From NCBI GenBank assembly GCA_017405805.1, contig JAFQZU010000018.1:1-64000 (forward strand): a DNA stretch of 64,000 nucleotides. The letters run 5' to 3'. The notes under the pieces are model-generated. The model was not told the DNA's origin. It searched no databases and saw only the letters and a list, made by a program, of their open reading frames with translations. The DNA comes from Lachnospiraceae bacterium. Lineage in GTDB: Bacteria > Bacillota > Clostridia > Lachnospirales > Lachnospiraceae. The position numbers and the translations under genes are program-made. Positions 1 through 64,000 of the stretch are shown one piece after another. How positions within the stretch are numbered: position 1 is the first letter of the stretch; the number at the start of each line of letters is the position of its first letter.

Positions 1-376
1 GTCATGGGAGTCGGCTTCGTGGTCACAGTGCCCACGGAGAAGCAAACTATGACCACAAGAAGTATGTAGGGCAGGCCGTGGTCATGGGAGTCGAAATCGT
101 GGTCACAGTGCCCACGGAGAAGCAAACTGTGACCACAACAAGTTTGCGGAGCGAGCCGCGGTCACAGAAAGCGCAAAAGTGGTCACAGTGCCCACGGAGA
201 AGCAAACTATGACCACAAGAAGTATGTAGGGCAGGCCGTGGTCATGGGAGTCGAAATCGTGGTCACAGTGCCCACGGAGGAGCAAACTATGACCACAAGA
301 AGTATATAGGGCAGGCCGTGGTCACAGAAAGCGCAAAAGTGGTCACAGTGCCCACGGAGGAGCAAACTATGACCAC
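1..376. repeat. 80-bp tandem repeat array
   Basis: Units begin at 19, 99, 179, 259 and 339 with an exact 80-bp period, and a partial unit precedes position 19. Each unit has a conserved half of about 38 bp beginning GTGGTCACAGTGCCCACGG and ending TGACCAC, so GTGGTCA and TGACCAC form a dyad. The second half occurs in two types, one with GTCATGGGAGTCG and one with GTCACAGAAAGCGC, and the unit at 259 combines parts of both. The period is not a multiple of three, so this is not a coding repeat. The array is cut by the window start and lies just downstream of the XRE gene. Confidence 0.93.
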
Positions 377-390
377 ATTATCTTCATTTA

Positions 391-1383
391 TCAGCGCATC
401 ATCCTCGCTACTGCTTTGACGATGCCATAGGAGACGCCGGCGACAGGCCAGATGATCCAGCTGCGCATCCAGTTCATGGTGATGAAGCTGTATCCGAGAT
501 AGATGGCCGTAACAGTGCCCCAGTAAATGGTGGAGAGGTTCTCATTTCTCTTGTTTTCGTCCTTGAGCTCGCGGGAAAACTCACCCTCCTGCAGAAGCAT
601 TTTATAGCCGTCCCACATGGTGCAGGCGCGAACGATCAGCATAACGCCCACCGCGACCAGGACAAGGAGCAGGGCGGAAGCCGAGTCCATGACAAAATCG
701 CTGTTCTCATTGATGGCTATACCTATAAAAACAGGGATCGCCGAAATCACGCAGAGCACGATTCCGATGATCAGGTCGCGGAGGAAGATCGGGCGGAAGG
801 CTTCCCGCTTTTCTTTTACCATACCGTCGACGCCGTACAGGGTCTCCAGCTGTTCTTTTTCCAAATACTCGAAGCGGCTGTTCTGGACCACCTGGAAGAC
901 AATCAGGGCGACAGCTCCGCCAATCAAAAGAATCAGCACGACCAGACCTATGCCGGCCGCCATATTTTCGGGGATCATGAGATGTCCCGTCTCCTGCGCT
1001 GTAGTGAGGAGAAGGAGTACCACAGGGGAGAGGATGCACATCATGACGGCAAGCGCCAGGTAACCGGAGAAACGCCTGCGCATGGTCAGAAAATCGGCCG
1101 CCTCTTCCATTGTGACGACCCTGGCCTCGGAGATCGTATCTGTGGCAGTATCAGCAGTAGACGCGGGCGAAGGCGTCTCGAGTTCCATCTCGTCTTTTAA
1201 CAGGTAATCGGTCGTCACACCGAAGATATCGGAGAGCTTCAAAATACGATTCATATCCGGAACCGACTGGGCGCTCTCCCATTTGGAAATGGACTGCCGG
1301 CTTACGCCGAGCATTTCTGCAAGTTCTTCCTGGGACCAGCCGTTCTTTTTTCTGAGTTCAATGATCTTATCTGCAAGTATCAT
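391..1383 (-). CDS. XRE-family regulator with C-terminal membrane domain
   Basis: The N-terminus is a Cro/CI-type helix-turn-helix at about residues 3-58, with the motif [21 protein letters not shown]. An acidic, Thr/Ala-rich linker follows, and from about residue 103 there are six hydrophobic segments that should span the membrane. This places a DNA-binding domain on a membrane anchor, a layout common in Clostridia, where the membrane part may sense the envelope or simply tether the regulator; the signal cannot be read here. I chose the ATG at 1383 because GAGGTG lies about 10 bases upstream. An in-frame GTG at 1395 would overlap that site. It is transcribed alone, away from the gene-free element region. 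Confidence 0.85.
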
Positions 1384-1554
1384 ATCGTTTGTCACCTCGC
1401 TGTATTGTGCCGTGATCGGGTGCTTGTAAGCGGTAACCGGTTTGCTTTTGTGAGCTCAGAATACATAAAAAACGGGTTGCAGTCCAGAAAGTTGGGTTGA
1501 AAATAGCGCAACTGGCGGTTGCGAAGCCGGATTTTAGATGATTTTTGCAATAAT

Positions 1555-1664
1555 CGGCCTGTCGGGAAGGCACTTAAGTTCATTTGCGAAGTATGCGTAA
1601 GAATATCGCTCGGCCTGTCGGGAAGGCACTTTAGTCCATTCGCGAAGTCTGTGTAAGACTCTCT
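1555..1664. repeat. Tandem duplication of an element flank
   Basis: Two imperfect copies of about 55 bp stand head to tail at 1555-1610 and 1611-1664. Both begin CGGCCTGTCGGGAAGGCACTT and continue through a GCGAAGT-TGCGTAAGA-like stretch. The second copy is the 3' arm of the structured element at 1611-1836, so the first looks like a duplicated flank or the remnant of a lost neighbouring element. Confidence 0.7.
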
Positions 1665-1836
1665 CCCCACTGCGGCGGGGCAAGTCGGGAACTCGCCCGC
1701 CGGCCCGAAGGCCGGCGGGCTCAGACATCCCTCCACTCGGCCGTGCGGGAGCCGCCCGGCTTCGACCCCGCCTCCGTGAGAAGAGAGTCTAATTTCAACT
1801 AACGCTCATTCTCAAAAGTGCCTTCCCGACAAGCCA
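1611..1836 (-). ncRNA. Structured HEARO/omega-RNA-like element, copy A
   Basis: On the minus strand this copy aligns along its length with the elements at 1851-2078 and 29037-29271. It has a basal stem AGACTCTC (1783-1790) with GAGAGTCT (1656-1663), a GGCGGGG/CCCCGCC stem, a hairpin around CCGGGCGGCTCCCGCACGG, the conserved GAGTGGAGGGATGTCTGAG, a long GC hairpin CCCGCCGGCC-TTCG, then GCGAGTTCCCGACTTGCCCC. The core sits between arms at 1611-1645 and 1803-1836 that share GTCGGGAAGGCACTT in inverted orientation. There is no ORF inside. The shape and conserved loops suggest the HEARO family (the RNA of IscB nucleases), but that identity is recalled, not computed. Confidence 0.6.
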
Positions 1837-1850
1837 AGAGGATTAAAATG

Positions 1851-2078
1851 AGCCATATCGGAGAGAAACCGCCTTTGCGCGGATATTTAGTCGAACTTAG
1901 GCCGTTTCCGAACGAAGGGGAGGTCGAGGGCACGCGGCTCCCGCGTGCCGGAGTGGCGGAATGTTTGAGTCGGGCGCGCTTCAGAGCGCCAGACGAGTTT
2001 CCGCCGTGCCTCCCCATAGTGAGGAAAGGGCCTTAGTGAGACTTATGTCCGCGCTTGGCGTTTCTCTCCGATATGGCT
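1851..2078 (+). ncRNA. Structured HEARO/omega-RNA-like element, copy B
   Basis: This is the second copy, divergently oriented from copy A and 14 bp away. Its basal stem is AGGCCGTTTCC (1899-1909) with GGAAAGGGCCT (2023-2033), 10 of 11 paired although several bases differ from copies A and C, so pairing is kept by compensating changes. The inner hairpins are GGGCACGCG-GCTC-CGCGTGCC and GGCGCGC-TTCA-GAGCGCC, followed by the conserved GGCGGAATGTTTGAGT and ACGAGTTTCCGCCGTGCC. Arms at 1852-1883 and 2048-2077 share GCCATATCGGAGAGAAAC in inverted orientation. The region ends next to the TPM gene on the other strand, so the outer arms could also serve as its terminator. Confidence 0.62.
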
Positions 2079-2086
2079 TTTATCAT

Positions 2087-4183
2087 TTAAAAGTTTCTTC
2101 CCGACCCCGAATGCTTCGTCCCCGATGACCCCTTATAGGAGCCTGAGTAGGAGGACCTGCCGCCCGACGAGGAACCGCCGCCCGACGACTTATCTTCCGG
2201 CGGGATGTAGGCGGACGTCTTCCTCATATGAAGGAACTCGTCCCGGACCTTGTTGACCTTGAGGCTGCCGCGGACGAGATAGTCGGCGGCGTCTTTTTTA
2301 ATGGCGGGCGTGTCCATGCGCTCTTCTGCCTTGACCAGGCTGAATATTCCCCAGATGGTCCCTGCGAGCACCGAGAGGATCGCTGCGAAGATCCAGAAGC
2401 CGAAAGAGCGCGGAACGCGGCCTGTTCGGAGCATGTGGTCGGTGTGGTCCATCCACTGTGAGATGCCCTTGTAGTAGGCGCCGGCGTCCAGAAGGCTCTC
2501 GCACCGGTCGAGCAGGCGGGATTCGTTCACGGAGGTGAGTCTGTTTTTGCCGGATCCGGAGGCGGTCATGCAGAGGGACGGGCTGTAGTAAGGCCGCTTG
2601 AAGATCGTGAGCAGGATGCCGTCACGGGCGTCGCCATATCCGTAGCCGTTGTAGGAATAGAAGAGGTCCGAAAAAGCCTGCCGCTCCATGCTGCCGGCGC
2701 TCAGGGCGGTATAGACGACGATGTCGAGATTATATTTCTGCGAGAGCTGGTCTGCCTGTTCGGTGAGGAGGGCTCTCTCCTCCTCCGTCAAAAGCTTCGC
2801 GTCATCCACGATGCGCGGCGCGTCCGGATCGGGGGCGCGTCCTTTGGCGCCGTCTTCGGCGGCAGCAGCTATGGCCCAGTCGGGCGTGTAGGGAGAACCG
2901 GTCAGATATAAGCGTCTGAAGTTTTCGATCCAGTCGGAGACGCCCTCATAGTACTTGCCGTTTATCATATATTCGTAGAGCAGGTCGTCGATCTCGTTGG
3001 CAATCGTCTCCGTGTAGAGGCCCATGGTCTCCGGGCCCGTGCAGCAGGCCCACCAGCCGCGGTCTTCGGGGTCCATGCAGATAAAGAGTATGACGCCCTC
3101 GTATTCATCTCCGATGCCGTAGCCGTTGAAATCATAAAAATCAGCCGCGTAGATCTTTCGCTCCAGACCGTAGGTGGAGATGTCCGTAAAGATGACGATA
3201 TCCTTCGAGAGTTCTTCGCGCAGCTGCGCGAGGCGGGCCTCCATTACGTCTTCCTGATCCGATGTAAAGAGGTCTGCGGTGTCGACGACGCGGGGCGCTG
3301 TCTCGTCGTGATATTTGGGAAAGTCCTCCGGATACACGGGGTACCAGGCGGGCATGGCGGCGCCTTCTCCAACGCGGGCGGACAGGTCGACGCCCTGAGC
3401 CGGGTCGACGCTCTCCGGCAGATCGACACCCTCGACCGGGTCGACGTCCTCCGGCAGATCGACGTCGGCCTGTGCGCCGGCGCCCTCATCGGCTGCTTCC
3501 GCGCCGACGGCTTCACTGGCTGTTCCCGCGCCGGAATTCTTCTCGAGGTGGATGCGGAGGAGACGCGCGGTTGCATACATGGGGCCGAAGAGGCCGTATT
3601 CCTCTTTGTAGGGCAGCGCTGTTTTTTCAATCCACCGCAGTGTATCGGCGGGAACCATGTCCACGGCTGCTCCATAGGCCTCAATGAGGATCTCGTCCGT
3701 GTCGACGTTCCAGACCATCTGGAAGCCGTCCCGGTTTTCGCTCCAGCCAAAACCGCAGTCGTCGTAGTAGCCTCTCGCGAGATCGGAGAGTGTGCCGCCC
3801 TCCAGGTCGTCTGTTTTGACGGCCAGCAGGGAGAGGTCGGCGTGAAAATCCTTCATAAAGGTGATGCAGGTCTCGTCCAGGCTCTCTGTCTGCGCATCGC
3901 TGAGCCCGTTTTCGCCCAGGGTGTCCGAGGCGCGGTAGTAATCCTCCTTCCACTCGCCGGCATAGGCGGTGAGCGGACCGGCCAGGGCTGGCATCAGGTC
4001 GGCGGCCGGGGCTGGCATCAGGTCGGCGGCCGGGCCGGGCAGGGCCGGCATCAGTGCGGTGAGCGGACCGGGCAGGGGCAGGGCTGGCATCAGTACGGAA
4101 GCCGTGCCGGATAAGAGCAGAGACAGGAGCAGAAGGGCTGCCAGGCGGACGAACACGGTTCGTCGATTGGTTTTTTTGAACAT
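2087..4183 (-). CDS. Secreted TPM-domain protein with tandem TPM modules
   Basis: The 698-residue product starts with a signal peptide followed by a Pro/Leu/Met-rich repeat (LMPALPGP-like units, about residues 28-72). Two clear TPM modules begin APRVVDTADLFT (about 295) and APRIVDDAKLLT (about 460), each with the DIVIFT/DIVVYT strand and YNGYGYGD-like loop. A weaker third module lies near residues 95-200. Between them is a repeat of V-D-L/P-E units. A transmembrane helix near 600-625 precedes a Ser/Gly-rich tail, as in the YgcG-like branch of the family. TPM proteins are envelope proteins of poorly known role, some with phosphatase activity. It lies 16 bp downstream of the zinc-ribbon gene and is probably co-transcribed. 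Confidence 0.85.
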   Translation of the reverse strand: MFKKTNRRTVFVRLAALLLLSLLLSGTASVLMPALPLPGPLTALMPALPGPAADLMPAPAADLMPALAGPLTAYAGEWKEDYYRASDTLGENGLSDAQTESLDETCITFMKDFHADLSLLAVKTDDLEGGTLSDLARGYYDDCGFGWSENRDGFQMVWNVDTDEILIEAYGAAVDMVPADTLRWIEKTALPYKEEYGLFGPMYATARLLRIHLEKNSGAGTASEAVGAEAADEGAGAQADVDLPEDVDPVEGVDLPESVDPAQGVDLSARVGEGAAMPAWYPVYPEDFPKYHDETAPRVVDTADLFTSDQEDVMEARLAQLREELSKDIVIFTDISTYGLERKIYAADFYDFNGYGIGDEYEGVILFICMDPEDRGWWACCTGPETMGLYTETIANEIDDLLYEYMINGKYYEGVSDWIENFRRLYLTGSPYTPDWAIAAAAEDGAKGRAPDPDAPRIVDDAKLLTEEERALLTEQADQLSQKYNLDIVVYTALSAGSMERQAFSDLFYSYNGYGYGDARDGILLTIFKRPYYSPSLCMTASGSGKNRLTSVNESRLLDRCESLLDAGAYYKGISQWMDHTDHMLRTGRVPRSFGFWIFAAILSVLAGTIWGIFSLVKAEERMDTPAIKKDAADYLVRGSLKVNKVRDEFLHMRKTSAYIPPEDKSSGGGSSSGGRSSYSGSYKGSSGTKHSGSGRNF

Positions 4184-4199
4184 CCGGATCCCTCCTTTC

Positions 4200-5303
4200 T
4201 CAGAAGCCCATCATGTAAGTGATGATGAAGGCTGCCAGAATGACGGCGCTCACGATGCCGCCGTGGCGCAGAAAGTACCAGGCCTTTGCGGTGGAACTCG
4301 TGGGGAGGTCGCCCACGACTTTCCCGGTCTGCCCGTTTACGGCGAAGTGGTACTTCTTCCTGCCATATTCTATGTCGAACATGTAGACGGGAAACAGGAA
4401 ATACTTGGCCTCCAGATCGCTTTGCAGGCGCTGGGAGCGAGGCGAGGACGAGCTGTAGCCGGCCGTCGCGGCGGCGCTTGTCGCGCTGATCGCGCTGTGA
4501 CGCATGCGGGTCCTGGCGCGATGGGCCATGTCGCTCTGGGGCTGATCGAAGCGGTCGGCCGTAAAGCCGGCCAGATAGCGCATGTCAAAAGTCTTGGCCT
4601 CACCGGTGTGGAAGGGCTCCAGGGAATCCATCAGCCGGTCGCTCATCTTGCTGCCCGCGTCCACGGGAAGACCGTCAAAATCCATCGCCGCCTCCCTGGT
4701 GAGAAGGTAGTAGCTGGTCTCCGTGATCTGGTAGCTTCCGTTCCGGTAGGATCTGCTTTTCGAAGCGTCGAAAAGCAGGGTTCCGGATACGTGCCCGCTG
4801 AAGACCCAGAAGGGGACGTAGACGCCGGTCACCTGCCCCATGTTGGCATGGCTGAAGAAGCCGTGGGGGAGAAGTTTTTTGTCGCTGTAGAATTTGTTTA
4901 CGGCTTCCGGCAGCTCCTCGGAGCGGATCCGGAAGGGGATGACGCCGTCGGGGCGGAGCTTGCCGGATATTTTGTCGGTCAGGACGATGTTGTTGCGGCA
5001 GTAGGGGCAGGTGAGCGCTACCTGTTCGGGCGGCGCAATGACCTCGGCCCCGCAGGAGACGCAGTTGTAGACTGGCAGTGCCTGCGCGCCTTCGTCCGCG
5101 GCCTGTGCGATCAGCTGATCCATGCTGAGGCCGGCGACGTCAAAATCGTCCGTCGACGCCTGATTCGGGGCTGTGCCGGATGGCGTTTTTGCCTCCACAT
5201 CGACCCTCGTGCCACAGCTGTCGCAGACGAGGAACCCCGAAGCGGGGTCAAAGCGCATGGCTGCGCCGCAATTGGGGCACTTCTGCTCTGTGATCTGGCC
5301 CAT
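4200..5303 (-). CDS. Zinc-ribbon membrane protein (TFIIB-type)
   Basis: The protein has two Cys4 zinc ribbons in its first 100 residues, CPNCGAAMRF...CDSCG and CVSCGAEVI...CPYCRNNIV. A long soluble middle part follows, with VYVPFWVFSGHVSGTL, and the C-terminus has a hydrophobic helix (about 340-365). I placed the start at 5303, where an AAGGAGG site sits just upstream; an ORF start at 5357 has no such site. This family often accompanies TPM-domain proteins in Firmicutes, and here it is the first gene of that pair. It may be a membrane-linked folding or assembly factor, but that is not shown by the sequence. Confidence 0.82.
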   Translation of the reverse strand: MGQITEQKCPNCGAAMRFDPASGFLVCDSCGTRVDVEAKTPSGTAPNQASTDDFDVAGLSMDQLIAQAADEGAQALPVYNCVSCGAEVIAPPEQVALTCPYCRNNIVLTDKISGKLRPDGVIPFRIRSEELPEAVNKFYSDKKLLPHGFFSHANMGQVTGVYVPFWVFSGHVSGTLLFDASKSRSYRNGSYQITETSYYLLTREAAMDFDGLPVDAGSKMSDRLMDSLEPFHTGEAKTFDMRYLAGFTADRFDQPQSDMAHRARTRMRHSAISATSAAATAGYSSSSPRSQRLQSDLEAKYFLFPVYMFDIEYGRKKYHFAVNGQTGKVVGDLPTSSTAKAWYFLRHGGIVSAVILAAFIITYMMGF

Positions 5304-5452
5304 GAGAACCTCCTTTCCGGCGGGTGGACAGATGTCTCTCTTATTATTAGTATACAATAAACGGAGGTTTTCACCTATAATAAGAATTAAGCCGGTTCGC
5401 CGGCGTAAATGGGATGACGTTCATATGTATGGAATATACAGGAGGTGTCAGT

Positions 5453-5743
5453 ATGATGAAAAGGGTAGGTCTCTTGGCGGCGGGTATCGCGATCGGTCTT
5501 GTGCTGTCCGCATATCTGATCAGCAAGGAGCAGGAGAATGCGGCGGGCGGAAGCGAAGAGAGGCAGCCGCAGGTCAAGCAGGACGGATTATTTGCCGAGG
5601 TGCACGGCAGCACGGTGAATGTTTACAAGGTGGAGGACGGACATTTCCTGGGGTATACGGAGACCAAGGAGTTTGGCAGTAAAGAAGAGGCCATTGACTG
5701 GGTGACGAAGGAGACCAAGGCAAAGCTGCTGATCACGGAGTAA
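5453..5743 (+). CDS. Small membrane-anchored protein
   Basis: This 96-residue product has one N-terminal hydrophobic helix (VGLLAAGIAIGLVLSAYLI) and a short polar tail with the pattern VHGSTVNVYKVEDGHFLGYTETKEF, which could form a small beta-rich fold outside the membrane. The start at 5453 has GGAGGTG seven bases upstream. It is divergent from the zinc-ribbon gene. I do not recognise the family. Confidence 0.7.
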   Translation: MMKRVGLLAAGIAIGLVLSAYLISKEQENAAGGSEERQPQVKQDGLFAEVHGSTVNVYKVEDGHFLGYTETKEFGSKEEAIDWVTKETKAKLLITE

Positions 5744-5770
5744 GCTGCCGGGCTGACCCGGATAAATCGT

Positions 5771-5820
5771 TTGACTGCATTCCACCAGTATGCTACACTG
5801 GTTCCGTGCATAAGCACGGA
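5771..5820 (+). promoter_or_regulatory. Promoter and dyad operator of first LacI gene
   Basis: TTGACT at 5771-5776 and TACACT at 5794-5799 are 17 bases apart. Directly downstream, TCCGTGC-ATAA-GCACGGA (5803-5820) is a perfect 7-bp dyad over the expected transcription start. Its centre recurs upstream of the second LacI gene, so it is a candidate operator. Confidence 0.7.
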
Positions 5821-5831
5821 GAGGTACAGTC

Positions 5832-6881
5832 ATGGCAAAGCGTATCACGATCGAAATGGTTGCCCAAAAAGCCGGTGTCTCGCGCGGTACGGTCGACCGT
5901 GTGATCAATCAAAGGCCTCATGTCCGCAAGGATCAGTATGACAAAGTCATGGAGGCGATAAGAGAACTTGGCTATATTCCTAAGAAGAGACAGGCGCAGG
6001 CATTGGGGATCGCTATAACTGAAAAGCCGGTCTGCCGTCTTGGTGTGGTCATGCCGACCCGCAATCCTTATTACATGAATGAGGTGAAGCAGGGGATTCA
6101 TGATGCGCAGGCACAGCTTGTGGATTATGGCGTGGAGATCATCACGGAGCAGATTTCCGCATCGCCTTACCCCGAGGAAATCGCGGAGCTGATGGAGCGG
6201 ATCATCGCGCGCGGAGCGGATGGAATGGCTATATGCGCCATGGACTGCGAGCAGGCCGCGAAGAAGATAGATCATCTGCAGGAACAGGGGGTTCCCGTTA
6301 TTACATTTGACTCGGATATACGAAGCGGCAGGATGCTTTTTTACGGGAATGATTCCTCAAAGACCGGGCGCGTGGCAGGTCAGCTGATGGCGAAATATGT
6401 GAAGCCTGACAGGCATATCATCGTCGGTGTGGGAAATAAAGAGATTCCCGGGCATATGTCCCGGGCCGACGCATTCATCGATACAATGAAAGCCGCCGGG
6501 TTTCCGGACCGGAACTTAATTCTCATTGAAACCTACGATGATTATACGCTGACCTATAAAAAAGTCCGGGAGGCACTGCTTGCTGACGGGGATATCGCGG
6601 GGATCTACATGGCGAGCCACAATCTGACAGGATGTATGGATGCGGTGCGCAGCACGGGGAAAGAAACTTCTCCGATCGTGATCTACACGGATATGAACGA
6701 GCGTGTGTACAGGTATCTCAAGAGCGGTGAACTGGCCTTTTGCGTTACGCCCAACATCTATATGATGGTATACAGGACACTGATCATTTTAAAAGAGTAC
6801 CTGATCGACCACAAAGTACCGCCGGCCAGAGAGATATTCACAGATATTCAGATTGTCTGCAAAGAGAATGCTGATGTTTAA
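5832..6881 (+). CDS. LacI-family transcriptional regulator (first paralogue)
   Basis: The N-terminus is a LacI-type HTH and hinge helix (residues 4-58, VAQKAGVSRGTVDRVINQRP). The remainder is a periplasmic-binding-protein fold of the Peripla_BP_4 type with LGVVMPTRNPYY, DGMAICAMD and VPVITFDSD, which binds a sugar-like effector. It is followed by a closely related paralogue and then an Mgl-type sugar transporter, so it most likely controls this island. A perfect dyad at its own promoter suggests autoregulation. The effector is unknown. Confidence 0.9.
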   Translation: MAKRITIEMVAQKAGVSRGTVDRVINQRPHVRKDQYDKVMEAIRELGYIPKKRQAQALGIAITEKPVCRLGVVMPTRNPYYMNEVKQGIHDAQAQLVDYGVEIITEQISASPYPEEIAELMERIIARGADGMAICAMDCEQAAKKIDHLQEQGVPVITFDSDIRSGRMLFYGNDSSKTGRVAGQLMAKYVKPDRHIIVGVGNKEIPGHMSRADAFIDTMKAAGFPDRNLILIETYDDYTLTYKKVREALLADGDIAGIYMASHNLTGCMDAVRSTGKETSPIVIYTDMNERVYRYLKSGELAFCVTPNIYMMVYRTLIILKEYLIDHKVPPAREIFTDIQIVCKENADV

Positions 6882-6910
6882 AAGCACGTAAATAATGAGT
6901 GGTTTGTGTC

Positions 6911-6953
6911 AAAACCGTGTGATTTCATCAGAAATGGCCCGGTTTTCTTTTTT
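6911..6953 (+). terminator. Intrinsic terminator after first LacI gene
   Basis: AAAACCG (6911-6917) pairs with CGGTTTT (6940-6946), and a CTTTTTT run follows. The loop is long at 22 bases. Confidence 0.6.
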
Positions 6954-6975
6954 GCCACTTTTTATTCTCCGGAAG

Positions 6976-7024
6976 TTGACGTGCTGATGAGAAAATGTTA
7001 TAAAAAAATTGTGCGTAATAGCAC
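6976..7024 (+). promoter_or_regulatory. Promoter and dyad operator of second LacI gene
   Basis: TTGACG at 6976-6981 and TATAAA at 6999-7004 are 17 bases apart. GTGCGTAATAGCAC at 7011-7024 follows at the expected start site and is continued by GG, giving the same GTGC-TAA-GCACGG core as the site at 5803-5820. About 120 bases of leader lie between this and the gene. Confidence 0.68.
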
Positions 7025-7143
7025 GGCGCCCAAGATACCACACTCTTTACTTGTAATTATTAGTCCTGGGCAGGGATGAGAGCTTCCGGCAGACGGCGGC
7101 GGCTCGGCGCCGGAGCTCAGCCTCTGCCTGGAAGGAGTACAGC

Positions 7144-8172
7144 ATGGCAAGAGTAACAATCAATATGATTGCGGAACGGGCCGGTGTTTCAAGGGGAACT
7201 GTAGACAGGGTGCTTCACAACCGTCCCGAGGTGGCGCCTGAAGTTCGGGAACACGTACTGGAAGTGGCCAAGCTCATGGGGTATATTACCCCAAACCACG
7301 GACACAAAGATTCCTACGTGATCGGTGTGGTTCTTCCGGGGAACCGCTGGTTTGACGATAATCTGAAAAAAGAATGGATGAGCGGTGTGCAGGATGCCCG
7401 CGAAATTGTTGAGCCTCTCGGGTACCGCGTAGAGGTGGTGGAGTGTGATACGGATATACCGGGGGATATCGTAGAAGCGCTGGAAAATCTCAGAAAACAA
7501 AATCCGGCCGGAATTGCCATGACCGGAATGGACACGGACAACGTCAGGGCCTGCATCGACCGGTTTGAAGAGGACGGCGTTCCGGTCATCACATATAACA
7601 GCGATCTTCCCGGCAGCAAACGCACCTGTTTTATCGGCCCTGATCCTTATAAAAGCGGAAGAGTGGCAGCGAATATGATGTTCCGCCGGATCGGAAAGTC
7701 TGACCGGATACTGGCAGTAGCCGGCAATCTCGACTATTCGGCGCACCATGCAAGAATACGCGGCTTTATCGATGCATGCAAAGAAGCGGGTATATCCGAG
7801 AAACAGATTATTGTAAGAGAGAGTCACAACGAGTATATTCTTACCTACGATATTGTCAGTAAAGCGCTTTCCGAGATTCCGGAATTGAAGGCAGTCTACA
7901 TGGCAAACGAAAATATCGCAGCCTGCGCGGACGCTCTCGGGGATGAGCGGAATTCGCGCGAGATCATGATCGTGGGGAATGATCTCACACTGGTCACGAA
8001 AAAACTCCTGACGGAGGACAAAATCGATTTTATTGTGGAACAGAACGTATACTGGCAGGGCTATCAGCCGATCATTATGCTTAAAAAGCTGATCGATATG
8101 CCGAATTTCCCGGTCTCTGAGATGGCATTTACCAATATCGGCGTCGTCAATGCGGAGAGTATACGGCAGTGA
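7144..8172 (+). CDS. LacI-family transcriptional regulator (second paralogue)
   Basis: The 342-residue protein has the same architecture as its upstream neighbour, with HTH and hinge (IAERAGVSRGTVDRVLHNRP) and a Peripla_BP_4 effector domain (YVIGVVLPGNRWF, PAGIAMTGMD, VPVITYNSD). Recognition-helix residues SRGTVDRV are identical in the two, which fits their shared dyad operator. Its own terminator follows before the transporter genes. Two regulators with the same DNA motif but diverged effector pockets could integrate two ligands; this is inference. Confidence 0.9.
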   Translation: MARVTINMIAERAGVSRGTVDRVLHNRPEVAPEVREHVLEVAKLMGYITPNHGHKDSYVIGVVLPGNRWFDDNLKKEWMSGVQDAREIVEPLGYRVEVVECDTDIPGDIVEALENLRKQNPAGIAMTGMDTDNVRACIDRFEEDGVPVITYNSDLPGSKRTCFIGPDPYKSGRVAANMMFRRIGKSDRILAVAGNLDYSAHHARIRGFIDACKEAGISEKQIIVRESHNEYILTYDIVSKALSEIPELKAVYMANENIAACADALGDERNSREIMIVGNDLTLVTKKLLTEDKIDFIVEQNVYWQGYQPIIMLKKLIDMPNFPVSEMAFTNIGVVNAESIRQ

Positions 8173-8201
8173 ACAGTCATCCGCTTTCATTAATTCGGAA
8201 G

Positions 8202-8229
8202 GACACTTGCACAGGCAGGTGTCTTTTTC
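8202..8229 (+). terminator. Intrinsic terminator after second LacI gene
   Basis: GACACTTGC (8202-8210) and GCAGGTGTC (8215-8223) form a 9-bp stem with one G-U pair and an ACAG loop, followed by TTTTT. Confidence 0.8.
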
Positions 8230-8344
8230 TTTTTGCCAAAAATCGTCCCCCCTTTTCTGAAGATATCCCGTTTTTATATTCTGCCGGTTCTGTAAAAATG
8301 GTATGGATGCAATGGATGTTTTGCTGTCGGGAACGGGGGAAAAC

Positions 8345-9838
8345 ATGGAATACATACTGGAAATGAAGGATATCAGCAAGACCTTTCCCGGGGTCAGGGC
8401 GCTCGATCACGTACAGCTCCAGGTCAGGCCCGGAGAAGTACATGCGCTGATGGGGGAAAACGGCGCCGGAAAGTCTACGCTGATGAAGATCCTCATGGGA
8501 ATCTACACGAAAGATCAGGGAGGAGAGATCCTCTTTAACGGAGAGCCTTACAATGTCTCCAATCCCAAGGAGGCGATGGACAAGGGCGTTGCCATGATCC
8601 ATCAGGAGCTCAATCCCATCCTGGACATGACGGTGTATGAGAATATTTTTGTCGGGCGCGAGCTGAAAAAGAACGGGCTCGTCGACAAATACGCGGAGAT
8701 CGAAGAGGCGAAGAGGCTGATCGCGGAGTGCGGCCTGCACGTCGGTCCCACGGAACTTCTGCGCAACCTGACCGTAGCCCAGTGCCAGCTGATCGAGATC
8801 ATCAAGGCAATCTCGGTCAACGCAAAGGTCATCATCATGGACGAGCCCACGGCGGCGATCACGGACCGCGAAGTCGAACTGCTCTTCGGCCATATCCGCC
8901 GACTGAAGGAAAAGGGCGTGGCGATCATCTATATCTCGCACCGTATGGACGAGATCTTCACCATCTGCGACCGGATCAGCGTTTACCGCGACGGAACCTA
9001 CATCGGATCCGGGGATGCGAAGGACATGACCGAATCCCAGCTGATCAAGATGATGGTCGGACGCGAGATCACGGATGTCTTCCCGAAGGCGGAAGCGGAG
9101 ATCGGAGACGTCGTTTTTGAGGCGAAAAACATCGTGCGCGCCGACGGAAAGGTAAAAGACGTCAGCATCTGCGTGAGAAAAGGCGAGATCCTCGGCATTG
9201 GCGGCCTGGTCGGAGCCGGCCGGAGCGAACTTGTGGAAGGAATCTTCGGCATGCATAAGCTCTCCTCGGGAGAGATCGTCGTAAAGGGAAAGAAAGTCAT
9301 CGTGCATTCGCCCGCCGACATCATCAAAAAGGGCGTCGCACTGGTCACCGAGGACAGAAAGGTCACTGGTCTGAACCTTCGCGGGACAGTCAACGACAAT
9401 ATCGCCATGGTGGCGATCGGAAAACTCCTCGAACACGGTCTTTACAGCAAAAAGCTGGCGAGAAAGGCCTCGGACGAATATATTAAGAAGCTCAAGATCA
9501 AGACGCCCAGCGGGGACGAGATCGCCGGCAATCTTTCCGGCGGCAATCAGCAGAAGATCGTCATCGGGAAATGGCTTCTGAACGATCCGGACGTGATCAT
9601 TCTGGACGAGCCCACCCGCGGTATCGACGTAGGCGCAAAAAGAGACATCTACCTGCTGATCGGCCAGCTGGTGCAGCAGGGCAAGGCGGTCATCATGATC
9701 TCCTCGGAGATCCCGGAGCTGATGGGCGTCTGCGACCGGATCGCGGTCATGTCCGAGGGAAGGCTTTCGGGTGAGCTGACCCGCGGAGATTTCTCTCAGG
9801 AGAAAATCATGACGCTGGCGTCCGCCATTGAAGTGTAA
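8345..9838 (+). CDS. Sugar ABC transporter ATPase, MglA/RbsA type
   Basis: This is a full-length double ATPase of 497 residues. The first half has the Walker A GENGAGKST (about residue 39), Walker B VIIMDEPTAAI and ISHRMDEIF. The second half has the typical weaker P-loop GLVGAGRSE, then LSGGNQQKIVIGKW, VIILDEPTRGIDVGAKRD and MISSEIPEL. It powers uptake of a pentose, hexose or similar sugar through the permease encoded next. The start at 8345 was preferred over 8303 because the MEYILEM start matches the family. It is the intact counterpart of the decayed ATPase-like protein at 14491-15930. Confidence 0.95.
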   Translation: MEYILEMKDISKTFPGVRALDHVQLQVRPGEVHALMGENGAGKSTLMKILMGIYTKDQGGEILFNGEPYNVSNPKEAMDKGVAMIHQELNPILDMTVYENIFVGRELKKNGLVDKYAEIEEAKRLIAECGLHVGPTELLRNLTVAQCQLIEIIKAISVNAKVIIMDEPTAAITDREVELLFGHIRRLKEKGVAIIYISHRMDEIFTICDRISVYRDGTYIGSGDAKDMTESQLIKMMVGREITDVFPKAEAEIGDVVFEAKNIVRADGKVKDVSICVRKGEILGIGGLVGAGRSELVEGIFGMHKLSSGEIVVKGKKVIVHSPADIIKKGVALVTEDRKVTGLNLRGTVNDNIAMVAIGKLLEHGLYSKKLARKASDEYIKKLKIKTPSGDEIAGNLSGGNQQKIVIGKWLLNDPDVIILDEPTRGIDVGAKRDIYLLIGQLVQQGKAVIMISSEIPELMGVCDRIAVMSEGRLSGELTRGDFSQEKIMTLASAIEV

Positions 9839-9876
9839 ATCTGTACGGGGAAGATGTGAGCATTGAGGAGGAAGAG

Positions 9877-10824
9877 ATGAAACAGAACAAAAGCGTGAAG
9901 GCGCTGGTCAGCGAATACTTTATTTTTGTGATCTTTATCGTACTTGTGATCGGGCTGACGATCTTAAAGCCCAGTTTTATCACACCGGGGAACCTCGTGA
10001 ACATCCTGAAGCAGGCGTCTATCAACGGCATTCTTGCTTTCGGTATGATGTTCGTCATCATTTCGGGCGGATTTGATATGTCCGTCGGCTCCACGGTCGC
10101 TTTTTCCGGAATCCTGGCAGCCCTTCTGGGCCGCGGCGATAATCCGCTGATCTTTGCGCTGATCGTCGCCATGCTGGCCGGTCTTGCGGTCGGCATCGTC
10201 AACGGCGTAGGCGTCGCCGTCGGCGACCTGCCGCCTTTTATCATGACACTGGGCACCATGACGGCTGTGCGCGGCCTTGCCCTTTTAGTATCCAACGGCA
10301 AGCCCGTCATCGGCATGAGCGAGCAGTATAAAGCGATCGCCGCGGGGTCATTTCTGGGCATCCCCATGCTGGCCATCTTCCTTTTGATCATCATTGTCGT
10401 CTGCTCATTTGTACTCGCCAAAACAGTCTACGGCCGCAGGGTCTACGCCTGCGGCGGCAACCTGCAGGCAGCGAGGGTTGCGGGCATCAACACTACACTG
10501 ATCCGCATCTCCACTTTTGCGATCGCCGGCTTTCTGGCAGGCCTGAGCGGGTTCCTGATGACCTCCCGCGTCACCATCGGACAGCCCACGGCGGCAGAGA
10601 GCTATGAGATGGACGCCATCACCGCATGCGTCGTGGGCGGCGTTTCCATGACCGGCGGCGTCGGCAAGCCCTGGGGCGTTGTAGTCGGTACGCTCCTCAT
10701 TACGGTCATTGCGAACGGTCTGGATATCTTGGGCGTGTCCTCTCATTGGCAGAAGATCGTCAAAGGTCTGATCATCGTCATTGCGGTCCTGATCGACGTC
10801 AAGGGCAAGAGCAAAAAGGACTGA
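9877..10824 (+). CDS. Sugar ABC transporter permease, MglC/RbsC type
   Basis: The protein is almost entirely hydrophobic with eight to ten membrane segments and carries the family motifs FDMSVGSTVAFSG and PWGVVVGTLLITVIANGLDILGVSS. It forms the channel of the importer with the ATPase upstream and the binding protein downstream. The ATG at 9877 has GAGGAGGAAG at good spacing; an in-frame GTG at 9856 would add seven acidic residues and overlap that site. The gap to the ATPase gene is 38 bp. Confidence 0.93.
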   Translation: MKQNKSVKALVSEYFIFVIFIVLVIGLTILKPSFITPGNLVNILKQASINGILAFGMMFVIISGGFDMSVGSTVAFSGILAALLGRGDNPLIFALIVAMLAGLAVGIVNGVGVAVGDLPPFIMTLGTMTAVRGLALLVSNGKPVIGMSEQYKAIAAGSFLGIPMLAIFLLIIIVVCSFVLAKTVYGRRVYACGGNLQAARVAGINTTLIRISTFAIAGFLAGLSGFLMTSRVTIGQPTAAESYEMDAITACVVGGVSMTGGVGKPWGVVVGTLLITVIANGLDILGVSSHWQKIVKGLIIVIAVLIDVKGKSKKD

Positions 10825-10894
10825 TCCTTTTCGGGATCATTTTGGAAACGGTACCTGTAATATTTTTAAATATATGGCAAGGAGGAAAAGGTAT

Positions 10895-11911
10895 ATGAAA
10901 AAGAAAATGTTGGCAATCCTGATGACAGGAGTGCTGGCGGCAGCAGTCCTGACCGGCTGCGGCGGCAGCTCTTCCGCAAGCTCCACGGATTCTTCCGACA
11001 GCGCCGCAGAGGCGACGGAGGAGACCGCTGAGGAGACCGCAGACACAGCGGCAGAGCCGGCTGGCGGCACCTACAAGATCGCTCTGATCCAGCAGCATCA
11101 GACCAACGCGTTCCAGATCGGCGTCTCCGAGGCAGCACAGGCAAAGGCTGACGAGCTGGGCGTTGAGCTCACCATTCTCAGTGCGGACCAGGATGCAGCC
11201 AAGCAGATCAGCCAGATCGAGCAATGCGTGTCCGAGGGCTATCAGGCAATCCTGTTTGAGCCCGTGGATCCCGACGGACTTGGCGACGCCGCACAGGCGG
11301 CAGCGGACAAGGGCGTGATCGTGATCAACGTGATCTCCCCCTGCACAGACTGGGAGAACCACGGCATTTCCGCTCTTTCCTGCGGTGACAACGTAACCGC
11401 CGGCGAGACCGAGATGCAGCACGTCGCTGACCTTCTGGGCGGCAAGGGCAACATCGCTATCCTGACGGGCCCCTCCGGTGACGCAGGCGGTCTGCAGAGA
11501 CTGGAAGGCTACGAGAACATCCTCAAGAACTATCCCGACATGGTCCAGGTCGTGGAGCCCGCTGACTGCCAGTGGGATACCGCTACTGCACAGGGCACGG
11601 TCGAGAGCTGGCTCTCCGCTTACGATCTTGACGCGATCGTCTGCGAGAACGACGGCATGGCAGTCGGCGCAGGCAATGCAGCAGGCGCTAACAGCGGCAT
11701 CGTGATCACCGGCGTTGACGGCACGCCCGACGGCTTCGAAGCGATCGTCGACGGCAGAATCACCGGCACAGTTTCCCAGGACGGCGGCGCTATGGCAGCA
11801 AACGGCATCGAGGCCGCTGTGAAGCTGATCAACGGCGAGCAGCTTGAGAACAACACCATCATCACGACCAATATCTGGATCGACGCCAACAACGTTGCTG
11901 ATTATCAGTAA
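10895..11911 (+). CDS. Sugar-binding lipoprotein of the ABC transporter
   Basis: A lipoprotein signal ends in LTGC with the lipidated Cys at residue 22. An Ala/Thr/Glu-rich spacer follows, and then a Peripla_BP_4 sugar-binding domain from about residue 55 (TYKIALIQQHQTNAFQIGV, ILFEPVDPDGL, AILTGPSGDAGG, VICENDGMAVGAG). It captures the substrate outside the cell and delivers it to the permease. AAGGAGG lies upstream of the chosen ATG. Codon choice is strongly C-ending compared with neighbours, as in a highly expressed gene. The specific sugar cannot be told from sequence alone. Confidence 0.94.
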   Translation: MKKKMLAILMTGVLAAAVLTGCGGSSSASSTDSSDSAAEATEETAEETADTAAEPAGGTYKIALIQQHQTNAFQIGVSEAAQAKADELGVELTILSADQDAAKQISQIEQCVSEGYQAILFEPVDPDGLGDAAQAAADKGVIVINVISPCTDWENHGISALSCGDNVTAGETEMQHVADLLGGKGNIAILTGPSGDAGGLQRLEGYENILKNYPDMVQVVEPADCQWDTATAQGTVESWLSAYDLDAIVCENDGMAVGAGNAAGANSGIVITGVDGTPDGFEAIVDGRITGTVSQDGGAMAANGIEAAVKLINGEQLENNTIITTNIWIDANNVADYQ

Positions 11912-11986
11912 TCTGTGCAGATATAGTCGGCGATCCGTGACGATGACAAAATATGCCCCCGGGGTGTATAATTGCTAAGTCGCATG

Positions 11987-12022
11987 GAGGGGCTGTCGCA
12001 GCGATGCGGCGGCCCCTCTTTT
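11987..12022 (+). terminator. Terminator between transporter and two-component genes
   Basis: GAGGGGC (11987-11993) pairs with GCCCCTC (12012-12018), followed by TTTT. The U tract is short and it lies only 33 bp ahead of the response regulator gene, so it may give partial termination, lowering expression of the sensing genes relative to the transporter. Confidence 0.65.
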
Positions 12023-12054
12023 AGAGGTTCCGGAAGAGGACCCGGAGGGAGAGT

Positions 12055-13638
12055 ATGCTGAGAGCCGTTCTGGCAGATGACGAGACAAAAGTCATTTATT
12101 TGCTTGAAAAACTGATCGACTGGGAAAAGATGGGCTTTGAGATCACCGGCGTGGCGAGCGACGGACTGCAGGCGCTGCAGCTGGTGGAGGAGACACAGCC
12201 CCACCTTCTTGTGACGGACATCCGGATGCCGGGGTGCAGCGGTCTGGAGCTGGTAAAGCGGGCAAAGGCGCTGCAGCCGGGTCTTCACTGCATCATCATC
12301 AGCGGCTACCGGGAATTTGAGTACGCCCAGAGCGCCATCAAATACGGCGTGGAGGACTATCTGTTAAAACCGCTCAAAAAGGATGAACTGACCGCGATCC
12401 TGATGCGTCTGCGGGACAAACTCGGGGAGGAGGAGCGGATCGAGTACCGCCAGGAAAAGGACAGGGTGAAGCGCCAGGAGCTTCTGATCGAGGCACTCTA
12501 TAAAAGCGCGGGGCAAAAGATCCCCTTTGCGGGGCGGGAGCAGGTCAACGAGGAGTACGGGTTTCATTATAGCGAAGGAATCTGCTGCGCCGCGATCGTG
12601 AGACCGGATGTATCCGAGGCGGACAGACACCGGGAAGCTTACCGGATCCTTCTGCAGCACGCGCTGGACATCGTGCGCAGGGAACTTCGAAACATAGGCA
12701 GCGAAGCGGCTGTTTCTGTCCTCAGGGAGGGAATCGCCGCCGTCATCGGCGTGAATTCCTACGATCCCGTGGAGATGCGGCAGTGCTTTACCAAGATCCG
12801 GAAGGAGATCGAAAAACAGCGGGATCTGTTCTGGGATATCCGCGTCTTTGTGTCCGTGGGCAGCAGGGGGGAATCCATGCAGATGCTCTCCCGTTCGCTC
12901 TCGGAGGCGCTGTGGCTCAGTGCCGACCGGATCTGTTCGGATGCCGCGGTGCGCGACGCTGAGACGGAGACGATCCCCCTGGAGAACCACTATCAGATGG
13001 ATGTGGCGATGCGAAAGCGCTTCAGGGATGCGGCGGAGCTCCTGGACGAGGCGCAGTTCCGCCGCGTGCTCAAGGAGAGCGGCGAGGAACTTCGGGGAAG
13101 GGGCGGCCTCCACGGCATGATGGTCCGCGAGTGGTTCTACGAAGTGGTCCGCGCCTGTATATACGGCATGGAGCAGAGCGGCACCGTGGAATCTTCCTGC
13201 GAGGCGGAGCTGATGGACAGCTTCTGGTACTGCAGGAGTCTGGACGAGATCTATGCACTTTTGGAGCGGAAGATCCTCGAAAAACTGACCCATATGCGGG
13301 AGGAGCGGTCCCTGCAGGAGAACCGGCCCATTGCACAGGCGAAAGAGTACATTCTCGCCCACTACAGTGAGGCCCTGCGCCTCGAGGATGTCAGCGCGGC
13401 CGCAGGCTTCAATGCCACCTACTTCTCCACCTTCTTCAAAAAAGAGACAGGCCTCAGCTTTACCGACTATCTGGGGCAGGTGCGGATCACAAAGGCCAAG
13501 GAACTCCTTTTGCGCGACGAGTTTTCGGTGATGGATGTCTGCGAGGCGGTCGGCTACAAGGACCTCAAGTATTTTTCGCGGCTCTTTAAAAAAGTGACCG
13601 GCATCAGTCCCTCGGACTACAGAAAGCTCTACCGCTAA
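12055..13638 (+). CDS. Response regulator with AraC-type DNA-binding domain
   Basis: The N-terminal receiver domain has the acidic pair D8-D9, the phosphoacceptor D55 in VTDIRMPG and K105-type lysine in LLKPLK. A long central region (about 130-400) of the kind found in YesN-type regulators follows, then two AraC HTH motifs at about 425-525 (LRLEDVSAAAGFNATYFS and MDVCEAVGYKDLKYFSRLF). It is the output of the kinase encoded 13 bp downstream. Its likely target is the transporter operon just upstream. AGGGAGAG precedes the ATG. Confidence 0.93.
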   Translation: MLRAVLADDETKVIYLLEKLIDWEKMGFEITGVASDGLQALQLVEETQPHLLVTDIRMPGCSGLELVKRAKALQPGLHCIIISGYREFEYAQSAIKYGVEDYLLKPLKKDELTAILMRLRDKLGEEERIEYRQEKDRVKRQELLIEALYKSAGQKIPFAGREQVNEEYGFHYSEGICCAAIVRPDVSEADRHREAYRILLQHALDIVRRELRNIGSEAAVSVLREGIAAVIGVNSYDPVEMRQCFTKIRKEIEKQRDLFWDIRVFVSVGSRGESMQMLSRSLSEALWLSADRICSDAAVRDAETETIPLENHYQMDVAMRKRFRDAAELLDEAQFRRVLKESGEELRGRGGLHGMMVREWFYEVVRACIYGMEQSGTVESSCEAELMDSFWYCRSLDEIYALLERKILEKLTHMREERSLQENRPIAQAKEYILAHYSEALRLEDVSAAAGFNATYFSTFFKKETGLSFTDYLGQVRITKAKELLLRDEFSVMDVCEAVGYKDLKYFSRLFKKVTGISPSDYRKLYR

Positions 13639-13651
13639 AGGAGGAAGTTCC

Positions 13652-14479
13652 ATGTGGCTGCGCACCCTGTTCAGACTCCGGCGGGCGCTCGGGCGCTACA
13701 GCACGGAGAGAGATATCAGAAGAATACTGAACGACGACTGGTCGGATGATCCGCTTCTGGAGAATTTTTTCGCCGACCTGCGGAGGCGGCTCTACGGAGA
13801 GGAGCAGCAGCGGCTGCAGCAGAAGCAGGCGGAGTATATGGCGCTGCAGAATCAGATCAATCCGCACTTTCTCTACAACAGTCTGGAGGCCATCCGGGCG
13901 GACGCGCTCATGGCGGACTGCGAGGAGATCGCAGAGACGACGGAGGCCCTGGGAACCTTCTTTCGCTACACGATCTCCAACCTGCAGCAGTATGTCACCT
14001 TCTCGGATGAGCTGGATAATGTAGAGAACTATTTTACCGTGCAGAAATCCCGCTTCGGCGACAAAATATCCATGGAAGTCGAGATGGAGAACGAGGCGCT
14101 TCTGGAAGCCCGCATGCCCAAGCTCATCCTGCAGCCGCTGGTGGAAAACGCCATCGTGCACGGGCTGGAGGGAAAGATCGGGGGCGGCACCGTGCGGATC
14201 GTGATCGAAAACAGCGACCGTACGCTTTTCCTCCGGGTACGCGACGACGGTATGGGGATCCCCGAGGAGGAGGTCGAGAGGCTGAACCGGCGGTTTTCCA
14301 TGGAGGATCCGGGACCCGCCGATTCCGGGGGAAGACGGGGCGGGATCGCCCTGGTCAACGTCAACAGCCGGATCCGCCTGATGTTCGGCGAGGATTACGG
14401 TCTCAAGATCTACAGCATGCCGGGGATAGGAACGGAGTGCTGTCTGACCCTGCCGCTTTTGTATGAAATGCCTGCCTGA
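13652..14479 (+). CDS. Sensor-less LytS/YesM-type histidine kinase
   Basis: Only the catalytic half of a YesM-type kinase is present in 275 residues. The phosphoacceptor box LQNQINPHFLYNSL has His72, the N box is LILQPLVENAIVHG and the G boxes are DDGMGIP and GGIALVNVNSR. Family members usually have about 300 more N-terminal residues with two membrane helices, an extracellular domain and HAMP. Here residues 1-50 are basic and soluble with no membrane segment. The start has AAAGGAGG, and the upstream gene ends 13 bp before it, so there is no room for a missing sensor. The input must come from a partner, and the next gene is the obvious candidate. Confidence 0.92.
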   Translation: MWLRTLFRLRRALGRYSTERDIRRILNDDWSDDPLLENFFADLRRRLYGEEQQRLQQKQAEYMALQNQINPHFLYNSLEAIRADALMADCEEIAETTEALGTFFRYTISNLQQYVTFSDELDNVENYFTVQKSRFGDKISMEVEMENEALLEARMPKLILQPLVENAIVHGLEGKIGGGTVRIVIENSDRTLFLRVRDDGMGIPEEEVERLNRRFSMEDPGPADSGGRRGGIALVNVNSRIRLMFGEDYGLKIYSMPGIGTECCLTLPLLYEMPA

Positions 14480-14490
14480 GGAAGTGACGC

Positions 14491-15930
14491 ATGATCGAGG
14501 AACTGGTCCGGATCGAAAACGGAAGCTTTAAAAATGACGGGAGCTTTTATCTGTTCGATATGTCTGTTTCCCGCGGGGAGTGCGTCGGCGTATACACTAA
14601 CGACCACAGGACCTCCGGGACGGCGTATATGGGCATTTTTGGCGGCCAGACTGACCTGGTCGGCGGCAAGGCTTTCTGCTGCGGGGTCCGGAGCGGTTAC
14701 CCCGAGACGCGGCGGTGGATCCGCGCCAATACTATGATCATCGACCGGCGCCGCTTTGCCTCCCGGGAACTGACGGCCACGGATTATCTGCTCGCCATCG
14801 GCGCGGGGAGAGGCGCCCTGGACAAAAAAGACGACGTCCTGCTGTCGCGGGAAGCGCTGGACATGAAGGAAAAGATGGGCATCACCTTTCCCTGGAGCGC
14901 GCATCTGACCGCCCTTTCCATGCTGGATTACTACAGACTCGCAGCCTATAAGGCGTGGCTTCTGCAGTGCAGGATCATCGTGCTCGACCGGATCACGGAG
15001 ATCCTGCGCAGGCAGGATCTCCATGCCTTCATGGACTGCGTTCTTGTCCTGCAGGGGCAGGGCGCGGGCGTTTTTTTGCTGGATATGGATGAAAATTTCA
15101 TCTTCCGGTATGCGAACCGCATCGACGTACTGAAAAACCGACGCACCTGCTACCACCTGTATCCGGAGGAATACGGGGAACGTCTCTACGACATACTCGG
15201 GTGGGAGAAAAAAGACAGTTCCTGGGGAAGCGCCGCGGACAGCGGCGGGCAGCGGGAAGCCGGTGCCCCGAATGCGGTCCTTGTGCTGGAAAAGCTCCGT
15301 TTTGACGGACTCTCCCCGATGACCTTCTCGATCGGCAGCGGGGAGATCGGTTTTTTGCAGGACGAGAACTATCGCACGGCCTCCTGCATACGCAGCTGCG
15401 TCCTGGGAGACCTTGACTGGACCGAAGGGAGTCTCCAGCTCGATCAAAAAACGCTTACGCCCCGCGAGCTGCGGGCGGAGGTGGGGCACGGGGTCGCCGT
15501 GCAGATCGAGATGCCGGACCGGTCGGGCGGCGTTCTTTTTGACAATCTCACGGCGCTGGAGAATCTCAGCATCGTCCTCATTCCCAAGGCAGGAAAGCAT
15601 TTCGTGCACAAAAATCTCACGGAGAGCATCCTGGACCGCGCCGCGGAGTGGTTCGACAGGGACCGGCTCCTGTCGCCGATCCGCAAGTGGTCCCTGCCGG
15701 AAAGGCTTCAGCTGTCCTACCTGAAGTGGTATCTGCTCAATCCAAAGCTCCTGATCTGCCTCTTCCCTTTTTCCGGGCAGGAGTCCATCCATCACGAGAT
15801 GATCATCAATATGCTGGTGCGCTGCGCCCGGCGCGGGATGGCAGTGTGGATCATCTCCTCCGGTATCGACGAGATCTGCGAGAAGACGGCAAATGAAGAA
15901 TTCCTGAAGAGACTGCGCTACCTCGCCTGA
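14491..15930 (+). CDS. Degenerate MglA-like ABC protein (pseudo-ATPase)
   Basis: The 479 residues follow the two-half plan of MglA, but each nucleotide motif is lost. In half one the P-loop is replaced by GVYTNDHRTSGT, the signature region reads LTALSMLDYYRLAAYKAW, the Walker B region is RIIVLDRITEI with the catalytic Glu gone, and the H-loop is LLDMDENFI. In half two GSGEIGFLQDEN replaces the P-loop, LPERLQLSYLKWYLL replaces LSGGNQQK and LLICLFPFSGQE replaces LDEPTRG, while VWIISSGIDEI keeps the last strand. The reading frame is intact and it sits 11 bp after the sensor-less kinase, so it is under selection but unlikely to hydrolyse ATP. It may dock on the permease and report to the kinase; this is inference. 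Confidence 0.8.
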   Translation: MIEELVRIENGSFKNDGSFYLFDMSVSRGECVGVYTNDHRTSGTAYMGIFGGQTDLVGGKAFCCGVRSGYPETRRWIRANTMIIDRRRFASRELTATDYLLAIGAGRGALDKKDDVLLSREALDMKEKMGITFPWSAHLTALSMLDYYRLAAYKAWLLQCRIIVLDRITEILRRQDLHAFMDCVLVLQGQGAGVFLLDMDENFIFRYANRIDVLKNRRTCYHLYPEEYGERLYDILGWEKKDSSWGSAADSGGQREAGAPNAVLVLEKLRFDGLSPMTFSIGSGEIGFLQDENYRTASCIRSCVLGDLDWTEGSLQLDQKTLTPRELRAEVGHGVAVQIEMPDRSGGVLFDNLTALENLSIVLIPKAGKHFVHKNLTESILDRAAEWFDRDRLLSPIRKWSLPERLQLSYLKWYLLNPKLLICLFPFSGQESIHHEMIINMLVRCARRGMAVWIISSGIDEICEKTANEEFLKRLRYLA

Positions 15931-16069
15931 AAATCCGGCCGGAAGAACGCCGCGGATCCGTTTAGACAAAACGCGTTTCCTCTGTTAATATGGTTCTGGA
16001 GAGAAATCGTTTCGGATAATACCCGTAATATCCGTAATACCTGGCTTGGGATGTGGAGAGGAGAAAAAA

Positions 16070-16699
16070 ATGGATGCCAATATTACAAAGCGTTATGAAC
16101 TTCTTTCGAAGAAAGTGATCAAAGGACTTAAGTCCCGCAATATGGACGGTTATTATGCCGCGACCAAAGAGGAGGCCCTTAAGACGGCACTCTCCCTGAT
16201 CCCGGAGGGAAGCAGCGTCACGATGGGCGGCGCCATGAGCGCCCACGAGATCGGCCTGGTGGAGGCCCTCAAAAAGGGCAGCTACAATTTCATTGACCGC
16301 GACGCCATGGAAGACAAGCGGGCGGCGATGCTTGCGGCCTATGACGCGGACGTCTTCCTTTCAAGTGTCAACGCCATGACGGAGGACGGGATCCTGGTCA
16401 ACATCGACGGCAACGCGAACCGCGTCTCGGCCATCGCACAGGGACCGAAGAAGGTCATCTTCATCGTCGGCGTCAACAAGATCTGCGACGACGTGGACGG
16501 CGCCATGAAGCGCGCCAGAAATGTGGCGGCCCCGATCAACGCACAGCGTTTCGGGCTGGACACGCCCTGCTGCAAGACGGGCGCCTGCATGGACTGCAAG
16601 TCGCCGGATACCATCTGCTGCCAGTTCCTGATCACAAGATATTCCAAGCATCCGGGCCGGATCCATGTGATCCTGGTTAATGACAGCCTGGGATTTTGA
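16070..16699 (+). CDS. LUD-domain (LutC-like) protein
   Basis: The 209-residue product is one LUD domain (formerly DUF162), with SSVTMGGAMSAHEIGLVEAL, DVFLSSVNAMTEDGILVNIDG and KVIFIVGVNKI. The C-terminus is rich in cysteine (CCKTGACMDC and CC), which could bind a metal or Fe-S cluster. LutC partners in lactate oxidation, but single LUD proteins like this one are common in Clostridia and their role is unclear. GGAGAGGAG precedes the ATG. It is followed by a strong terminator. Confidence 0.88.
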   Translation: MDANITKRYELLSKKVIKGLKSRNMDGYYAATKEEALKTALSLIPEGSSVTMGGAMSAHEIGLVEALKKGSYNFIDRDAMEDKRAAMLAAYDADVFLSSVNAMTEDGILVNIDGNANRVSAIAQGPKKVIFIVGVNKICDDVDGAMKRARNVAAPINAQRFGLDTPCCKTGACMDCKSPDTICCQFLITRYSKHPGRIHVILVNDSLGF

Positions 16700-16723
16700 G
16701 CCTTTGGAAGTGGTTTTTGAGGG

Positions 16724-16758
16724 GCTGCCGCGCCGTGATTGGTGCGGCAGCTTTTTTT
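16724..16758 (+). terminator. Intrinsic terminator after LUD gene
   Basis: GCTGCCGC (16724-16731) pairs with GCGGCAGC (16744-16751), followed by TTTTTTT. Confidence 0.9.
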
Positions 16759-16775
16759 GGTTGGGGGGTCTGCTG

Positions 16776-16863
16776 GGGATGCAGGATTTGGTGGGTGTAG
16801 CTGAGGGGCGGGTTCTGCTAAGCTTGCAAGATTTGGTGACTGTAGCTGAGGACCTCTGCTAAA
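16776..16863. repeat. Imperfect tandem repeat in a gene-free stretch
   Basis: Two units of about 45 bp (16776-16822 and 16823-16863) share GCA-GATTTGGTG, TGTAGCTGAGG and TCTGCTAA. The following bases up to 17138 hold no gene I can support and are markedly richer in A+T than the surroundings. Confidence 0.6.
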
Positions 16864-17138
16864 TTTCAATTTTTATTAGCCTATTTTTCAGATAAGATCC
16901 AAAAACTACAGATATCATTTCTCTTTAAAACACTCATAGCAGTATCGTACTCTGCTAGCGCAGAAGATCTTTTCTTGTTTGGCAAATCATGCCCTGGTAA
17001 ACCTACTAATAGTTTTAGCATATTATGGATTCTTAGCAAATTAGAAGAGACTAACAACACTGCTAAGATTGAAATAATAAGCCTTGATAGCATCAGGAAC
17101 TGCTAAAAATGCGAAAAGCAGGCCCCAAAAAAATCATC

Positions 17139-19544
17139 TCAATGCGCAACCCCATACGCGTCCAGCGTCTTCATGACGCCCTTATACATGACGGACCGGC
17201 TGGTCACCATAGCCCCGTCGGAACCGAGGTAGTAGAGGCTGCCGCCGATCGTCTGCCAACCGGTCAGCATGAAGCCGGTACCGGAGAAGTAATACCATTT
17301 TCCGCCGATCTGCTGCCAGCCGGTCAGGCCGGCGCCGTCGGCGCCAAGGTAGGCCCACTTGCCGCCGGCAAAGACCCAGCCGTTTTTTTGCATGGCGCCG
17401 CTGCCGTCCAGATAGTACCGCTTCCCACCGGTCAGGAGCCACCCCGTTTGCATGGCGCCTGTCTTCGGGCTGAGGTAGTACCACGTGCCGTCGATCTGCC
17501 GCCAGCCTCTCTGCATGACCCCGTACCCGTCAAAAAAGTACCACCTCCCGCCTGTCGCCTGCCATCCTTTCTGCATGATGCCTTTATTGTTGGTAAAGTA
17601 GTAATCGGATCCGACGCGCTGCAGGCCGCGCAGGGTCACGCCGCCGTCCCCGAAGAGATACCAGTTTGTGACGCCGCTGCGCGTGAGCTGCTGCCAGCCC
17701 GTCGCGGAGGTGCCGTCGTCGTAGATGTAGACGTAGTCGTAATCATCCTCGCCCCGCTGCCATTTTTTCCAGCCGGAACTCATGCGCGCTTTCCAAGGAG
17801 TCGGAGCAGCGGAGAGTTTTCCGTCGCTGCCATAGGTGACATAACGTATGCCTTGCCCGGAAAAATCAGCCGTCAGCGAAAGCTGCTGTTCCGATGTGCG
17901 GTAGACGGGGATATTTTTGCCGCGCAGATATTCATTGAAGGGCACGTCGTCCTCATAATAATTGCCCCTTCGGTTGGTGGTGGTGACCACGGCGGAGGGA
18001 GCGAGCCGCTCCAGCGTGTCAAAACTGGTACTCTCCTCATACCCGTGGTGGCCGGCCTTGTACAGATCCACCGTGCCGTAGTCAGCGGCGACGGCGTCTG
18101 TCATGCGCGTCTCAAGTCCCTCGTTTACCTCAACATCCGCGGTCAGAAGAGCAGTCCGGTCCCCCTTCGCCACGGCGGTCACGATGCTGTTGAGATTCTC
18201 ATTCTCCGAGGAATTGTGGTAGAGGTTGTACAGCGCCAGGGAAAAATCACCCAGCTTGAAGCGGATGCTGTCGCTGACGGGGTCGCTGCCGCCTTTTTTG
18301 AAGGAGGCACCGGCTTTTTGAAGGGCCGACGCGGCGTGACTGCTCGTCTCGACCATAATGGCGCCCCGGCCTCGCATGGCGCTCACTGCTTCATTGAACA
18401 TGCGGGTGTTCTGCCAGCCCCATTTGCCCTCCTCCTGCGCGTTGTAGTAATACTGCTTGTAGAAGAAGACGGTTTTCTGGTCGATCAGCTTCCTGCCGGC
18501 TGCACCCGCGGCCTGCGCCAGAAATTTCATGCCGCCGATGTGGTCCGAATGGCTGTGAGTGGCCACGACAAAATCGAGATGGCCGACGCCCGTTCTTTTC
18601 AGGTAACTGATCACGTCGTCGACATTCGCGGTCGTGCGGTTCAGAGCGGGATCGGGATCCCATGCCGGGTGCGAGGCGTCGATCAGGCCGTAGCGGCCGT
18701 TGCTCTGGACCAGGATGGAATCGCTGGCAGCGTACAGGTCATTGAGTGTCAAAAAATGGATCCTGTCCACCTTGCGTAGTTTTTGCGCTTCGATCTGCTC
18801 CGGGGTGAGGGATTTGACCGCGTAGAAGGTCCTGCCGTCAGAGGCCGTCTTTCGGGTCACTTTTTTATACTGGAATGCGTTGCCGGATGCGGCCGAGGAG
18901 ATCCTGACGGTCTTTGTGACAGGTTCCTTTGAAACAGATCCCTGCGCAGCGGCGCCGGAATCCGTGATCGCAGCCGTTGCTCCCGCCTCCGCGGGGGCGG
19001 CTGCCCGGATGAGAGGTTCTGCCGTGTCGGATTCGGGAAGGATCGCCTCGGATTCAACGGAGATCAACTCGGATTCGGTGGGAATCGCCTCAGTTTCCGC
19101 CTCGGCGGAAAGCGCCTCTGCCTCCGGCTCGGCGGGGATCGCTTCAGTCACTGCTTCAGCGGAAAGTGCCGCAGTCTCTGCCTCAGGAGGGATCGCCTCA
19201 GTCTCCGCCTCAGTGAGAGTCGCCTCAGTTTCCGCCTCGGAGGGGATTGCCTCAGCCTCCGGCTCGGCGGGGATCGCTTCAGTCACTGCTTCGACCGGGA
19301 TATTTTCCGCTTCAGCAGGGATATCCTCCTGCACATCGGAGAATTCCTCTGCTTGGGCAGGAATCGCCTCTGACACCGTCCCGGCGGCAGGATCTGCATC
19401 CGCCTCGCCCGCCTCAGGAGCGGGAATCGCTTCCGCCTCGGCGGCCTGTGCAGTCAGTACGGCAGGCGCGTCAGGCATGGCTGCAGCGGGGGAGAGGGAG
19501 AAAAAAAGAGCGGCGATAACGCCGAGAAAGCATTTTTTCGTCAT
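17139..19544 (-). CDS. Secreted MBL-fold protein with cell-wall-binding repeats
   Basis: After a signal peptide (start at 19544) come about 160 residues of E-A-I-P/A-E-A repeats. A ComEC-like metallo-beta-lactamase domain follows, with the metal motif THSHSDHIGGMKF, TADVEVNEG and the KAGHHGYEES motif. From about residue 590 to the end there are nine or so GWQ..GGKWYYF-type repeats of the choline/cell-wall-binding class. The enzyme should be attached to the wall surface, cutting a phosphodiester or related bond. A start at 19646 would put 34 residues before the signal peptide and is unlikely. Confidence 0.88.
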   Translation of the reverse strand: MTKKCFLGVIAALFFSLSPAAAMPDAPAVLTAQAAEAEAIPAPEAGEADADPAAGTVSEAIPAQAEEFSDVQEDIPAEAENIPVEAVTEAIPAEPEAEAIPSEAETEATLTEAETEAIPPEAETAALSAEAVTEAIPAEPEAEALSAEAETEAIPTESELISVESEAILPESDTAEPLIRAAAPAEAGATAAITDSGAAAQGSVSKEPVTKTVRISSAASGNAFQYKKVTRKTASDGRTFYAVKSLTPEQIEAQKLRKVDRIHFLTLNDLYAASDSILVQSNGRYGLIDASHPAWDPDPALNRTTANVDDVISYLKRTGVGHLDFVVATHSHSDHIGGMKFLAQAAGAAGRKLIDQKTVFFYKQYYYNAQEEGKWGWQNTRMFNEAVSAMRGRGAIMVETSSHAASALQKAGASFKKGGSDPVSDSIRFKLGDFSLALYNLYHNSSENENLNSIVTAVAKGDRTALLTADVEVNEGLETRMTDAVAADYGTVDLYKAGHHGYEESTSFDTLERLAPSAVVTTTNRRGNYYEDDVPFNEYLRGKNIPVYRTSEQQLSLTADFSGQGIRYVTYGSDGKLSAAPTPWKARMSSGWKKWQRGEDDYDYVYIYDDGTSATGWQQLTRSGVTNWYLFGDGGVTLRGLQRVGSDYYFTNNKGIMQKGWQATGGRWYFFDGYGVMQRGWRQIDGTWYYLSPKTGAMQTGWLLTGGKRYYLDGSGAMQKNGWVFAGGKWAYLGADGAGLTGWQQIGGKWYYFSGTGFMLTGWQTIGGSLYYLGSDGAMVTSRSVMYKGVMKTLDAYGVAH

Positions 19545-19693
19545 GAGGAATCCTTTCGGGCTGTTTGAACAGAAATCAGGACAGTGCGGGGATAAGTCTG
19601 TTATACTGCTACTATACCATAGGAAATACAGCCAAAGGAATAACAAAGAGGCACAGGCAGTTTGCTAAACTGATGAAAGGAGTGCTGCAGGGT

Positions 19694-20320
19694 ATGAATA
19701 CATTTCGCTTTTTGAAGTATTTCGGTCTTCTGTTTGTGTTTTTGGGGGCCATCATAGGCGGAGGGCTTCTGGCCTCTGGGATCGGGGGCGGAGGCGGTTC
19801 GCTGATATTCATGGGCCTTATGTTTATAGCGCTGTTCTGCGGGATCGGAGGTTTTTTTGCGTGGTTTGGGATCGATCACCTGCGCCGGGAGGAAAGGATC
19901 GCCGACGAGGGGACCGTATACATGGGGAAGATCTTTGATTACAAAGAGGACGGGCAGGTCCTTTACAACGGGATGCCGACGCTTTCGCTGGTCGTCCGCT
20001 ATATGAAGGACGGCGTCATACGGCAGGCGGTGGTGCGGACCGGACAGGTGGATACGGCGGCCTTTCCGCGGGGGAGCACGGTGTCTGTCAGCATTCTCGA
20101 CGGGGAGGCGGCGCTGATCCCCGGCAGCGTGACCGATCAAAAGCTGCCCGATGAAGAGAATCTGATGAATCCGGATCTGGATCCGGAGGGCGTGCACTCT
20201 TCGCTTGGCGTCAGCTGTCCCTCCTGCGGGGCAGGGCTGATGGTTCCTTACGGCATGGCGGCCGTGTGTCCTTACTGCGGCAGGAAGGTCACGGTCAGGG
20301 AGGACGGCACGGTCCGTTAG
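19694..20320 (+). CDS. Membrane protein with C-terminal zinc ribbon
   Basis: Two membrane helices occupy about residues 8-55 around a glycine-rich GIGGGGGS turn. A soluble domain of about 100 residues follows (VYMGKIFDYKEDGQVLYNG...), and a Cys4 zinc ribbon CPSCGAGL...CPYCGRKV closes the protein. The start was placed at 19694 because the upstream open frame lacks family-like sequence; the AGGAG there is 11 bases away, slightly long. It is divergent from the MBL gene. No specific function is recognised. Confidence 0.72.
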   Translation: MNTFRFLKYFGLLFVFLGAIIGGGLLASGIGGGGGSLIFMGLMFIALFCGIGGFFAWFGIDHLRREERIADEGTVYMGKIFDYKEDGQVLYNGMPTLSLVVRYMKDGVIRQAVVRTGQVDTAAFPRGSTVSVSILDGEAALIPGSVTDQKLPDEENLMNPDLDPEGVHSSLGVSCPSCGAGLMVPYGMAAVCPYCGRKVTVREDGTVR

Positions 20321-20352
20321 AAAAGGCTGAGAGAAAAAAGGGAGGACAGACC

Positions 20353-21384
20353 ATGAGGGAGATCAAATCAGCGGCACTGATCGGCGCGGGCGCGGTCGGA
20401 GCGTATTTCATACCAGGCCTGGAGAGGGAGCTGGGAGAGCATTTTTGCGTTGTGGCGGAAGGAGAGCGCAGGGAGCGCCTTATGCGGGACGGGATCGTGA
20501 TCAACGGCAAGCACTTCGTGCCCCGCGTGTGCACACCGCGGGAAGCTGCGGCAGCGGGGGTGGAGCTGCTCATTGTCGCGACAAAATACGACGGCCTCCC
20601 GGGCGCCCTCCCCATGATCAGGGAGATCGCATCGGGAAATGAGGAGATCATTGTGATCAGTGCCATGAACGGGATCGACAGCGAGGAGATGATCGCGGAG
20701 GTCATAGGCGAAAAGCCCCTTCTCTACGCGTATATGTTCATTTCCTCCGAGCGGCGGGGCAGGGAGATCGTCTATGATCCGGCCATCACCAAGGGGCTGG
20801 TCATCGGGGAGAAAGACCCGGGGGGAGTCCCGCACGGGAGCGGCGCGGCGAGCGGCACAGCGGGCGGCACAGCGAGTGGCACAGCGGGCAGCGCGGCGGC
20901 GGAGTCAGCGGCGTCCGAGCGGGCGCTGGCGGTCAAGGCTCTGATGGACAGGGCGGATATCCGCTGCCGGATCGCGGAGGATATCCTCACGGAGCAGTGG
21001 CAGAAGTTCGTGCTGAACATGGGCAACAACCTGCCGCAGGCCATTCTGGGCGTCGGATACGGGGCCTATCTGGACAGTGAGCATGTGAAGTACCTGCACG
21101 ACCGGCTTTTTGACGAGGTGATGGAGGTGGCGGCCGCGTACGGGATCACCCTGCAGTACGACGGGAACGAGAGGGGCCGGTCGCTGGACACGGCCAGATA
21201 TTCCACCCTGCAGGATCTGGACGCGGGGCGGCACACGGAGGTTGAGATGTTCGCCGGCGTACTGATGAAGAAGGCGAAGGAGAAGGGGATCAGGGTGCCC
21301 TACACCGACTTTGCCTACCATGCGATCAAGGCGCTGGAAGAAAAGAACGACGGAAAATTCGATTATGGAAATACGCAAACCTGA
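20353..21384 (+). CDS. Ketopantoate reductase-family protein (PanE/ApbA)
   Basis: The N-terminus carries the Rossmann motif GAGAVGAYF at residues 10-18, and the C-terminal all-helical domain has EQWQKFVLNMGNNLPQAI and the late R-H-T-E-V-E-M-F motif of the ApbA_C domain. These enzymes reduce 2-dehydropantoate or related 2-ketoacids with NADPH. Between the two domains is an unusual Gly/Ser/Ala/Thr repeat (about residues 160-185) encoded by short GGCACAGCG-like DNA repeats. No other pantothenate genes are nearby, so the exact substrate is open. GGGAGGA precedes the ATG. Confidence 0.82.
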   Translation: MREIKSAALIGAGAVGAYFIPGLERELGEHFCVVAEGERRERLMRDGIVINGKHFVPRVCTPREAAAAGVELLIVATKYDGLPGALPMIREIASGNEEIIVISAMNGIDSEEMIAEVIGEKPLLYAYMFISSERRGREIVYDPAITKGLVIGEKDPGGVPHGSGAASGTAGGTASGTAGSAAAESAASERALAVKALMDRADIRCRIAEDILTEQWQKFVLNMGNNLPQAILGVGYGAYLDSEHVKYLHDRLFDEVMEVAAAYGITLQYDGNERGRSLDTARYSTLQDLDAGRHTEVEMFAGVLMKKAKEKGIRVPYTDFAYHAIKALEEKNDGKFDYGNTQT

Positions 21385-23542
21385 TTTTCGCCGGATCGAG
21401 ACACTGATCGAGAGTCTGCAGGCGCTGGACAGGACGTTCCGGGAAGTTTTTGACGATATAGACAGGCGGGAGGAGAAGCTCATCCGGACCTGCAGGCAGG
21501 TCCTGACGGACGAGGCGGCGCAGTCGCTGGCCGCCATCCCGGTGGAGGAGCTGAAAAAATCCAGGGCCGGGATCCGGACGGCCGCGCTGGAGCAGGCCGG
21601 TTACCACACGCTTCTTTCCCTGCGAAAGGCCTCCGACGAGGAGATCCGCGCAGTGGACGGGATCGGGGAGAAGCAGCTGCTTGCCATCCGGACCATCCTG
21701 GATGAATTCGTCATGCGCATGACCCGGGGGAGCGGCATCACGCTGACCGCGGACAAGGAAGACCGCACGAGCCGGGAGATCATCCGGCAGACAGCCGCCT
21801 TCAGGAAGATGGAGCTGATCCGGCGGGATGCGGGGGATCTCGGGGACGAGCTGCACGGTTTTCTGGAGAGGACGATCCCGCATGTGGTGATCCGGAGCGG
21901 CGTGCGGTGGTTTTTCTCGCGAAGACAGACCAAGGAAGAGACGCTGGAAGCCGTCGCGGCGCTGACGGCGCTGCGGGATACGCCCGAGTACAGGCGGGTG
22001 AAGCATTTTATAGAGGCGCACAGGGCTGCCGCGGGAATGAGCGATACCGCGTGCATGCGGGATTTCAGCGAAAACAGTGCGGCCTACTACGCGCTGCTGG
22101 AGAAGCTGACCGGGATGGGAAAGGCGCAGGCCATGCGCTACAGCAGCATCCCGGCGCAGCTGGCGGCGGAGATCGACGCGCAGGAGCTGGACCTGACGGC
22201 GTTTCAGGGGAATCTCCGCGCCTATCAGGAGTTCGGCGCACGCTACATCCTGCACCAGAACAGGGTCCTTCTGGGAGACGAGATGGGCCTTGGCAAGACC
22301 GTCGAGGCCATCGCGGTCATGGCGCATCTGTATGCAAAGGATCCGGGCAGCCGTTTTCTCGTGGTCTGTCCCGCATCGGTTCTGGTGAACTGGTGCCGCG
22401 AGATCATGAAGTTCAGCGCGGTGACGCCCTTCCTTCTGCACGGCCCCTCTTTGGAGGAACGGCTTGACGCCTGGGTGCAGATGTGCGGGGCGGCGGTCAC
22501 GAACTATGAGAGCCTGGAGAAGATCGTTAACAGGATCGACGGACAGCTCCGGCTGGATCTCATGGTCATCGACGAGGCCCATTACATAAAGAACCCGGAG
22601 GCGAAGCGGACCAGGCGGATCCACGCCCTGGAAGATGAGGCGGACAGGATCCTGATGATGACGGGGACGCCGCTGGAGAACCGGGTGGAGGAAATGTGCG
22701 AGCTCATCGGGTTTGTCAGGCCGGACCTCACGGAGGAGATCCGGACTTACGCCGGCATGCGGCACGCGCCGCAGTTCAGGGAGATACTGGCGCCGGTCTA
22801 TCTGCGGCGGCACAGGGACGACCTGCTGACGGAGCTGCCGCCTCTCACGCAGGAAAAACAGTGGTGCGCCATGACAGAGGAGGACAGGCTGGCCTATGTG
22901 CTGAAGGTCAGGGAGCGGAACTTCCCGGGCATGCGGCGTCTGTCTTTTCTGCAGGAGGATATGCAGACCTCCTCCAAAGCGCAGCGGCTCCTTGAGCTGT
23001 GCCGGGAGGCGCTGGACGAGGGGCGCAAGGTAGTGGTGTATTCCTATTTTCGCGACACCCTTGGGAAGGTACAGGCGCTGCTGGCGGACATGTGCGAGGG
23101 CACGATCACGGGCAGCACGCCCGTCACGGAGCGGCAGGGCATCATAGACCGCTTCGCAAAAAAAAGAGACGCCTGCGTCCTCATCTGCCAGGTGCAGTCA
23201 GGCGGCACGGGACTCAATATCCAGGCGGCTTCGGTGGTGATCTTCTGCGAGCCGCAGATCAAGCCTTCCCTCACCAACCAGGCCATCGCCAGAGTGTGCA
23301 GGATGGGCCAGATCCGGAATGTGCTGGTCTATCACCTGCTCTGTGAGGACACGGTGGACGAGGCGGTCACGGAGCTTCTGGAGGGCAAGCAGGCGGAGTT
23401 CGACCTGTTTGCCGAGGAATCCGTCCTGGCCGACGCGGCGGATCATCTGGCCGACAAGGAGTGGATCACCGGCGTCATTGAGAGGGAGCAGAACAGATAT
23501 CTGCCTGCGGTCATAGACAGTGAAGAGGAGAAAAATGCTTAA
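21365..23542 (+). CDS. SNF2-family DEAD/DEAH helicase
   Basis: The 725-residue protein has an N-terminal helical region with a helix-hairpin-helix-like motif (AVDGIGEKQLLAI). The SNF2 ATPase core follows, with Walker A DEMGLGKTVEA (about residue 308), DEAH box VIDEAHYIKN, motif III MMTGTPLENR, and the C-terminal helicase half with QVQSGGTGLNIQAA and NQAIARVCRMGQ. It remodels protein-DNA complexes; no methyltransferase or nuclease is adjacent. The ATG at 21365 overlaps the end of the preceding gene by 20 bases and lacks a clear ribosome site, suggesting translational coupling. Confidence 0.9.
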   Translation: MEIRKPDFRRIETLIESLQALDRTFREVFDDIDRREEKLIRTCRQVLTDEAAQSLAAIPVEELKKSRAGIRTAALEQAGYHTLLSLRKASDEEIRAVDGIGEKQLLAIRTILDEFVMRMTRGSGITLTADKEDRTSREIIRQTAAFRKMELIRRDAGDLGDELHGFLERTIPHVVIRSGVRWFFSRRQTKEETLEAVAALTALRDTPEYRRVKHFIEAHRAAAGMSDTACMRDFSENSAAYYALLEKLTGMGKAQAMRYSSIPAQLAAEIDAQELDLTAFQGNLRAYQEFGARYILHQNRVLLGDEMGLGKTVEAIAVMAHLYAKDPGSRFLVVCPASVLVNWCREIMKFSAVTPFLLHGPSLEERLDAWVQMCGAAVTNYESLEKIVNRIDGQLRLDLMVIDEAHYIKNPEAKRTRRIHALEDEADRILMMTGTPLENRVEEMCELIGFVRPDLTEEIRTYAGMRHAPQFREILAPVYLRRHRDDLLTELPPLTQEKQWCAMTEEDRLAYVLKVRERNFPGMRRLSFLQEDMQTSSKAQRLLELCREALDEGRKVVVYSYFRDTLGKVQALLADMCEGTITGSTPVTERQGIIDRFAKKRDACVLICQVQSGGTGLNIQAASVVIFCEPQIKPSLTNQAIARVCRMGQIRNVLVYHLLCEDTVDEAVTELLEGKQAEFDLFAEESVLADAADHLADKEWITGVIEREQNRYLPAVIDSEEEKNA

Positions 23543-24206
23543 GAAAGCGGTGATTTGGGATATGGACGGCCTGATGTTCGACACGCAGTCCGTCTACAAC
23601 GAGGCGTATATTGATATCGGAAGGGAGGAATTCGGGATCCGGGTGCCCGAGGAGATGCTGCTCGCATTGATGGGGACCAGCGGCGAGGATATGAACCGGA
23701 ACGTCCTGCGCTTTTTCCCGGAGATCGACGCGCCGCGCTTCGTGCGGCGCAGCTACGACCTGATGGCGGAGCGGGTGAAGAAGGACCTGCGCTTCAAGCC
23801 CGGTCTCGTGGAGCTTCTGGACTATCTGCGGGAACAGGGATATGTCATGGCCATCGCCAGCGGGAGTGAGCGGAAGGTGGTGGAAGGGAATCTGGAGACC
23901 TCCGGGCTGGGGGACTATTTTGACGATTACCTGTGCGGGGACGAAGTGGTCAGAGGAAAGCCCTTTCCGGAGATCTACGAGCGCACGGCGGCCAAAATCG
24001 GCGTCCTCCCCTCGGCGTGCTTCGTGTTCGAGGACAGCCCCAACGGGCTCATCGCCGCGGACAGGGCCGGCTGCACGCCGGTGATGGTTCCGGACGTGGT
24101 ACAGCCCACGCCGGAGATCCGGCGGATCTGCGCGGGGATCTATCCCTCTTTGCACGAAGTAAGAGCCGCCCTCGCGGACGGCTCCCTGCGGCTCAGAGAT
24201 CGATAG
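23535..24206 (+). CDS. HAD-superfamily phosphatase (beta-phosphoglucomutase-like)
   Basis: This HAD hydrolase has motif I WDMDGLMFD (nucleophile Asp at about residue 9), motif II AIASGS, Lys in RGKPFPEIY, and motif IV VFEDSPNGLIAA. A helical cap between motif I and II places it in the phosphatase/phosphoglucomutase subgroup. It removes phosphate from a small metabolite. It overlaps the helicase gene by 8 bases with GAAGAGGAG upstream, so the pair is probably co-translated. Confidence 0.9.
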   Translation: MLKKAVIWDMDGLMFDTQSVYNEAYIDIGREEFGIRVPEEMLLALMGTSGEDMNRNVLRFFPEIDAPRFVRRSYDLMAERVKKDLRFKPGLVELLDYLREQGYVMAIASGSERKVVEGNLETSGLGDYFDDYLCGDEVVRGKPFPEIYERTAAKIGVLPSACFVFEDSPNGLIAADRAGCTPVMVPDVVQPTPEIRRICAGIYPSLHEVRAALADGSLRLRDR

Positions 24207-24211
24207 GATCA

Positions 24212-25216
24212 TTAAATGGACGCCCCGGGGGATGTGGCGTAATAGTACCGCACGCCGTCCCTCTCTTCGAAGCGGATGCGGCCGCGGCGCCGGTGGTAGT
24301 CCAGGTGCGCGATGCATTCGCCCACGGCAAACCATTTCTGGATGACCGGGAAGGAATCCCAGTCCCTGGCCCGGATCTTCCACTTCATGAGCCCTGCGAT
24401 CTCATAGGCGCAGCGGCCCGGATATTCGCGTATGATGGAGAGCGCCTCGCTGAGGCGCTTTTCGTGATGGGCCAGGAGCGTATCGATCCGGCTGTAGTAG
24501 TCCCCGGTCTGGCGGTGGCCGGGCAGGGCCAGTTCCACCTCATAGGACCGGGCCCGGCGCAGGTTGTCCAGATAGCTTCCGAGGGAGTCCGGGCAGCTGT
24601 CCCAGCAGGTGATGTTGGGCGTGATGTCAAAAAGGATATGGTCCCCCGTAAACATGATCTTCCTGTCGCGGATATAGAACATGCAGTTGCCGGGGGTGTG
24701 TCCGGAGACAAAGATCGTCTCCAGCGCGTAGTCGCCCACCTGCAGGATGTCTCCGTCATCGAGGGGCGTCAGCCTGGGATCCGCGCCGGGCATGCTCTCG
24801 GTCATGGCGGGGTTGGTGCGGTGCATCTCCTCGAGAAGATCCATGGGGAAACCTTCGACAGGGTACCGGGGATGGCGGTGGGCAGGGGTCTGGTCGGGGT
24901 CCGAGAGGAAGGAGCACATGCGTTCCAGATCCGTTCTTCCCATATAGATCCTGCAGTCCGGTCCGGCAAAAAGATCGGCCATCCCGCTGTGGTCCGAGTG
25001 AAGGTGGGTGGCCAGCACGTCGCGCCGCGCGGGGGCGGAGCCCAGCTCGTCAAGTCCCGCCTGGAGCGCTCCCCTGCAGGCAAGGCGGCGGAAGCCGGTG
25101 TCGATCAGAAGGTCTCTGGAGCTGCCCTTTATAAAATAGCTGTTGAGCTCGCGCAGGGGGTTGCCGGGCAGGACAACGCCGATGCGGTAAATGCCGGGAT
25201 ACAATTCTTCTACCAT
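24212..25216 (-). CDS. MBL-fold metallohydrolase
   Basis: The metal-binding motif THLHSDHSGM and the later VSGHTPGNCMFY and TGDHILFD identify a glyoxalase II-like metallo-beta-lactamase fold. The C-terminal 100 residues form a winged-helix-like extension (GRCAYEIAGLMKW...YHRRRGRIRFEE) seen in the RNase Z/LACTB2-like branch. There is no signal peptide, so it is cytoplasmic. It converges on the HAD gene with only 5 bases between the stops. Confidence 0.88.
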   Translation of the reverse strand: MVEELYPGIYRIGVVLPGNPLRELNSYFIKGSSRDLLIDTGFRRLACRGALQAGLDELGSAPARRDVLATHLHSDHSGMADLFAGPDCRIYMGRTDLERMCSFLSDPDQTPAHRHPRYPVEGFPMDLLEEMHRTNPAMTESMPGADPRLTPLDDGDILQVGDYALETIFVSGHTPGNCMFYIRDRKIMFTGDHILFDITPNITCWDSCPDSLGSYLDNLRRARSYEVELALPGHRQTGDYYSRIDTLLAHHEKRLSEALSIIREYPGRCAYEIAGLMKWKIRARDWDSFPVIQKWFAVGECIAHLDYHRRRGRIRFEERDGVRYYYATSPGASI

Positions 25217-25278
25217 TGTTTTCCCCTTTCTTTCACCCCTATTCTACACTATCTGCCGCCAAAATAAACCAAGATATG

Positions 25279-25307
25279 TTGTCGGGCCCTTTTCCGGAGA
25301 GTATAAT
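25279..25307 (+). promoter_or_regulatory. Sigma-A-type promoter of AI-2E-type gene
   Basis: TTGTCG (25279-25284) and TATAAT (25302-25307) are separated by 17 bases, 33 bases ahead of the start codon. Confidence 0.75.
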
Positions 25308-25339
25308 ATATTCGTTGTTTTTTGGGAGGGAACGGCAGT

Positions 25340-26524
25340 ATGAAATACAGAAAAAAGCTTACCGAAAAGAAATGGTATCCGGCGGCAGTGGCCATCTGTA
25401 TCGGTGTTGTCCTGTACGTGGCGCTGACCCATCTGCCCGCCATCAGCAATGTCATGAAGACGATCGGCGCATATTTCGAGCCGGTCATTCTGGGCATCGT
25501 GATCGCCTATATGGTAAACCCGCTGGCGGAACTCATGCGGGAAAAGGTCTTCAAAGGCGTCCGCAGGGAGCCGCTCAGGTGGATCCTGTCGGTCGCGGTC
25601 TCCGTGGCGGTGGTACTTCTCGTCATCGTGCTGCTTCTGGTCACACTGATCCCGCAGCTGATCGAGAGCATCTCTCTTTTTGCCGGAAATATAGACCGGT
25701 ATGCAGAGACCCTTATGAAAATGCTGGAAAAACTTGGGTACGATGCACCGACCGCCTTTAACATCGAGGGCCTGATCAATTCCTCCGAGAACCTGCTCAC
25801 CAGCATCACAGGCCTCCTCTCGACCCATCTCAAGGGCCTGGTCAGCAAATCGGCCGGGATCGGCAAGGGCCTTGTCAATGTCGTGATCGCCGCTATACTG
25901 TCGGTGTATCTCCTGATGGGCAAAAAGGGGGTGCAGGAGGGGGCAAAACGGCTTCTGAACGCTATTTTGTCCGATCCTGCCTACGAGTGGCTCATGACCT
26001 TTCTGGGCCGCTGCAACAACATCCTGATCCGTTATATCGTCTACAGCATTCTGGACGCCATTATCATCGGCGGCGCCAACGCCATATTTATGGCTGTCAC
26101 CCGGATGGAATACATCGGCCTGATCTCTGTCCTTGTAGGCGTCACGAACCTGATCCCCACCTTCGGCCCCCTCATCGGCGGCGTGATCGGCGCGTTTGTA
26201 CTGCTGATGGCCAATCCGCCACACGCCATGATGTTCGTGATCTTTACGATGATCCTGCAGTTTTGCGACGGATATATCATCAAGCCCAAGCTCTTCGGCG
26301 ATTCCCTGGGCGTGTCGGGCCTGCTCATCATGGTCTTTCTGGTCGTATGCGGAAACATGTTCGGGACCATCGGGATCCTTCTCTCCATCCCGCTGGCAGC
26401 CATCGCCGACTTCGTCTACAGAGAGGAACTGGTGCCCGCGCTCGAGCGCAATAAGCAGAAAAGGAAGGCAATGGAGGAACTGGAGAAGGACGCCGGGAAT
26501 ACCATTGAAGTCATAAGGGACTGA
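25340..26524 (+). CDS. AI-2E family transporter
   Basis: The 394-residue membrane protein has the family plan: two or three N-terminal helices, a long amphipathic soluble stretch (about 110-190), then four or five C-terminal helices with the typical NLIPTFGPLIGGVIGA motif and QFCDGYIIKPKLFGDSLGVSG. Members export autoinducer-2 or act as sodium/proton antiporters; which one is not clear here. GGGAGG precedes the chosen ATG. A promoter is directly upstream. Confidence 0.9.
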   Translation: MKYRKKLTEKKWYPAAVAICIGVVLYVALTHLPAISNVMKTIGAYFEPVILGIVIAYMVNPLAELMREKVFKGVRREPLRWILSVAVSVAVVLLVIVLLLVTLIPQLIESISLFAGNIDRYAETLMKMLEKLGYDAPTAFNIEGLINSSENLLTSITGLLSTHLKGLVSKSAGIGKGLVNVVIAAILSVYLLMGKKGVQEGAKRLLNAILSDPAYEWLMTFLGRCNNILIRYIVYSILDAIIIGGANAIFMAVTRMEYIGLISVLVGVTNLIPTFGPLIGGVIGAFVLLMANPPHAMMFVIFTMILQFCDGYIIKPKLFGDSLGVSGLLIMVFLVVCGNMFGTIGILLSIPLAAIADFVYREELVPALERNKQKRKAMEELEKDAGNTIEVIRD

Positions 26525-26549
26525 AAAAACACACAGGGAGGATGCCGTC

Positions 26550-27479
26550 ATGGCGAATATCTATAAGGGAATCGAAGGCTTCATAGGCAATACGCCGCTC
26601 ATGGAGGTCGTCAATATAGAGAGAGAACTGGGGCTGGAGGCCACGATCCTGGTAAAGCTTGAGTACCTCAACCCGGCGGGCAGCGTAAAGGACAGAGCGG
26701 CGCTGTTCATGATCGAGGATGCGGAAAAACGGGGGATCCTGAAGCCCGGCGCCGTGATCATCGAACCGACCTCCGGCAACACGGGGATCGGCCTTGCGGC
26801 CATCGCCGCCTCGCGGGGCTACAAAGTGATCCTGACCATGCCCGACACCATGAGTGCCGAGCGGCGCAACATTCTCAGGGCATACGGCGCCGAGATTGTC
26901 CTGACCGAGGGAGCCGGCGGCATGAAGGCGGCCATCGACAAGGCGGAGGCACTTGCTCGTGAGATCCCGGGGAGCTTCATCCCGGGGCAGTTTGACAATC
27001 CCGCCAATCCCGCCGCGCACCGCGCCACTACGGGGCCCGAGATCTGGCGCGACACGGACGGCAGGATCGACATCTTCATCGCGGGCGTCGGCACCGGCGG
27101 CACCCTGACCGGCGTCGGGGAGTACCTCAAGGAGCAGAACCCCGACATTCAGGTCGTCGCCCTCGAGCCCGAGGATTCACCGGTCCTGTCGGAGGGAAGG
27201 ACAGGGGCGCATACGATCCAGGGGATCGGCGCCAACTTTGTTCCGTCAGTCCTCAATACCGCAGTCTATGACGAGATCTACAGGGCTTCCGGGGAAAGGG
27301 CGCTGGAAACAGCCCGGCTCCTCGCCCGCAAAGAAGGGATCTCCGTCGGCATCTCCTCCGGCGCGGCGCTGTGCGGCGCCATTGATCTGGCAAAGCGCCC
27401 CGAAAACCGTGGAAAAGTGATCGTCGCACTGCTTCCCGACAGCGGGGACAGATATTATTCGACACCTTTGTTCTGCTGA
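26550..27479 (+). CDS. cysK: Cysteine synthase (O-acetylserine sulfhydrylase)
   Basis: The 309-residue protein has the pyridoxal phosphate lysine in NPAGSVKDRAA, the phosphate-binding loop PTSGNTGIGLA, and VGTGGTLTGVG. It makes cysteine from O-acetylserine and sulfide. ACAGGGAGG precedes the ATG. The next gene, 53 bp downstream, uses cysteine to make gamma-glutamylcysteine, so the two probably form a thiol-synthesis unit. Confidence 0.95.
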   Translation: MANIYKGIEGFIGNTPLMEVVNIERELGLEATILVKLEYLNPAGSVKDRAALFMIEDAEKRGILKPGAVIIEPTSGNTGIGLAAIAASRGYKVILTMPDTMSAERRNILRAYGAEIVLTEGAGGMKAAIDKAEALAREIPGSFIPGQFDNPANPAAHRATTGPEIWRDTDGRIDIFIAGVGTGGTLTGVGEYLKEQNPDIQVVALEPEDSPVLSEGRTGAHTIQGIGANFVPSVLNTAVYDEIYRASGERALETARLLARKEGISVGISSGAALCGAIDLAKRPENRGKVIVALLPDSGDRYYSTPLFC

Positions 27480-27532
27480 AAAAAAAAGATGCAGTAAGCT
27501 TACAGTGTTCTTTGAACCGGAGCAAAAAGGCA

Positions 27533-28813
27533 ATGATACACATTGAAGATATTAATGTGCGCAGTACACTGATGCGATGCGGAGTGGGACTGGAAAAGGA
27601 GAGCCTGCGCATCACGGCTGACGGATTTATGGCAGGGACGCCGCATCCGTTTCCCGACGATCCGGAGATCGTGACGGATTTCTGTGAGAACCAGGTGGAG
27701 ATCAATCTGCCCGCTGCAGAAACGCCCGAAGACGCGGTCGGGCTTCTCCAGGAATATACCGATAAGATCTCGGAAAGGCTCAGGCTGCTTCCGGAGCCGG
27801 AGTATCTCTGGCCCTTCTCCAATCCGCCCTATCTGCGCGGCGAAGAGGACGTTCCGATCGCGTCCGGCAAAAGATCCCGCAAGACCAGCTACAGGGAGTA
27901 TCTCTCGCGCCGCTACGGCCGCTATATGATGACTTTTTCCGGGATCCATTATAATTATTCTTTTTCCAATGAATTCCTTTCGGCCGACTATCTCGCGGCC
28001 CGCAAAGCAGGCGAGATCGGCGAGATCACGCAGAGAGAGTACCGGGACCGCTTTTATCTTCATCTGGCCAAACGCGCCCTGCAGTACAACTGGCTGCTCG
28101 TGGCCCTCACAGCCGCCAGCCCGCTGATGGACAGCTCCTATATGGACAGCGGCATGACCGGATACGATGTGTTCAGCGGAATGGGAAGCACCCGCTGTTC
28201 CGCGGTCGGGTACTGGAACTGCTTTACGCCGGAGATCGATTATCATTCCATCGAGACATACGCGGACAGTATTCAGAAGTACATCGAGCAGGGGCTGATC
28301 CGAAATCCCGCGGAGCTGTTTTTCCCCATCCGCATCAAACCCAACGGAAAATATGATATCGACTCTTTTAAGAAAAAAGGAATTGGCCGCATCGAACTGC
28401 GCATGATCGACCTCAATCCGCTCTCGCCCTCCGGCATAGATCTGCGGGACGCGCAGTTCCTGCAGCTCCTCCTGATCTGGCTGGCGTCGCTTCCGGAGAT
28501 TGATTTTGACATGCCCGCACAGCTTCAGGCGGTCCACAATACCAAAAACGCAGCTTCCTATTATCTGGAAAAAGTCAGGATCCAGGATCTCGACGGCCGG
28601 AGCACGGACCTCCCCTCGGCTGCCCTGCAGGCACTGGGGCAGATGCGCGAATTCTACCGGGCCGTGTGGGAGTGGGAGGAACTGGGCAAGATCGAGGGAC
28701 TGATCCGCTACCAGGAGATGAAATTCCGGCATCCGGAGAACCGGTATGCGTGGAAGATCCGGAATACGTTCGGGGGAGGGGTTGTAAAGAAAGGATTGGA
28801 ATATATCCGTTAG
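27533..28813 (+). CDS. gshA: Glutamate-cysteine ligase, stand-alone
   Basis: The 426-residue product matches the glutamate-cysteine ligase domain of the GshF type: GVGLEKESLRIT, VTDFCENQVEINLP, LWPFSNPP, FSGIHYNYSFSNEF and RIELRMIDLNP. It joins glutamate and cysteine to gamma-glutamylcysteine. The C-terminal ATP-grasp domain that would add glycine in bifunctional GshF is absent and no gshB is nearby, so the end product may be gamma-glutamylcysteine itself. The ATG at 27533 has AAAAAGG just ahead; a TTG at 27512 is an alternative. Confidence 0.88.
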   Translation: MIHIEDINVRSTLMRCGVGLEKESLRITADGFMAGTPHPFPDDPEIVTDFCENQVEINLPAAETPEDAVGLLQEYTDKISERLRLLPEPEYLWPFSNPPYLRGEEDVPIASGKRSRKTSYREYLSRRYGRYMMTFSGIHYNYSFSNEFLSADYLAARKAGEIGEITQREYRDRFYLHLAKRALQYNWLLVALTAASPLMDSSYMDSGMTGYDVFSGMGSTRCSAVGYWNCFTPEIDYHSIETYADSIQKYIEQGLIRNPAELFFPIRIKPNGKYDIDSFKKKGIGRIELRMIDLNPLSPSGIDLRDAQFLQLLLIWLASLPEIDFDMPAQLQAVHNTKNAASYYLEKVRIQDLDGRSTDLPSAALQALGQMREFYRAVWEWEELGKIEGLIRYQEMKFRHPENRYAWKIRNTFGGGVVKKGLEYIR

Positions 28814-28821
28814 AGGATGAT

Positions 28822-28920
28822 GAACCGTATATATAGTATCCTTGGGCACGCTCGCCTATGCTCGCTCGTTCGCGCCCCTATGGGCGCGAAAAGGCCCGGC
28901 GGATACTATATATACGGTTC
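28822..28920. repeat. Long perfect inverted repeat with a nested hairpin
   Basis: GAACCGTATATATAGTATCC at 28822-28841 and its exact reverse complement at 28901-28920 enclose 59 bp. Inside is a second hairpin, TTCGCGCCC-CTAT-GGGCGCGAA (28869-28890). The outer stem is AT-rich and the inside is GC-rich, as if a small palindromic element had entered the loop of a terminator of the ligase gene. The right arm is followed by TTGCATTT. Confidence 0.85.
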
Positions 28921-29036
28921 TTGCATTTAAGGCTGGGAAGAGCGCGGGATACTGCTGAATCCTGCGGAAATTGAAATCTGGCAGAGGGCTGCAGATAAAA
29001 AGCAAGAAAGGGATCATTTTAGCAGCATGAAGATAA

Positions 29037-29271
29037 GAAGAGTCCGATCGGGGACGAGATCTTTGTGTGAGAACGTTAGTCGCAGTTAGACTTTCTCTGA
29101 ACGAAAGCGGGGCCGAGGGTGCGCGGCTCCCGCGCGCCCGAGTGGAGGGATGTTTGAGCCGGCCGTTCACAGGAACGGCCGGCGAGTTACCGACTTGCCC
29201 CGCTGCAGTAAAGAGAGAGTCTTACGGAGACTTCGTTCTCTCGCATGATCGCGTCCCCGATCGGACTCTTA
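29037..29271 (+). ncRNA. Structured HEARO/omega-RNA-like element, copy C
   Basis: The basal stem is AGACTTTCTCT (29088-29098) with AGAGAGAGTCT (29212-29222). Inside are AGCGGGG/CCCCGCT, the hairpin GGGTGCGCGG-CTC-CCGCGCGCCC, the conserved GAGTGGAGGGATGTTTGAG, the hairpin CCGGCCGTTC-ACAG-GAACGGCCGG, and GCGAGTTACCGACTTGCCCC. Outer arms at 29037-29075 and 29234-29270 share AAGAGTCCGATCGGGGACG inverted. No ORF lies inside. It occupies the space between two convergent genes. The inverted arm sequence is unrelated to those of copies A and B. Confidence 0.62.
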
Positions 29272-29294
29272 TGAATCCGTTTCGGGCTGTTTTA

Positions 29295-30059
29295 TTACTT
29301 CCACTTAATCGTCACAATATCCCCAAACGCATAATCCAGATCCCCTGCATACCTGGGCTTACGCTTCACGCACAGATAATAGGTTCCCTTGGGGAAAGCT
29401 GCCTTGGTGATATAGCGCGTGTCACTACCGTATTTCACGGTGGAGAGCCTTGCCATGTTGGCGTTGTAGAGTTCCGTGTTATAGGCATAATCTGCGAGGT
29501 TGGTCCAGAAGATGATCTTCTTCTTGGAAGGATTGGTGATCTTGAACCACCTGCAGTAGTTTGTCTTGGGCGTCAGCATGATCTTGGCTGCGGTGTTGGC
29601 AGCGAGGGCCGTCGCCTTGGCTACGCAGTAGTTGGGCGCGCTGGGCGCGGCGATGAAGGAATATTTGGCTTTGCCCTCCGAGACTTCCATGTAGTAGGTG
29701 CCGGCCTCTACTGCGACCGATTTGCTTTCCGAATCGGCTTTGAGATAGGTGCGGCTGCCGCCGGACACGCCCTTGGCCAGTGCGGAAGCGGAGGTATACA
29801 GCCTGATGTATCCGTCGCTCGAGAAGGCAAAGGAGAGCTGGCCGGGCTTGGCGACTTTGATGGTGTAGTAGGTGTAGTGGATTCCGGTCGTTCCATCGTA
29901 CTTATAGGACTTATTGGCCCAGGTGCCGGCGCCCAGAGTCTGGAAGCGATAGTTCTGGGAGGCCGCCGATACGGACAGGGGTGCCAGCATCGAGACGACG
30001 AGCGCTGCCAGAAGAGCGAGGGAGAGCAGGCGTTTTTTGACGGATTTTGCTTTTGACAT
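29295..30059 (-). CDS. Secreted protein with PPC-like beta domains
   Basis: A 30-residue signal peptide (KKRLLSLALLAALVVSML...VSAASQ) is followed by beta-rich sequence. Two segments each resemble the bacterial pre-peptidase C-terminal fold: one around GQLSFAFSSDGYIRLYTSA...AGTYYMEVSEG and one around YCRWFKITNPSKKKIIFWT...FPKGTYYLCVKRK. No catalytic domain is visible, so it may be a carbohydrate- or surface-binding module on its own. I placed the start at 30059, where GGAAGGAA precedes the ATG. Confidence 0.75.
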   Translation of the reverse strand: MSKAKSVKKRLLSLALLAALVVSMLAPLSVSAASQNYRFQTLGAGTWANKSYKYDGTTGIHYTYYTIKVAKPGQLSFAFSSDGYIRLYTSASALAKGVSGGSRTYLKADSESKSVAVEAGTYYMEVSEGKAKYSFIAAPSAPNYCVAKATALAANTAAKIMLTPKTNYCRWFKITNPSKKKIIFWTNLADYAYNTELYNANMARLSTVKYGSDTRYITKAAFPKGTYYLCVKRKPRYAGDLDYAFGDIVTIKWK

Positions 30060-30278
30060 TTGTTCCTTCCTTTCTGTTTGGTGACTGAATGTAAGAGTGT
30101 CTGTCAACCAGTTCGCAGTCAAGCGAGACCGGCCTTAATCGTTTAATAAAAATATAGCATAGATAGAATGTGAGAACAAGGAAACAGAGGGGATGGAGAG
30201 AACGAAAATTTTCCGGGGGGTTTTCGTAGCGGCAAATGTGGTATAACTGTAGAGAAAAAACTATGCAAAGGGGTAACC

Positions 30279-32480
30279 ATGACTGAGACAGGAATCAACG
30301 CACTGATTGCGAAGGAACTGAATGTGAAGGAGTGGCAGGTGGACGCCGCGGTCAGGCTGATCGACGAGGGCAACACCATTCCTTTTATCGCGCGATACAG
30401 AAAAGAAGCGACCGGCACGCTGGATGACACGCAGCTCAGGGAACTGGGCGACAGGCTCTCCTATCTGAGGGCCCTCGAGGAGCGCCGGGAGAAAGTGCTG
30501 CAGAGCATTGCGGAACAGGGGAAGCTGACGCCGGCGCTGCGCGCGAAGATCGAGGCGGCGCAGACGCAGGTGGAGGTGGAGGATCTTTACCTTCCCTTCC
30601 GGCCCAGGAGAAGGACCAGGGCCGGCATCGCAAAGGAGAGAGGGCTCGAGGGACTTGCCGCCTTTATCCTGCAGCAGAGCACGAAAGAGCCCGTGGAGAA
30701 GGAAGCGGCAAAATACGTCGACCCGGAGAAGGAAGTGCCGGACACGGCTGCGGCCCTGCAGGGGGCGCGGGACATCCTCGCCGAACAGTTCTCGGACAAT
30801 GCGGACTACAGGGCCTGGATCCGGGAGAAGACCTGGGAGCACGGGACGCTGGCGACGGCAGAGAAGGCCGTGAAAGCGGAGAAAGAAGAGAAGCCCGGCA
30901 AAGCAGAAAAGACCGCGGCGGAGCGCCGCGATGTATACGAGATGTATTTTGACTATGAGGAGCAGCTCAGGCGGATCCCCGGGCACAGGGTGCTGGCCAT
31001 CAACCGGGGAGAGAAGGAGAAGATCCTGAATGTGAGCGTCACGGCGCCGGCGGAGAAGATCGAGATCTATCTGCTGAACCGGGTGACCGGGCGGCACGGG
31101 AAGGACAATCCTTATACGCTTCCCCAGATCAGGGAGGCGGTGCACGACAGTTATACCAGGCTCATCGCGCCCGCCGTCGAGCGGGAGATGCGCAGTCAGC
31201 TGACGGAGGCGGCCGAGGACGGCGCGATCCGGGTCTTTGCCTCGAATCTGGAGCAGCTCCTGATGCAGCAGCCCATCGCCGGCAGGGTGGTGCTGGGATG
31301 GGATCCCGCATTCCGGACGGGATGCAAACTCGCTGTGGTGGATCCCACCGGGAGAGTCCTGGACACGAAGGTCATCTACCCCACGGCGCCGCAGAATAAG
31401 GTGCGGGAGGCGGAGAGCGAGTTAAAAAAGCTCCAGGACAAGTACCATTTCAGCGTGATCAGCCTGGGGAACGGCACGGCCTCCAGGGAGTCCGAGCAGG
31501 TGATCACCGATTACATACGCAAAAATACCGGCACCCCGATCCAGTACGTGATCGTCAACGAGGCCGGCGCCTCGGTCTACAGCGCCAGCAAGCTGGCGGC
31601 GGAGGAGTTTCCGCAGTTCGACGTGGGACAAAGGAGCGCGGCCTCCATAGCGCGCCGGCTCCAGGATCCCCTGGCGGAGCTGGTCAAGATCGATCCCAAG
31701 GCCATCGGCGTAGGGCAGTACCAGCACGATATGAACCAGAAAAAGCTCGACGGCGCCCTGGACGGGGTCGTGGAGCGCTGCGTGAACAGCGTGGGCGTGG
31801 ACCTGAATACGGCTTCGGTGTCTCTTTTGTCGCATATCGCGGGCATCTCGGAGAGCCTCGCCAAAAATATCGTCGCCTACAGGGAGGAGAAGGGCCGTTT
31901 TTCGAGCAGAAAGGAGCTGCTGAAGGTGTCAAAGCTCGGCCCGAAGGCCTTCGAGCAGTGCGCCGGGTTTCTGCGGATCAGCGGCGGGACGGAGCCCCTC
32001 GACGCCACGTCGGTGCACCCGGAGAGCTATAAGGCGGTGGAGAAGCTGCTGAAAAAATACGGGCTGACCAAGGACCCGGATTCGCTGCGCGGCATCCGCG
32101 GCGCGGTGGGGGATCCCGCAGCTGCCGCAAAGGAGCTGGAGATCGGCGCGATCACGCTCTCCGACATACTGTCGGAGCTGGAAAAGCCCGCGAGGGATCC
32201 CAGGGAGGATATGCCGGCGCCCGTCCTGCGGAGCGACGTGCTGTCCATGGAGGACCTCACGCCCGGTATGAAGCTGAAGGGGACGGTCCGGAATATTGTG
32301 GATTTTGGCGCATTTGTAGATATCGGGGTGCACCAGGACGGCCTCGTGCATATCTCGAAGATGAGCAGACGGTTCATAAAGCACCCGCTGGAAGTGGTGC
32401 ACGTGGGAGACGTCGTGGACGTGACGATCCTGGCGGTGGACCAGAGGAAGAAGCGGATCTCCCTGTCTATGACGGATTGA
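30279..32480 (+). CDS. tex: Tex-type S1 RNA-binding transcription accessory protein
   Basis: The 733-residue product has the Tex N-terminal helical domain (NVKEWQVDAAVRLIDEGNTIPFIARYRKEATG), the YqgF-like core (VLGWDPAFRTGCKLAVVDPTG), a helix-hairpin-helix (LLSHIAGISESLAKNIV) and the C-terminal S1 domain (GTVRNIVDFGAFVDIGVHQDGLVHIS). Tex influences transcription and RNA turnover. A lysine/glutamate-rich insert lies near residues 195-215. It is followed closely by trmD. Confidence 0.95.
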   Translation: MTETGINALIAKELNVKEWQVDAAVRLIDEGNTIPFIARYRKEATGTLDDTQLRELGDRLSYLRALEERREKVLQSIAEQGKLTPALRAKIEAAQTQVEVEDLYLPFRPRRRTRAGIAKERGLEGLAAFILQQSTKEPVEKEAAKYVDPEKEVPDTAAALQGARDILAEQFSDNADYRAWIREKTWEHGTLATAEKAVKAEKEEKPGKAEKTAAERRDVYEMYFDYEEQLRRIPGHRVLAINRGEKEKILNVSVTAPAEKIEIYLLNRVTGRHGKDNPYTLPQIREAVHDSYTRLIAPAVEREMRSQLTEAAEDGAIRVFASNLEQLLMQQPIAGRVVLGWDPAFRTGCKLAVVDPTGRVLDTKVIYPTAPQNKVREAESELKKLQDKYHFSVISLGNGTASRESEQVITDYIRKNTGTPIQYVIVNEAGASVYSASKLAAEEFPQFDVGQRSAASIARRLQDPLAELVKIDPKAIGVGQYQHDMNQKKLDGALDGVVERCVNSVGVDLNTASVSLLSHIAGISESLAKNIVAYREEKGRFSSRKELLKVSKLGPKAFEQCAGFLRISGGTEPLDATSVHPESYKAVEKLLKKYGLTKDPDSLRGIRGAVGDPAAAAKELEIGAITLSDILSELEKPARDPREDMPAPVLRSDVLSMEDLTPGMKLKGTVRNIVDFGAFVDIGVHQDGLVHISKMSRRFIKHPLEVVHVGDVVDVTILAVDQRKKRISLSMTD

Positions 32481-32527
32481 GCCCGGAGGCGGCGAATCAC
32501 GCAGGAAGGGAAAACGGGGGAGAGAGT

Positions 32528-33280
32528 ATGAAGATTTCGATTCTCACGATGTTTCCGGAGATGTTCGACAGCTTTCTGAACACGCCGGTGGTGCGCAGGG
32601 CCATCCGGAAGGAGAGCCTTGTGCTGGAGATCGTGGACATCAGGGAATTCGCGCCGGGGAGTTTTCGGCATATCGACGACTCCCCTTTTGGCGGCGGCCC
32701 GGGCATGGTGATGCGGTGCCAGCCGGTGGCGGACGCACTGCGAAAGGTGCGGGGCAGGGAGGAGGAGCAAGCAGGCGGAGGCGTCGTCACGGCTGCGCTG
32801 ACGCCGGCCGGGAAGGTCTTTGACCAGGCGGCGGCCCATGAATTTGCGGGCCTGCGGCACCTGATCCTGCTCTGCGGCCACTATGAGGGACTGGACGAGC
32901 GGATCTTCCGGCGCGTGGACAGGGAGATCTCCATCGGGGATTTCGTCATGACGGGAGGAGAGATCCCCGCCATGGCGGTGGCCGACGCCGTGATCCGTCT
33001 TCTGCCCGGCGCCATCCGGGCGGAGAGTACGGGGGAGGAGTCCTTTGAGAACGGCCTTCTGGAATACCCCCAGTACACACAGCCCGCCGTCTTTGAGGGG
33101 GAGGCCGTGCTGGAAGTCCTTCTGTCGGGCAACCACGAAAAGATCCGGCGGTGGAGGCTCAGGGAGTCCCTTCGCAGGACGCTGGAGCGCAGGCCGGATC
33201 TTCTGGAAAAGAGAGTGATGACGGAGGAGGAGAAGGAAATACTGGCGGAGCTGCGCGCTACAGCCACTTTTTCTTCTTGA
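32528..33280 (+). CDS. trmD: tRNA (guanine-N1)-methyltransferase
   Basis: The sequence has the SPOUT knot motifs DDSPFGGGPGMVMR, ILLCGHYEGLDERI and SIGDFVMTGGEIPAM, and is 250 residues long, as usual. It methylates G37 of tRNAs using S-adenosylmethionine. It usually sits with rpsP and rimM; here it follows tex instead. The start at 32528 has GGGGGAGAG. Its 3' end overlaps the convergent corA by 23 bases. Confidence 0.96.
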   Translation: MKISILTMFPEMFDSFLNTPVVRRAIRKESLVLEIVDIREFAPGSFRHIDDSPFGGGPGMVMRCQPVADALRKVRGREEEQAGGGVVTAALTPAGKVFDQAAAHEFAGLRHLILLCGHYEGLDERIFRRVDREISIGDFVMTGGEIPAMAVADAVIRLLPGAIRAESTGEESFENGLLEYPQYTQPAVFEGEAVLEVLLSGNHEKIRRWRLRESLRRTLERRPDLLEKRVMTEEEKEILAELRATATFSS

Positions 33281-34184
33281 AATAATACAGACTCCCGGAG
33301 GAAATCAGGAGGCAGACCAGGATCACGATCGGATACGCGTAGGGCGACTCCAGTTCCGGCATGTGGGTAAAGTTCATGCCGTACCAGCCGACGATCAGCG
33401 TCAGCGGCATGAAGATCGTGGTCACGATCGTGAGAATGGTCATGATGTGGTTCTGCTTGATGACCATCTGGGCCTGGTAAAGGTCCCGGATCTGCACCGT
33501 GTAGTCCTGCAGGGACAGGATCATGTCGAGGCGGCGCGAGGCGCGGCTTCCAAAGAGCTTGAACAGGCGCAGATTCTCATTCCGGAAGAAATCGTTGTCA
33601 TTCTCTTCAAAGACCTGTACCAGGTCCAGGAGCTGTTCATAGTGGGTCCGCATCTCCAGAAGATCGCTCCGGATCTCGTTGATCCGGGCACTGCTGCCCT
33701 GTTCGTCAAAATCACCGGCCAACTCATCCTCTATCTTTTTGAGCTCCTTTTCCAGATTCTCAAAATAGGAGCGGTCCTCCCGGATGATCCGGTCCAGAAA
33801 ATCGCAAAGGAATCGCTCCAGGCCCGGGGCGTGCCACTTCCTGGTCTTTGCCATATCCCGTATGATATTTCCCGCATAACCGTTTACATCGATGAATACG
33901 ACGCCCTTTTCGTCCAGGGCAAAGGCAAAGAGAAAGTCGTCCCCGGCCACATTGGACCTGTCCGGTATGCGGAAGGTCCCGGTGATCGCGTCGTAGTTGA
34001 CGTCGGCCTTGGTGTTGTAGATGTTTTCCTGCTCGTGGTCCCGGTCGATCCCGATATCAAAAGTATCCTTGGAATTGCCCCATTCCTCCGGGGTCAGAAC
34101 GGCGACGAAGGGATAGGCGGAAGCCTCCTCCAGGCATTTTTTGTGGGTGCTGCCCACGAGCGTCTCTTTGATCTGATAATACAT
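33258..34184 (-). CDS. corA: CorA-type magnesium/cobalt channel
   Basis: The 308-residue protein has a long cytoplasmic helical domain and two C-terminal membrane helices separated by the family motif YGMNF and the loop THMPELESPYAYP. It allows Mg2+ or related divalent ions to enter. AAAGGAGAAGG precedes the ATG, and it lies 16 bases behind rarA, so it is in the same transcript. The C-terminal KKKKWL tail overlaps the end of trmD. Confidence 0.94.
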   Translation of the reverse strand: MYYQIKETLVGSTHKKCLEEASAYPFVAVLTPEEWGNSKDTFDIGIDRDHEQENIYNTKADVNYDAITGTFRIPDRSNVAGDDFLFAFALDEKGVVFIDVNGYAGNIIRDMAKTRKWHAPGLERFLCDFLDRIIREDRSYFENLEKELKKIEDELAGDFDEQGSSARINEIRSDLLEMRTHYEQLLDLVQVFEENDNDFFRNENLRLFKLFGSRASRRLDMILSLQDYTVQIRDLYQAQMVIKQNHIMTILTIVTTIFMPLTLIVGWYGMNFTHMPELESPYAYPIVILVCLLISSGSLYYFKKKKWL

Positions 34185-34200
34185 GGTCTTACCTTCTCCT

Positions 34201-35529
34201 TTAAGACTGTCTGCGCTTTGCCTCTTTCCAGCGAAGGATCGCTTCCAGTCTCTCTTTGTATTTTCCCTCTACGCCCTGTTCCGAAGGCAGATAGTACCGC
34301 TTGCCCTGCAGGGCCTCCGGCAGGCAGTGCATGGCGGTGATGTGCCCCTCGTAGTCGTGTGCGTACTGATAGCCCTTCCCGTAATCCAGATCCTTCATCA
34401 GGCGCGTCGGCGCGTTGCGGATCTGCAGGGGGACGGGCTCTGCCATGCTCTCCATGGCGTCGTCGCGGGCGGCGAAATAAGCGGTCTCCAGGGCGTTGGA
34501 TTTGGGCGCCAGCGACATATAGACCACGGCGTGGGTCAGGTGCACGCTGCATTCGGGCATGCCGATAAAGTGGCAGGCCTGATAGGCTGCCACGGCGACC
34601 TGCAGGGCGCGGGAGTCCGCCATGCCGACGTCCTCCGAGGCGAACCGGATGACGCGGCGCGCCACATACAGGGGGTCCTCGCCGGCTTCCAGCATGCGGG
34701 CCAGCCAGTAGACGGCGGCGTCCGGGTCGGAGTTGCGCATGGACTTGTGGAGGGCGGAGATGATGTTGTAGTGCTCCTCCCCCTTTTTGTCGTAAAGAAG
34801 GGATTTGCGGGATATGAGCTGCTCCAGCGTCTTCGTGTCGACGACGGTCGTGCTCCCGTCAAAATCCCCGTTCAGGACAGCCATCTCCAGCGTGGAGAGG
34901 GCGGCGCGGGCGTCCCCGTTCGAGAAGGCGGCGATCGCCGTCAGCACGTCGTCATCGATGCGCACCTTCTGTCCGCCGTACCCGTTGGGATCCGTGAGGG
35001 CCCTGCGCAGGATGCCCTTGATGTCCTCTGTTTCAAGGGGCCGCAGGACGAAGACCTTGCACCGCGACAGGAGCGCCCCGTTGATCTCGAAGGAGGGGTT
35101 CTCCGTGGTGGCGCCGATCAGGATGATGCTGCCCTTTTCCACAAAGGGGAGGAAGGCGTCCTGCTGGGCCTTGTTGAAGCGATGGATCTCGTCTACGAAG
35201 ACGATGGTCTTCATGCCGTACTGTCTTGCCGCGTCCGCCTGTTTCATCACGTTCCGGATCTCGCGGATCCCGCTGGTGACGGCGGAAAAGTCGATGAACT
35301 GGGACCGGGTGTGCGAGGCGATGATCCGGGCCAGGGTCGTCTTGCCGACGCCGGGAGGCCCCCAGAAGATCATGGAGGCGATCTGGTCGTTTTCGATCAG
35401 GCGCCGGAGGACTCTGCCGGGCCCCAGCAGGTGCTTCTGGCCGGCGTAGTCGTCCAGGGTCTGCGGCCGGAGGCGGGAAGCCAGGGGCTGCTGTATGTCG
35501 TTGTCGAATAAGGATAACTGTTCTTCCAT
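34201..35529 (-). CDS. rarA: Replication-associated recombination protein A (MgsA)
   Basis: The 442-residue AAA+ protein has Walker A GPPGVGKTTLA, Walker B FVDEIHRFNKAQQD, sensor 1 LIGATTENPSFE, and the C-terminal MgsA tetramerisation domain (YWLARMLEAGEDPLYVARR...YAHDYEGHITAMHCLPE). It acts at stalled replication forks. It is the first gene of a minus-strand pair with corA. Confidence 0.96.
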   Translation of the reverse strand: MEEQLSLFDNDIQQPLASRLRPQTLDDYAGQKHLLGPGRVLRRLIENDQIASMIFWGPPGVGKTTLARIIASHTRSQFIDFSAVTSGIREIRNVMKQADAARQYGMKTIVFVDEIHRFNKAQQDAFLPFVEKGSIILIGATTENPSFEINGALLSRCKVFVLRPLETEDIKGILRRALTDPNGYGGQKVRIDDDVLTAIAAFSNGDARAALSTLEMAVLNGDFDGSTTVVDTKTLEQLISRKSLLYDKKGEEHYNIISALHKSMRNSDPDAAVYWLARMLEAGEDPLYVARRVIRFASEDVGMADSRALQVAVAAYQACHFIGMPECSVHLTHAVVYMSLAPKSNALETAYFAARDDAMESMAEPVPLQIRNAPTRLMKDLDYGKGYQYAHDYEGHITAMHCLPEALQGKRYYLPSEQGVEGKYKERLEAILRWKEAKRRQS

Positions 35530-35666
35530 AACCTCTATTGTCTCACATTCTGCCGGTCAGAACAATCCGCTGAACGAAAGGATCCCTTTACTTTGCGGGA
35601 TCCAATCATATATAATCGTGCTAGCTAAAATGATGGCCCCTGTGACCACCGGAAAAGAGGGTTTTC

Positions 35667-37778
35667 ATGAGAATTCACTGCAGGAAGATCATAGCAGCAC
35701 TGATGTTTACAGCCATGGCAGCCGGCCTTGCCGCCTGCGGGCAGAGCGGTCCCGCCCCGGTTCCAGCGGAGGGCCCTGCGCCCATGAGCAGAGAGGGGCT
35801 GGCGCCCGATGATCAGCTGTCCGCGGAGGAAGTTTTTGCGCAGATGACGACGCAGGAGAAGATCGGGCTCATGATCGTGCCCGGCATGCGGACCTGGACA
35901 GAGACCGCGGAAGTGCAGGAGACCGGGGAATCGCAGGAGACCGGGGAATCGCAGGAGACCGGGGAGAACCAGGAGACTGCGGAGGAGACCGCGGCGGGGA
36001 ACGGGGAAACCCGGGAGACCTCGCAGGAGCAGCCGCAGGAAGAGACGCCCGAGGAGGTCACGGAACTCAACCGGCAGATCGCCGACGCGTTTGAGAAGTA
36101 TCATTTTGGCGGCGCCGTGCTCTTTGAGGAGAATATGGAGGACGCGGAGCAGACTGCGAAGCTGACGGAGGCGCTGCAGGAGGCCAACGCAGCGGGCGGC
36201 GGCCGCAGCCGGCTCCTGATCTGCACGGACCAGGAGGGCGGAAACGCGGCGGCCTTTACGCGCGGCACCCGGACGAGCGGCAGTATGGCCCTTGCCGCGA
36301 CGGGGGATCCGGCGCAGGCTGAGGCGGCGGCAGGCGTGATCGGAGAGGAGCTGAAGGCCCTCGGGATCACGGTCGATCTGGCCCCGGACGCGGACGTGCT
36401 CACCGACCCCGGCAATGACGTCATCGGACTCAGGGCGTTTTCGGACGATCCGGAGACGGCCGCGCAGTTCAGCGCCGCATGGCAGAAGGGCCTGCGAGAG
36501 GCGGGGGTGGTCTCCGCCGTCAAGCATTTCCCCGGATACGGCGGCGTATCGGAGAGCGATCCGGCCGTCATGCCCTCCGTGGACAAGTCCTATGAGGAGA
36601 TCGGGGAGTGTGAACTGGTCCCCTTTGCGGCCTGCATAGAGGACGGCGCAGAGATGATCGTCGTCTCCCACATCCTTTACCCGCAGATCGAGGATACGGC
36701 CTATATTTCAAGGGTGACGGGCAAAGAGATCACCCTGCCGGCCTCCTTCTCGCACGCGGTCATATCCGATATTCTCCGGGACGATCTCGGCTTCGAGGGC
36801 GTCGTGGCGGTGGATTCCATGGAGATGGGGCCCGTCGCGGAGAATTACAACAAAGAAGAGGCGGTCGGCATGGCCATAAACGCCGGCGCAGACCTGCTCC
36901 TGGTCCCCATGGACCTGGGCAGTCAGGAGCAGATCGATAAGATGGGGCAGCTCATCGAAAAGATCGAGGAGATGGCGGAACAAGGCGAGATCGGTGAGGA
37001 GCGGATCGACGAAGCGGCGCTCCGTATCCTGAAGCTCAAGGAAAAATACGGCCTGCTCCGCGAGTGGAATAAGGAAGGGAGCCAGGAGCGGATCGCCGCG
37101 GCAAAAGCGGCGGCAGGCTCGGCGGCCCACCATCAGACCGAGCGCGCCATCATGGAAAAAGGGGTCACGCTCCTTAAAAACGAGGAGGACATCCTCCCTT
37201 TGGACGATCCGGAAAACACCGTCATCCTGTGTCCCGGCACCTATCACGAATACGCGGTGGAATTTGCCCTGCGCAGGATGCGGGAGGAGGGAAAACTCTC
37301 TCAGGATGCGGAGATCCCCGTCGTCAGTTATCTGGAAAACAGTGAGGAAGATGTCGCGGAGGCCGTCCGGGAGGCGGATACGGCGATCGCGGTCTCGGCG
37401 GTCTACGGGAAGGACTACCTGGATCCGTCCGCGGAGAACGGCCGGCGGAGCGCCCTCATGGACAGGATCCTGAAGGAGGCGGAGGAGAGCGGCACGAAGG
37501 TCGTGCTGATCAGCGCGGATCTCCCCTGGGACACGGCGCGCTTTGCGGATGCGGATGCCGTTCTCGCGGTGTACGGCGGGAGGGGAATGACTTCCCTGCC
37601 GGAGCAGACGAGCGGCGAAGGGGAGATCATCAGCCCCAATATACCGGCCGCGGTGGAGGCGCTTTATGGCGCGGTATCGCCGCAGGGGAAACTCCCCGTG
37701 GACGTGTATGCGCTGGACAGGAGGTATCGTTTTACAGACGAAGTCCTGTATGAGCGCGGGAGCGGTCTGGAGTACTGA
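35667..37778 (+). CDS. GH3 family glycosidase lipoprotein (NagZ-like)
   Basis: A lipobox GLAAC puts the lipidated Cys at residue 24. An acidic linker with repeated QETGES units follows (about 80-120). The GH3 catalytic domain carries VKHFPGYGG (His287) and the nucleophile candidate Asp383 in VAVDSMEMG, the pattern of beta-N-acetylhexosaminidases acting on wall fragments. From about residue 495 the C-terminal GH3 domain follows. At 703 residues it is longer than cytoplasmic NagZ. It would work at the outer face of the membrane, probably in wall turnover or glycan use. Confidence 0.88.
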   Translation: MRIHCRKIIAALMFTAMAAGLAACGQSGPAPVPAEGPAPMSREGLAPDDQLSAEEVFAQMTTQEKIGLMIVPGMRTWTETAEVQETGESQETGESQETGENQETAEETAAGNGETRETSQEQPQEETPEEVTELNRQIADAFEKYHFGGAVLFEENMEDAEQTAKLTEALQEANAAGGGRSRLLICTDQEGGNAAAFTRGTRTSGSMALAATGDPAQAEAAAGVIGEELKALGITVDLAPDADVLTDPGNDVIGLRAFSDDPETAAQFSAAWQKGLREAGVVSAVKHFPGYGGVSESDPAVMPSVDKSYEEIGECELVPFAACIEDGAEMIVVSHILYPQIEDTAYISRVTGKEITLPASFSHAVISDILRDDLGFEGVVAVDSMEMGPVAENYNKEEAVGMAINAGADLLLVPMDLGSQEQIDKMGQLIEKIEEMAEQGEIGEERIDEAALRILKLKEKYGLLREWNKEGSQERIAAAKAAAGSAAHHQTERAIMEKGVTLLKNEEDILPLDDPENTVILCPGTYHEYAVEFALRRMREEGKLSQDAEIPVVSYLENSEEDVAEAVREADTAIAVSAVYGKDYLDPSAENGRRSALMDRILKEAEESGTKVVLISADLPWDTARFADADAVLAVYGGRGMTSLPEQTSGEGEIISPNIPAAVEALYGAVSPQGKLPVDVYALDRRYRFTDEVLYERGSGLEY

Positions 37779-38124
37779 GGCGGCCCGGAGTACCGGGGCA
37801 GCACCCTGAAATGAAAGGGCTTTCTTCCCCCTTACAAAACAAATGTCAAAATCGACATAAAATTTGTCAATTTTTTATCTATCTTGTTTTGGGCAGTAAT
37901 AGTATTATCGGTATTGTCAAGAGGTTAACAAACCCCTGACATCATAAATTACCCCCCTATATTTAACATCCCCAAGAAAACAGCCATCGGAATTCCCAGC
38001 CGGTGGTTGTTTGCATTTTCTCTAAATATTTCTAACCTTCCCCTGTTGTGATACAATAAGAGACATCGATTTGATAATACGGCCCGCAGGCGGGCGATTG
38101 AGAGGAGATTGAGAGGAGTTTTCT
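37779..38124. other. Gene-free stretch upstream of chorismate mutase gene
   Basis: No gene is supported here. The stretch is AT-rich and contains related TGTCAAAAT and TTGTCAAT words near 37845-37875, an imperfect dyad GTCAAGAGGTT/ACCCCTGAC around 37917-37943, and an extended -10-like TGATACAAT near 38049-38057. It probably holds the promoter of the downstream gene set and a regulatory site. Confidence 0.5.
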
Positions 38125-38685
38125 ATGACATTGCAGGAAATCAGGGAGGAGATCGACGCCATTGACCTGGCGCTCCGGGATCTTCTCCTGCGCAGACTGG
38201 ACTGTTCCGCGGCAGTGGCGCAGTCCAAGATGGAATCCGGCGACACGCAGGTGCTCAGGACGGATCGGGAGGCGGAAGTCCTCGGGAAGCTCGGCGAGGG
38301 CGTGCCGGAGGAGAAGAGACTGGAATACCTTGCCATTGTGCGCAAGATCCTGGAGACCAGCCGCATGTATCAGTACGGACTGATGTACCGGCAGAATCCG
38401 CAGAGCTTTGAAGCGCTCGTGGAAGACATGGGGCCGCGCAATGAGTCGGCCCGCGTCACGATCGAAGTCACGAGGCCGGACAGACCGGGCTCCATGGCGC
38501 AGATCCTGAGCATGATCGGCGACCACGGGTACAGCATGGAGAAAATGGTGCCGGTGGAAGGCGCCGGAAAGCGGGGCGAAGTGACCTTCGAGCTGACCAT
38601 CTGGGGAAATCTCAGAGAGAGAGGGATGGAGAGACTCCTCTGCCAGCTGGCCGGGGAGTGCATACGACTGAAGATCAAGGAGTAA
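38125..38685 (+). CDS. Chorismate mutase with C-terminal ACT domain
   Basis: Residues 1-85 form an AroQ-type helical chorismate mutase (LQEIREEIDAIDLALRDLLLRR and DREAEVLGKLGEG), which converts chorismate to prephenate. Residues about 108-185 look like an ACT domain (VTIEVTRPDRPGSMAQILSMIGDHGYSM) of the sort that binds phenylalanine or tyrosine. The prephenate dehydratase domain that usually lies between these is missing, so this may be a feedback-controlled mutase only. It is the first gene of a unit that seems to extend to 46518. Confidence 0.85.
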   Translation: MTLQEIREEIDAIDLALRDLLLRRLDCSAAVAQSKMESGDTQVLRTDREAEVLGKLGEGVPEEKRLEYLAIVRKILETSRMYQYGLMYRQNPQSFEALVEDMGPRNESARVTIEVTRPDRPGSMAQILSMIGDHGYSMEKMVPVEGAGKRGEVTFELTIWGNLRERGMERLLCQLAGECIRLKIKE

Positions 38686-38692
38686 ACAGGCT

Positions 38693-39994
38693 ATGAATAT
38701 GAGGGAACAGGTCAGGAAAATGAAGCTGGACGCGCCGGCTGTGGCGGCGACGTCGGCACAGGAGCGCTGCGCGGCCCTCGCGGCCATGGCGGAGGCGCTG
38801 GAGAACAATAAGGAAGCGATCTTTGCGGCGAACGAAAAGGATCTGCAGGCGGCCAAAAAGAGCGGCGTGCCGGAGGCGGTGAAGAAAAGGCTCCTTTTTG
38901 ACGAGACCAAGCTCAGGGACGCGGTCGCGGGGATCCGCATGCTGATCGAACTTCCCGATCCCCTGGGGAAAAAGCTCCTTGTAAGGGAACTGGACGAAGG
39001 CCTGCTCCTGCAGCGGGTCAGCGTGCCGATCGGCGTCATCGGCGTCATCTTTGAGGCGAGGCCCGATGCCCTGGTCCAGATCTCCGCGCTCTGCATCAAG
39101 AGCGGAAACTGCGCGGTGCTCAAGGGCGGCAAAGAGACGGCCGAGACCAACCGCGTCCTCTTCAAGATGCTCTATGAAAGCGTGTGCGGTGCGGGGATGC
39201 CGGCAGGCTGTCTCGCGCAGGCGGAGCTCCACAGCGAGATCGACGAGCTGCTCTCGTGCGACGAGGACGTGGACCTGCTCATTCCGAGGGGCTCCAACAA
39301 TTTCGTGCGCTATATCATGGAGCACACCAAGATCCCGGTGATGGGCCATTCGAGCGGGGTGTGCCATATTTTTGCGGACAAAGAATGCGACCCGGCGATG
39401 TCCATTCCGATCATCGTCGACGCCAAGATCCAGTATCCCGCGGCCTGCAACGCCGTCGAGACGCTCCTGGTGCACCGGGAGATCGCGGACAGTTTCCTGC
39501 CCGCGGCGGCGGACGCCCTCAGAAAAGCCGGCGTGGCCCTGCGCGGCACCGGGGAGGCGGCGCAGATCCTGGAAAAGGCGGGGCAGGCGCCCTGTGAGAT
39601 CATGGGAGACGACGAGTTCGACACGGAGTACACGGATCTGATCATTTCCCTGAAGGTCGTGGAGGACGTGGAGGAGGCCATCGGCCATATCAACCGGTTC
39701 GGTTCCCATCACACCGACTGCATCCTGACGGGAAATGACCGGACGGCTGCCCGCTTCATGCAGATGGTGGATTCGGCGGGCGTGTACAGGAACTGCTCCA
39801 CCCGCTTCGCGGACGGATTCCGGTATGGCTTCGGCGCGGAAGTGGGCATCAGCACGGGCAAGCTCCACGCGAGAGGACCCGTGGGCCTGGAGGGCCTTGT
39901 CACCTACAAGTATCTGCTCGAAGGAAAGGGGCAGACAGTGGGGCCTTATGCCTCCGGGGAGAAACAGTTCCATCACAGGGACATTCAGGCATGA
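38693..39994 (+). CDS. proA: Gamma-glutamyl phosphate reductase
   Basis: The 433 residues match ProA from end to end: EARPDALVQISALCIKSGN, ILKGGKE-like LKGGKETAETN, the catalytic cysteine in YPAACNAVETLLVH, and STRFADGFRYGFGAEVGIST. It makes glutamate-5-semialdehyde for proline synthesis. proB is not in the window. It lies 7 bp after the chorismate mutase gene. Confidence 0.96.
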   Translation: MNMREQVRKMKLDAPAVAATSAQERCAALAAMAEALENNKEAIFAANEKDLQAAKKSGVPEAVKKRLLFDETKLRDAVAGIRMLIELPDPLGKKLLVRELDEGLLLQRVSVPIGVIGVIFEARPDALVQISALCIKSGNCAVLKGGKETAETNRVLFKMLYESVCGAGMPAGCLAQAELHSEIDELLSCDEDVDLLIPRGSNNFVRYIMEHTKIPVMGHSSGVCHIFADKECDPAMSIPIIVDAKIQYPAACNAVETLLVHREIADSFLPAAADALRKAGVALRGTGEAAQILEKAGQAPCEIMGDDEFDTEYTDLIISLKVVEDVEEAIGHINRFGSHHTDCILTGNDRTAARFMQMVDSAGVYRNCSTRFADGFRYGFGAEVGISTGKLHARGPVGLEGLVTYKYLLEGKGQTVGPYASGEKQFHHRDIQA

Positions 39995-41127
39995 GATCAA
40001 TGAAGAAGGCGCGCTGCCGCGTGCTGCTGAGCGCGGCGCTGGCTGCGCTGACGGTTCTGTGCGCCGCTTTTGCCGCTTCTGCCTCTGTGCGGGCGGCCGC
40101 TTCCACGGTCCTGCAGACGCCGGATCCCGCGGAGGAGCTCAGGGTCACGGTGATCGACTACGGCGATACCGGATGGGGCGACGGGGCCATGATCGAGAGC
40201 GGCGGCGAGTGCCTGCTCATGGACACCTATATGCCGCAGTGCGACGAGGCCCTGATGGGGTATCTGCGGGACCACGGATACAAAAAGTTCGCGATCTATC
40301 TGTCCCACTATCACGCGGACCACTTCGGCAACGTGAGAAGGATCATGTGGAGCGATGACTTTGAGGTGACGCACCTGTACCTTCCCGAGGACTGGTACAT
40401 GACCGCCACGGACAACGATTACGCGGAGGACCTGAACTGGCTGGCCTACATGGGAGAGGAGATGCGGGACGCGGCCCTGGAGATGGATATTCCCGTCACT
40501 TACCTGAAGGGCGGCGACAGTTTTTACGTGGGCGATGCGCTGGTGGAGGTGCTGTACGGGCCCTCCTACGAGCATCCGGACCATGATCCCTCCTATATCA
40601 ACAACAATTCGCTCGTGACCCGGGTCACGGGGGGCGGAATCCGCTTCCTGACCTGCGGAGACATAGAGAGCGAAGTGGAGAGCGCTGTCCTGGAGGCCGG
40701 GATCGACGTCTCGGCGGACCTGTTCAAGCTCAATCACCACGGGGGAGAGAGCAGCAATACCGACGCTTTCCTCGCGGCGGTGGACCCCTCCTTCGCCTAT
40801 GCGGACTACAACGGCGATTCGCCGGAGACCTTCGGCGCCGACTGGTCCTCGTCCGCTGTCACCCGAATGATGCGGACGGCCAACGTGCACAGCGTGCGCT
40901 ACAACGGTTCCATCACCTACAGGGCGCGGGACGGGGTGATCACGGTGCGCGCGGAGAGGAATGTGAAGCCGCTGGTGCAGGTATACCGGTCCGGGGGCAG
41001 AGGCGGCGCCGTCATGACGTACCAGATGTACAACAGCGCGCAGGAGCCGCTCGTGACCGACAAAATGAAGCGCGCCGCAGCGGCCGCCGCATCGGACTCG
41101 ATCTTTGTGCCGCGGGTCTACAGATGA
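39991..41127 (+). CDS. Secreted ComEC-like MBL-fold hydrolase
   Basis: The signal peptide (residues 1-35) leads into a metallo-beta-lactamase domain with YLSHYHADHFGNVRRI, LTCGDIESEVE and FKLNHHGGESSNTD, the motif set of ComEC-type external hydrolases. The C-terminal 60 residues are beta-rich. Its ATG overlaps the proA stop by four bases (ATGA), which supports co-translation. This is the second secreted MBL protein in the window, distinct from the wall-bound one. Confidence 0.88.
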   Translation: MRSMKKARCRVLLSAALAALTVLCAAFAASASVRAAASTVLQTPDPAEELRVTVIDYGDTGWGDGAMIESGGECLLMDTYMPQCDEALMGYLRDHGYKKFAIYLSHYHADHFGNVRRIMWSDDFEVTHLYLPEDWYMTATDNDYAEDLNWLAYMGEEMRDAALEMDIPVTYLKGGDSFYVGDALVEVLYGPSYEHPDHDPSYINNNSLVTRVTGGGIRFLTCGDIESEVESAVLEAGIDVSADLFKLNHHGGESSNTDAFLAAVDPSFAYADYNGDSPETFGADWSSSAVTRMMRTANVHSVRYNGSITYRARDGVITVRAERNVKPLVQVYRSGGRGGAVMTYQMYNSAQEPLVTDKMKRAAAAAASDSIFVPRVYR

Positions 41128-41161
41128 TTGGAAAAAGCAGCATCGGGGAGGTGCGGCGACT

Positions 41162-42130
41162 ATGGAGATGATGGGATATCTGGAAGCCGACAGGGAGCGC
41201 TTCAGGCAGAGCCTGCAGGAGGCGGACACCCTGGAGAAGGCCGGGGCGGCCGTGGAGGGCGAACTGGAGCGGCTTCTTGTACAGTACAACGAAAACTGCA
41301 CCGACGAGCGGGAGCGGGAAGCGGCGCTTCTCATGATGCAGGCCGCCAAAAGCGCGGCGCCCCTGATCAGCACGGCCGGCGAGCCGCGGATCTGGGAACT
41401 GCACGGGGGCGGAACGGACGAAAAGGGAGCCGGTACCCGTATAAAACCCGCCGTGTGGGGCTTTCTGGCGGCGGCGCTCGCGGCCGGCGCGGTCTCCTTT
41501 CTCTACCTGATGAGCGCAGCGCAGGGGAACATTGCGCCCCTCACCCTTGTCAAGGCCCTGCCGGGTCTTCTTGCGGGACTGGCGCTGGCTTTTGCCGCGG
41601 GCAGGTCTTCTTCCGGCGGCGGGAGAAAGAAGAGCGCGGGTGTCCCGGAAGGGCAGCGGCGCGTCGAGATGCGCGCGGACCCGGATAAGATCTGGAACTG
41701 TCTGCGGGCCGTCGTCCTGGTCATCGACAGGAATCTCAAGGACGTGCGGGAGCGCGCAGCCGCTGCGCAGAGGATCCGGAGCGGCGCCGCGGGGACAAAT
41801 CTCTCCGGGGACGAGATGCTGCTCCTGAGCGATCTGTTGGAGCTGGCCTACAGCCTTGAAGCGGATCACGGAAGCATAAAGGAAAAGGGCGCGGCGGCGG
41901 CCGCCCTGAAGCAGACGGAGGAGGAGGCCGGCGAGATGATCGGCCATATCCGCTTCTATCTGCACAAAAAGAACGTGGATCTGGCGGATTATACGGCCGA
42001 AAACAAAAAGGAGCACGGCGACTGGTTCGAGAGACTGCCCGCGCCGGCGGGACAGGTCTTTACGCTCCGCCCTGCGCTGGTGCAGGAGGGAGAGCTTCTG
42101 CGCAAGGGCATGGCGGCGGACGGCGGCTGA
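41162..42130 (+). CDS. Membrane protein, partner of the Hsp70-like ATPase
   Basis: The 322-residue protein begins with a charged helical region (LEADRERFRQSLQEADTLE), has two membrane helices at about residues 100-145, then a mainly helical soluble part. The C-terminal LRPALVQEGELLRKGMA is reminiscent of the LRPAxV patch of GrpE, but the similarity is too short to trust. It lies 36 bp ahead of the Hsp70-like gene, and the pair probably works as a unit. GGGAGGTG precedes the ATG. No known family is otherwise recognised. Confidence 0.72.
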   Translation: MEMMGYLEADRERFRQSLQEADTLEKAGAAVEGELERLLVQYNENCTDEREREAALLMMQAAKSAAPLISTAGEPRIWELHGGGTDEKGAGTRIKPAVWGFLAAALAAGAVSFLYLMSAAQGNIAPLTLVKALPGLLAGLALAFAAGRSSSGGGRKKSAGVPEGQRRVEMRADPDKIWNCLRAVVLVIDRNLKDVRERAAAAQRIRSGAAGTNLSGDEMLLLSDLLELAYSLEADHGSIKEKGAAAAALKQTEEEAGEMIGHIRFYLHKKNVDLADYTAENKKEHGDWFERLPAPAGQVFTLRPALVQEGELLRKGMAADGG

Positions 42131-42166
42131 GCGGGTCCCGGGAGAACGAAAAGCAGTAAGGGGGGC

Positions 42167-44083
42167 ATGGAAATGGATCGCTTCTACGGATTTGATCTGG
42201 GCGACGCGGAGAGCGCCGTCTCCTGTCTGAAAAAAGAAGATACGGCGGTTCCCCGCATCATCCCGGTCCGGGAGGCGGGGAGCTTTATCACGGCATACGC
42301 CCTGCTTCGGGACGGCGAGCTCCTGATCGGGGAGAGCGCCTGCTATCACCCGGACGCGGCCAGGCGGCGGATCCGGTTTAAGAGCCGGTTCCTGACCGAT
42401 CCCGAGAGCGCGAAGGACATCAAGCGCTTTGCCGCGGGCGTTCTCGGAGAGCTCTACCAGAGCGGCGATCTGGTGAAGGGGGAGGATTCCTGTTTTTACG
42501 TGGGCTGCCCCGCGGGCTGGAACCGCGCCGCAAGGGAACAGTACAGGGAGATCTTCGAGGAGGCCGGCTATCCGCCCGTCCGCATTATCTCGGAGTCCCG
42601 CGCGGCGCTTGTGAGCGCCTGCCAGTCCAAGCACTTCCAGATCGGGTATGACATTCTGTCCAAGCCGGTCCTGGTGGTGGACGTCGGCTCATCCACGACG
42701 GATTTCGCCTATATCATGGGCGGAAAGGAAGTGGAGCTGCAGACCGCCGGCGAAGTGGCGCTGGGGGGCGGGATCATGGATGAGATCATCCTGGAGACGG
42801 CCCTTTGCTCCTCCCCGCAGGAGGACTATATCCGCAAGGTCTTCGAGGACTGCCCGCCGTGGAAGAGCTACTGTGAATTCGCGGCCAGGCGGCTGAAGGA
42901 AAAGTATTTTTCCGACGAACAGTATTTTTCGCAGAATCCGTGCAGACAGTCCGTGCCCATCACCTACGGCAGGCCGGTGCGGCTGATGCTGGAGATCAAT
43001 GAGCAGACGGCGGCGCGCATGCTGGAAAAGGGCGCGGCGCAGCTAGGCGGACGCTCCTTCAGAGAAGTGTTCATGGAGAGCCTGCGGGGCGTGCAGAACA
43101 AGATCCAGGGCGAGAAGCCCGAGCTGATCTTCCTGACGGGCGGCGTGTCGAAGATGCGGGCGGTCAGGGCCTGGTGCCGGGAGGCCTTCCCCGAATCCCT
43201 CGTCATCACGGGGGCGGAGCCGGAATACTCCGTTTCCAGGGGACTTGCCTGGAGCGGCAGGATCGACGAGGAGCTGCGGGAGTTCCGCATGGAGGTGCAG
43301 GAGCTGGTGGGCGCGAGCACGGTCGAGAGACTGGTGCAGGAGCGCATCGGGGAACTGTACCGGAGCACGGTGGACACGCTGGTGGAACCCATCCTGACCA
43401 ACGTCGCCATGCCCGTCTTCGACCGGTGGAGAGCGGGAGAGATCCGGCGGCTCTGCGATATCGACGCGGTCATGGAGAAGGAGATCGAGACGTGGCTCCA
43501 CTCGGAGCAGGCACAGGCCCTCCTGGTCAAGCCCATCGCCGCCTGGCTCAAGCCCGTCGCCTACGCGCTCGAGGAGTACACCATGCCCATCTGCCTGCGG
43601 CACGGGATCCCGCACAAGGCGCTCAGCCTCTCCTCCTATCTGTCCCTGTCGGAGATCGATATAAGGGTGGACGCGAGAGATGTCTTTGCGGTGGAGGAAC
43701 TCACCTGGATGATCGATACCATCATTTCGATCCTGGTGGGACTTCTGTGCGGCGGAAGCGGCGTGGCGCTGATCTCCGGCGGCCTCTCCGGGGTCGTGAC
43801 GGGGGCCGTGCTCTCTCTGCTCCTTCTGATCCTGGGCAAGGACAAGATGCAGGAAGCCGTCATGCAGGCGGACATCCCCATCCCTATGCGGAAGATCGTG
43901 CCGAGAAAGCATTTCACCTCCCGCATGAGCCGGATCAGCGCAGACGTTAAGGCCAGCTTCTACGAGAGCCTTGAAAAGGATAAAAACGACGAGATCACCA
44001 AGAGGATGAGCAGCGACATCGCCCAGCAGATCGAACAGTGCCTGACCCGCATGGCGGAGGTGGTGGAGATCCCTCTCGGCTGA
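42167..44083 (+). CDS. Hsp70-like ATPase with C-terminal membrane region
   Basis: The first 385 residues have the actin/Hsp70 nucleotide motifs: phosphate 1 GFDLGDAES, phosphate 2 VVDVGSSTTDF and adenosine IFLTGGVSKM. Instead of an Hsp70 substrate-binding domain there is a helical region and then two long hydrophobic segments (about 520-565, IISILVGLLCGGSGVAL and GAVLSLLLLILG). The C-terminal 70 residues are amphipathic. This is an Hsp70-like ATPase inserted in the membrane. Its partner is the gene just upstream. The substrate and purpose are unknown. Confidence 0.82.
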   Translation: MEMDRFYGFDLGDAESAVSCLKKEDTAVPRIIPVREAGSFITAYALLRDGELLIGESACYHPDAARRRIRFKSRFLTDPESAKDIKRFAAGVLGELYQSGDLVKGEDSCFYVGCPAGWNRAAREQYREIFEEAGYPPVRIISESRAALVSACQSKHFQIGYDILSKPVLVVDVGSSTTDFAYIMGGKEVELQTAGEVALGGGIMDEIILETALCSSPQEDYIRKVFEDCPPWKSYCEFAARRLKEKYFSDEQYFSQNPCRQSVPITYGRPVRLMLEINEQTAARMLEKGAAQLGGRSFREVFMESLRGVQNKIQGEKPELIFLTGGVSKMRAVRAWCREAFPESLVITGAEPEYSVSRGLAWSGRIDEELREFRMEVQELVGASTVERLVQERIGELYRSTVDTLVEPILTNVAMPVFDRWRAGEIRRLCDIDAVMEKEIETWLHSEQAQALLVKPIAAWLKPVAYALEEYTMPICLRHGIPHKALSLSSYLSLSEIDIRVDARDVFAVEELTWMIDTIISILVGLLCGGSGVALISGGLSGVVTGAVLSLLLLILGKDKMQEAVMQADIPIPMRKIVPRKHFTSRMSRISADVKASFYESLEKDKNDEITKRMSSDIAQQIEQCLTRMAEVVEIPLG

Positions 44084-44114
44084 GCAAAATGTAAAAAGGA
44101 AAATACAAAAAACT

Positions 44115-45032
44115 ATGGAAGCTCTGATCCTTCTCCCGCAGACGCTGATCCTGCTCTTTATGATGCTCTGCGGCTACGGGGCCTTTAAAAAAGGATGGAT
44201 GGACGCGGCGGGGTGGAAGACGATGAACACGGTCGTCGTCAACGTGATGAACCCCTTTCTCATGTTTTCCATCATCTCCTCCTACGGGAGCGCGGAGAGC
44301 CCGCAGCTTCTTCTGCAGAACCTGGCACTGGTCGTGATCTACTACGCGATGGTGATCGTGATCACGATCGTCTACGCAAAGGTGAGGAGGCTGCAGGGAA
44401 CGAAAAAAAATCTGGACAAACTCCTTCTGACCTTCGGCAACGTGGGGTTTATGGGGGTTCCCCTGGTGAGGGCGCTGTACGGGGACGCCAGCGTCTTTTA
44501 TCTTTTGTTTTACATCGTGGCCTTCAACGTCCTCGGGTATACCTACGGGGTCTTTCTGGCATCCCCCGGGAAGACTGCCTTTGACCCGAAACAGCTCCTC
44601 AACGTCGGCTTTGTCAGCTCGGTCATAGCCATCGCGGTCTATTTCCTGGGCATTCCGATCCCGGCGCCCATGCAGTCCTTTTTCAATTACATGGGAAACG
44701 CCGTCGTCCCCGTCTCCATGATGGTGATCGGCGGGTCTTTGGCCCAGCAGGACCTGAGGGAGGTCTTTCGGGACAAAGAAAACTATATCGTATCGGCGGG
44801 AAAGCTGCTCCTGATCCCGGCGGCGGGCATTCCGCTCTCCCGGATCCTGCCTTTTGACGAAAAGCTCCTGGGGATCTTCGTGCTGATCTGCGCCATGCCG
44901 ATCGCGAGTATCTCGGGCATGCTGGCGGAGGTCTACGGGCACGCGGGCAGGGAGTGCGGGGGAAAGATCGCCATGTCCACGATCTTATCCGTGATCACGA
45001 TCCCCGTCGTTTTTGCCCTATGGATGGGCTGA
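44115..45032 (+). CDS. AEC family transporter
   Basis: The 305-residue membrane protein has about ten helices with the two-halved plan of the auxin efflux carrier family, including NVMNPFLMFSIISS, FGNVGFMGVPLVRAL and MMVIGGSLAQ. Bacterial members export or import organic acids such as malate. It is 31 bp behind the Hsp70-like gene. The substrate cannot be told. Confidence 0.9.
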   Translation: MEALILLPQTLILLFMMLCGYGAFKKGWMDAAGWKTMNTVVVNVMNPFLMFSIISSYGSAESPQLLLQNLALVVIYYAMVIVITIVYAKVRRLQGTKKNLDKLLLTFGNVGFMGVPLVRALYGDASVFYLLFYIVAFNVLGYTYGVFLASPGKTAFDPKQLLNVGFVSSVIAIAVYFLGIPIPAPMQSFFNYMGNAVVPVSMMVIGGSLAQQDLREVFRDKENYIVSAGKLLLIPAAGIPLSRILPFDEKLLGIFVLICAMPIASISGMLAEVYGHAGRECGGKIAMSTILSVITIPVVFALWMG

Positions 45033-45072
45033 TCCCCCGTCAGACAGTACATTTGAGACACAAGAGGCAGTT

Positions 45073-46518
45073 ATGAACATCTCAGAGAGAAGAAACAGCA
45101 GAATCATCGACGGCATGACGTTCGGGTTTTCCGCAGCGCTCTTTTTCGCCAGCTTTGCGGGGGCGGTGTACACGGGGACCCTGGCCTCCCTTCCCAGGGA
45201 TTTTTTCAGGATCCTGACCACGCCGGGCCCTTTGGTGACGGATTATTTCGCGATCGGCAGCATGCCGGCCGCCTTTTTGAACGCGAGCCTGTGCGGGTTC
45301 CTGGTGGGATCCTTTATGTTCCTGCTGCCGGGTCCGTCGCACGTGAATACGCTGGCGGGCTATTTTCTCGTCATCGCCCACGCCTTCTACGGGCTCAATC
45401 TCCTCAATATGCTCCCCTGCTTCGCGGCGCCGTTCCTGTATCTGCACGTCAAAAATCTCGACTACAACGAAAACCTGCACGTGTGCATGTTTGCCACCTG
45501 CTTCAGTCCCTTCGTGAGTGAACTCTTATTCCGCTATACCCAGGGCAGCGCCTTTGTCCAGGGCAGAGTGTCGGTCACCTTCAAGGGCCTTGTGCTCACG
45601 CTTTTGTTCATGCTGGTCCTGGCCTTCGTGGCCCCGGCGGTCCTGCCCGGCGTAAAGGCCTGGCACAAGGGCTACAATCTGTACAACGGCGGTCTCGCCT
45701 ACGGCCTCCTCGGATTTCTCCTCTTTAATTTTATGTACAGGACCATGGGCGTGGAGGCGCCGGGGGTACTGGAGGTATCCAACCCCGTCTACGAGAACTT
45801 CGGCAGATCCTATCATGTGTTCGGAAACATCTTTTTCCTGCTCCTGTTCGCCCTGTGCACGCTGGCCGGCTGGATCCTGAACGGGAGGAGCTTTCAGGGC
45901 CTGGGGCACCTGTTCAAGGACACCGGATACCAGAGCAATTTCGCGCAAAAATACGGTATGCCCCTGTGCCTGATCAACACGGGACTCTACGGCGCGCTGT
46001 TCCTTTTATATGTGGATGCCGCGATCATCTTTACGGACGGGGCGGGCTTTACGGGACCGACCTTCGGCGTGATCTTCGCCGCCCTGACCTTTACGGCCAT
46101 GGGGCAGCACGTGCGGAATGTGTGGCCCATCTTCCTGGGATATCCCCTTCTGGCCGCCATCGCCTTTTTGTTCAACCTCCTCATAGGGGGCGACAGCAGC
46201 TGGACCATCTCGACCCAGGCCTACATCAACAGCGTAGCCTTCGCCACGGGATTGTGTCCCCTGGTGGGCCGCTACGGCAACCGCGCAGGCCTTGCCGCGG
46301 GCGCCCTGTGCGCGTCGCTCTGCACGGCCACCTCGGCCCTGCACGGCGGCCTGATGCTCTACAACGGCGGGTTTACCACGGGCATCGCGGCGCTGATCCT
46401 GCTTCCGATCCTGGAGCAGTATATCAAAAAGCCTCGCGAGCATATGAAACAGTACATCAATCTGCGGGATATGATCACCGTCAACGACACCGCGACGCGG
46501 GACGACGGGAAAAGCTGA
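45073..46518 (+). CDS. DUF1576 membrane protein
   Basis: About 12 membrane segments make up nearly the whole 481 residues. The order and the motifs NPVYENFGRSYHVFGNI, FAQKYGMPLCLINTG and GGDSSWTISTQAYINSVAFATGLCP match the DUF1576 family, which is found mostly in Clostridia and has no assigned role. The duplicated plan suggests a transporter. The start at 45073 follows AAGAGGCAG. It is the last gene before a strong terminator. Confidence 0.85.
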   Translation: MNISERRNSRIIDGMTFGFSAALFFASFAGAVYTGTLASLPRDFFRILTTPGPLVTDYFAIGSMPAAFLNASLCGFLVGSFMFLLPGPSHVNTLAGYFLVIAHAFYGLNLLNMLPCFAAPFLYLHVKNLDYNENLHVCMFATCFSPFVSELLFRYTQGSAFVQGRVSVTFKGLVLTLLFMLVLAFVAPAVLPGVKAWHKGYNLYNGGLAYGLLGFLLFNFMYRTMGVEAPGVLEVSNPVYENFGRSYHVFGNIFFLLLFALCTLAGWILNGRSFQGLGHLFKDTGYQSNFAQKYGMPLCLINTGLYGALFLLYVDAAIIFTDGAGFTGPTFGVIFAALTFTAMGQHVRNVWPIFLGYPLLAAIAFLFNLLIGGDSSWTISTQAYINSVAFATGLCPLVGRYGNRAGLAAGALCASLCTATSALHGGLMLYNGGFTTGIAALILLPILEQYIKKPREHMKQYINLRDMITVNDTATRDDGKS

Positions 46519-46558
46519 AACAGGACAGTTTAAGCCTCTGTGCGGGGAATGCCTTCGG

Positions 46559-46582
46559 GCCCCTGTACAGGGGCTTTTTTTG
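46559..46582 (+). terminator. Intrinsic terminator after DUF1576 gene
   Basis: GCCCCTGTACAGGGGC (46559-46574) is a perfect palindrome followed by TTTTTTT. Confidence 0.93.
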
Positions 46583-46646
46583 CGCCCTGGGAGGGCCTGA
46601 TAGGATGAGGTGGCACAATATCAGTTAAGAAAAAATTTATTATTAG

Positions 46647-46674
46647 TTGACATGGAGTTAAGTATTGGTATAAT
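46647..46674 (+). promoter_or_regulatory. Promoter of the polyamine regulon
   Basis: TTGACA (46647-46652) and TATAAT (46669-46674) are 16 bases apart. About 90 bases of AT-rich leader, with TACAAAATTTTCAG and TTTATTATTAA, lie between this and the regulator gene and may hold its operator. Confidence 0.85.
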
Positions 46675-46766
46675 CATAAATCGGACGCAAAGTTTAGTAA
46701 TACAAAATTTTCAGTTTATTATTAAGGGCTCCGGCGTACTCGCGGGAACCGGGAGAGGCATTGGGT

Positions 46767-47321
46767 ATGGATGTCGAGAATGTCAATCAATATATAGGGA
46801 AGAGAATACGGAACCTGCGCAACCGCAACGGCCTGACCCAGCAGGAGCTGGCCGACCGCACGGAACTGACAAAGGGATTTATCTCCCAGCTGGAGCGCGG
46901 ACAGGTCTCCGCCTCCATGGTCACGCTGTTTGACCTGATCGAGTGCCTGGGGACGACGCCGGCCGAGTTCTTCCGGGAGGAAGAGGAACAGATCGTCTTT
47001 TCGGAGAACGAATACTTCGAGAAGATCGACGAGGCGGGAAACAGCCGGCAGTGGATCGTTCCGACCGCCCAGAAGTACCAGATGGAGCCGCTCCTGGTCG
47101 TGCTGCAGCCCCACGCGGGACTGGAGGAGGACAAGCCGCACAGCGGCGAGGAGTTCGGATATCTGATGAGCGGCCGCCTCAACCTGTATCTGGGAGAAAA
47201 GGTATACCACGTAAAGGCGGGGGAGAGTTTCTATTATCCCGCCACCCAGCGGCACCGGATCACCAACCCCGGGTCCAGGCCCGCAAAGTTCTTATGGATC
47301 AGCACGCCGCCCGAGTTCTGA
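46767..47321 (+). CDS. XRE-cupin regulator of polyamine uptake
   Basis: Residues 8-62 form a Cro/CI-type HTH (RNRNGLTQQELADRTELTKGFISQLERG), and residues 110-180 a cupin_2 barrel (LQPHAGLEEDKPHSGEEFGYLMSGRL...YYPATQRHRITNPG). This PuuR-like architecture binds polyamines or a related ligand in the cupin. It is first in the gene set and is followed by potABCD, so it probably autoregulates the uptake system. The ATG at 46767 is favoured over an in-frame TTG at 46761 because of the spacing to GGGAGAGG. Confidence 0.92.
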   Translation: MDVENVNQYIGKRIRNLRNRNGLTQQELADRTELTKGFISQLERGQVSASMVTLFDLIECLGTTPAEFFREEEEQIVFSENEYFEKIDEAGNSRQWIVPTAQKYQMEPLLVVLQPHAGLEEDKPHSGEEFGYLMSGRLNLYLGEKVYHVKAGESFYYPATQRHRITNPGSRPAKFLWISTPPEF

Positions 47322-47363
47322 CAAAAAGGCGCGCCACAATAAATGAAAAACGGTGGATAAAGA

Positions 47364-48806
47364 ATGGAAAACAAAGATACGATCATCGAACTGCGCAGCA
47401 TCACAAAGGAATTTGAGGACGGCTTCAAGGCTGTCGACGACTTTAACCTGGAGGTGAAAAGGGGCGAATTCGTGACCTTTCTCGGCCCCTCGGGATGCGG
47501 CAAAACAACGACGCTCCGAATGATTGCGGGGCTGGACGTGCCCACGTCGGGAGATATTCTCCTGAACGGGAAGTCCCTGATCGGGCTGCCGCCCTATAAG
47601 CGGCCCATCAACACGGTCTTTCAGCGCTACGCTCTGTTTCCGCACATGAATGTGTACCAGAATATCGCCTTCGGCCTTCGACAGAAGAAAGTCCCCAAGG
47701 ACGTGATTGACCGCAAGGTGACCCGCGTCCTGGACCTGGTGGATCTGGAGGGGTTTGAGGAGCGCGGGATCCACACCCTGTCCGGCGGACAGCAGCAGAG
47801 GATCGCGATCGCCAGAGCGCTGGTCAACGAGCCCGAGATCCTCCTTCTGGACGAGCCCCTGGGCGCGCTGGATCTCAAGATGCGCAAGGAGATGCAGCTC
47901 GAGCTCAAAAACATGCACGACCGGCTCGGGATCACCTTCATCTACGTGACGCACGACCAGGAAGAGGCGCTGACCATGTCGGACAAGATCGTCGTCATGA
48001 ACGAGGGAAAGACCCAGCAGATCGGCACGCCCGAGGACATCTACAATGAGCCGCAGAACGCTTTTGTCGCGGACTTTATCGGCGAGAGCAACATCTTCAA
48101 CGGCGTGATGACGGGGCACCTCAGAGCGCGCTTCTGCGGCGGGGAATTTGCCTGTGTGGACGATTACGAAGAGGGCACACACATCACGGCGGTCGTGCGG
48201 CCGGAGGACGTGGAGATCACCGCCCCCGAGAAGGGGACCATCGTCGGTACGGTCGATTCCGTGATCTTCAAGGGCATGCACTATGAGATCACCGTGGTCT
48301 CGGGGCGCAACGAGATGGTCATCCAGACGGTGCACAACGCGAACGTAGGAGACCGGGTCGGCATGCGGGTGGATCCCGAGAACATCCATGTCATGCTGGC
48401 GGAGGACCACACCAACCAGTTCTATGCCGATATCAACAAGGACTTCCGTCTCGAGTTCAACGGCCATCATCTGGACACGAGCCTCACCAAGATCATCCGC
48501 GGCAGCAGACGTCTGGAGGACGGCAGGATCGTGGACAGCAGCGGCGAGACCATAGAGCCCTCCAGGATCCGGATCCTGGTATCCATCCAGCCGGACGACA
48601 TCGACATGACCGACGATCAGGATAAGGGGCTCATCCAGGGAACGATCAGCAACCTGATCTACAAGGGCGACCACTACAGCTACGTCATCCACACGGAGCT
48701 GGAGCAGGATTTTGTCGTCAACGACGAGTACCTTTGGAACATGGACGACCGCGTCAGCCTGATGATGCCCGTCGACAAGATGAAGTTCTCACTTCGCAGG
48801 AAGTGA
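47364..48806 (+). CDS. potA: Spermidine/putrescine ABC transporter ATPase
   Basis: Walker A is GPSGCGKTTTLR, signature LSGGQQQRIAIAR, Walker B ILLLDEPLGALD and the H-loop YVTHDQEEALTMS. After the ATPase comes a TOBE domain (TIVGTVDSVIFKGMHYEI). At 480 residues it is about 110 longer than usual PotA. The extra part contains a charged insert (about 350-415) and a second TOBE-like segment GTISNLIYKGDHYSYVIH. The extra regulatory domain could bind a second ligand. Confidence 0.95.
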   Translation: MENKDTIIELRSITKEFEDGFKAVDDFNLEVKRGEFVTFLGPSGCGKTTTLRMIAGLDVPTSGDILLNGKSLIGLPPYKRPINTVFQRYALFPHMNVYQNIAFGLRQKKVPKDVIDRKVTRVLDLVDLEGFEERGIHTLSGGQQQRIAIARALVNEPEILLLDEPLGALDLKMRKEMQLELKNMHDRLGITFIYVTHDQEEALTMSDKIVVMNEGKTQQIGTPEDIYNEPQNAFVADFIGESNIFNGVMTGHLRARFCGGEFACVDDYEEGTHITAVVRPEDVEITAPEKGTIVGTVDSVIFKGMHYEITVVSGRNEMVIQTVHNANVGDRVGMRVDPENIHVMLAEDHTNQFYADINKDFRLEFNGHHLDTSLTKIIRGSRRLEDGRIVDSSGETIEPSRIRILVSIQPDDIDMTDDQDKGLIQGTISNLIYKGDHYSYVIHTELEQDFVVNDEYLWNMDDRVSLMMPVDKMKFSLRRK

Positions 48807-48825
48807 TCAGACCCGGGAGATTACA

Positions 48826-49611
48826 ATGAGCTTTTCCAGAAAAAGTCTTGGCATTCCGTATGCCGTTTTTCTTTTGATCTTCGTGGCGGCGCCTCTGATC
48901 GTGCTCGTGTTCTACGCGTTCACGAACGGACAGGGGCAGTTCACCATGCATAACCTCAGCAGCTTTTTCAGCGATCCCAATACGCTGGGAACACTCTTCT
49001 ACAGCTTTGCCATCGCCTGTGTGACCACGGCGGTCTGCCTTCTTCTGGCCTACCCGGTCGCCTACATCCTGGCGATGAGCACCATACCCGCCAAAAGCGT
49101 GGTCCTCATGCTGTTCGTCCTTCCCATGTGGATCAATTTCTCCCTGCGCATCACGGCGCTGAAGGAGATCCTGAACGTGCTGGAGGGAAACCTGGCCATG
49201 CATCCCTTCCTGAATGCGGTCATCGGCATGACCTATGACTTCCTGCCCTTTATGATCCTGCCGCTGTTCACGACCATCTCCAAGCTGGACGGCGCCCTGC
49301 GGGAAGCGGCCATGGACCTTGGCGCGGACAGTCTGCGCACCTTTTTGCAGATCACCCTCCCGCTCTCGGTCCCCGGCATCATCAGCGGCGTATCCATGGT
49401 GTTCCTGCCGGCCATGACCAACTACGTGGTGCTGGATATGCTGTACAACAGCACGTATATCATGGGAAGCCTGATCGGGAGCTATTTTGCCGCCTACAAC
49501 TGGCACGGCGGATCGATGATCTCCCTGATCCTGCTGGCCCTGATCTGCCTGTTCACGCTCCTGACGGGAGGCGGCGAAGAGGAGACGGCGAGAGGAGGTG
49601 CCCTGCTTTGA
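48826..49611 (+). CDS. potB: Spermidine/putrescine ABC permease PotB
   Basis: Six predicted membrane helices and the coupling motif REAAMDLGADSLRTFLQITLPLSVPGIISG are the signature of MetI-like permeases. It forms the channel with PotC. Its stop overlaps the potC start. Confidence 0.94.
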   Translation: MSFSRKSLGIPYAVFLLIFVAAPLIVLVFYAFTNGQGQFTMHNLSSFFSDPNTLGTLFYSFAIACVTTAVCLLLAYPVAYILAMSTIPAKSVVLMLFVLPMWINFSLRITALKEILNVLEGNLAMHPFLNAVIGMTYDFLPFMILPLFTTISKLDGALREAAMDLGADSLRTFLQITLPLSVPGIISGVSMVFLPAMTNYVVLDMLYNSTYIMGSLIGSYFAAYNWHGGSMISLILLALICLFTLLTGGGEEETARGGALL

Positions 49612-50456
49612 ATAAAAAGAATAAGACCGCCGCGGACGCGGCGCGCGTTCTCTTCCTCGTCCTGGTGCTGGCGTTTTTGTATCTGCCCATCCTTCTGCTG
49701 GCTTTTTACAGCTTTACCGGCTCCACGCATATCGGCGCGGTGCGCGGTTTTTCCCTGCAGAATTATGTGACGCTGTTTACGACGTCCGAGCTGACCGACA
49801 TGATCCTTGGTACAATCCTGCTGGCTCTGGGCTCGGCCTTCATCGCCACTATCCTCGGGACCATGGGAGCCATCGGGGCCTTTTATTCCAGGCGCGGCGT
49901 GAACGCTTTCATCACTTCCCTCAACCAGGTCCCCGTCGTCAATGCGGACGTGGTGACCGGCTTCTCCACCTGCATCCTGCTGGTGGTCGTGCTGCACATC
50001 AGCAAGGATTCCTACATCCCGCTGGTGGCGGGACACGTGACGCTCTGTGCGCCTTTTGTGTTCCTGTCGGTCATGCCCAGGATCAAGCAGATGGATCCCA
50101 GCATCTACGAGGCGGCGCTGGATCTGGGCGCGACGCCATTTATCGCGCTGCGCGACATCGTGATCCCGCAGATCGTGCCGGGCATCATCTCCGGCTTCGC
50201 GCTGGCCGTCACGCTGTCGCTGGATGACTATTTTATCGCCACTTACACAAAGCCCGCGACCTTTGACACGATCAGCACCTATGTGGTCAACGCGACCAAG
50301 GGCGCGCAGACCTCGATCAAGACGGCGCTGTGGGCGCTCTCCACGGTGATCTTCGTGATCGTCGTACTGATCGTGCTGGGCATGAATATCCGCTCCATGC
50401 GGGCGGAGAAGGCACGCCTGGAGAACAGTGTAAGGAGAGGAGGCGCCAATGTTTAA
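49608..50456 (+). CDS. potC: Spermidine/putrescine ABC permease PotC
   Basis: The MetI-like permease has six helices and the coupling motif YEAALDLGATPFIALRDIVIPQIVPGIISG. Translation starts at a TTG (49608) with AGAGGAGG at good spacing; the stop codon of potB overlaps the TTG. The end overlaps potD by eight bases. Confidence 0.94.
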   Translation: MNKKNKTAADAARVLFLVLVLAFLYLPILLLAFYSFTGSTHIGAVRGFSLQNYVTLFTTSELTDMILGTILLALGSAFIATILGTMGAIGAFYSRRGVNAFITSLNQVPVVNADVVTGFSTCILLVVVLHISKDSYIPLVAGHVTLCAPFVFLSVMPRIKQMDPSIYEAALDLGATPFIALRDIVIPQIVPGIISGFALAVTLSLDDYFIATYTKPATFDTISTYVVNATKGAQTSIKTALWALSTVIFVIVVLIVLGMNIRSMRAEKARLENSVRRGGANV

Positions 50457-51972
50457 TAGACATCGCAGAAGTCTGTTTGCAGTATTGGCCGCGGTCCTCA
50501 TCCCCGCGGCGGCGGCCGGGTCCGTCCTTCCCGCCCGGGCGGCCCAGGAAAAGCCGGACAGGATCGTGCTCCGGGTCTGCAACTGGGAGGAATATATCGA
50601 CCTGGGCGACTGGGACGAGGAGGAGACGATCGAGCTCCCCTCGGGCGATATCATCGGCGAGAACAACATGGTGGAGGACTTTGAGGAATGGTACGAGGAG
50701 ACGTACGGCACGGAGGTCAAAGTCGAATATTCCACCTTCGGCACCAATGAGGATCTCTACAACACCCTGACCCTGGGCGACGTGTACGACCTGGTCTGTC
50801 CCTCCGAATACATGATCATGAAGCTGATGGCGGAAGACCAGCTGGTGCCATTGTCCGAGGACTTTTTTGACGAGTCGCAGGAGAATAATTTCTATATCCG
50901 CGGCGTCTCCCCCTACATCCGGAACATCTTCGAGACCAAGGGGATCGGCGGCGAGTACTGGTCCAAATACGCGGCCGGGTACATGTGGGGGGTCACCGGC
51001 ATCGTATACAATCCGGAGGAGGTGACGGAGGAACAGGCCTCCACCTGGGACATCCTGACCAACCCGGACTTCGAGCGGCAGGTGACGATCAAGGACAGCG
51101 TGCGAGAGGCCTATTTTGCCGCGGTGGGCGCCATCAAGTCGGACCTGCTCACCTCGGAGGAATTCCGCGGGGATCCCGACTACGCACAGCGCCTGGAGGA
51201 CGAGATGAACGACACGTCCCCGGAGATGATCGCACAGGTGCAGGACTACCTCAAGCGGGTCAAGGACAACGTTTACTCCTTTGAGACGGACGCCGGGAAG
51301 GCCGACATGATCACGGGCAAGGTGGTCGCCAATTACCAGTGGTCCGGCGACGCCGTCTACACCATGGACCAGGCGGACGAGGACGACTTCGAGCTGGCCT
51401 TCGCGGTGCCGGAGGAGAGCACGGACATCTATTTTGACGGATGGGTCATGCTCAAGAGAGGGATCGGGAACGACCCGGCCCGGCAGCACGCGGCAGAGGC
51501 CTTCATCAACTTTGTTTCCAGGCCGGACAACGCGATCCGGAACATGTACTACATCGGCTACACATCCGTACTGTCCGGCGGGGACGACCCGCGGATCTTC
51601 GAGTACGCCGACTACAACTACGGCGCGGAGGAGGACGAGGAGGACGTCGTCGATTACGATCTGTCCTATTTCTTTGCGGACGGAGACGGCGCCGGGGAGG
51701 AAGAGGACGAATATGTGATCTCGGCTCCCGCGGACCAGGTCAACCGGCAGCTGTCGGCGGCCTACCCGCCCGAGGACGTGATCGACCGCTCCTGCATCAT
51801 GGTCTACTTCAACGAGGAGCAGAACGCGCTGATCAACCAGATGTGGATCAACGTGCGCTGCTTCAGCATCCGGGAGGTTCCCGTGTGGGGATGGCTCCTG
51901 GCGCTGCTTGCGGCGGCCGCGATCGCGGCGATGGCCGCACAGCGGTTCAAGCTCCTGAAAGCTTCCAAATAA
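50449..51972 (+). CDS. potD: Polyamine-binding protein PotD with C-terminal membrane anchor
   Basis: The protein has a Sec signal peptide without a lipobox, a PotD-type binding fold (VCNWEEYIDLGDW, YDLVCPSEYMIMKLM, WSGDAVYTMDQA, YFDGWVMLKRG), an acidic insert around residues 385-425 and a C-terminal helix (about 477-500, WGWLLALLAAAAIAAMAAQ) followed by positive residues. Gram-positive PotD is normally a lipoprotein; here a C-terminal membrane helix probably replaces the lipid. At 507 residues it is about 150 longer than usual. Confidence 0.92.
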   Translation: MFNRHRRSLFAVLAAVLIPAAAAGSVLPARAAQEKPDRIVLRVCNWEEYIDLGDWDEEETIELPSGDIIGENNMVEDFEEWYEETYGTEVKVEYSTFGTNEDLYNTLTLGDVYDLVCPSEYMIMKLMAEDQLVPLSEDFFDESQENNFYIRGVSPYIRNIFETKGIGGEYWSKYAAGYMWGVTGIVYNPEEVTEEQASTWDILTNPDFERQVTIKDSVREAYFAAVGAIKSDLLTSEEFRGDPDYAQRLEDEMNDTSPEMIAQVQDYLKRVKDNVYSFETDAGKADMITGKVVANYQWSGDAVYTMDQADEDDFELAFAVPEESTDIYFDGWVMLKRGIGNDPARQHAAEAFINFVSRPDNAIRNMYYIGYTSVLSGGDDPRIFEYADYNYGAEEDEEDVVDYDLSYFFADGDGAGEEEDEYVISAPADQVNRQLSAAYPPEDVIDRSCIMVYFNEEQNALINQMWINVRCFSIREVPVWGWLLALLAAAAIAAMAAQRFKLLKASK

Positions 51973-51986
51973 AACGGCCGGCAAAC

Positions 51987-52023
51987 GGGGCACTCGCATA
52001 AAAACTGCGGGTGCTCCTTTTTT
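51987..52023 (+). terminator. Intrinsic terminator after potD
   Basis: GGGGCACTCGCA (51987-51998) pairs with TGCGGGTGCTCC (52006-52017) over most of its length and is followed by TTTTTT. Confidence 0.87.
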
Positions 52024-52073
52024 CGGCCTCTTTCGTGTTAATAATATAACGTGTGATTAGTGCGGAAAAGCGG

Positions 52074-52197
52074 TTGACAGGCCCTTTTGAATAAGATATA
52101 AAGTTAATAAGCAAATAGTTCGCATGCGAACTATAATCAATAGTAAGGGTTTCTTGACATGTGCTGTGCGCCTTATGGGGATGGGGCACACAGCACA
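52074..52197 (+). promoter_or_regulatory. Thiolase promoter, operator and leader hairpin
   Basis: TTGACA (52074-52079) and TATAAA (52097-52102) are 17 bases apart. ATAGTTCGCATGCGAACTAT at 52115-52134 is a perfect 20-bp palindrome just after the expected start, of the type bound by MarR-family repressors. A hairpin TGTGCTGTGC/GCACACAGCACA at 52160-52197 lies in the leader before the ribosome site AGGAGG. Confidence 0.82.
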
Positions 52198-52223
52198 AAC
52201 TGAAAACACGCAGGAGGTAATTT

Positions 52224-53402
52224 ATGGCAAGAAAAGTCGTACTGGCAGGTGCATGCAGAACCCCCATCGGCAAGATGGGCGGCGCGCTCTCCAATGTTCC
52301 CGCTCCCGAACTCGGAGCGATCGTAATCCGTGAAGCGCTTAACCGCGCAGGCGTAAAGCCCGAGCAGGTCGACGAAGTGATGTTCGGCTGCGTCATCCAG
52401 GCCGGTCAGGGCCAGAACGTGGCGCGTCAGGCTTCCATCAAGGCAGGCCTTCCCGTGGAAGTGCCGGCAGTGACCATCAACGTCGTCTGCGGTTCCGGTC
52501 TTGACTGCGTAAACCAGGCAGCCGAGATGATCATCAGCGGCAACGCCGATATCGTCGTGGCAGGCGGTACGGAGAACATGTCCATGGCTCCGTTCGCGGC
52601 AATGAAGGCTCGCTTCGGCTACCGCATGAACAACGGCGTTCTGGTCGACACCATGGTCAACGACGCACTTTGGGACGCATTCAACAACTATCACATGATC
52701 CAGACCGCTGACAACGTAGCAGCCAAGTGGGGCCTGACCCGCGAAGAGCTGGATGTCTTCTCCGCGGAATCCCAGAACAGGGCTGTAGCAGCGCAGAAGA
52801 GCAACCGTTTCGCAGAAGAGATCGTGCCCGTCACCATCAAGACCAAGAAGGGCGAAGTGGTCGTGGACACGGACGAAGGTCCCCGCGAGGGCGTGACCCC
52901 CGAGAGCCTCGGCAAGCTCAGAGCCATCAACAAGGACGGCGTGACCACCGCAGGCAATGCCTCCAGCATCAATGACGGCGCTGCGGCCATCGTCGTAATG
53001 AGCGAAGAGAAGGCGAAGGAACTCGGCGTGAAGCCCATGGCGACGTGGGTGACCGGCGCGCTGGGCGGCGTAGATCCCAGCATCATGGGCGTAGGTCCCG
53101 TCGCTGCCGTGAAGAAGGTCTTCGCGCGCACGGGCTGGAAGACAGAGGATATCGACCTGATCGAGGCGAACGAGGCGTTTGCGGCGCAGTCCGTCGCGGT
53201 CGGCAAGGAGCTCGGCTTTGACAGGGCCATCCTGAACGTGAACGGCGGCGCGATCGCGCTGGGCCATCCCGTGGGATGCTCGGGCGCCCGTATCCTGGTG
53301 ACCCTCCTTCACGAGATGGAGAAGAGAGATGCCAAGAAGGGTCTCGCCACACTCTGCATCGGCGGCGGAATGGGATGCGTCGCGCTGGTAGAGAGAGACT
53401 GA
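52224..53402 (+). CDS. thlA: Acetyl-CoA acetyltransferase (thiolase)
   Basis: The 392 residues carry the acylation cysteine in [14 protein letters not shown] (Cys88), [10 protein letters not shown], the active His in [17 protein letters not shown], and the second Cys in CIGGGMGC. It condenses two acetyl-CoA molecules to acetoacetyl-CoA, usually the first step of butyrate formation in these bacteria. No crt, bcd or hbd genes are nearby, so it stands alone. Its strong promoter, C-ending codons and operator fit a highly expressed, regulated gene. Confidence 0.96.
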
Positions 53403-53487
53403 TCGAATGGACTTTCCGGCGGGGATGGGGTGAAAACCTGATGGAAAGTATAGTTCCTCGTTTTTTCTGAAAATACAGTATTGCGGG

Positions 53488-53521
53488 AAAACCGTTCCGG
53501 AGGAATCCGGGACGGTTTTTT
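53488..53521 (+). terminator. Intrinsic terminator after thiolase
   Basis: AAAACCGT(T)CC and GG(G)ACGGTTTT form a stem between 53487 and 53520, ending in TTTTTT. Confidence 0.9.
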
Positions 53522-53596
53522 CGCGTCAAAATATCGGGATTGTGGTATACTTTACATGATTCAGTACTGTTTAGACTATGTCGGCAAGAGGTGTTT

Positions 53597-56263
53597 ATGC
53601 TAAAGAGTCATGTGAAATTTCATTCTGCCAACGGGAAAAGGCAGATCATGATCGCAGATGACGAGATGATCAACAGAGAGATCCTCAGGGCAATATTGGA
53701 ATCGGATTATGAGGTGATCTTTGCGGAAGACGGGGCACAGGCCCTGCAGAAGACGTGGGACAACCGGGATACGCTCTCGCTGGTCCTGCTGGATCTGATG
53801 ATGCCCGCTGTTCCGGGCATGGAGGTCCTTCGAAAGATGAAGGAGAATCCGGAGACCGCGCATATACCGGTCATCGTGATGACGTCAGACCAGACGGCGG
53901 AGGTGGAATGCCTCGGCCTTGGAGCCATCGACTTTATTTCCAAGCCTTATCCGCAGGCAGGCGTGGTGGCGGCGAGAGTCCTGCGCACCATCGAGCTCTC
54001 CGAGGACCGGGACATCATCCAGTCAACGGAGCGGGATCCGCTGACGGGGCTCTACAACAAGGAGTTTTTTTACAGGTACGCCGAGCAGTACGACAACTTC
54101 CACAAGGACAGGGCGATGGACGCGGTGGTCATCGATATCAACCACTTCCATATCCTCAACGAGCGCTACGGCAAGGCATACGCGGATGAGGTGCTGAAAA
54201 AGATAGGCAGCACCGCAGTGGGTATGGTCGGGCCGGACGGCGGCATCGTGTGCAGGAGGGAAGCCGACACGTTTCTCGTCTACTGCCCGCACAGGGAGGA
54301 TTACAGTGATTTCTTCCAGTGCGCCTCGAAGAGCTTCGAGGGAGAAGAGCGCAGCCGGGGGCGCGTCCGCCTGCGGATGGGCGTCTATTCCTGCGCGGAC
54401 AAGGCGATCGACATCGAGCGGCGCTTCGACAGGGCCAAGATCGCGGCAGATACGGTGCGCGGGAGTTTTGGCGGGGCCATCGGGACCTACGACGACGCGA
54501 TGCACGAATCGGAGATGTATACCGAGCAGCTGATCGAGGATTTCCACAGGGCCATAAATGAGCGTCAGTTCGTCGTCTACTACCAGCCCAAATTTGATAT
54601 CCGCCCGGATATCCCGGTCCTGAACAGCGCGGAGGCGCTGGTGCGGTGGGACCATCCCGAGCTCGGCATGATCAGCCCGGGCGTGTTCATCCCGCTGTTT
54701 GAGGAGAACGGCCTGATCCAGGAGCTGGACATGTATGTCTGGAGAGAGGCGGCCAGGCAGATCGCCGGATGGAGGGAGAAATTCGGTTTTGCCGTGCCGG
54801 TCTCGGTCAATGTGTCCAGGATCGACATGTACGATCCGGGCCTGGTGGAGACGTTTTTGCAGATCCTTGAGGAGAACGGAATCAGCACCGGGGATCTGTA
54901 TCTGGAGATCACCGAATCCGCCTATACGCAGGATTCGGAGCAGATCATCAACACGGTAAACGAGCTGCGGCTTCTGGGCTTTAAGATCGAGATGGACGAT
55001 TTCGGGACGGGGTATTCCTCGCTGAATATGATCTCGAACCTGCCCATTGACGCGCTGAAGCTGGACATGAAATTCATCCGTACGGCCTTCAGCGGACGCA
55101 GGGATACCCGTATGCTGGAAGTGATCATCGATATCGCGGATTATCTGCAGGTACCGGTCATCGCGGAGGGCGTGGAGACGGAGGAGCAGCTGTTCGCCTT
55201 AAAGGCCATGGGGTGCGATATCGTGCAGGGGTATTATTTCTCCAGGCCGATCCCTGTGGACGAGTATGAGTCCTTTGTCAGGGAACGGGCCAGTCTGGGC
55301 CGGATCGAGGAGGCGGAGAAGGAAGAGGAGAAGAAGACGCCCCGGAAGAAGACGCGCGACGAGTCGGATTTCGCCACCATCGCGCACGCGCTTTCCAGCG
55401 GCTTTGAAAGCATCTATTATGTAGACGTGGAGAACGGGCACTACGTGGAATTCAGCGCAGAAGGGCGGTACGAGGATCTGCAGATCAAAAGGAGCGGGGC
55501 GGATTTCTTCTCGGATATCCGCGACAGCATAGAGAAGAATATCTATCCGGAGGACCAGCTGCGCGTCTCTCTCTTTTTGGAAAAGGAAACGCTCATTTCA
55601 CAGCTGATCGGATCGCAGCCCTTCTCGATGACCTACCGTCTCATGGTCGGGGGAGAGCCCACCTATTATACGACCAAAGCCGTCCGGGCCAGGACCCACG
55701 ACAACCATCACATCGTGGTGGGAATGACCGGCGTGGATGAGGAGATGATGCTCGGGAACAGACCGGGGCAGGAACCGGATATCACGGGACACGCCTCGGG
55801 GCGGGACGCCCTCACGGGCGTAAAGAGCCTGCAGGCCTTTGTACAGGCCCAGGAGGTCATGAACCAGAGACTCGCCGCCGGGGAGAGGCCCGAATGCGCG
55901 GTCGTGGTTTTTGACGTAAACGGGCTTAAGAAGATCAATGAGGCGTACGGGCGCAAGGCCGGGGACGAATTCATAAGAAGCGCCTGCTCGGTCATCTGCA
56001 ATACCTTCAAGCGAAGCCCCGTCTTCCGCGTGGGCGGGGACGAGTTCGCCGCGATCCTGGAGGGGCAGGATTTCAACAACCGGGAAGCGCTCCTCAAAAA
56101 AATGGACGAAGTGGACCGCTGGCACGCCGACGCGGGCAGGGTCGTGATCGCAAGGGGCATGGCGGAGCTCCGCCCGGGAGAGGATCTGCAGCTGCAGAGC
56201 GTCTGCGACAGGGCCGGCGCCGCGATGTACGAAAATAAAAAGACGCTGAAGGGAGAGACCTGA
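53597..56263 (+). CDS. Receiver-GGDEF-EAL-GGDEF signalling protein
   Basis: A receiver domain (phosphoacceptor Asp66 in LLDLMMPA) leads to a GGDEF-like domain whose signature is replaced by CRREADTF, so it should be inactive. An EAL domain then has intact EALVRW, DDFGTGYSS and EGVETEEQL, consistent with cyclic-di-GMP hydrolysis. A PAS-like region follows at about 590-720, then a second GGDEF with an intact VGGDEF. A protein with both hydrolysis and synthesis modules can act as a switch, though only one may be active at a time. No kinase is encoded nearby. The start at 53597 follows AGAGGTG. Confidence 0.9.
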   Translation: MLKSHVKFHSANGKRQIMIADDEMINREILRAILESDYEVIFAEDGAQALQKTWDNRDTLSLVLLDLMMPAVPGMEVLRKMKENPETAHIPVIVMTSDQTAEVECLGLGAIDFISKPYPQAGVVAARVLRTIELSEDRDIIQSTERDPLTGLYNKEFFYRYAEQYDNFHKDRAMDAVVIDINHFHILNERYGKAYADEVLKKIGSTAVGMVGPDGGIVCRREADTFLVYCPHREDYSDFFQCASKSFEGEERSRGRVRLRMGVYSCADKAIDIERRFDRAKIAADTVRGSFGGAIGTYDDAMHESEMYTEQLIEDFHRAINERQFVVYYQPKFDIRPDIPVLNSAEALVRWDHPELGMISPGVFIPLFEENGLIQELDMYVWREAARQIAGWREKFGFAVPVSVNVSRIDMYDPGLVETFLQILEENGISTGDLYLEITESAYTQDSEQIINTVNELRLLGFKIEMDDFGTGYSSLNMISNLPIDALKLDMKFIRTAFSGRRDTRMLEVIIDIADYLQVPVIAEGVETEEQLFALKAMGCDIVQGYYFSRPIPVDEYESFVRERASLGRIEEAEKEEEKKTPRKKTRDESDFATIAHALSSGFESIYYVDVENGHYVEFSAEGRYEDLQIKRSGADFFSDIRDSIEKNIYPEDQLRVSLFLEKETLISQLIGSQPFSMTYRLMVGGEPTYYTTKAVRARTHDNHHIVVGMTGVDEEMMLGNRPGQEPDITGHASGRDALTGVKSLQAFVQAQEVMNQRLAAGERPECAVVVFDVNGLKKINEAYGRKAGDEFIRSACSVICNTFKRSPVFRVGGDEFAAILEGQDFNNREALLKKMDEVDRWHADAGRVVIARGMAELRPGEDLQLQSVCDRAGAAMYENKKTLKGET

Positions 56264-57090
56264 TGCGGAACATGCGGAAACTGGCCGTGGCGGCTGCGGC
56301 GCTCATGGCTGCGGCCGTCCTGGTCACCACCCTCTCTGCCTTCGTGACGGAAAGCGCCGCCGGGGGAGAGGGCGCGCCGCGGATCTGCGGCCTGCCGTTT
56401 ACAGGCGGGATCCGGGAGAAGGTCTCGCCGGTGCCGGGCGGACCGGCGCGGGCGAAGGAGATGGCAGAGTCCGTGAAAGCGGCTGCGGCCGCGGAGGCGG
56501 AGAGGGCCGCCAGGGAGGCGGATCCATTTTGGGACAGACCGCAGATCGACCCGGAGAGCTGGGAGTTCATCCTGGCGAATCCGTGGCACGATATCGGCGG
56601 CTATACGCCGGAACTGGAGACCCTGGAGGGGCAGCGTTTTGACGCGCGGATCATAGGCGCCATGCAGGCCTTTTCGCAGGCCGCCCGGGACGAGGGCCTG
56701 TCGGTCTTTCTTTCCTCCGGGTACCGCAGCTATGACGAGCAGTCCTACCTCTTTAGGAGAAAAGCGGCGGAATACGGCGAGGAGACGGCGGCCACGATCG
56801 TGGCGAGACCCGGGACGAGCGAACACCAGACCGGGCTGTGCTGCGACATCACGGACCGCTACTACGAGCGAAAGGACAGGTCGCTGGAGGAGACGAATCT
56901 CTATCAATGGATGTACGAACACTGTCATGAGTACGGGTTTATACTCCGCTTCCCGGAGGGGAAGGAAGACGTGACGGGCATCATCTATGAGCCGTGGCAT
57001 TTCCGCTACGTGGGAGAGGAAGCGGCGGCCTACATCATGGAGCATGACCTGACGCTGGAAGAATTCCTGGATCTGTATGACAAAGAATAA
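56263..57090 (+). CDS. D-alanyl-D-alanine carboxypeptidase (VanY type)
   Basis: After an N-terminal signal or anchor helix and an Ala/Glu-rich linker, the catalytic domain has SSGYRSYDEQ, the metal-binding SEHQTGLCCDI and the EPWHFRYVG motif of the M15B peptidases. It removes the last D-Ala of wall peptides outside the cell. Its ATG overlaps the stop of the signalling gene (TGATG), so the two are coupled. Confidence 0.92.
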   Translation: MRNMRKLAVAAAALMAAAVLVTTLSAFVTESAAGGEGAPRICGLPFTGGIREKVSPVPGGPARAKEMAESVKAAAAAEAERAAREADPFWDRPQIDPESWEFILANPWHDIGGYTPELETLEGQRFDARIIGAMQAFSQAARDEGLSVFLSSGYRSYDEQSYLFRRKAAEYGEETAATIVARPGTSEHQTGLCCDITDRYYERKDRSLEETNLYQWMYEHCHEYGFILRFPEGKEDVTGIIYEPWHFRYVGEEAAAYIMEHDLTLEEFLDLYDKE

Positions 57091-57106
57091 GGGATAAGGA
57101 GACTAT

Positions 57107-57712
57107 ATGAATATTGTATGTTTGGACCTGGAAGGCGTGCTGGTGCCGGAGATCTGGATCGCATTCTCGGAGGTGAGCGGAATCCCCGAGCTGAGAAGGA
57201 CGACCAGGGATGAGCCCGATTACGACAAACTGATGAAGTGGCGCATAGGGATCCTCAAGGAGCACGGCCTCGGGCTGAAGGAGATCCAGGACGTCATCGC
57301 CAAAATAGAGCCCATGCCCGGCGCAAAACAGTTCCTGGACGAACTCAGGAGCTTCACGCAGGTCATCATCATCAGCGATACCTTTACGCAGTTCGCCACG
57401 CCCCTCATGGAGAAGCTGGGGTGGCCCACGATCTTCTGCAACACGCTGGAAGTGGCGCCGGACGGAGAGATCACGGGCTTTAAGATGCGCATTCAGGATT
57501 CCAAGCTCTCGACGGTGCGCGCGCTCCAGTCCATCGGCTTTGACACCATCGCGGCGGGCGACAGCTACAATGACCTGGCGATGATCCAGGCGGGCAAGGC
57601 GGGCTTTTTGTTCCGCACGACCGACCGGATCAGGGCGGACTATCCGCAGCTCCCGGCCTTCGAGGAGTACGAGGATCTGATGCGGGCCATCCGGAGTGCC
57701 ATCGGAGAGTAA
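57107..57712 (+). CDS. thrH: Phosphoserine phosphatase/homoserine kinase ThrH
   Basis: The 201-residue HAD protein has DLEGVLVPEIW in place of the usual DxDGTL, ISDTFTQF, the Lys region and GDSYNDLAMI, and matches ThrH over its full length. ThrH dephosphorylates phosphoserine and can move the phosphate to homoserine, linking serine and threonine synthesis. AAGGAG precedes the ATG. Confidence 0.92.
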   Translation: MNIVCLDLEGVLVPEIWIAFSEVSGIPELRRTTRDEPDYDKLMKWRIGILKEHGLGLKEIQDVIAKIEPMPGAKQFLDELRSFTQVIIISDTFTQFATPLMEKLGWPTIFCNTLEVAPDGEITGFKMRIQDSKLSTVRALQSIGFDTIAAGDSYNDLAMIQAGKAGFLFRTTDRIRADYPQLPAFEEYEDLMRAIRSAIGE

Positions 57713-57741
57713 GGAGAGGTTTGGAAAGGAGTTAAGGAGCT

Positions 57742-58485
57742 ATGTACACGGAAGCGTTCACCCACTACAGCCAGGCGCTCGGGAAAGAGATGCACATGAT
57801 GATCTACGGCCACGACGGACTGCCGTTTCTGGCTTTCCCGACCCAGGATTCCATGTGCCGCAACTACGAGGAGTTCGGCATGATCGACCGCCTCAGCGGC
57901 TATCTGGAAAACGGAAGGATCCGCTATTTTGTCGTGGATACGGTCGACAGCGAGAGCTGGTCCCCCAAGGACTGGGACAAGACCTGGCGCGCGGCGCGGC
58001 AGGAGCAGTATTTTCACTATATCACCGAGGAGGCGGTGCCCTTTATCCTGGACAGAACGAACGGATGGCTCCCCATCACGACCGGGTGCAGCCTGGGCGC
58101 CAACCACGCCGTCAACATGTTCCTGCGCAGGCCGGACCTCTTTTCCGGGATGCTGGCGCTTTCGGGCGTGTATGACAGCGACTGCTTTTTTGACGGATGG
58201 ATGGACGCGACGCTCTATATGAATTCTCCCGAGAGATATCTGCCCAACATGCCCGCAAACCACCCTTACATAGAGCTCTACAACCGGAAGCAGAATATCA
58301 TCTGCGTCGGGCAGGGCGCCTGGGAGGAGGACGGGATCCGGTCGCTGCGGTACCTGCAGAGCGTGTTCGAGGAAAAGGGGATCGATGTCTGGTGCGATTT
58401 CTGGGGCTATGATGTCAATCACGACTGGCCCTGGTGGTTTAAGCAGATGGATTATTTCCTGCCTTTTCTTCTGGGCGACAGGTGA
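57742..58485 (+). CDS. Alpha/beta-hydrolase esterase
   Basis: The 247-residue protein has the nucleophile elbow TTGCSLGANHA (Ser at about residue 116), the oxyanion-type HDGLPFLAFPTQDS region and the final NHDWPWWFKQMDYF with a candidate His. It resembles the putative esterase D family, which acts on small esters. AAGGAGC is seven bases ahead of the ATG. It lies directly before an ATP-grasp ligase. Confidence 0.85.
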   Translation: MYTEAFTHYSQALGKEMHMMIYGHDGLPFLAFPTQDSMCRNYEEFGMIDRLSGYLENGRIRYFVVDTVDSESWSPKDWDKTWRAARQEQYFHYITEEAVPFILDRTNGWLPITTGCSLGANHAVNMFLRRPDLFSGMLALSGVYDSDCFFDGWMDATLYMNSPERYLPNMPANHPYIELYNRKQNIICVGQGAWEEDGIRSLRYLQSVFEEKGIDVWCDFWGYDVNHDWPWWFKQMDYFLPFLLGDR

Positions 58486-58518
58486 CGGCGGCATAATAAA
58501 AGAAAGGAAGGTGTACAT

Positions 58519-59706
58519 ATGAACTTTATCTTCATCTCCCCCAACTTTCCGCATACGTATTGGAATTTCTGCGACAGGCTGCGCCGCAACGGCGTAAATG
58601 TGCTGGGAATCGGCGACGCCCCCTACGACGGTCTCGAGGACGGTCTCAAGGGAGCGCTGACGGAGTACTACAAGGTGGATTCCCTTGCGGATTACGACCA
58701 GGTATTCCGGGCCGTGGCGTTTTTTTCCTTCAAGTACGGAAAGATCGACTGGATCGAATCCCTGAACGAGTTCTGGCTGGAGCAGGACGCCCGCCTGCGC
58801 ACCGATTTTAACGTGACCACGGGCATCCAGAGCGACCGGATCGGCTTCATCAAGGAAAAATCCCAGATGAAGAAGATGTATCTGGAAGCCGGCATTCCCA
58901 CCGCGAGGCAGTGCCCCGTCACGAACATCGAGTCGGCCAGGTCCTTTATCGCGGCGGTCGGCTATCCCGTGATCGTGAAGCCCGATGTGGGCGTCGGCGC
59001 GGCGGATACGTGGAAGATCAGCAGTGATGAGGAACTCGAGCGGTTCTACGGAGCGCTTCCTTCCGTTCCCTATGTCATGGAGGAGTTCATGCAGGGAGAC
59101 CTGATCTCCTACGAGGCGGTCCTGGACGCGAACGGCGACCCCCTGTTCGAAAATATGACCACCTGGCCGGACCCCATCATGAACGTCGTCAACGACGATA
59201 TCAATCTGAAATACTACACCAATCCGACCGTGGACGAAAAGCTCCGGGAGGTCGGGAGAAGGACCGTGAAGAGTTTTGGCGTGAACCGCCGGATCGTGCA
59301 CCTGGAGTTCTTCAAGCTCACCAAGGAGCTCAGAGGCCTCGGCGAACCCGGGGACTACGCCGGCCTGGAGGTCAACATGCGCCCGCCGGGAGGCTATACG
59401 CCCGACATGATCAATTTCGCCCACTCGGCGGACATCTACCAGATCTACGCCGACATGGTCGCCTTCAACGAGCGCCGCGAGCCGGAGGCGAAACAGAAGT
59501 ACTACTGCGTCTACGCCGGCCGCAAGGAGGGACGCTCCTATAAGCACACCCACGAGGAGATCATGGAGCGCTACGGGGACAGCATCGTCATGCAGGAGGA
59601 GATGCCTCCCGTGAACTGGCCCCAGATGGGCCGCTTCATGTATACGGCCAGGTTTAAGACGAAGAGGGAAATGCAGGCGTTCATCAAGTTTGTGCAGACG
59701 GAGTGA
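58519..59706 (+). CDS. ATP-grasp ligase, function unknown
   Basis: The 395 residues contain the ATP-grasp core: VIVKPDVGVGAADTWKI (ATP-binding Lys), VMEEFMQGDLISYEAV and the metal-binding LEVNMRPPGGYTPDM. Such enzymes join a carboxylate to an amine or thiol by way of an acyl phosphate. The N-terminal FISPNFPHTYWNFCDRL is typical of carbamoyl-phosphate-synthase-like clade proteins without a known substrate. AAAGGAAGG precedes the ATG. The gene lies between the esterase and glpK genes with small gaps on both sides. Confidence 0.85.
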   Translation: MNFIFISPNFPHTYWNFCDRLRRNGVNVLGIGDAPYDGLEDGLKGALTEYYKVDSLADYDQVFRAVAFFSFKYGKIDWIESLNEFWLEQDARLRTDFNVTTGIQSDRIGFIKEKSQMKKMYLEAGIPTARQCPVTNIESARSFIAAVGYPVIVKPDVGVGAADTWKISSDEELERFYGALPSVPYVMEEFMQGDLISYEAVLDANGDPLFENMTTWPDPIMNVVNDDINLKYYTNPTVDEKLREVGRRTVKSFGVNRRIVHLEFFKLTKELRGLGEPGDYAGLEVNMRPPGGYTPDMINFAHSADIYQIYADMVAFNERREPEAKQKYYCVYAGRKEGRSYKHTHEEIMERYGDSIVMQEEMPPVNWPQMGRFMYTARFKTKREMQAFIKFVQTE

Positions 59707-61206
<1,500 letters not shown>

Positions 61207-61419
61207 GATCCCCGGGCCGAAGAAGATACTTCCTTTTAGGCTGTCCGCAGGCTATAATAGTACTGTCAGAGACACTTTCGGCAGTCTGATTGAATCATTT
61301 CTGGTGGAGTTGTAATCCTATTATTATAGTACATTCTGAAGAAACTGGGTCAGGCAATCGGGAAACGCAGACAGTGCGCGGATTGTCCGGCCCTTTTTAA
61401 GTACAGGAGGAAACATTTT

Positions 61420-62877
61420 ATGTATGATGTGATTATCATCGGCGCGGGCGTGACAGGCGCCGCGGCGGCACGCGAATTGTCGCGCTACAAGCTCAGCGTC
61501 TGCGTCCTTGAAAAGGAGGAGGACGTCTGCTGCGGCACATCCAAGGCCAACAGCGCGATCGTGCACGCCGGTTTTGACGCGGAGACGGGAACGCTGAAGG
61601 CCCGCTTCAATGTGCGCGGCAGCGAGATGATGGAGGAGCTGGCGAGGGATCTCGACATTCCCTACAAGAGAAACGGCGCCATGGTCGTATGCATAGATGA
61701 ATCCGGGAAGGACGGACTGCGGGAGCTGTATGAGCGCGGCGTCGCAAACGGCGTGAAGGACCTGCGGATCCTGGACAGGCAGGAGTGCCTCGCGATGGAA
61801 CCCAATCTGTCCGAAAACGTGGTCGCGGCCCTCTACGCGCCGACCAGCGCGATCATCTGTCCCTTTATGCTCAATATCGCATTGGCGGAAAACGCTAACG
61901 TGAACGGGGTCGACTTCTTCTTCAATACGAAGGTGGAGGCGCTGACGCCCTTCACCTGCGAAAAGTGCGGCGAGCCGGTCTGGAAGATCCGTACAAACAA
62001 CGGGGAGTACAGAGCGCGCTACGTGATCAATGCGGCGGGCGTCTACGCTGACGTACTGCACAACATGGTCAGCGAAAAGAAGATCCGCATCACACCCCGG
62101 CGCGGCGACTACTGCCTGCTGGACAAGACCGCAGGCGGACATGTCAGCCACACGATCTTCGCTCAGCCCACCAAAATGGGCAAGGGGGTCCTGGTAACGC
62201 CCACGGTCCACGGAAATCTCCTTGTCGGCCCCACGGCGGTCGACGTGGAGGACAGGGAGGGGTGCAACACCACCGCGGAAGGCATTGATACGCTGATCGC
62301 AAGAGCGGGCGACCAGGTCAGGGATCTTCCGATGCGGCAGGTCATCACTTCTTTTGCCGGTCTGCGCGCCCACGAGGAGGGCGGCGAATTCATCATCGGA
62401 GAGGCGGAGGACGCGCCGCACTTCATCGACTGTGCGGGGATAGAGTCCCCCGGTCTGTCCTCCTGCCCGGCGATCGGAGAGTATATCGGCGCCATGATGA
62501 AGGAGAAGCTGGGCCTTGAAGAAAAGGAAGACTGGGTGGGGACCCGCAAAGGGATCCTTGATCCGTCGGCGCTTTCCCTTGAGGAGAGAAATGAGCTGAT
62601 CAAGAAGAATCCCGCGTACGGACGGATCATCTGCCGCTGCGAATCGGTCACGGAAGGCGAGATCATCGACGCGATCAGAAGACCCCTTGGCGCGAGATCC
62701 CTGGACGGCGTAAAGCGCCGGACAAGGGCGGGCATGGGCCGCTGCCAGGCAGGGTTCTGCTCCCCCCGCACGATGGAGATCATCAACCGCGAGCTGGGGC
62801 TTCCCTACGAGGAGATCACCAAACACGGCCGCGCATCCAGACTTGTGATCGGAAGAACAAAGGGGGTAGAGGAATGA
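61420..62877 (+). CDS. Glycerol-3-phosphate dehydrogenase, GlpA/GlpO type with BFD domain
   Basis: The FAD-binding fold begins VIIIGAGVTGAAAARELSRY, and the protein has the DAO domain motifs SAIVHAGFDAETGTLKARFN and PTVHGNLLVGPTA. A BFD-type [2Fe-2S] domain closes it (ICRCESVTEGEI...GMGRCQAGFCSP) with four cysteines. It oxidises glycerol-3-phosphate or a similar compound in anaerobes, together with the next protein. AGGAGG precedes the ATG. A TATAAT at 61253-61258 may be its promoter. Confidence 0.9.
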   Translation: MYDVIIIGAGVTGAAAARELSRYKLSVCVLEKEEDVCCGTSKANSAIVHAGFDAETGTLKARFNVRGSEMMEELARDLDIPYKRNGAMVVCIDESGKDGLRELYERGVANGVKDLRILDRQECLAMEPNLSENVVAALYAPTSAIICPFMLNIALAENANVNGVDFFFNTKVEALTPFTCEKCGEPVWKIRTNNGEYRARYVINAAGVYADVLHNMVSEKKIRITPRRGDYCLLDKTAGGHVSHTIFAQPTKMGKGVLVTPTVHGNLLVGPTAVDVEDREGCNTTAEGIDTLIARAGDQVRDLPMRQVITSFAGLRAHEEGGEFIIGEAEDAPHFIDCAGIESPGLSSCPAIGEYIGAMMKEKLGLEEKEDWVGTRKGILDPSALSLEERNELIKKNPAYGRIICRCESVTEGEIIDAIRRPLGARSLDGVKRRTRAGMGRCQAGFCSPRTMEIINRELGLPYEEITKHGRASRLVIGRTKGVEE

Positions 62878-64000
62878 CTTCTTATGATATCGTCATCGTG
62901 GGCGGAGGCCCCGCGGGCCTTGCGGCAGCCGTCGCGGCCAGAGACGCGGGCGTGGAGAGCATCCTCATCATAGAGAGGGACAAAGAGCTGGGCGGCATCC
63001 TGAACCAGTGCATCCACAACGGCTTCGGACTCCACACGTTTAAGGAAGAACTGACGGGCCCCGAGTATGCTTACCGCTTCGAGGAGCAGGTCCTTCAGAG
63101 AAAGATCGAATATAAGCTGGACACCATGGTCATGGACATCAGCCATGACAAGGTGGTCACCGCCATGAACCGCACGGACGGGATGTTTCAGATCAGGGCG
63201 GGCGCGGTGATCCTGGCGATGGGATGCCGCGAGAGGCCACGCGGCGCCCTGAATATCCCCGGTTACCGTCCGGCCGGCATCTACAGCGCCGGCACGGCAC
63301 AGCGCCTGGTCAACATCGAGGGCTATATGCCCGGAAAAGAAGTCGTCATCCTGGGTTCGGGCGACATCGGACTGATCATGGCCCGCCGCATGACCCTCGA
63401 GGGCGCTAAGGTAAAGGTCGTGGCTGAGCTGATGCCTTTTTCCGGCGGCTTAAAGCGCAACATCGTCCAGTGCCTGGACGATTACGGGATCCCGCTCAAG
63501 CTCTCCCACACGGTAGTGGATATAGAGGGAAAAGAGCGCGTCAAAGCCGTCACGATCGCGGAAGTGGGGCCGGATATGAAACCTATTGCCGGCACGGAGG
63601 TGCGCTATACCTGCGACACGCTGCTGCTCTCGACCGGCCTGATCCCGGAGAATGAGCTCTCCAGGGGATGCGGCGTAGAGATGAATCCCGTCACCAGCGG
63701 CCCCTTTGTCAACGAGCGTCTCGAGACCAGTATCCCGGGTGTTTTTGCCTGCGGGAACGTCCTGCACGTGCACGATCTGGTGGACTTCGTTTCCGAGGAG
63801 GCCGCAAGGGCCGGCGCCAACGCGGCCCGCTATGTGCAGGAGGGGGAGGGAGCCGGGGAAGCCGGCGAAGAGGTCCGTCTTGTGGCGACGGACGGCGCAC
63901 GCTACACCGTGCCTTCCACCATCCATGTAAACAGGATGGACGATCTCCTCACGGTCCGCTTCCGCGTGGGCGCTGTCTTCAAGGATTCCTATGTGAGCGT
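62874..64000 (+). CDS. NAD(P)/FAD-dependent oxidoreductase, cut by window end
   Basis: The gene starts at an ATG overlapping the previous stop by four bases (ATGA) and is open to the window end, so the C-terminus is missing. The N-terminal FAD motif is VIVGGGPAGLAAAVAARDAG, and VILGSGDIGLIMARRM is a second dinucleotide-binding motif; VFACGNVLHVHDLVD is the late FAD contact. This is the class of flavoprotein that partners the preceding dehydrogenase, accepting its electrons. It should be followed by a small DUF1667-type protein beyond the window. Confidence 0.88.
   Translation, partial: MTSYDIVIVGGGPAGLAAAVAARDAGVESILIIERDKELGGILNQCIHNGFGLHTFKEELTGPEYAYRFEEQVLQRKIEYKLDTMVMDISHDKVVTAMNRTDGMFQIRAGAVILAMGCRERPRGALNIPGYRPAGIYSAGTAQRLVNIEGYMPGKEVVILGSGDIGLIMARRMTLEGAKVKVVAELMPFSGGLKRNIVQCLDDYGIPLKLSHTVVDIEGKERVKAVTIAEVGPDMKPIAGTEVRYTCDTLLLSTGLIPENELSRGCGVEMNPVTSGPFVNERLETSIPGVFACGNVLHVHDLVDFVSEEAARAGANAARYVQEGEGAGEAGEEVRLVATDGARYTVPSTIHVNRMDDLLTVRFRVGAVFKDSYVS

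Follow-up and report, generated by a model that had tools for sequence, protein, structure and literature searches.

A catalytically degenerate MglA-type ATPase genetically tied to a YesM/LytS-type histidine kinase, and its candidate role as kinase input

The gene order response regulator, histidine kinase and pseudo-ABC-ATPase is a conserved unit, and the last of these proteins, here termed pABC, is on the strength of gene and protein sequences most likely the input of the kinase. The reading we favour, and hold to be probable, is that pABC is a retired MglA-type ATPase which now serves as a dedicated kinase input, sitting on an MglC-type permease and relaying its state.

Results

The locus

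The window, that is the whole stretch of 64,000 nucleotides that was analyzed, carries the following genes:

8303..9838, + strand: MglA-type sugar importer ATPase, intact, two NBDs (Pfam ABC_tran 1.7e-49)
9856..10824, + strand: MglC/AraH-type permease (BPD_transp_2; Pfam 7.7e-44)
10874..11911, + strand: sugar-binding protein, SBP (Peripla_BP_4, RbsB-like; Pfam 5.8e-53)
12055..13638, + strand: YesN-like response regulator, RR, with receiver and AraC-type HTH (Pfam Response_reg 2e-24, HTH_18 3.4e-22)
13652..14479, + strand: YesM/LytS-type histidine kinase, HK (Pfam His_kinase PF06580 1.9e-24, HATPase_c 7e-14)
14491..15930, + strand: pABC, a two-NBD MglA homologue without catalytic motifs (weak NCBIfam matches, hhalign)

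The ATPase gene at 8303-9838 matches the XylG-, MglA- and AraG-type models of NCBIfam, all at E 6e-167 or better, and its product retains the motifs GENGAGKST, DEPT and LSGGNQQK. The permease matches AraH (1.1e-76) and the binding protein RbsB (5.4e-33), both under the model cut-offs; the latter has a lipoprotein-like start, as judged by eye. The coordinates and reading frames of the first-pass annotation are correct on the window sequence, and its placing of the regulator before the kinase and pABC, with intact MglA, MglC and SBP genes directly upstream, is borne out by Pfam and NCBIfam. Dozens of loci show the same arrangement, which is therefore not a product of chance.

pABC is a maintained ABC homologue without catalytic motifs

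The Pfam scan of the window pABC gave no ABC_tran match, while 7 of 9 scanned homologues have one (best 1.3e-19). NCBIfam matches of the window protein to YtfR (1.3e-13) and AraG (2.6e-10) are weak and far under the cut-offs of those models, and no family dedicated to pABC was found in the Pfam and NCBIfam searches of this protein and the scanned homologues. Alignment by hhalign of the window pABC clade (five sequences) with MglA gave a probability of 99.1, E 6e-19 and 425 aligned columns, and the best PDB profile matches listed are ABC proteins. By these sequence profiles, pABC carries two ABC NBDs in one chain.

The P-loops, signatures, Walker B glutamates and H-loop of the window pABC are all substituted, with the first Walker B aspartate kept, so that the motifs of a functional MglA-type ATPase (Walker A and B, LSGG signature, H-loop) are lacking. 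The original description of an intact frame with the two-half MglA plan and replaced motifs thus agrees with both the hhalign result and the motif table, in which the 39 MglA proteins have at least 34% identity to a reference MglA. MglA, RbsA and AraG share with pABC the two-NBD plan and common ancestry, but differ in the SGG signature and the aligned Asp-Glu-Pro Walker B, neither of which occurs in any of the 49 pABCs of distinct loci. The first Walker B DE is present in 3 of the 49, GK[ST] is kept in 7 and the Walker A lysine in 20; some pABCs may therefore still bind nucleotide. MglA-conserved columns are less retained in pABC inside the nucleotide motifs than outside them (mean 0.22 over 50 columns against 0.36 over 80; p 0.006).

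The lost motifs, together with pABC branches that are longer than those of MglA, are what a decaying duplicate with no role would exhibit. This explanation has a negligible probability and is already contradicted by the open frames, by dN/dS values of 0.14-0.27 overall (0.16-0.27 for pairs with the window pABC), by the pairing with the kinase across many family codes and by the fusion described below. pABC is under purifying selection, which rules out a pseudogene, and the earlier proposal that an ABC homologue was kept despite its lost catalytic motifs stands.

pABC accompanies one type of kinase

A single-protein scan of the genome contigs gave no matches, and the loci were obtained with a kinase alignment as query, the set being extended by the 24 best further sites of a longer list. 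Removal of 2 duplicates (L022 = L016, L136 = L028) from 51 short-kinase rows left 49 distinct loci. Two of the loci, L023 and L027, lay outside the distance rule and were added by hand, the pABC of L027 being 1.2 kb downstream; in L041 the kinase frame is broken in the genome bin concerned. Nine of the 49 were found via pABC, so that in these the pairing holds by construction, while in the distinct loci found via the kinase pABC is paired with it in 40 of 40.

Two findings had been named beforehand as able to sink the idea, a missing ABC fold, addressed above by sequence profiles, and a missing co-occurrence with such kinases, which the locus counts contradict. Among the best 80 of 593 kinase loci, a degenerate ABC gene lies downstream of 20/20 short kinases and 0/60 long ones; the profile that calls the gene degenerate was built from the 49 pABCs, and the motif table is a separate check. 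L035 is counted only in this comparison, in which the kinase frame of L090 was chosen by overlap alone. In the phylum sample, six further genomes gave a close kinase match, and in all six pABC adjoins the kinase. A class sample taken from the pABC side (at least 14 of 391; 4 candidates per genome scored at E <= 1e-100) had the kinase immediately upstream in 12 of 13 matches outside the genome of the window itself; in the 13th genome pABC stands by itself, and the sole close match to the kinase type lies elsewhere, before MglA-MglC-SBP. Being short is not enough to predict pABC, as L184 shows: this 368-aa kinase scores far under the short-HK clade and has neither pABC nor Mgl genes. The unit is found under many family codes of the phylum of the window, as well as in one Treponema-labelled genome bin (L033), and may be multiplied within a genome: G099 codes for five kinases of the short type and G143 for two, each of the five with its pABC. 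These observations support a genetic tie between pABC and the kinase.

Fusion, trees and covariation

In two species, near Mgl genes, the HK is fused to one pseudo-NBD, and a dimer of such a kinase would thus present two pseudo-NBDs. The length of one of these proteins, L155, and its grouping with the long kinases had suggested a sensor-bearing kinase without pABC; this was ruled out, as L155 is a C-terminal fusion to a pseudo-NBD. In the kinase core tree, the short HKs, including the window HK and L155, form one clade (SH-aLRT 97). The tree took in all but one of the 49 short kinases and 40 of the 44 long ones, the remainder being without the motif used to cut the core. pABCs and MglAs are separated by one branch with support of 100; like the kinase tree, this tree is a quick search with SH-aLRT support only. 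The pABC tree is long-branched and leaves room for several origins, which makes the kinase tree the better witness, and pABC may have arisen from MglA more than once. Distances of HK and pABC correlate at r 0.87, and at 0.72 after MglA is removed (35 loci); pABC and MglA distances also correlate, at 0.57 after the kinase is removed.

Association with the Mgl-type transporter

An MglC-type permease and an SBP are nearby in 43/49 pABC loci versus 10/43 long-kinase loci (L155 left out), and in 36/38 versus 9/35 of the loci flanked by 7 kb or more on each side. The association of pABC with an Mgl-type transporter is supported, though such a neighbourhood is not special to pABC, given the 10 long-kinase loci that share it. 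Within 9 kb on the same strand, six of the 49 show no Mgl transporter. Four of these (L038, L140, L142 and L153) are truncated by the end of the contig, while for L143 and L152 the sequence extends 7 kb or more in each direction; L152 has a permease gene on the opposite strand. L017 and L034 have permease and SBP with no MglA nearby; other MglA genes elsewhere in the L017 genome could serve its permease. An extra permease directly follows pABC in L037 and L150, that of L037 being decayed-looking and overlapping pABC.

The two-NBD plan and the closeness to MglC would also suit an inactive ATPase that acts on transport by plugging MglC, with the kinase genes as mere neighbours. We regard this as very improbable, because the pairing is tighter with the kinase (complete in the kinase-found loci) than with the transporter, and because the kinase is found fused to a pseudo-NBD.

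The membrane part of the kinase

The kinase and regulator of the window, with PF06580 plus HATPase_c and REC-AraC architectures, are of the YesM/LytS and YesN types. A Kyte-Doolittle scan revealed no hydrophobic segment in the window HK, and its start 13 bases past the RR stop leaves no room for a sensor; an overlooked membrane part upstream is ruled out by the same gap. The first reading of a kinase without membrane or sensor part therefore holds for the window, but not as a general rule, since most relatives carry two N-terminal hydrophobic segments, without a sensor domain. By hydropathy alone, 35 of the 49 kinases have two or more such segments, 4 have one long stretch, 3 have one and 7 have none. 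In the kinase tree, the window clade and L153 stand apart from each other; both are without segments, yet both retain pABC. Given the segments of most relatives, the absence of a membrane part is most simply read as derived in the window clade. The same distribution, with no sensor domain in most relatives and no segment at all in these two groups, points to pABC as the input.

The kinases without segments, the Walker A lysine in 20 pABCs and the few loci without a nearby transporter would also be compatible with a kinase input that senses a cytoplasmic ligand, such as a sugar phosphate or a nucleotide, via altered nucleotide pockets and with no permease contact. This is unlikely in view of the Mgl permease and SBP close to most pABCs, the 42 of 49 kinases with at least one N-terminal hydrophobic segment and the extra permease genes directly after pABC in two loci; moreover, in the alignment, as judged by eye, the old pocket positions show little new conservation across the family.

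Discussion

pABC has retained the two-NBD plan but not the residues for ATP hydrolysis. In the proposed mechanism, it would sit on the MglC-type permease from the cytoplasmic side, replacing or exchanging with the working MglA, and tell the kinase dimer which state the permease is in, whether bound by sugar-loaded SBP or engaged in transport. The kinase would then phosphorylate the AraC-type regulator, which would probably tune the transporter and sugar-use genes nearby. In most relatives, the kinase also carries its pair of N-terminal hydrophobic segments, without a sensor domain, while in the window clade, where these segments are absent, pABC is the only visible input. The fusion suggests physical contact between pABC and the kinase, and ancestry and gene context suggest docking on MglC; what is signalled, and which genes the regulator governs, we infer.

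An adaptor shared by permease and kinase could work with either sign, and the gene data are the same for a sequestration switch, in which pABC would hold the kinase inhibited or in store and be titrated by the permease in its idle or its busy state, much as MalK holds MalT. A permanent fusion of HK and pseudo-NBD is hard to square with the release of pABC, and we give this switch little credence.

The proposed input role of pABC has partial parallels. In XylFII-LytS/YesN, a YesM/LytS-type kinase and a YesN-type regulator adjoin an Mgl-type sugar importer, as at the window locus, and an extracellular binding protein informs the kinase through its membrane part; the window kinase has no membrane segment for such contact. 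In UhpC-UhpB, a transporter homologue is the sensor of the kinase, which resembles the proposed role of pABC, but UhpC is an entire membrane carrier and belongs to another superfamily, while in the pABC system only the ATPase subunit is converted. Bce-type kinases, among them BceS, have two membrane helices and no extracellular sensor domain. By hydropathy the window kinase lacks the two helices, and in place of a BceAB partner the neighbouring permease is BPD_transp_2, MglC/AraH-like. PhoU differs from pABC in that it is not an ABC ATPase homologue. The PstSCAB-PhoU-PhoR system is similar in its logic, as an ABC importer informs the kinase via a linker protein in contact with the ATPase PstB, according to PMC6978683. 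Likewise, the proposal for Bacillus subtilis in PMC10314905 is that BceS senses BceAB as it cycles through its conformations, and the likeness lies in a kinase being informed by an ABC transporter. In the Bce system the working transporter itself signals, whereas here a separate dead ATPase, an Mgl-type importer and a PF06580-type kinase are involved. A literature search found no published description of a dead ABC ATPase as kinase input, and to our knowledge no dedicated pseudo-ABC-ATPase is known in this role for a histidine kinase.

A broader proposal, which is conceivable though we lean somewhat against it, is that dead ABC importers form a class of nutrient sensors, whereby SBP, Mgl-type permease and pseudo-ATPase would together constitute a non-transporting receptor and the pseudo-ATPase pair would drive the HK dimer; in the window clade, the pseudo-ATPase alone would signal to a soluble kinase. 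If this were true, L017, L034 and L037 would be the clearest forms. For the question of how kinases that lack sensor domains sense nutrients, pABC gives a defined candidate subunit.

Organization of the locus

The genes considered here succeed one another on one strand of the window:

8303-9838, + strand: MglA, intact
9856-10824, + strand: MglC permease
10874-11911, + strand: sugar-binding protein (SBP)
12055-13638, + strand: REC-AraC response regulator
13652-14479, + strand: kinase, with His_kinase and HATPase_c domains and little besides
14491-15930, + strand: pseudo-ABC-ATPase (pABC), 479 residues

Just upstream of MglA, a tandem pair of LacI-type regulators (5832-6881 and 7144-8172) carries Peripla_BP_4 ligand domains (Pfam); given this position, LacI-type control of the transporter may exist alongside two-component control. 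After pABC, 16046-16699 codes for a LUD-domain protein (Pfam, 3.6e-51) with no match among the ORFs kept from eight related loci, and 17139-19646 on the - strand codes for a secreted-looking protein in which reading by eye shows an HSHSDH motif like that of metallo-beta-lactamases and, at the C-terminus, choline-binding-type repeats rich in Trp and Gly.

A degenerate relative of MglA under selection

In Pfam the window pABC has no ABC_tran match, and the domain was found in seven of nine scanned homologues; the NCBIfam YtfR and AraG models match the window protein weakly. A five-sequence alignment, made of the window pABC and the four homologues closest to it (43-59% identity), matched an alignment of eight MglA proteins over 425 columns (probability 99.1, E 6e-19), and a profile of 30 homologues matched ABC proteins in the PDB (best E 5e-31). 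On these matches, which support the ABC ancestry that the first-pass annotation had proposed for checking, the window pABC is, judged by sequence, a relative of MglA. The claim that its catalytic motifs are all replaced was likewise borne out against the adjoining intact MglA, the P-loops, signatures, Walker B glutamates and H-loop being substituted. Among the 49 pABCs, the second-signature SGG is never kept, Asp-Glu survives in the first Walker B of three and the second Walker B of none, no aligned Asp-Glu-Pro occurs, and the H-loop histidine persists in four. The Walker A lysine is kept in 20/49 and GK[ST] in 7/49. The 39 listed neighbouring MglA proteins keep the first Walker A, first Walker B and SGGN signature, with the second Walker A or Walker B altered at loci L018, L138 and L154. 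The pABC family thus looks dead as an ATPase; nucleotide may still be bound by some members, and in the window protein the P-loop is gone.

The decayed gene has nonetheless been kept, as had been suggested: pABC is under selection. Its dN/dS is 0.16-0.27 when the window is compared with three near relatives, and the closest of the other pairs gave 0.14. The window pairs gave 0.11-0.16 for the kinase and 0.06-0.10 for MglA, and one pair gave 0.21 for the regulator; pairs with locus L016 were saturated at synonymous sites and yielded no ratio.

Pairing with short kinases

Searched with pABC alone, 4/62 genus and 6/299 family genomes were positive (own genome in both), and all eight other loci had the order regulator, kinase, pABC together with nearby Mgl-type genes. 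A nine-kinase alignment was then searched on the genome contigs, and among the best 80 of 593 relatives a degenerate ABC gene lay downstream of 20/20 YesM/LytS-type kinases shorter than 420 residues (short kinases), as against 0/60 longer ones. Across the order, 178/392 genomes had a kinase match at E <= 1e-50; among the matches listed, frames below 420 residues scored 2.4e-75 or better with one exception, in genome G467 (E 2.7e-60), which falls outside the short-kinase clade and is without pABC. In the phylum sample of 398 genomes, the kinase matched at E <= 1e-75 in seven, counting the window's own genome, and pABC adjoins the kinase in all six others. One of these six, G851, also belongs to the class sample (391 genomes), in which the pABC profile gave at least 14 matches, own included, and 12 of the 13 others listed have a short-type kinase directly upstream. 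The exception, G1017, carries a lone pABC amid unrelated genes, and its sole close match to the kinase type stands elsewhere, directly before MglA-MglC-SBP, as if the pABC had moved away from its kinase. The orphan pABC (L170, 8615-10069) lies, by eye, between aminoacyl-tRNA-synthetase-like and peptidase-like genes, the short-type kinase of that genome being apart from it (L174, 6005-7015). Fetched regions brought the distinct pABC loci to 49; the labels Betaproteobacteria (L023) and Holosporaceae (L038) among them are genome-bin labels, possibly misbinned.

By one rule for all loci (MglC and SBP, same strand, within 9 kb), the transporter genes lie near pABC in 43/49 loci, and in 36/38 of those flanked by 7 kb or more on each side, as against 10/43 and 9/35 for long kinases, L155 left out. 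Of the six loci lacking them, contig ends truncate four (L038, L140, L142, L153) on one side or both, and two (L143, L152) are uncut. The check proposed was whether the homologues always neighbour a membrane-free kinase and an Mgl transporter; the kinase pairing held almost throughout, the Mgl genes are frequent, not invariable, and the membrane-free state is not general. Hydropathy of the stretch before the phosphorylated histidine gave two or more hydrophobic segments in 35/49 kinases, one long stretch in four, one segment in three (L023, L039, L140) and none in seven (the window, L013-L016, L153, and L041, a broken frame). The absence of a membrane part was therefore correct for the window kinase, but 42/49 do have at least one hydrophobic segment or stretch; the region ahead of the histidine leaves too little length for an ordinary extracellular sensor domain. 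In L153 the absence is real, because the regulator ends right before the kinase, and this kinase is placed apart from the window clade in the tree. Most simply, the segments would have been lost twice with pABC retained, a pattern that suggests pABC as the input.

Origin of the pairing and fusion kinases

In a tree of kinase cores, relied on over the pABC tree because pABC branches are long, the short kinases group into a single clade (SH-aLRT 97) that also takes in one long kinase, L155. In L155 a single pseudo-NBD (nucleotide-binding domain) is fused to the C-terminus of the kinase; it spans residues 400-613 and corresponds to the N-terminal half of pABC (96.9 bits among the ORFs of that locus; blastp 1.7e-23 to L040). 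Among 17 species of the genus, one more, G1065, has the same fusion at 87% identity, and upstream of it are MglA, MglC, SBP and, by eye, a ROK-like gene.

L155, 8418-10268, - strand: kinase/pseudo-NBD fusion
L185, 6475-8313, + strand: kinase/pseudo-NBD fusion

Both loci have a shorter regulator (253 aa and 285 aa), which a ROK-like gene (by eye) separates from the Mgl genes. One branch (support 100) parts pABCs from MglAs. Kinase and pABC distances correlate (r 0.87, 35 loci), at 0.72 with the MglA-explained part removed; pABC and MglA distances correlate at 0.57 after removing the kinase. The sequences indicate that the pairing has one origin.

Proposed mode of action

The genomic evidence for a pABC-kinase link is strong, and pABC is most likely the sensory subunit of the kinase. 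From ancestry and context we infer that it docks on MglC, the cytoplasmic face of the MglC dimer being the simplest site because pABC has the MglA plan. There it would report engagement of the sugar-loaded SBP or running transport, and pass the signal to the kinase dimer, which would phosphorylate the AraC-type regulator; the signal and the regulon are guesses. One pABC would supply two pseudo-NBDs per kinase dimer, the same number as the L155 fusion as a dimer. The best hints of pABC acting on a permease come from four loci. In L017 and L034 a permease and an SBP occur with no intact MglA in the region, other MglA genes being present in the L017 genome. L150 (5846-6763) and L037 (12164-13072) have an extra BPD_transp_2 permease directly behind pABC; that of L037 overlaps the pABC gene, lacks residues common to most other permeases and looks decayed.

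The nearest system in its working is BceAB-S, whose kinase is proposed, in PMC10314905, to read transporter cycling; in the phosphate system, PhoU acts between PstB and PhoR, according to PMC6978683. XylFII-LytS, UhpC-UhpB and MalK-MalT were compared as well. None of these five systems is known to use a dedicated dead ABC ATPase. In the open full-text PMC literature searched, no description of a pseudo-ABC-ATPase as a kinase input was found by title or abstract start.

One genome, G099, carries five short-type kinases, each with a pABC (L028/L136, L135, L141, L146, L153); L028 and L136, whose gene sizes agree, appear to be a single record. Within one genome, therefore, the module multiplies, and its copies may diverge according to sugar.
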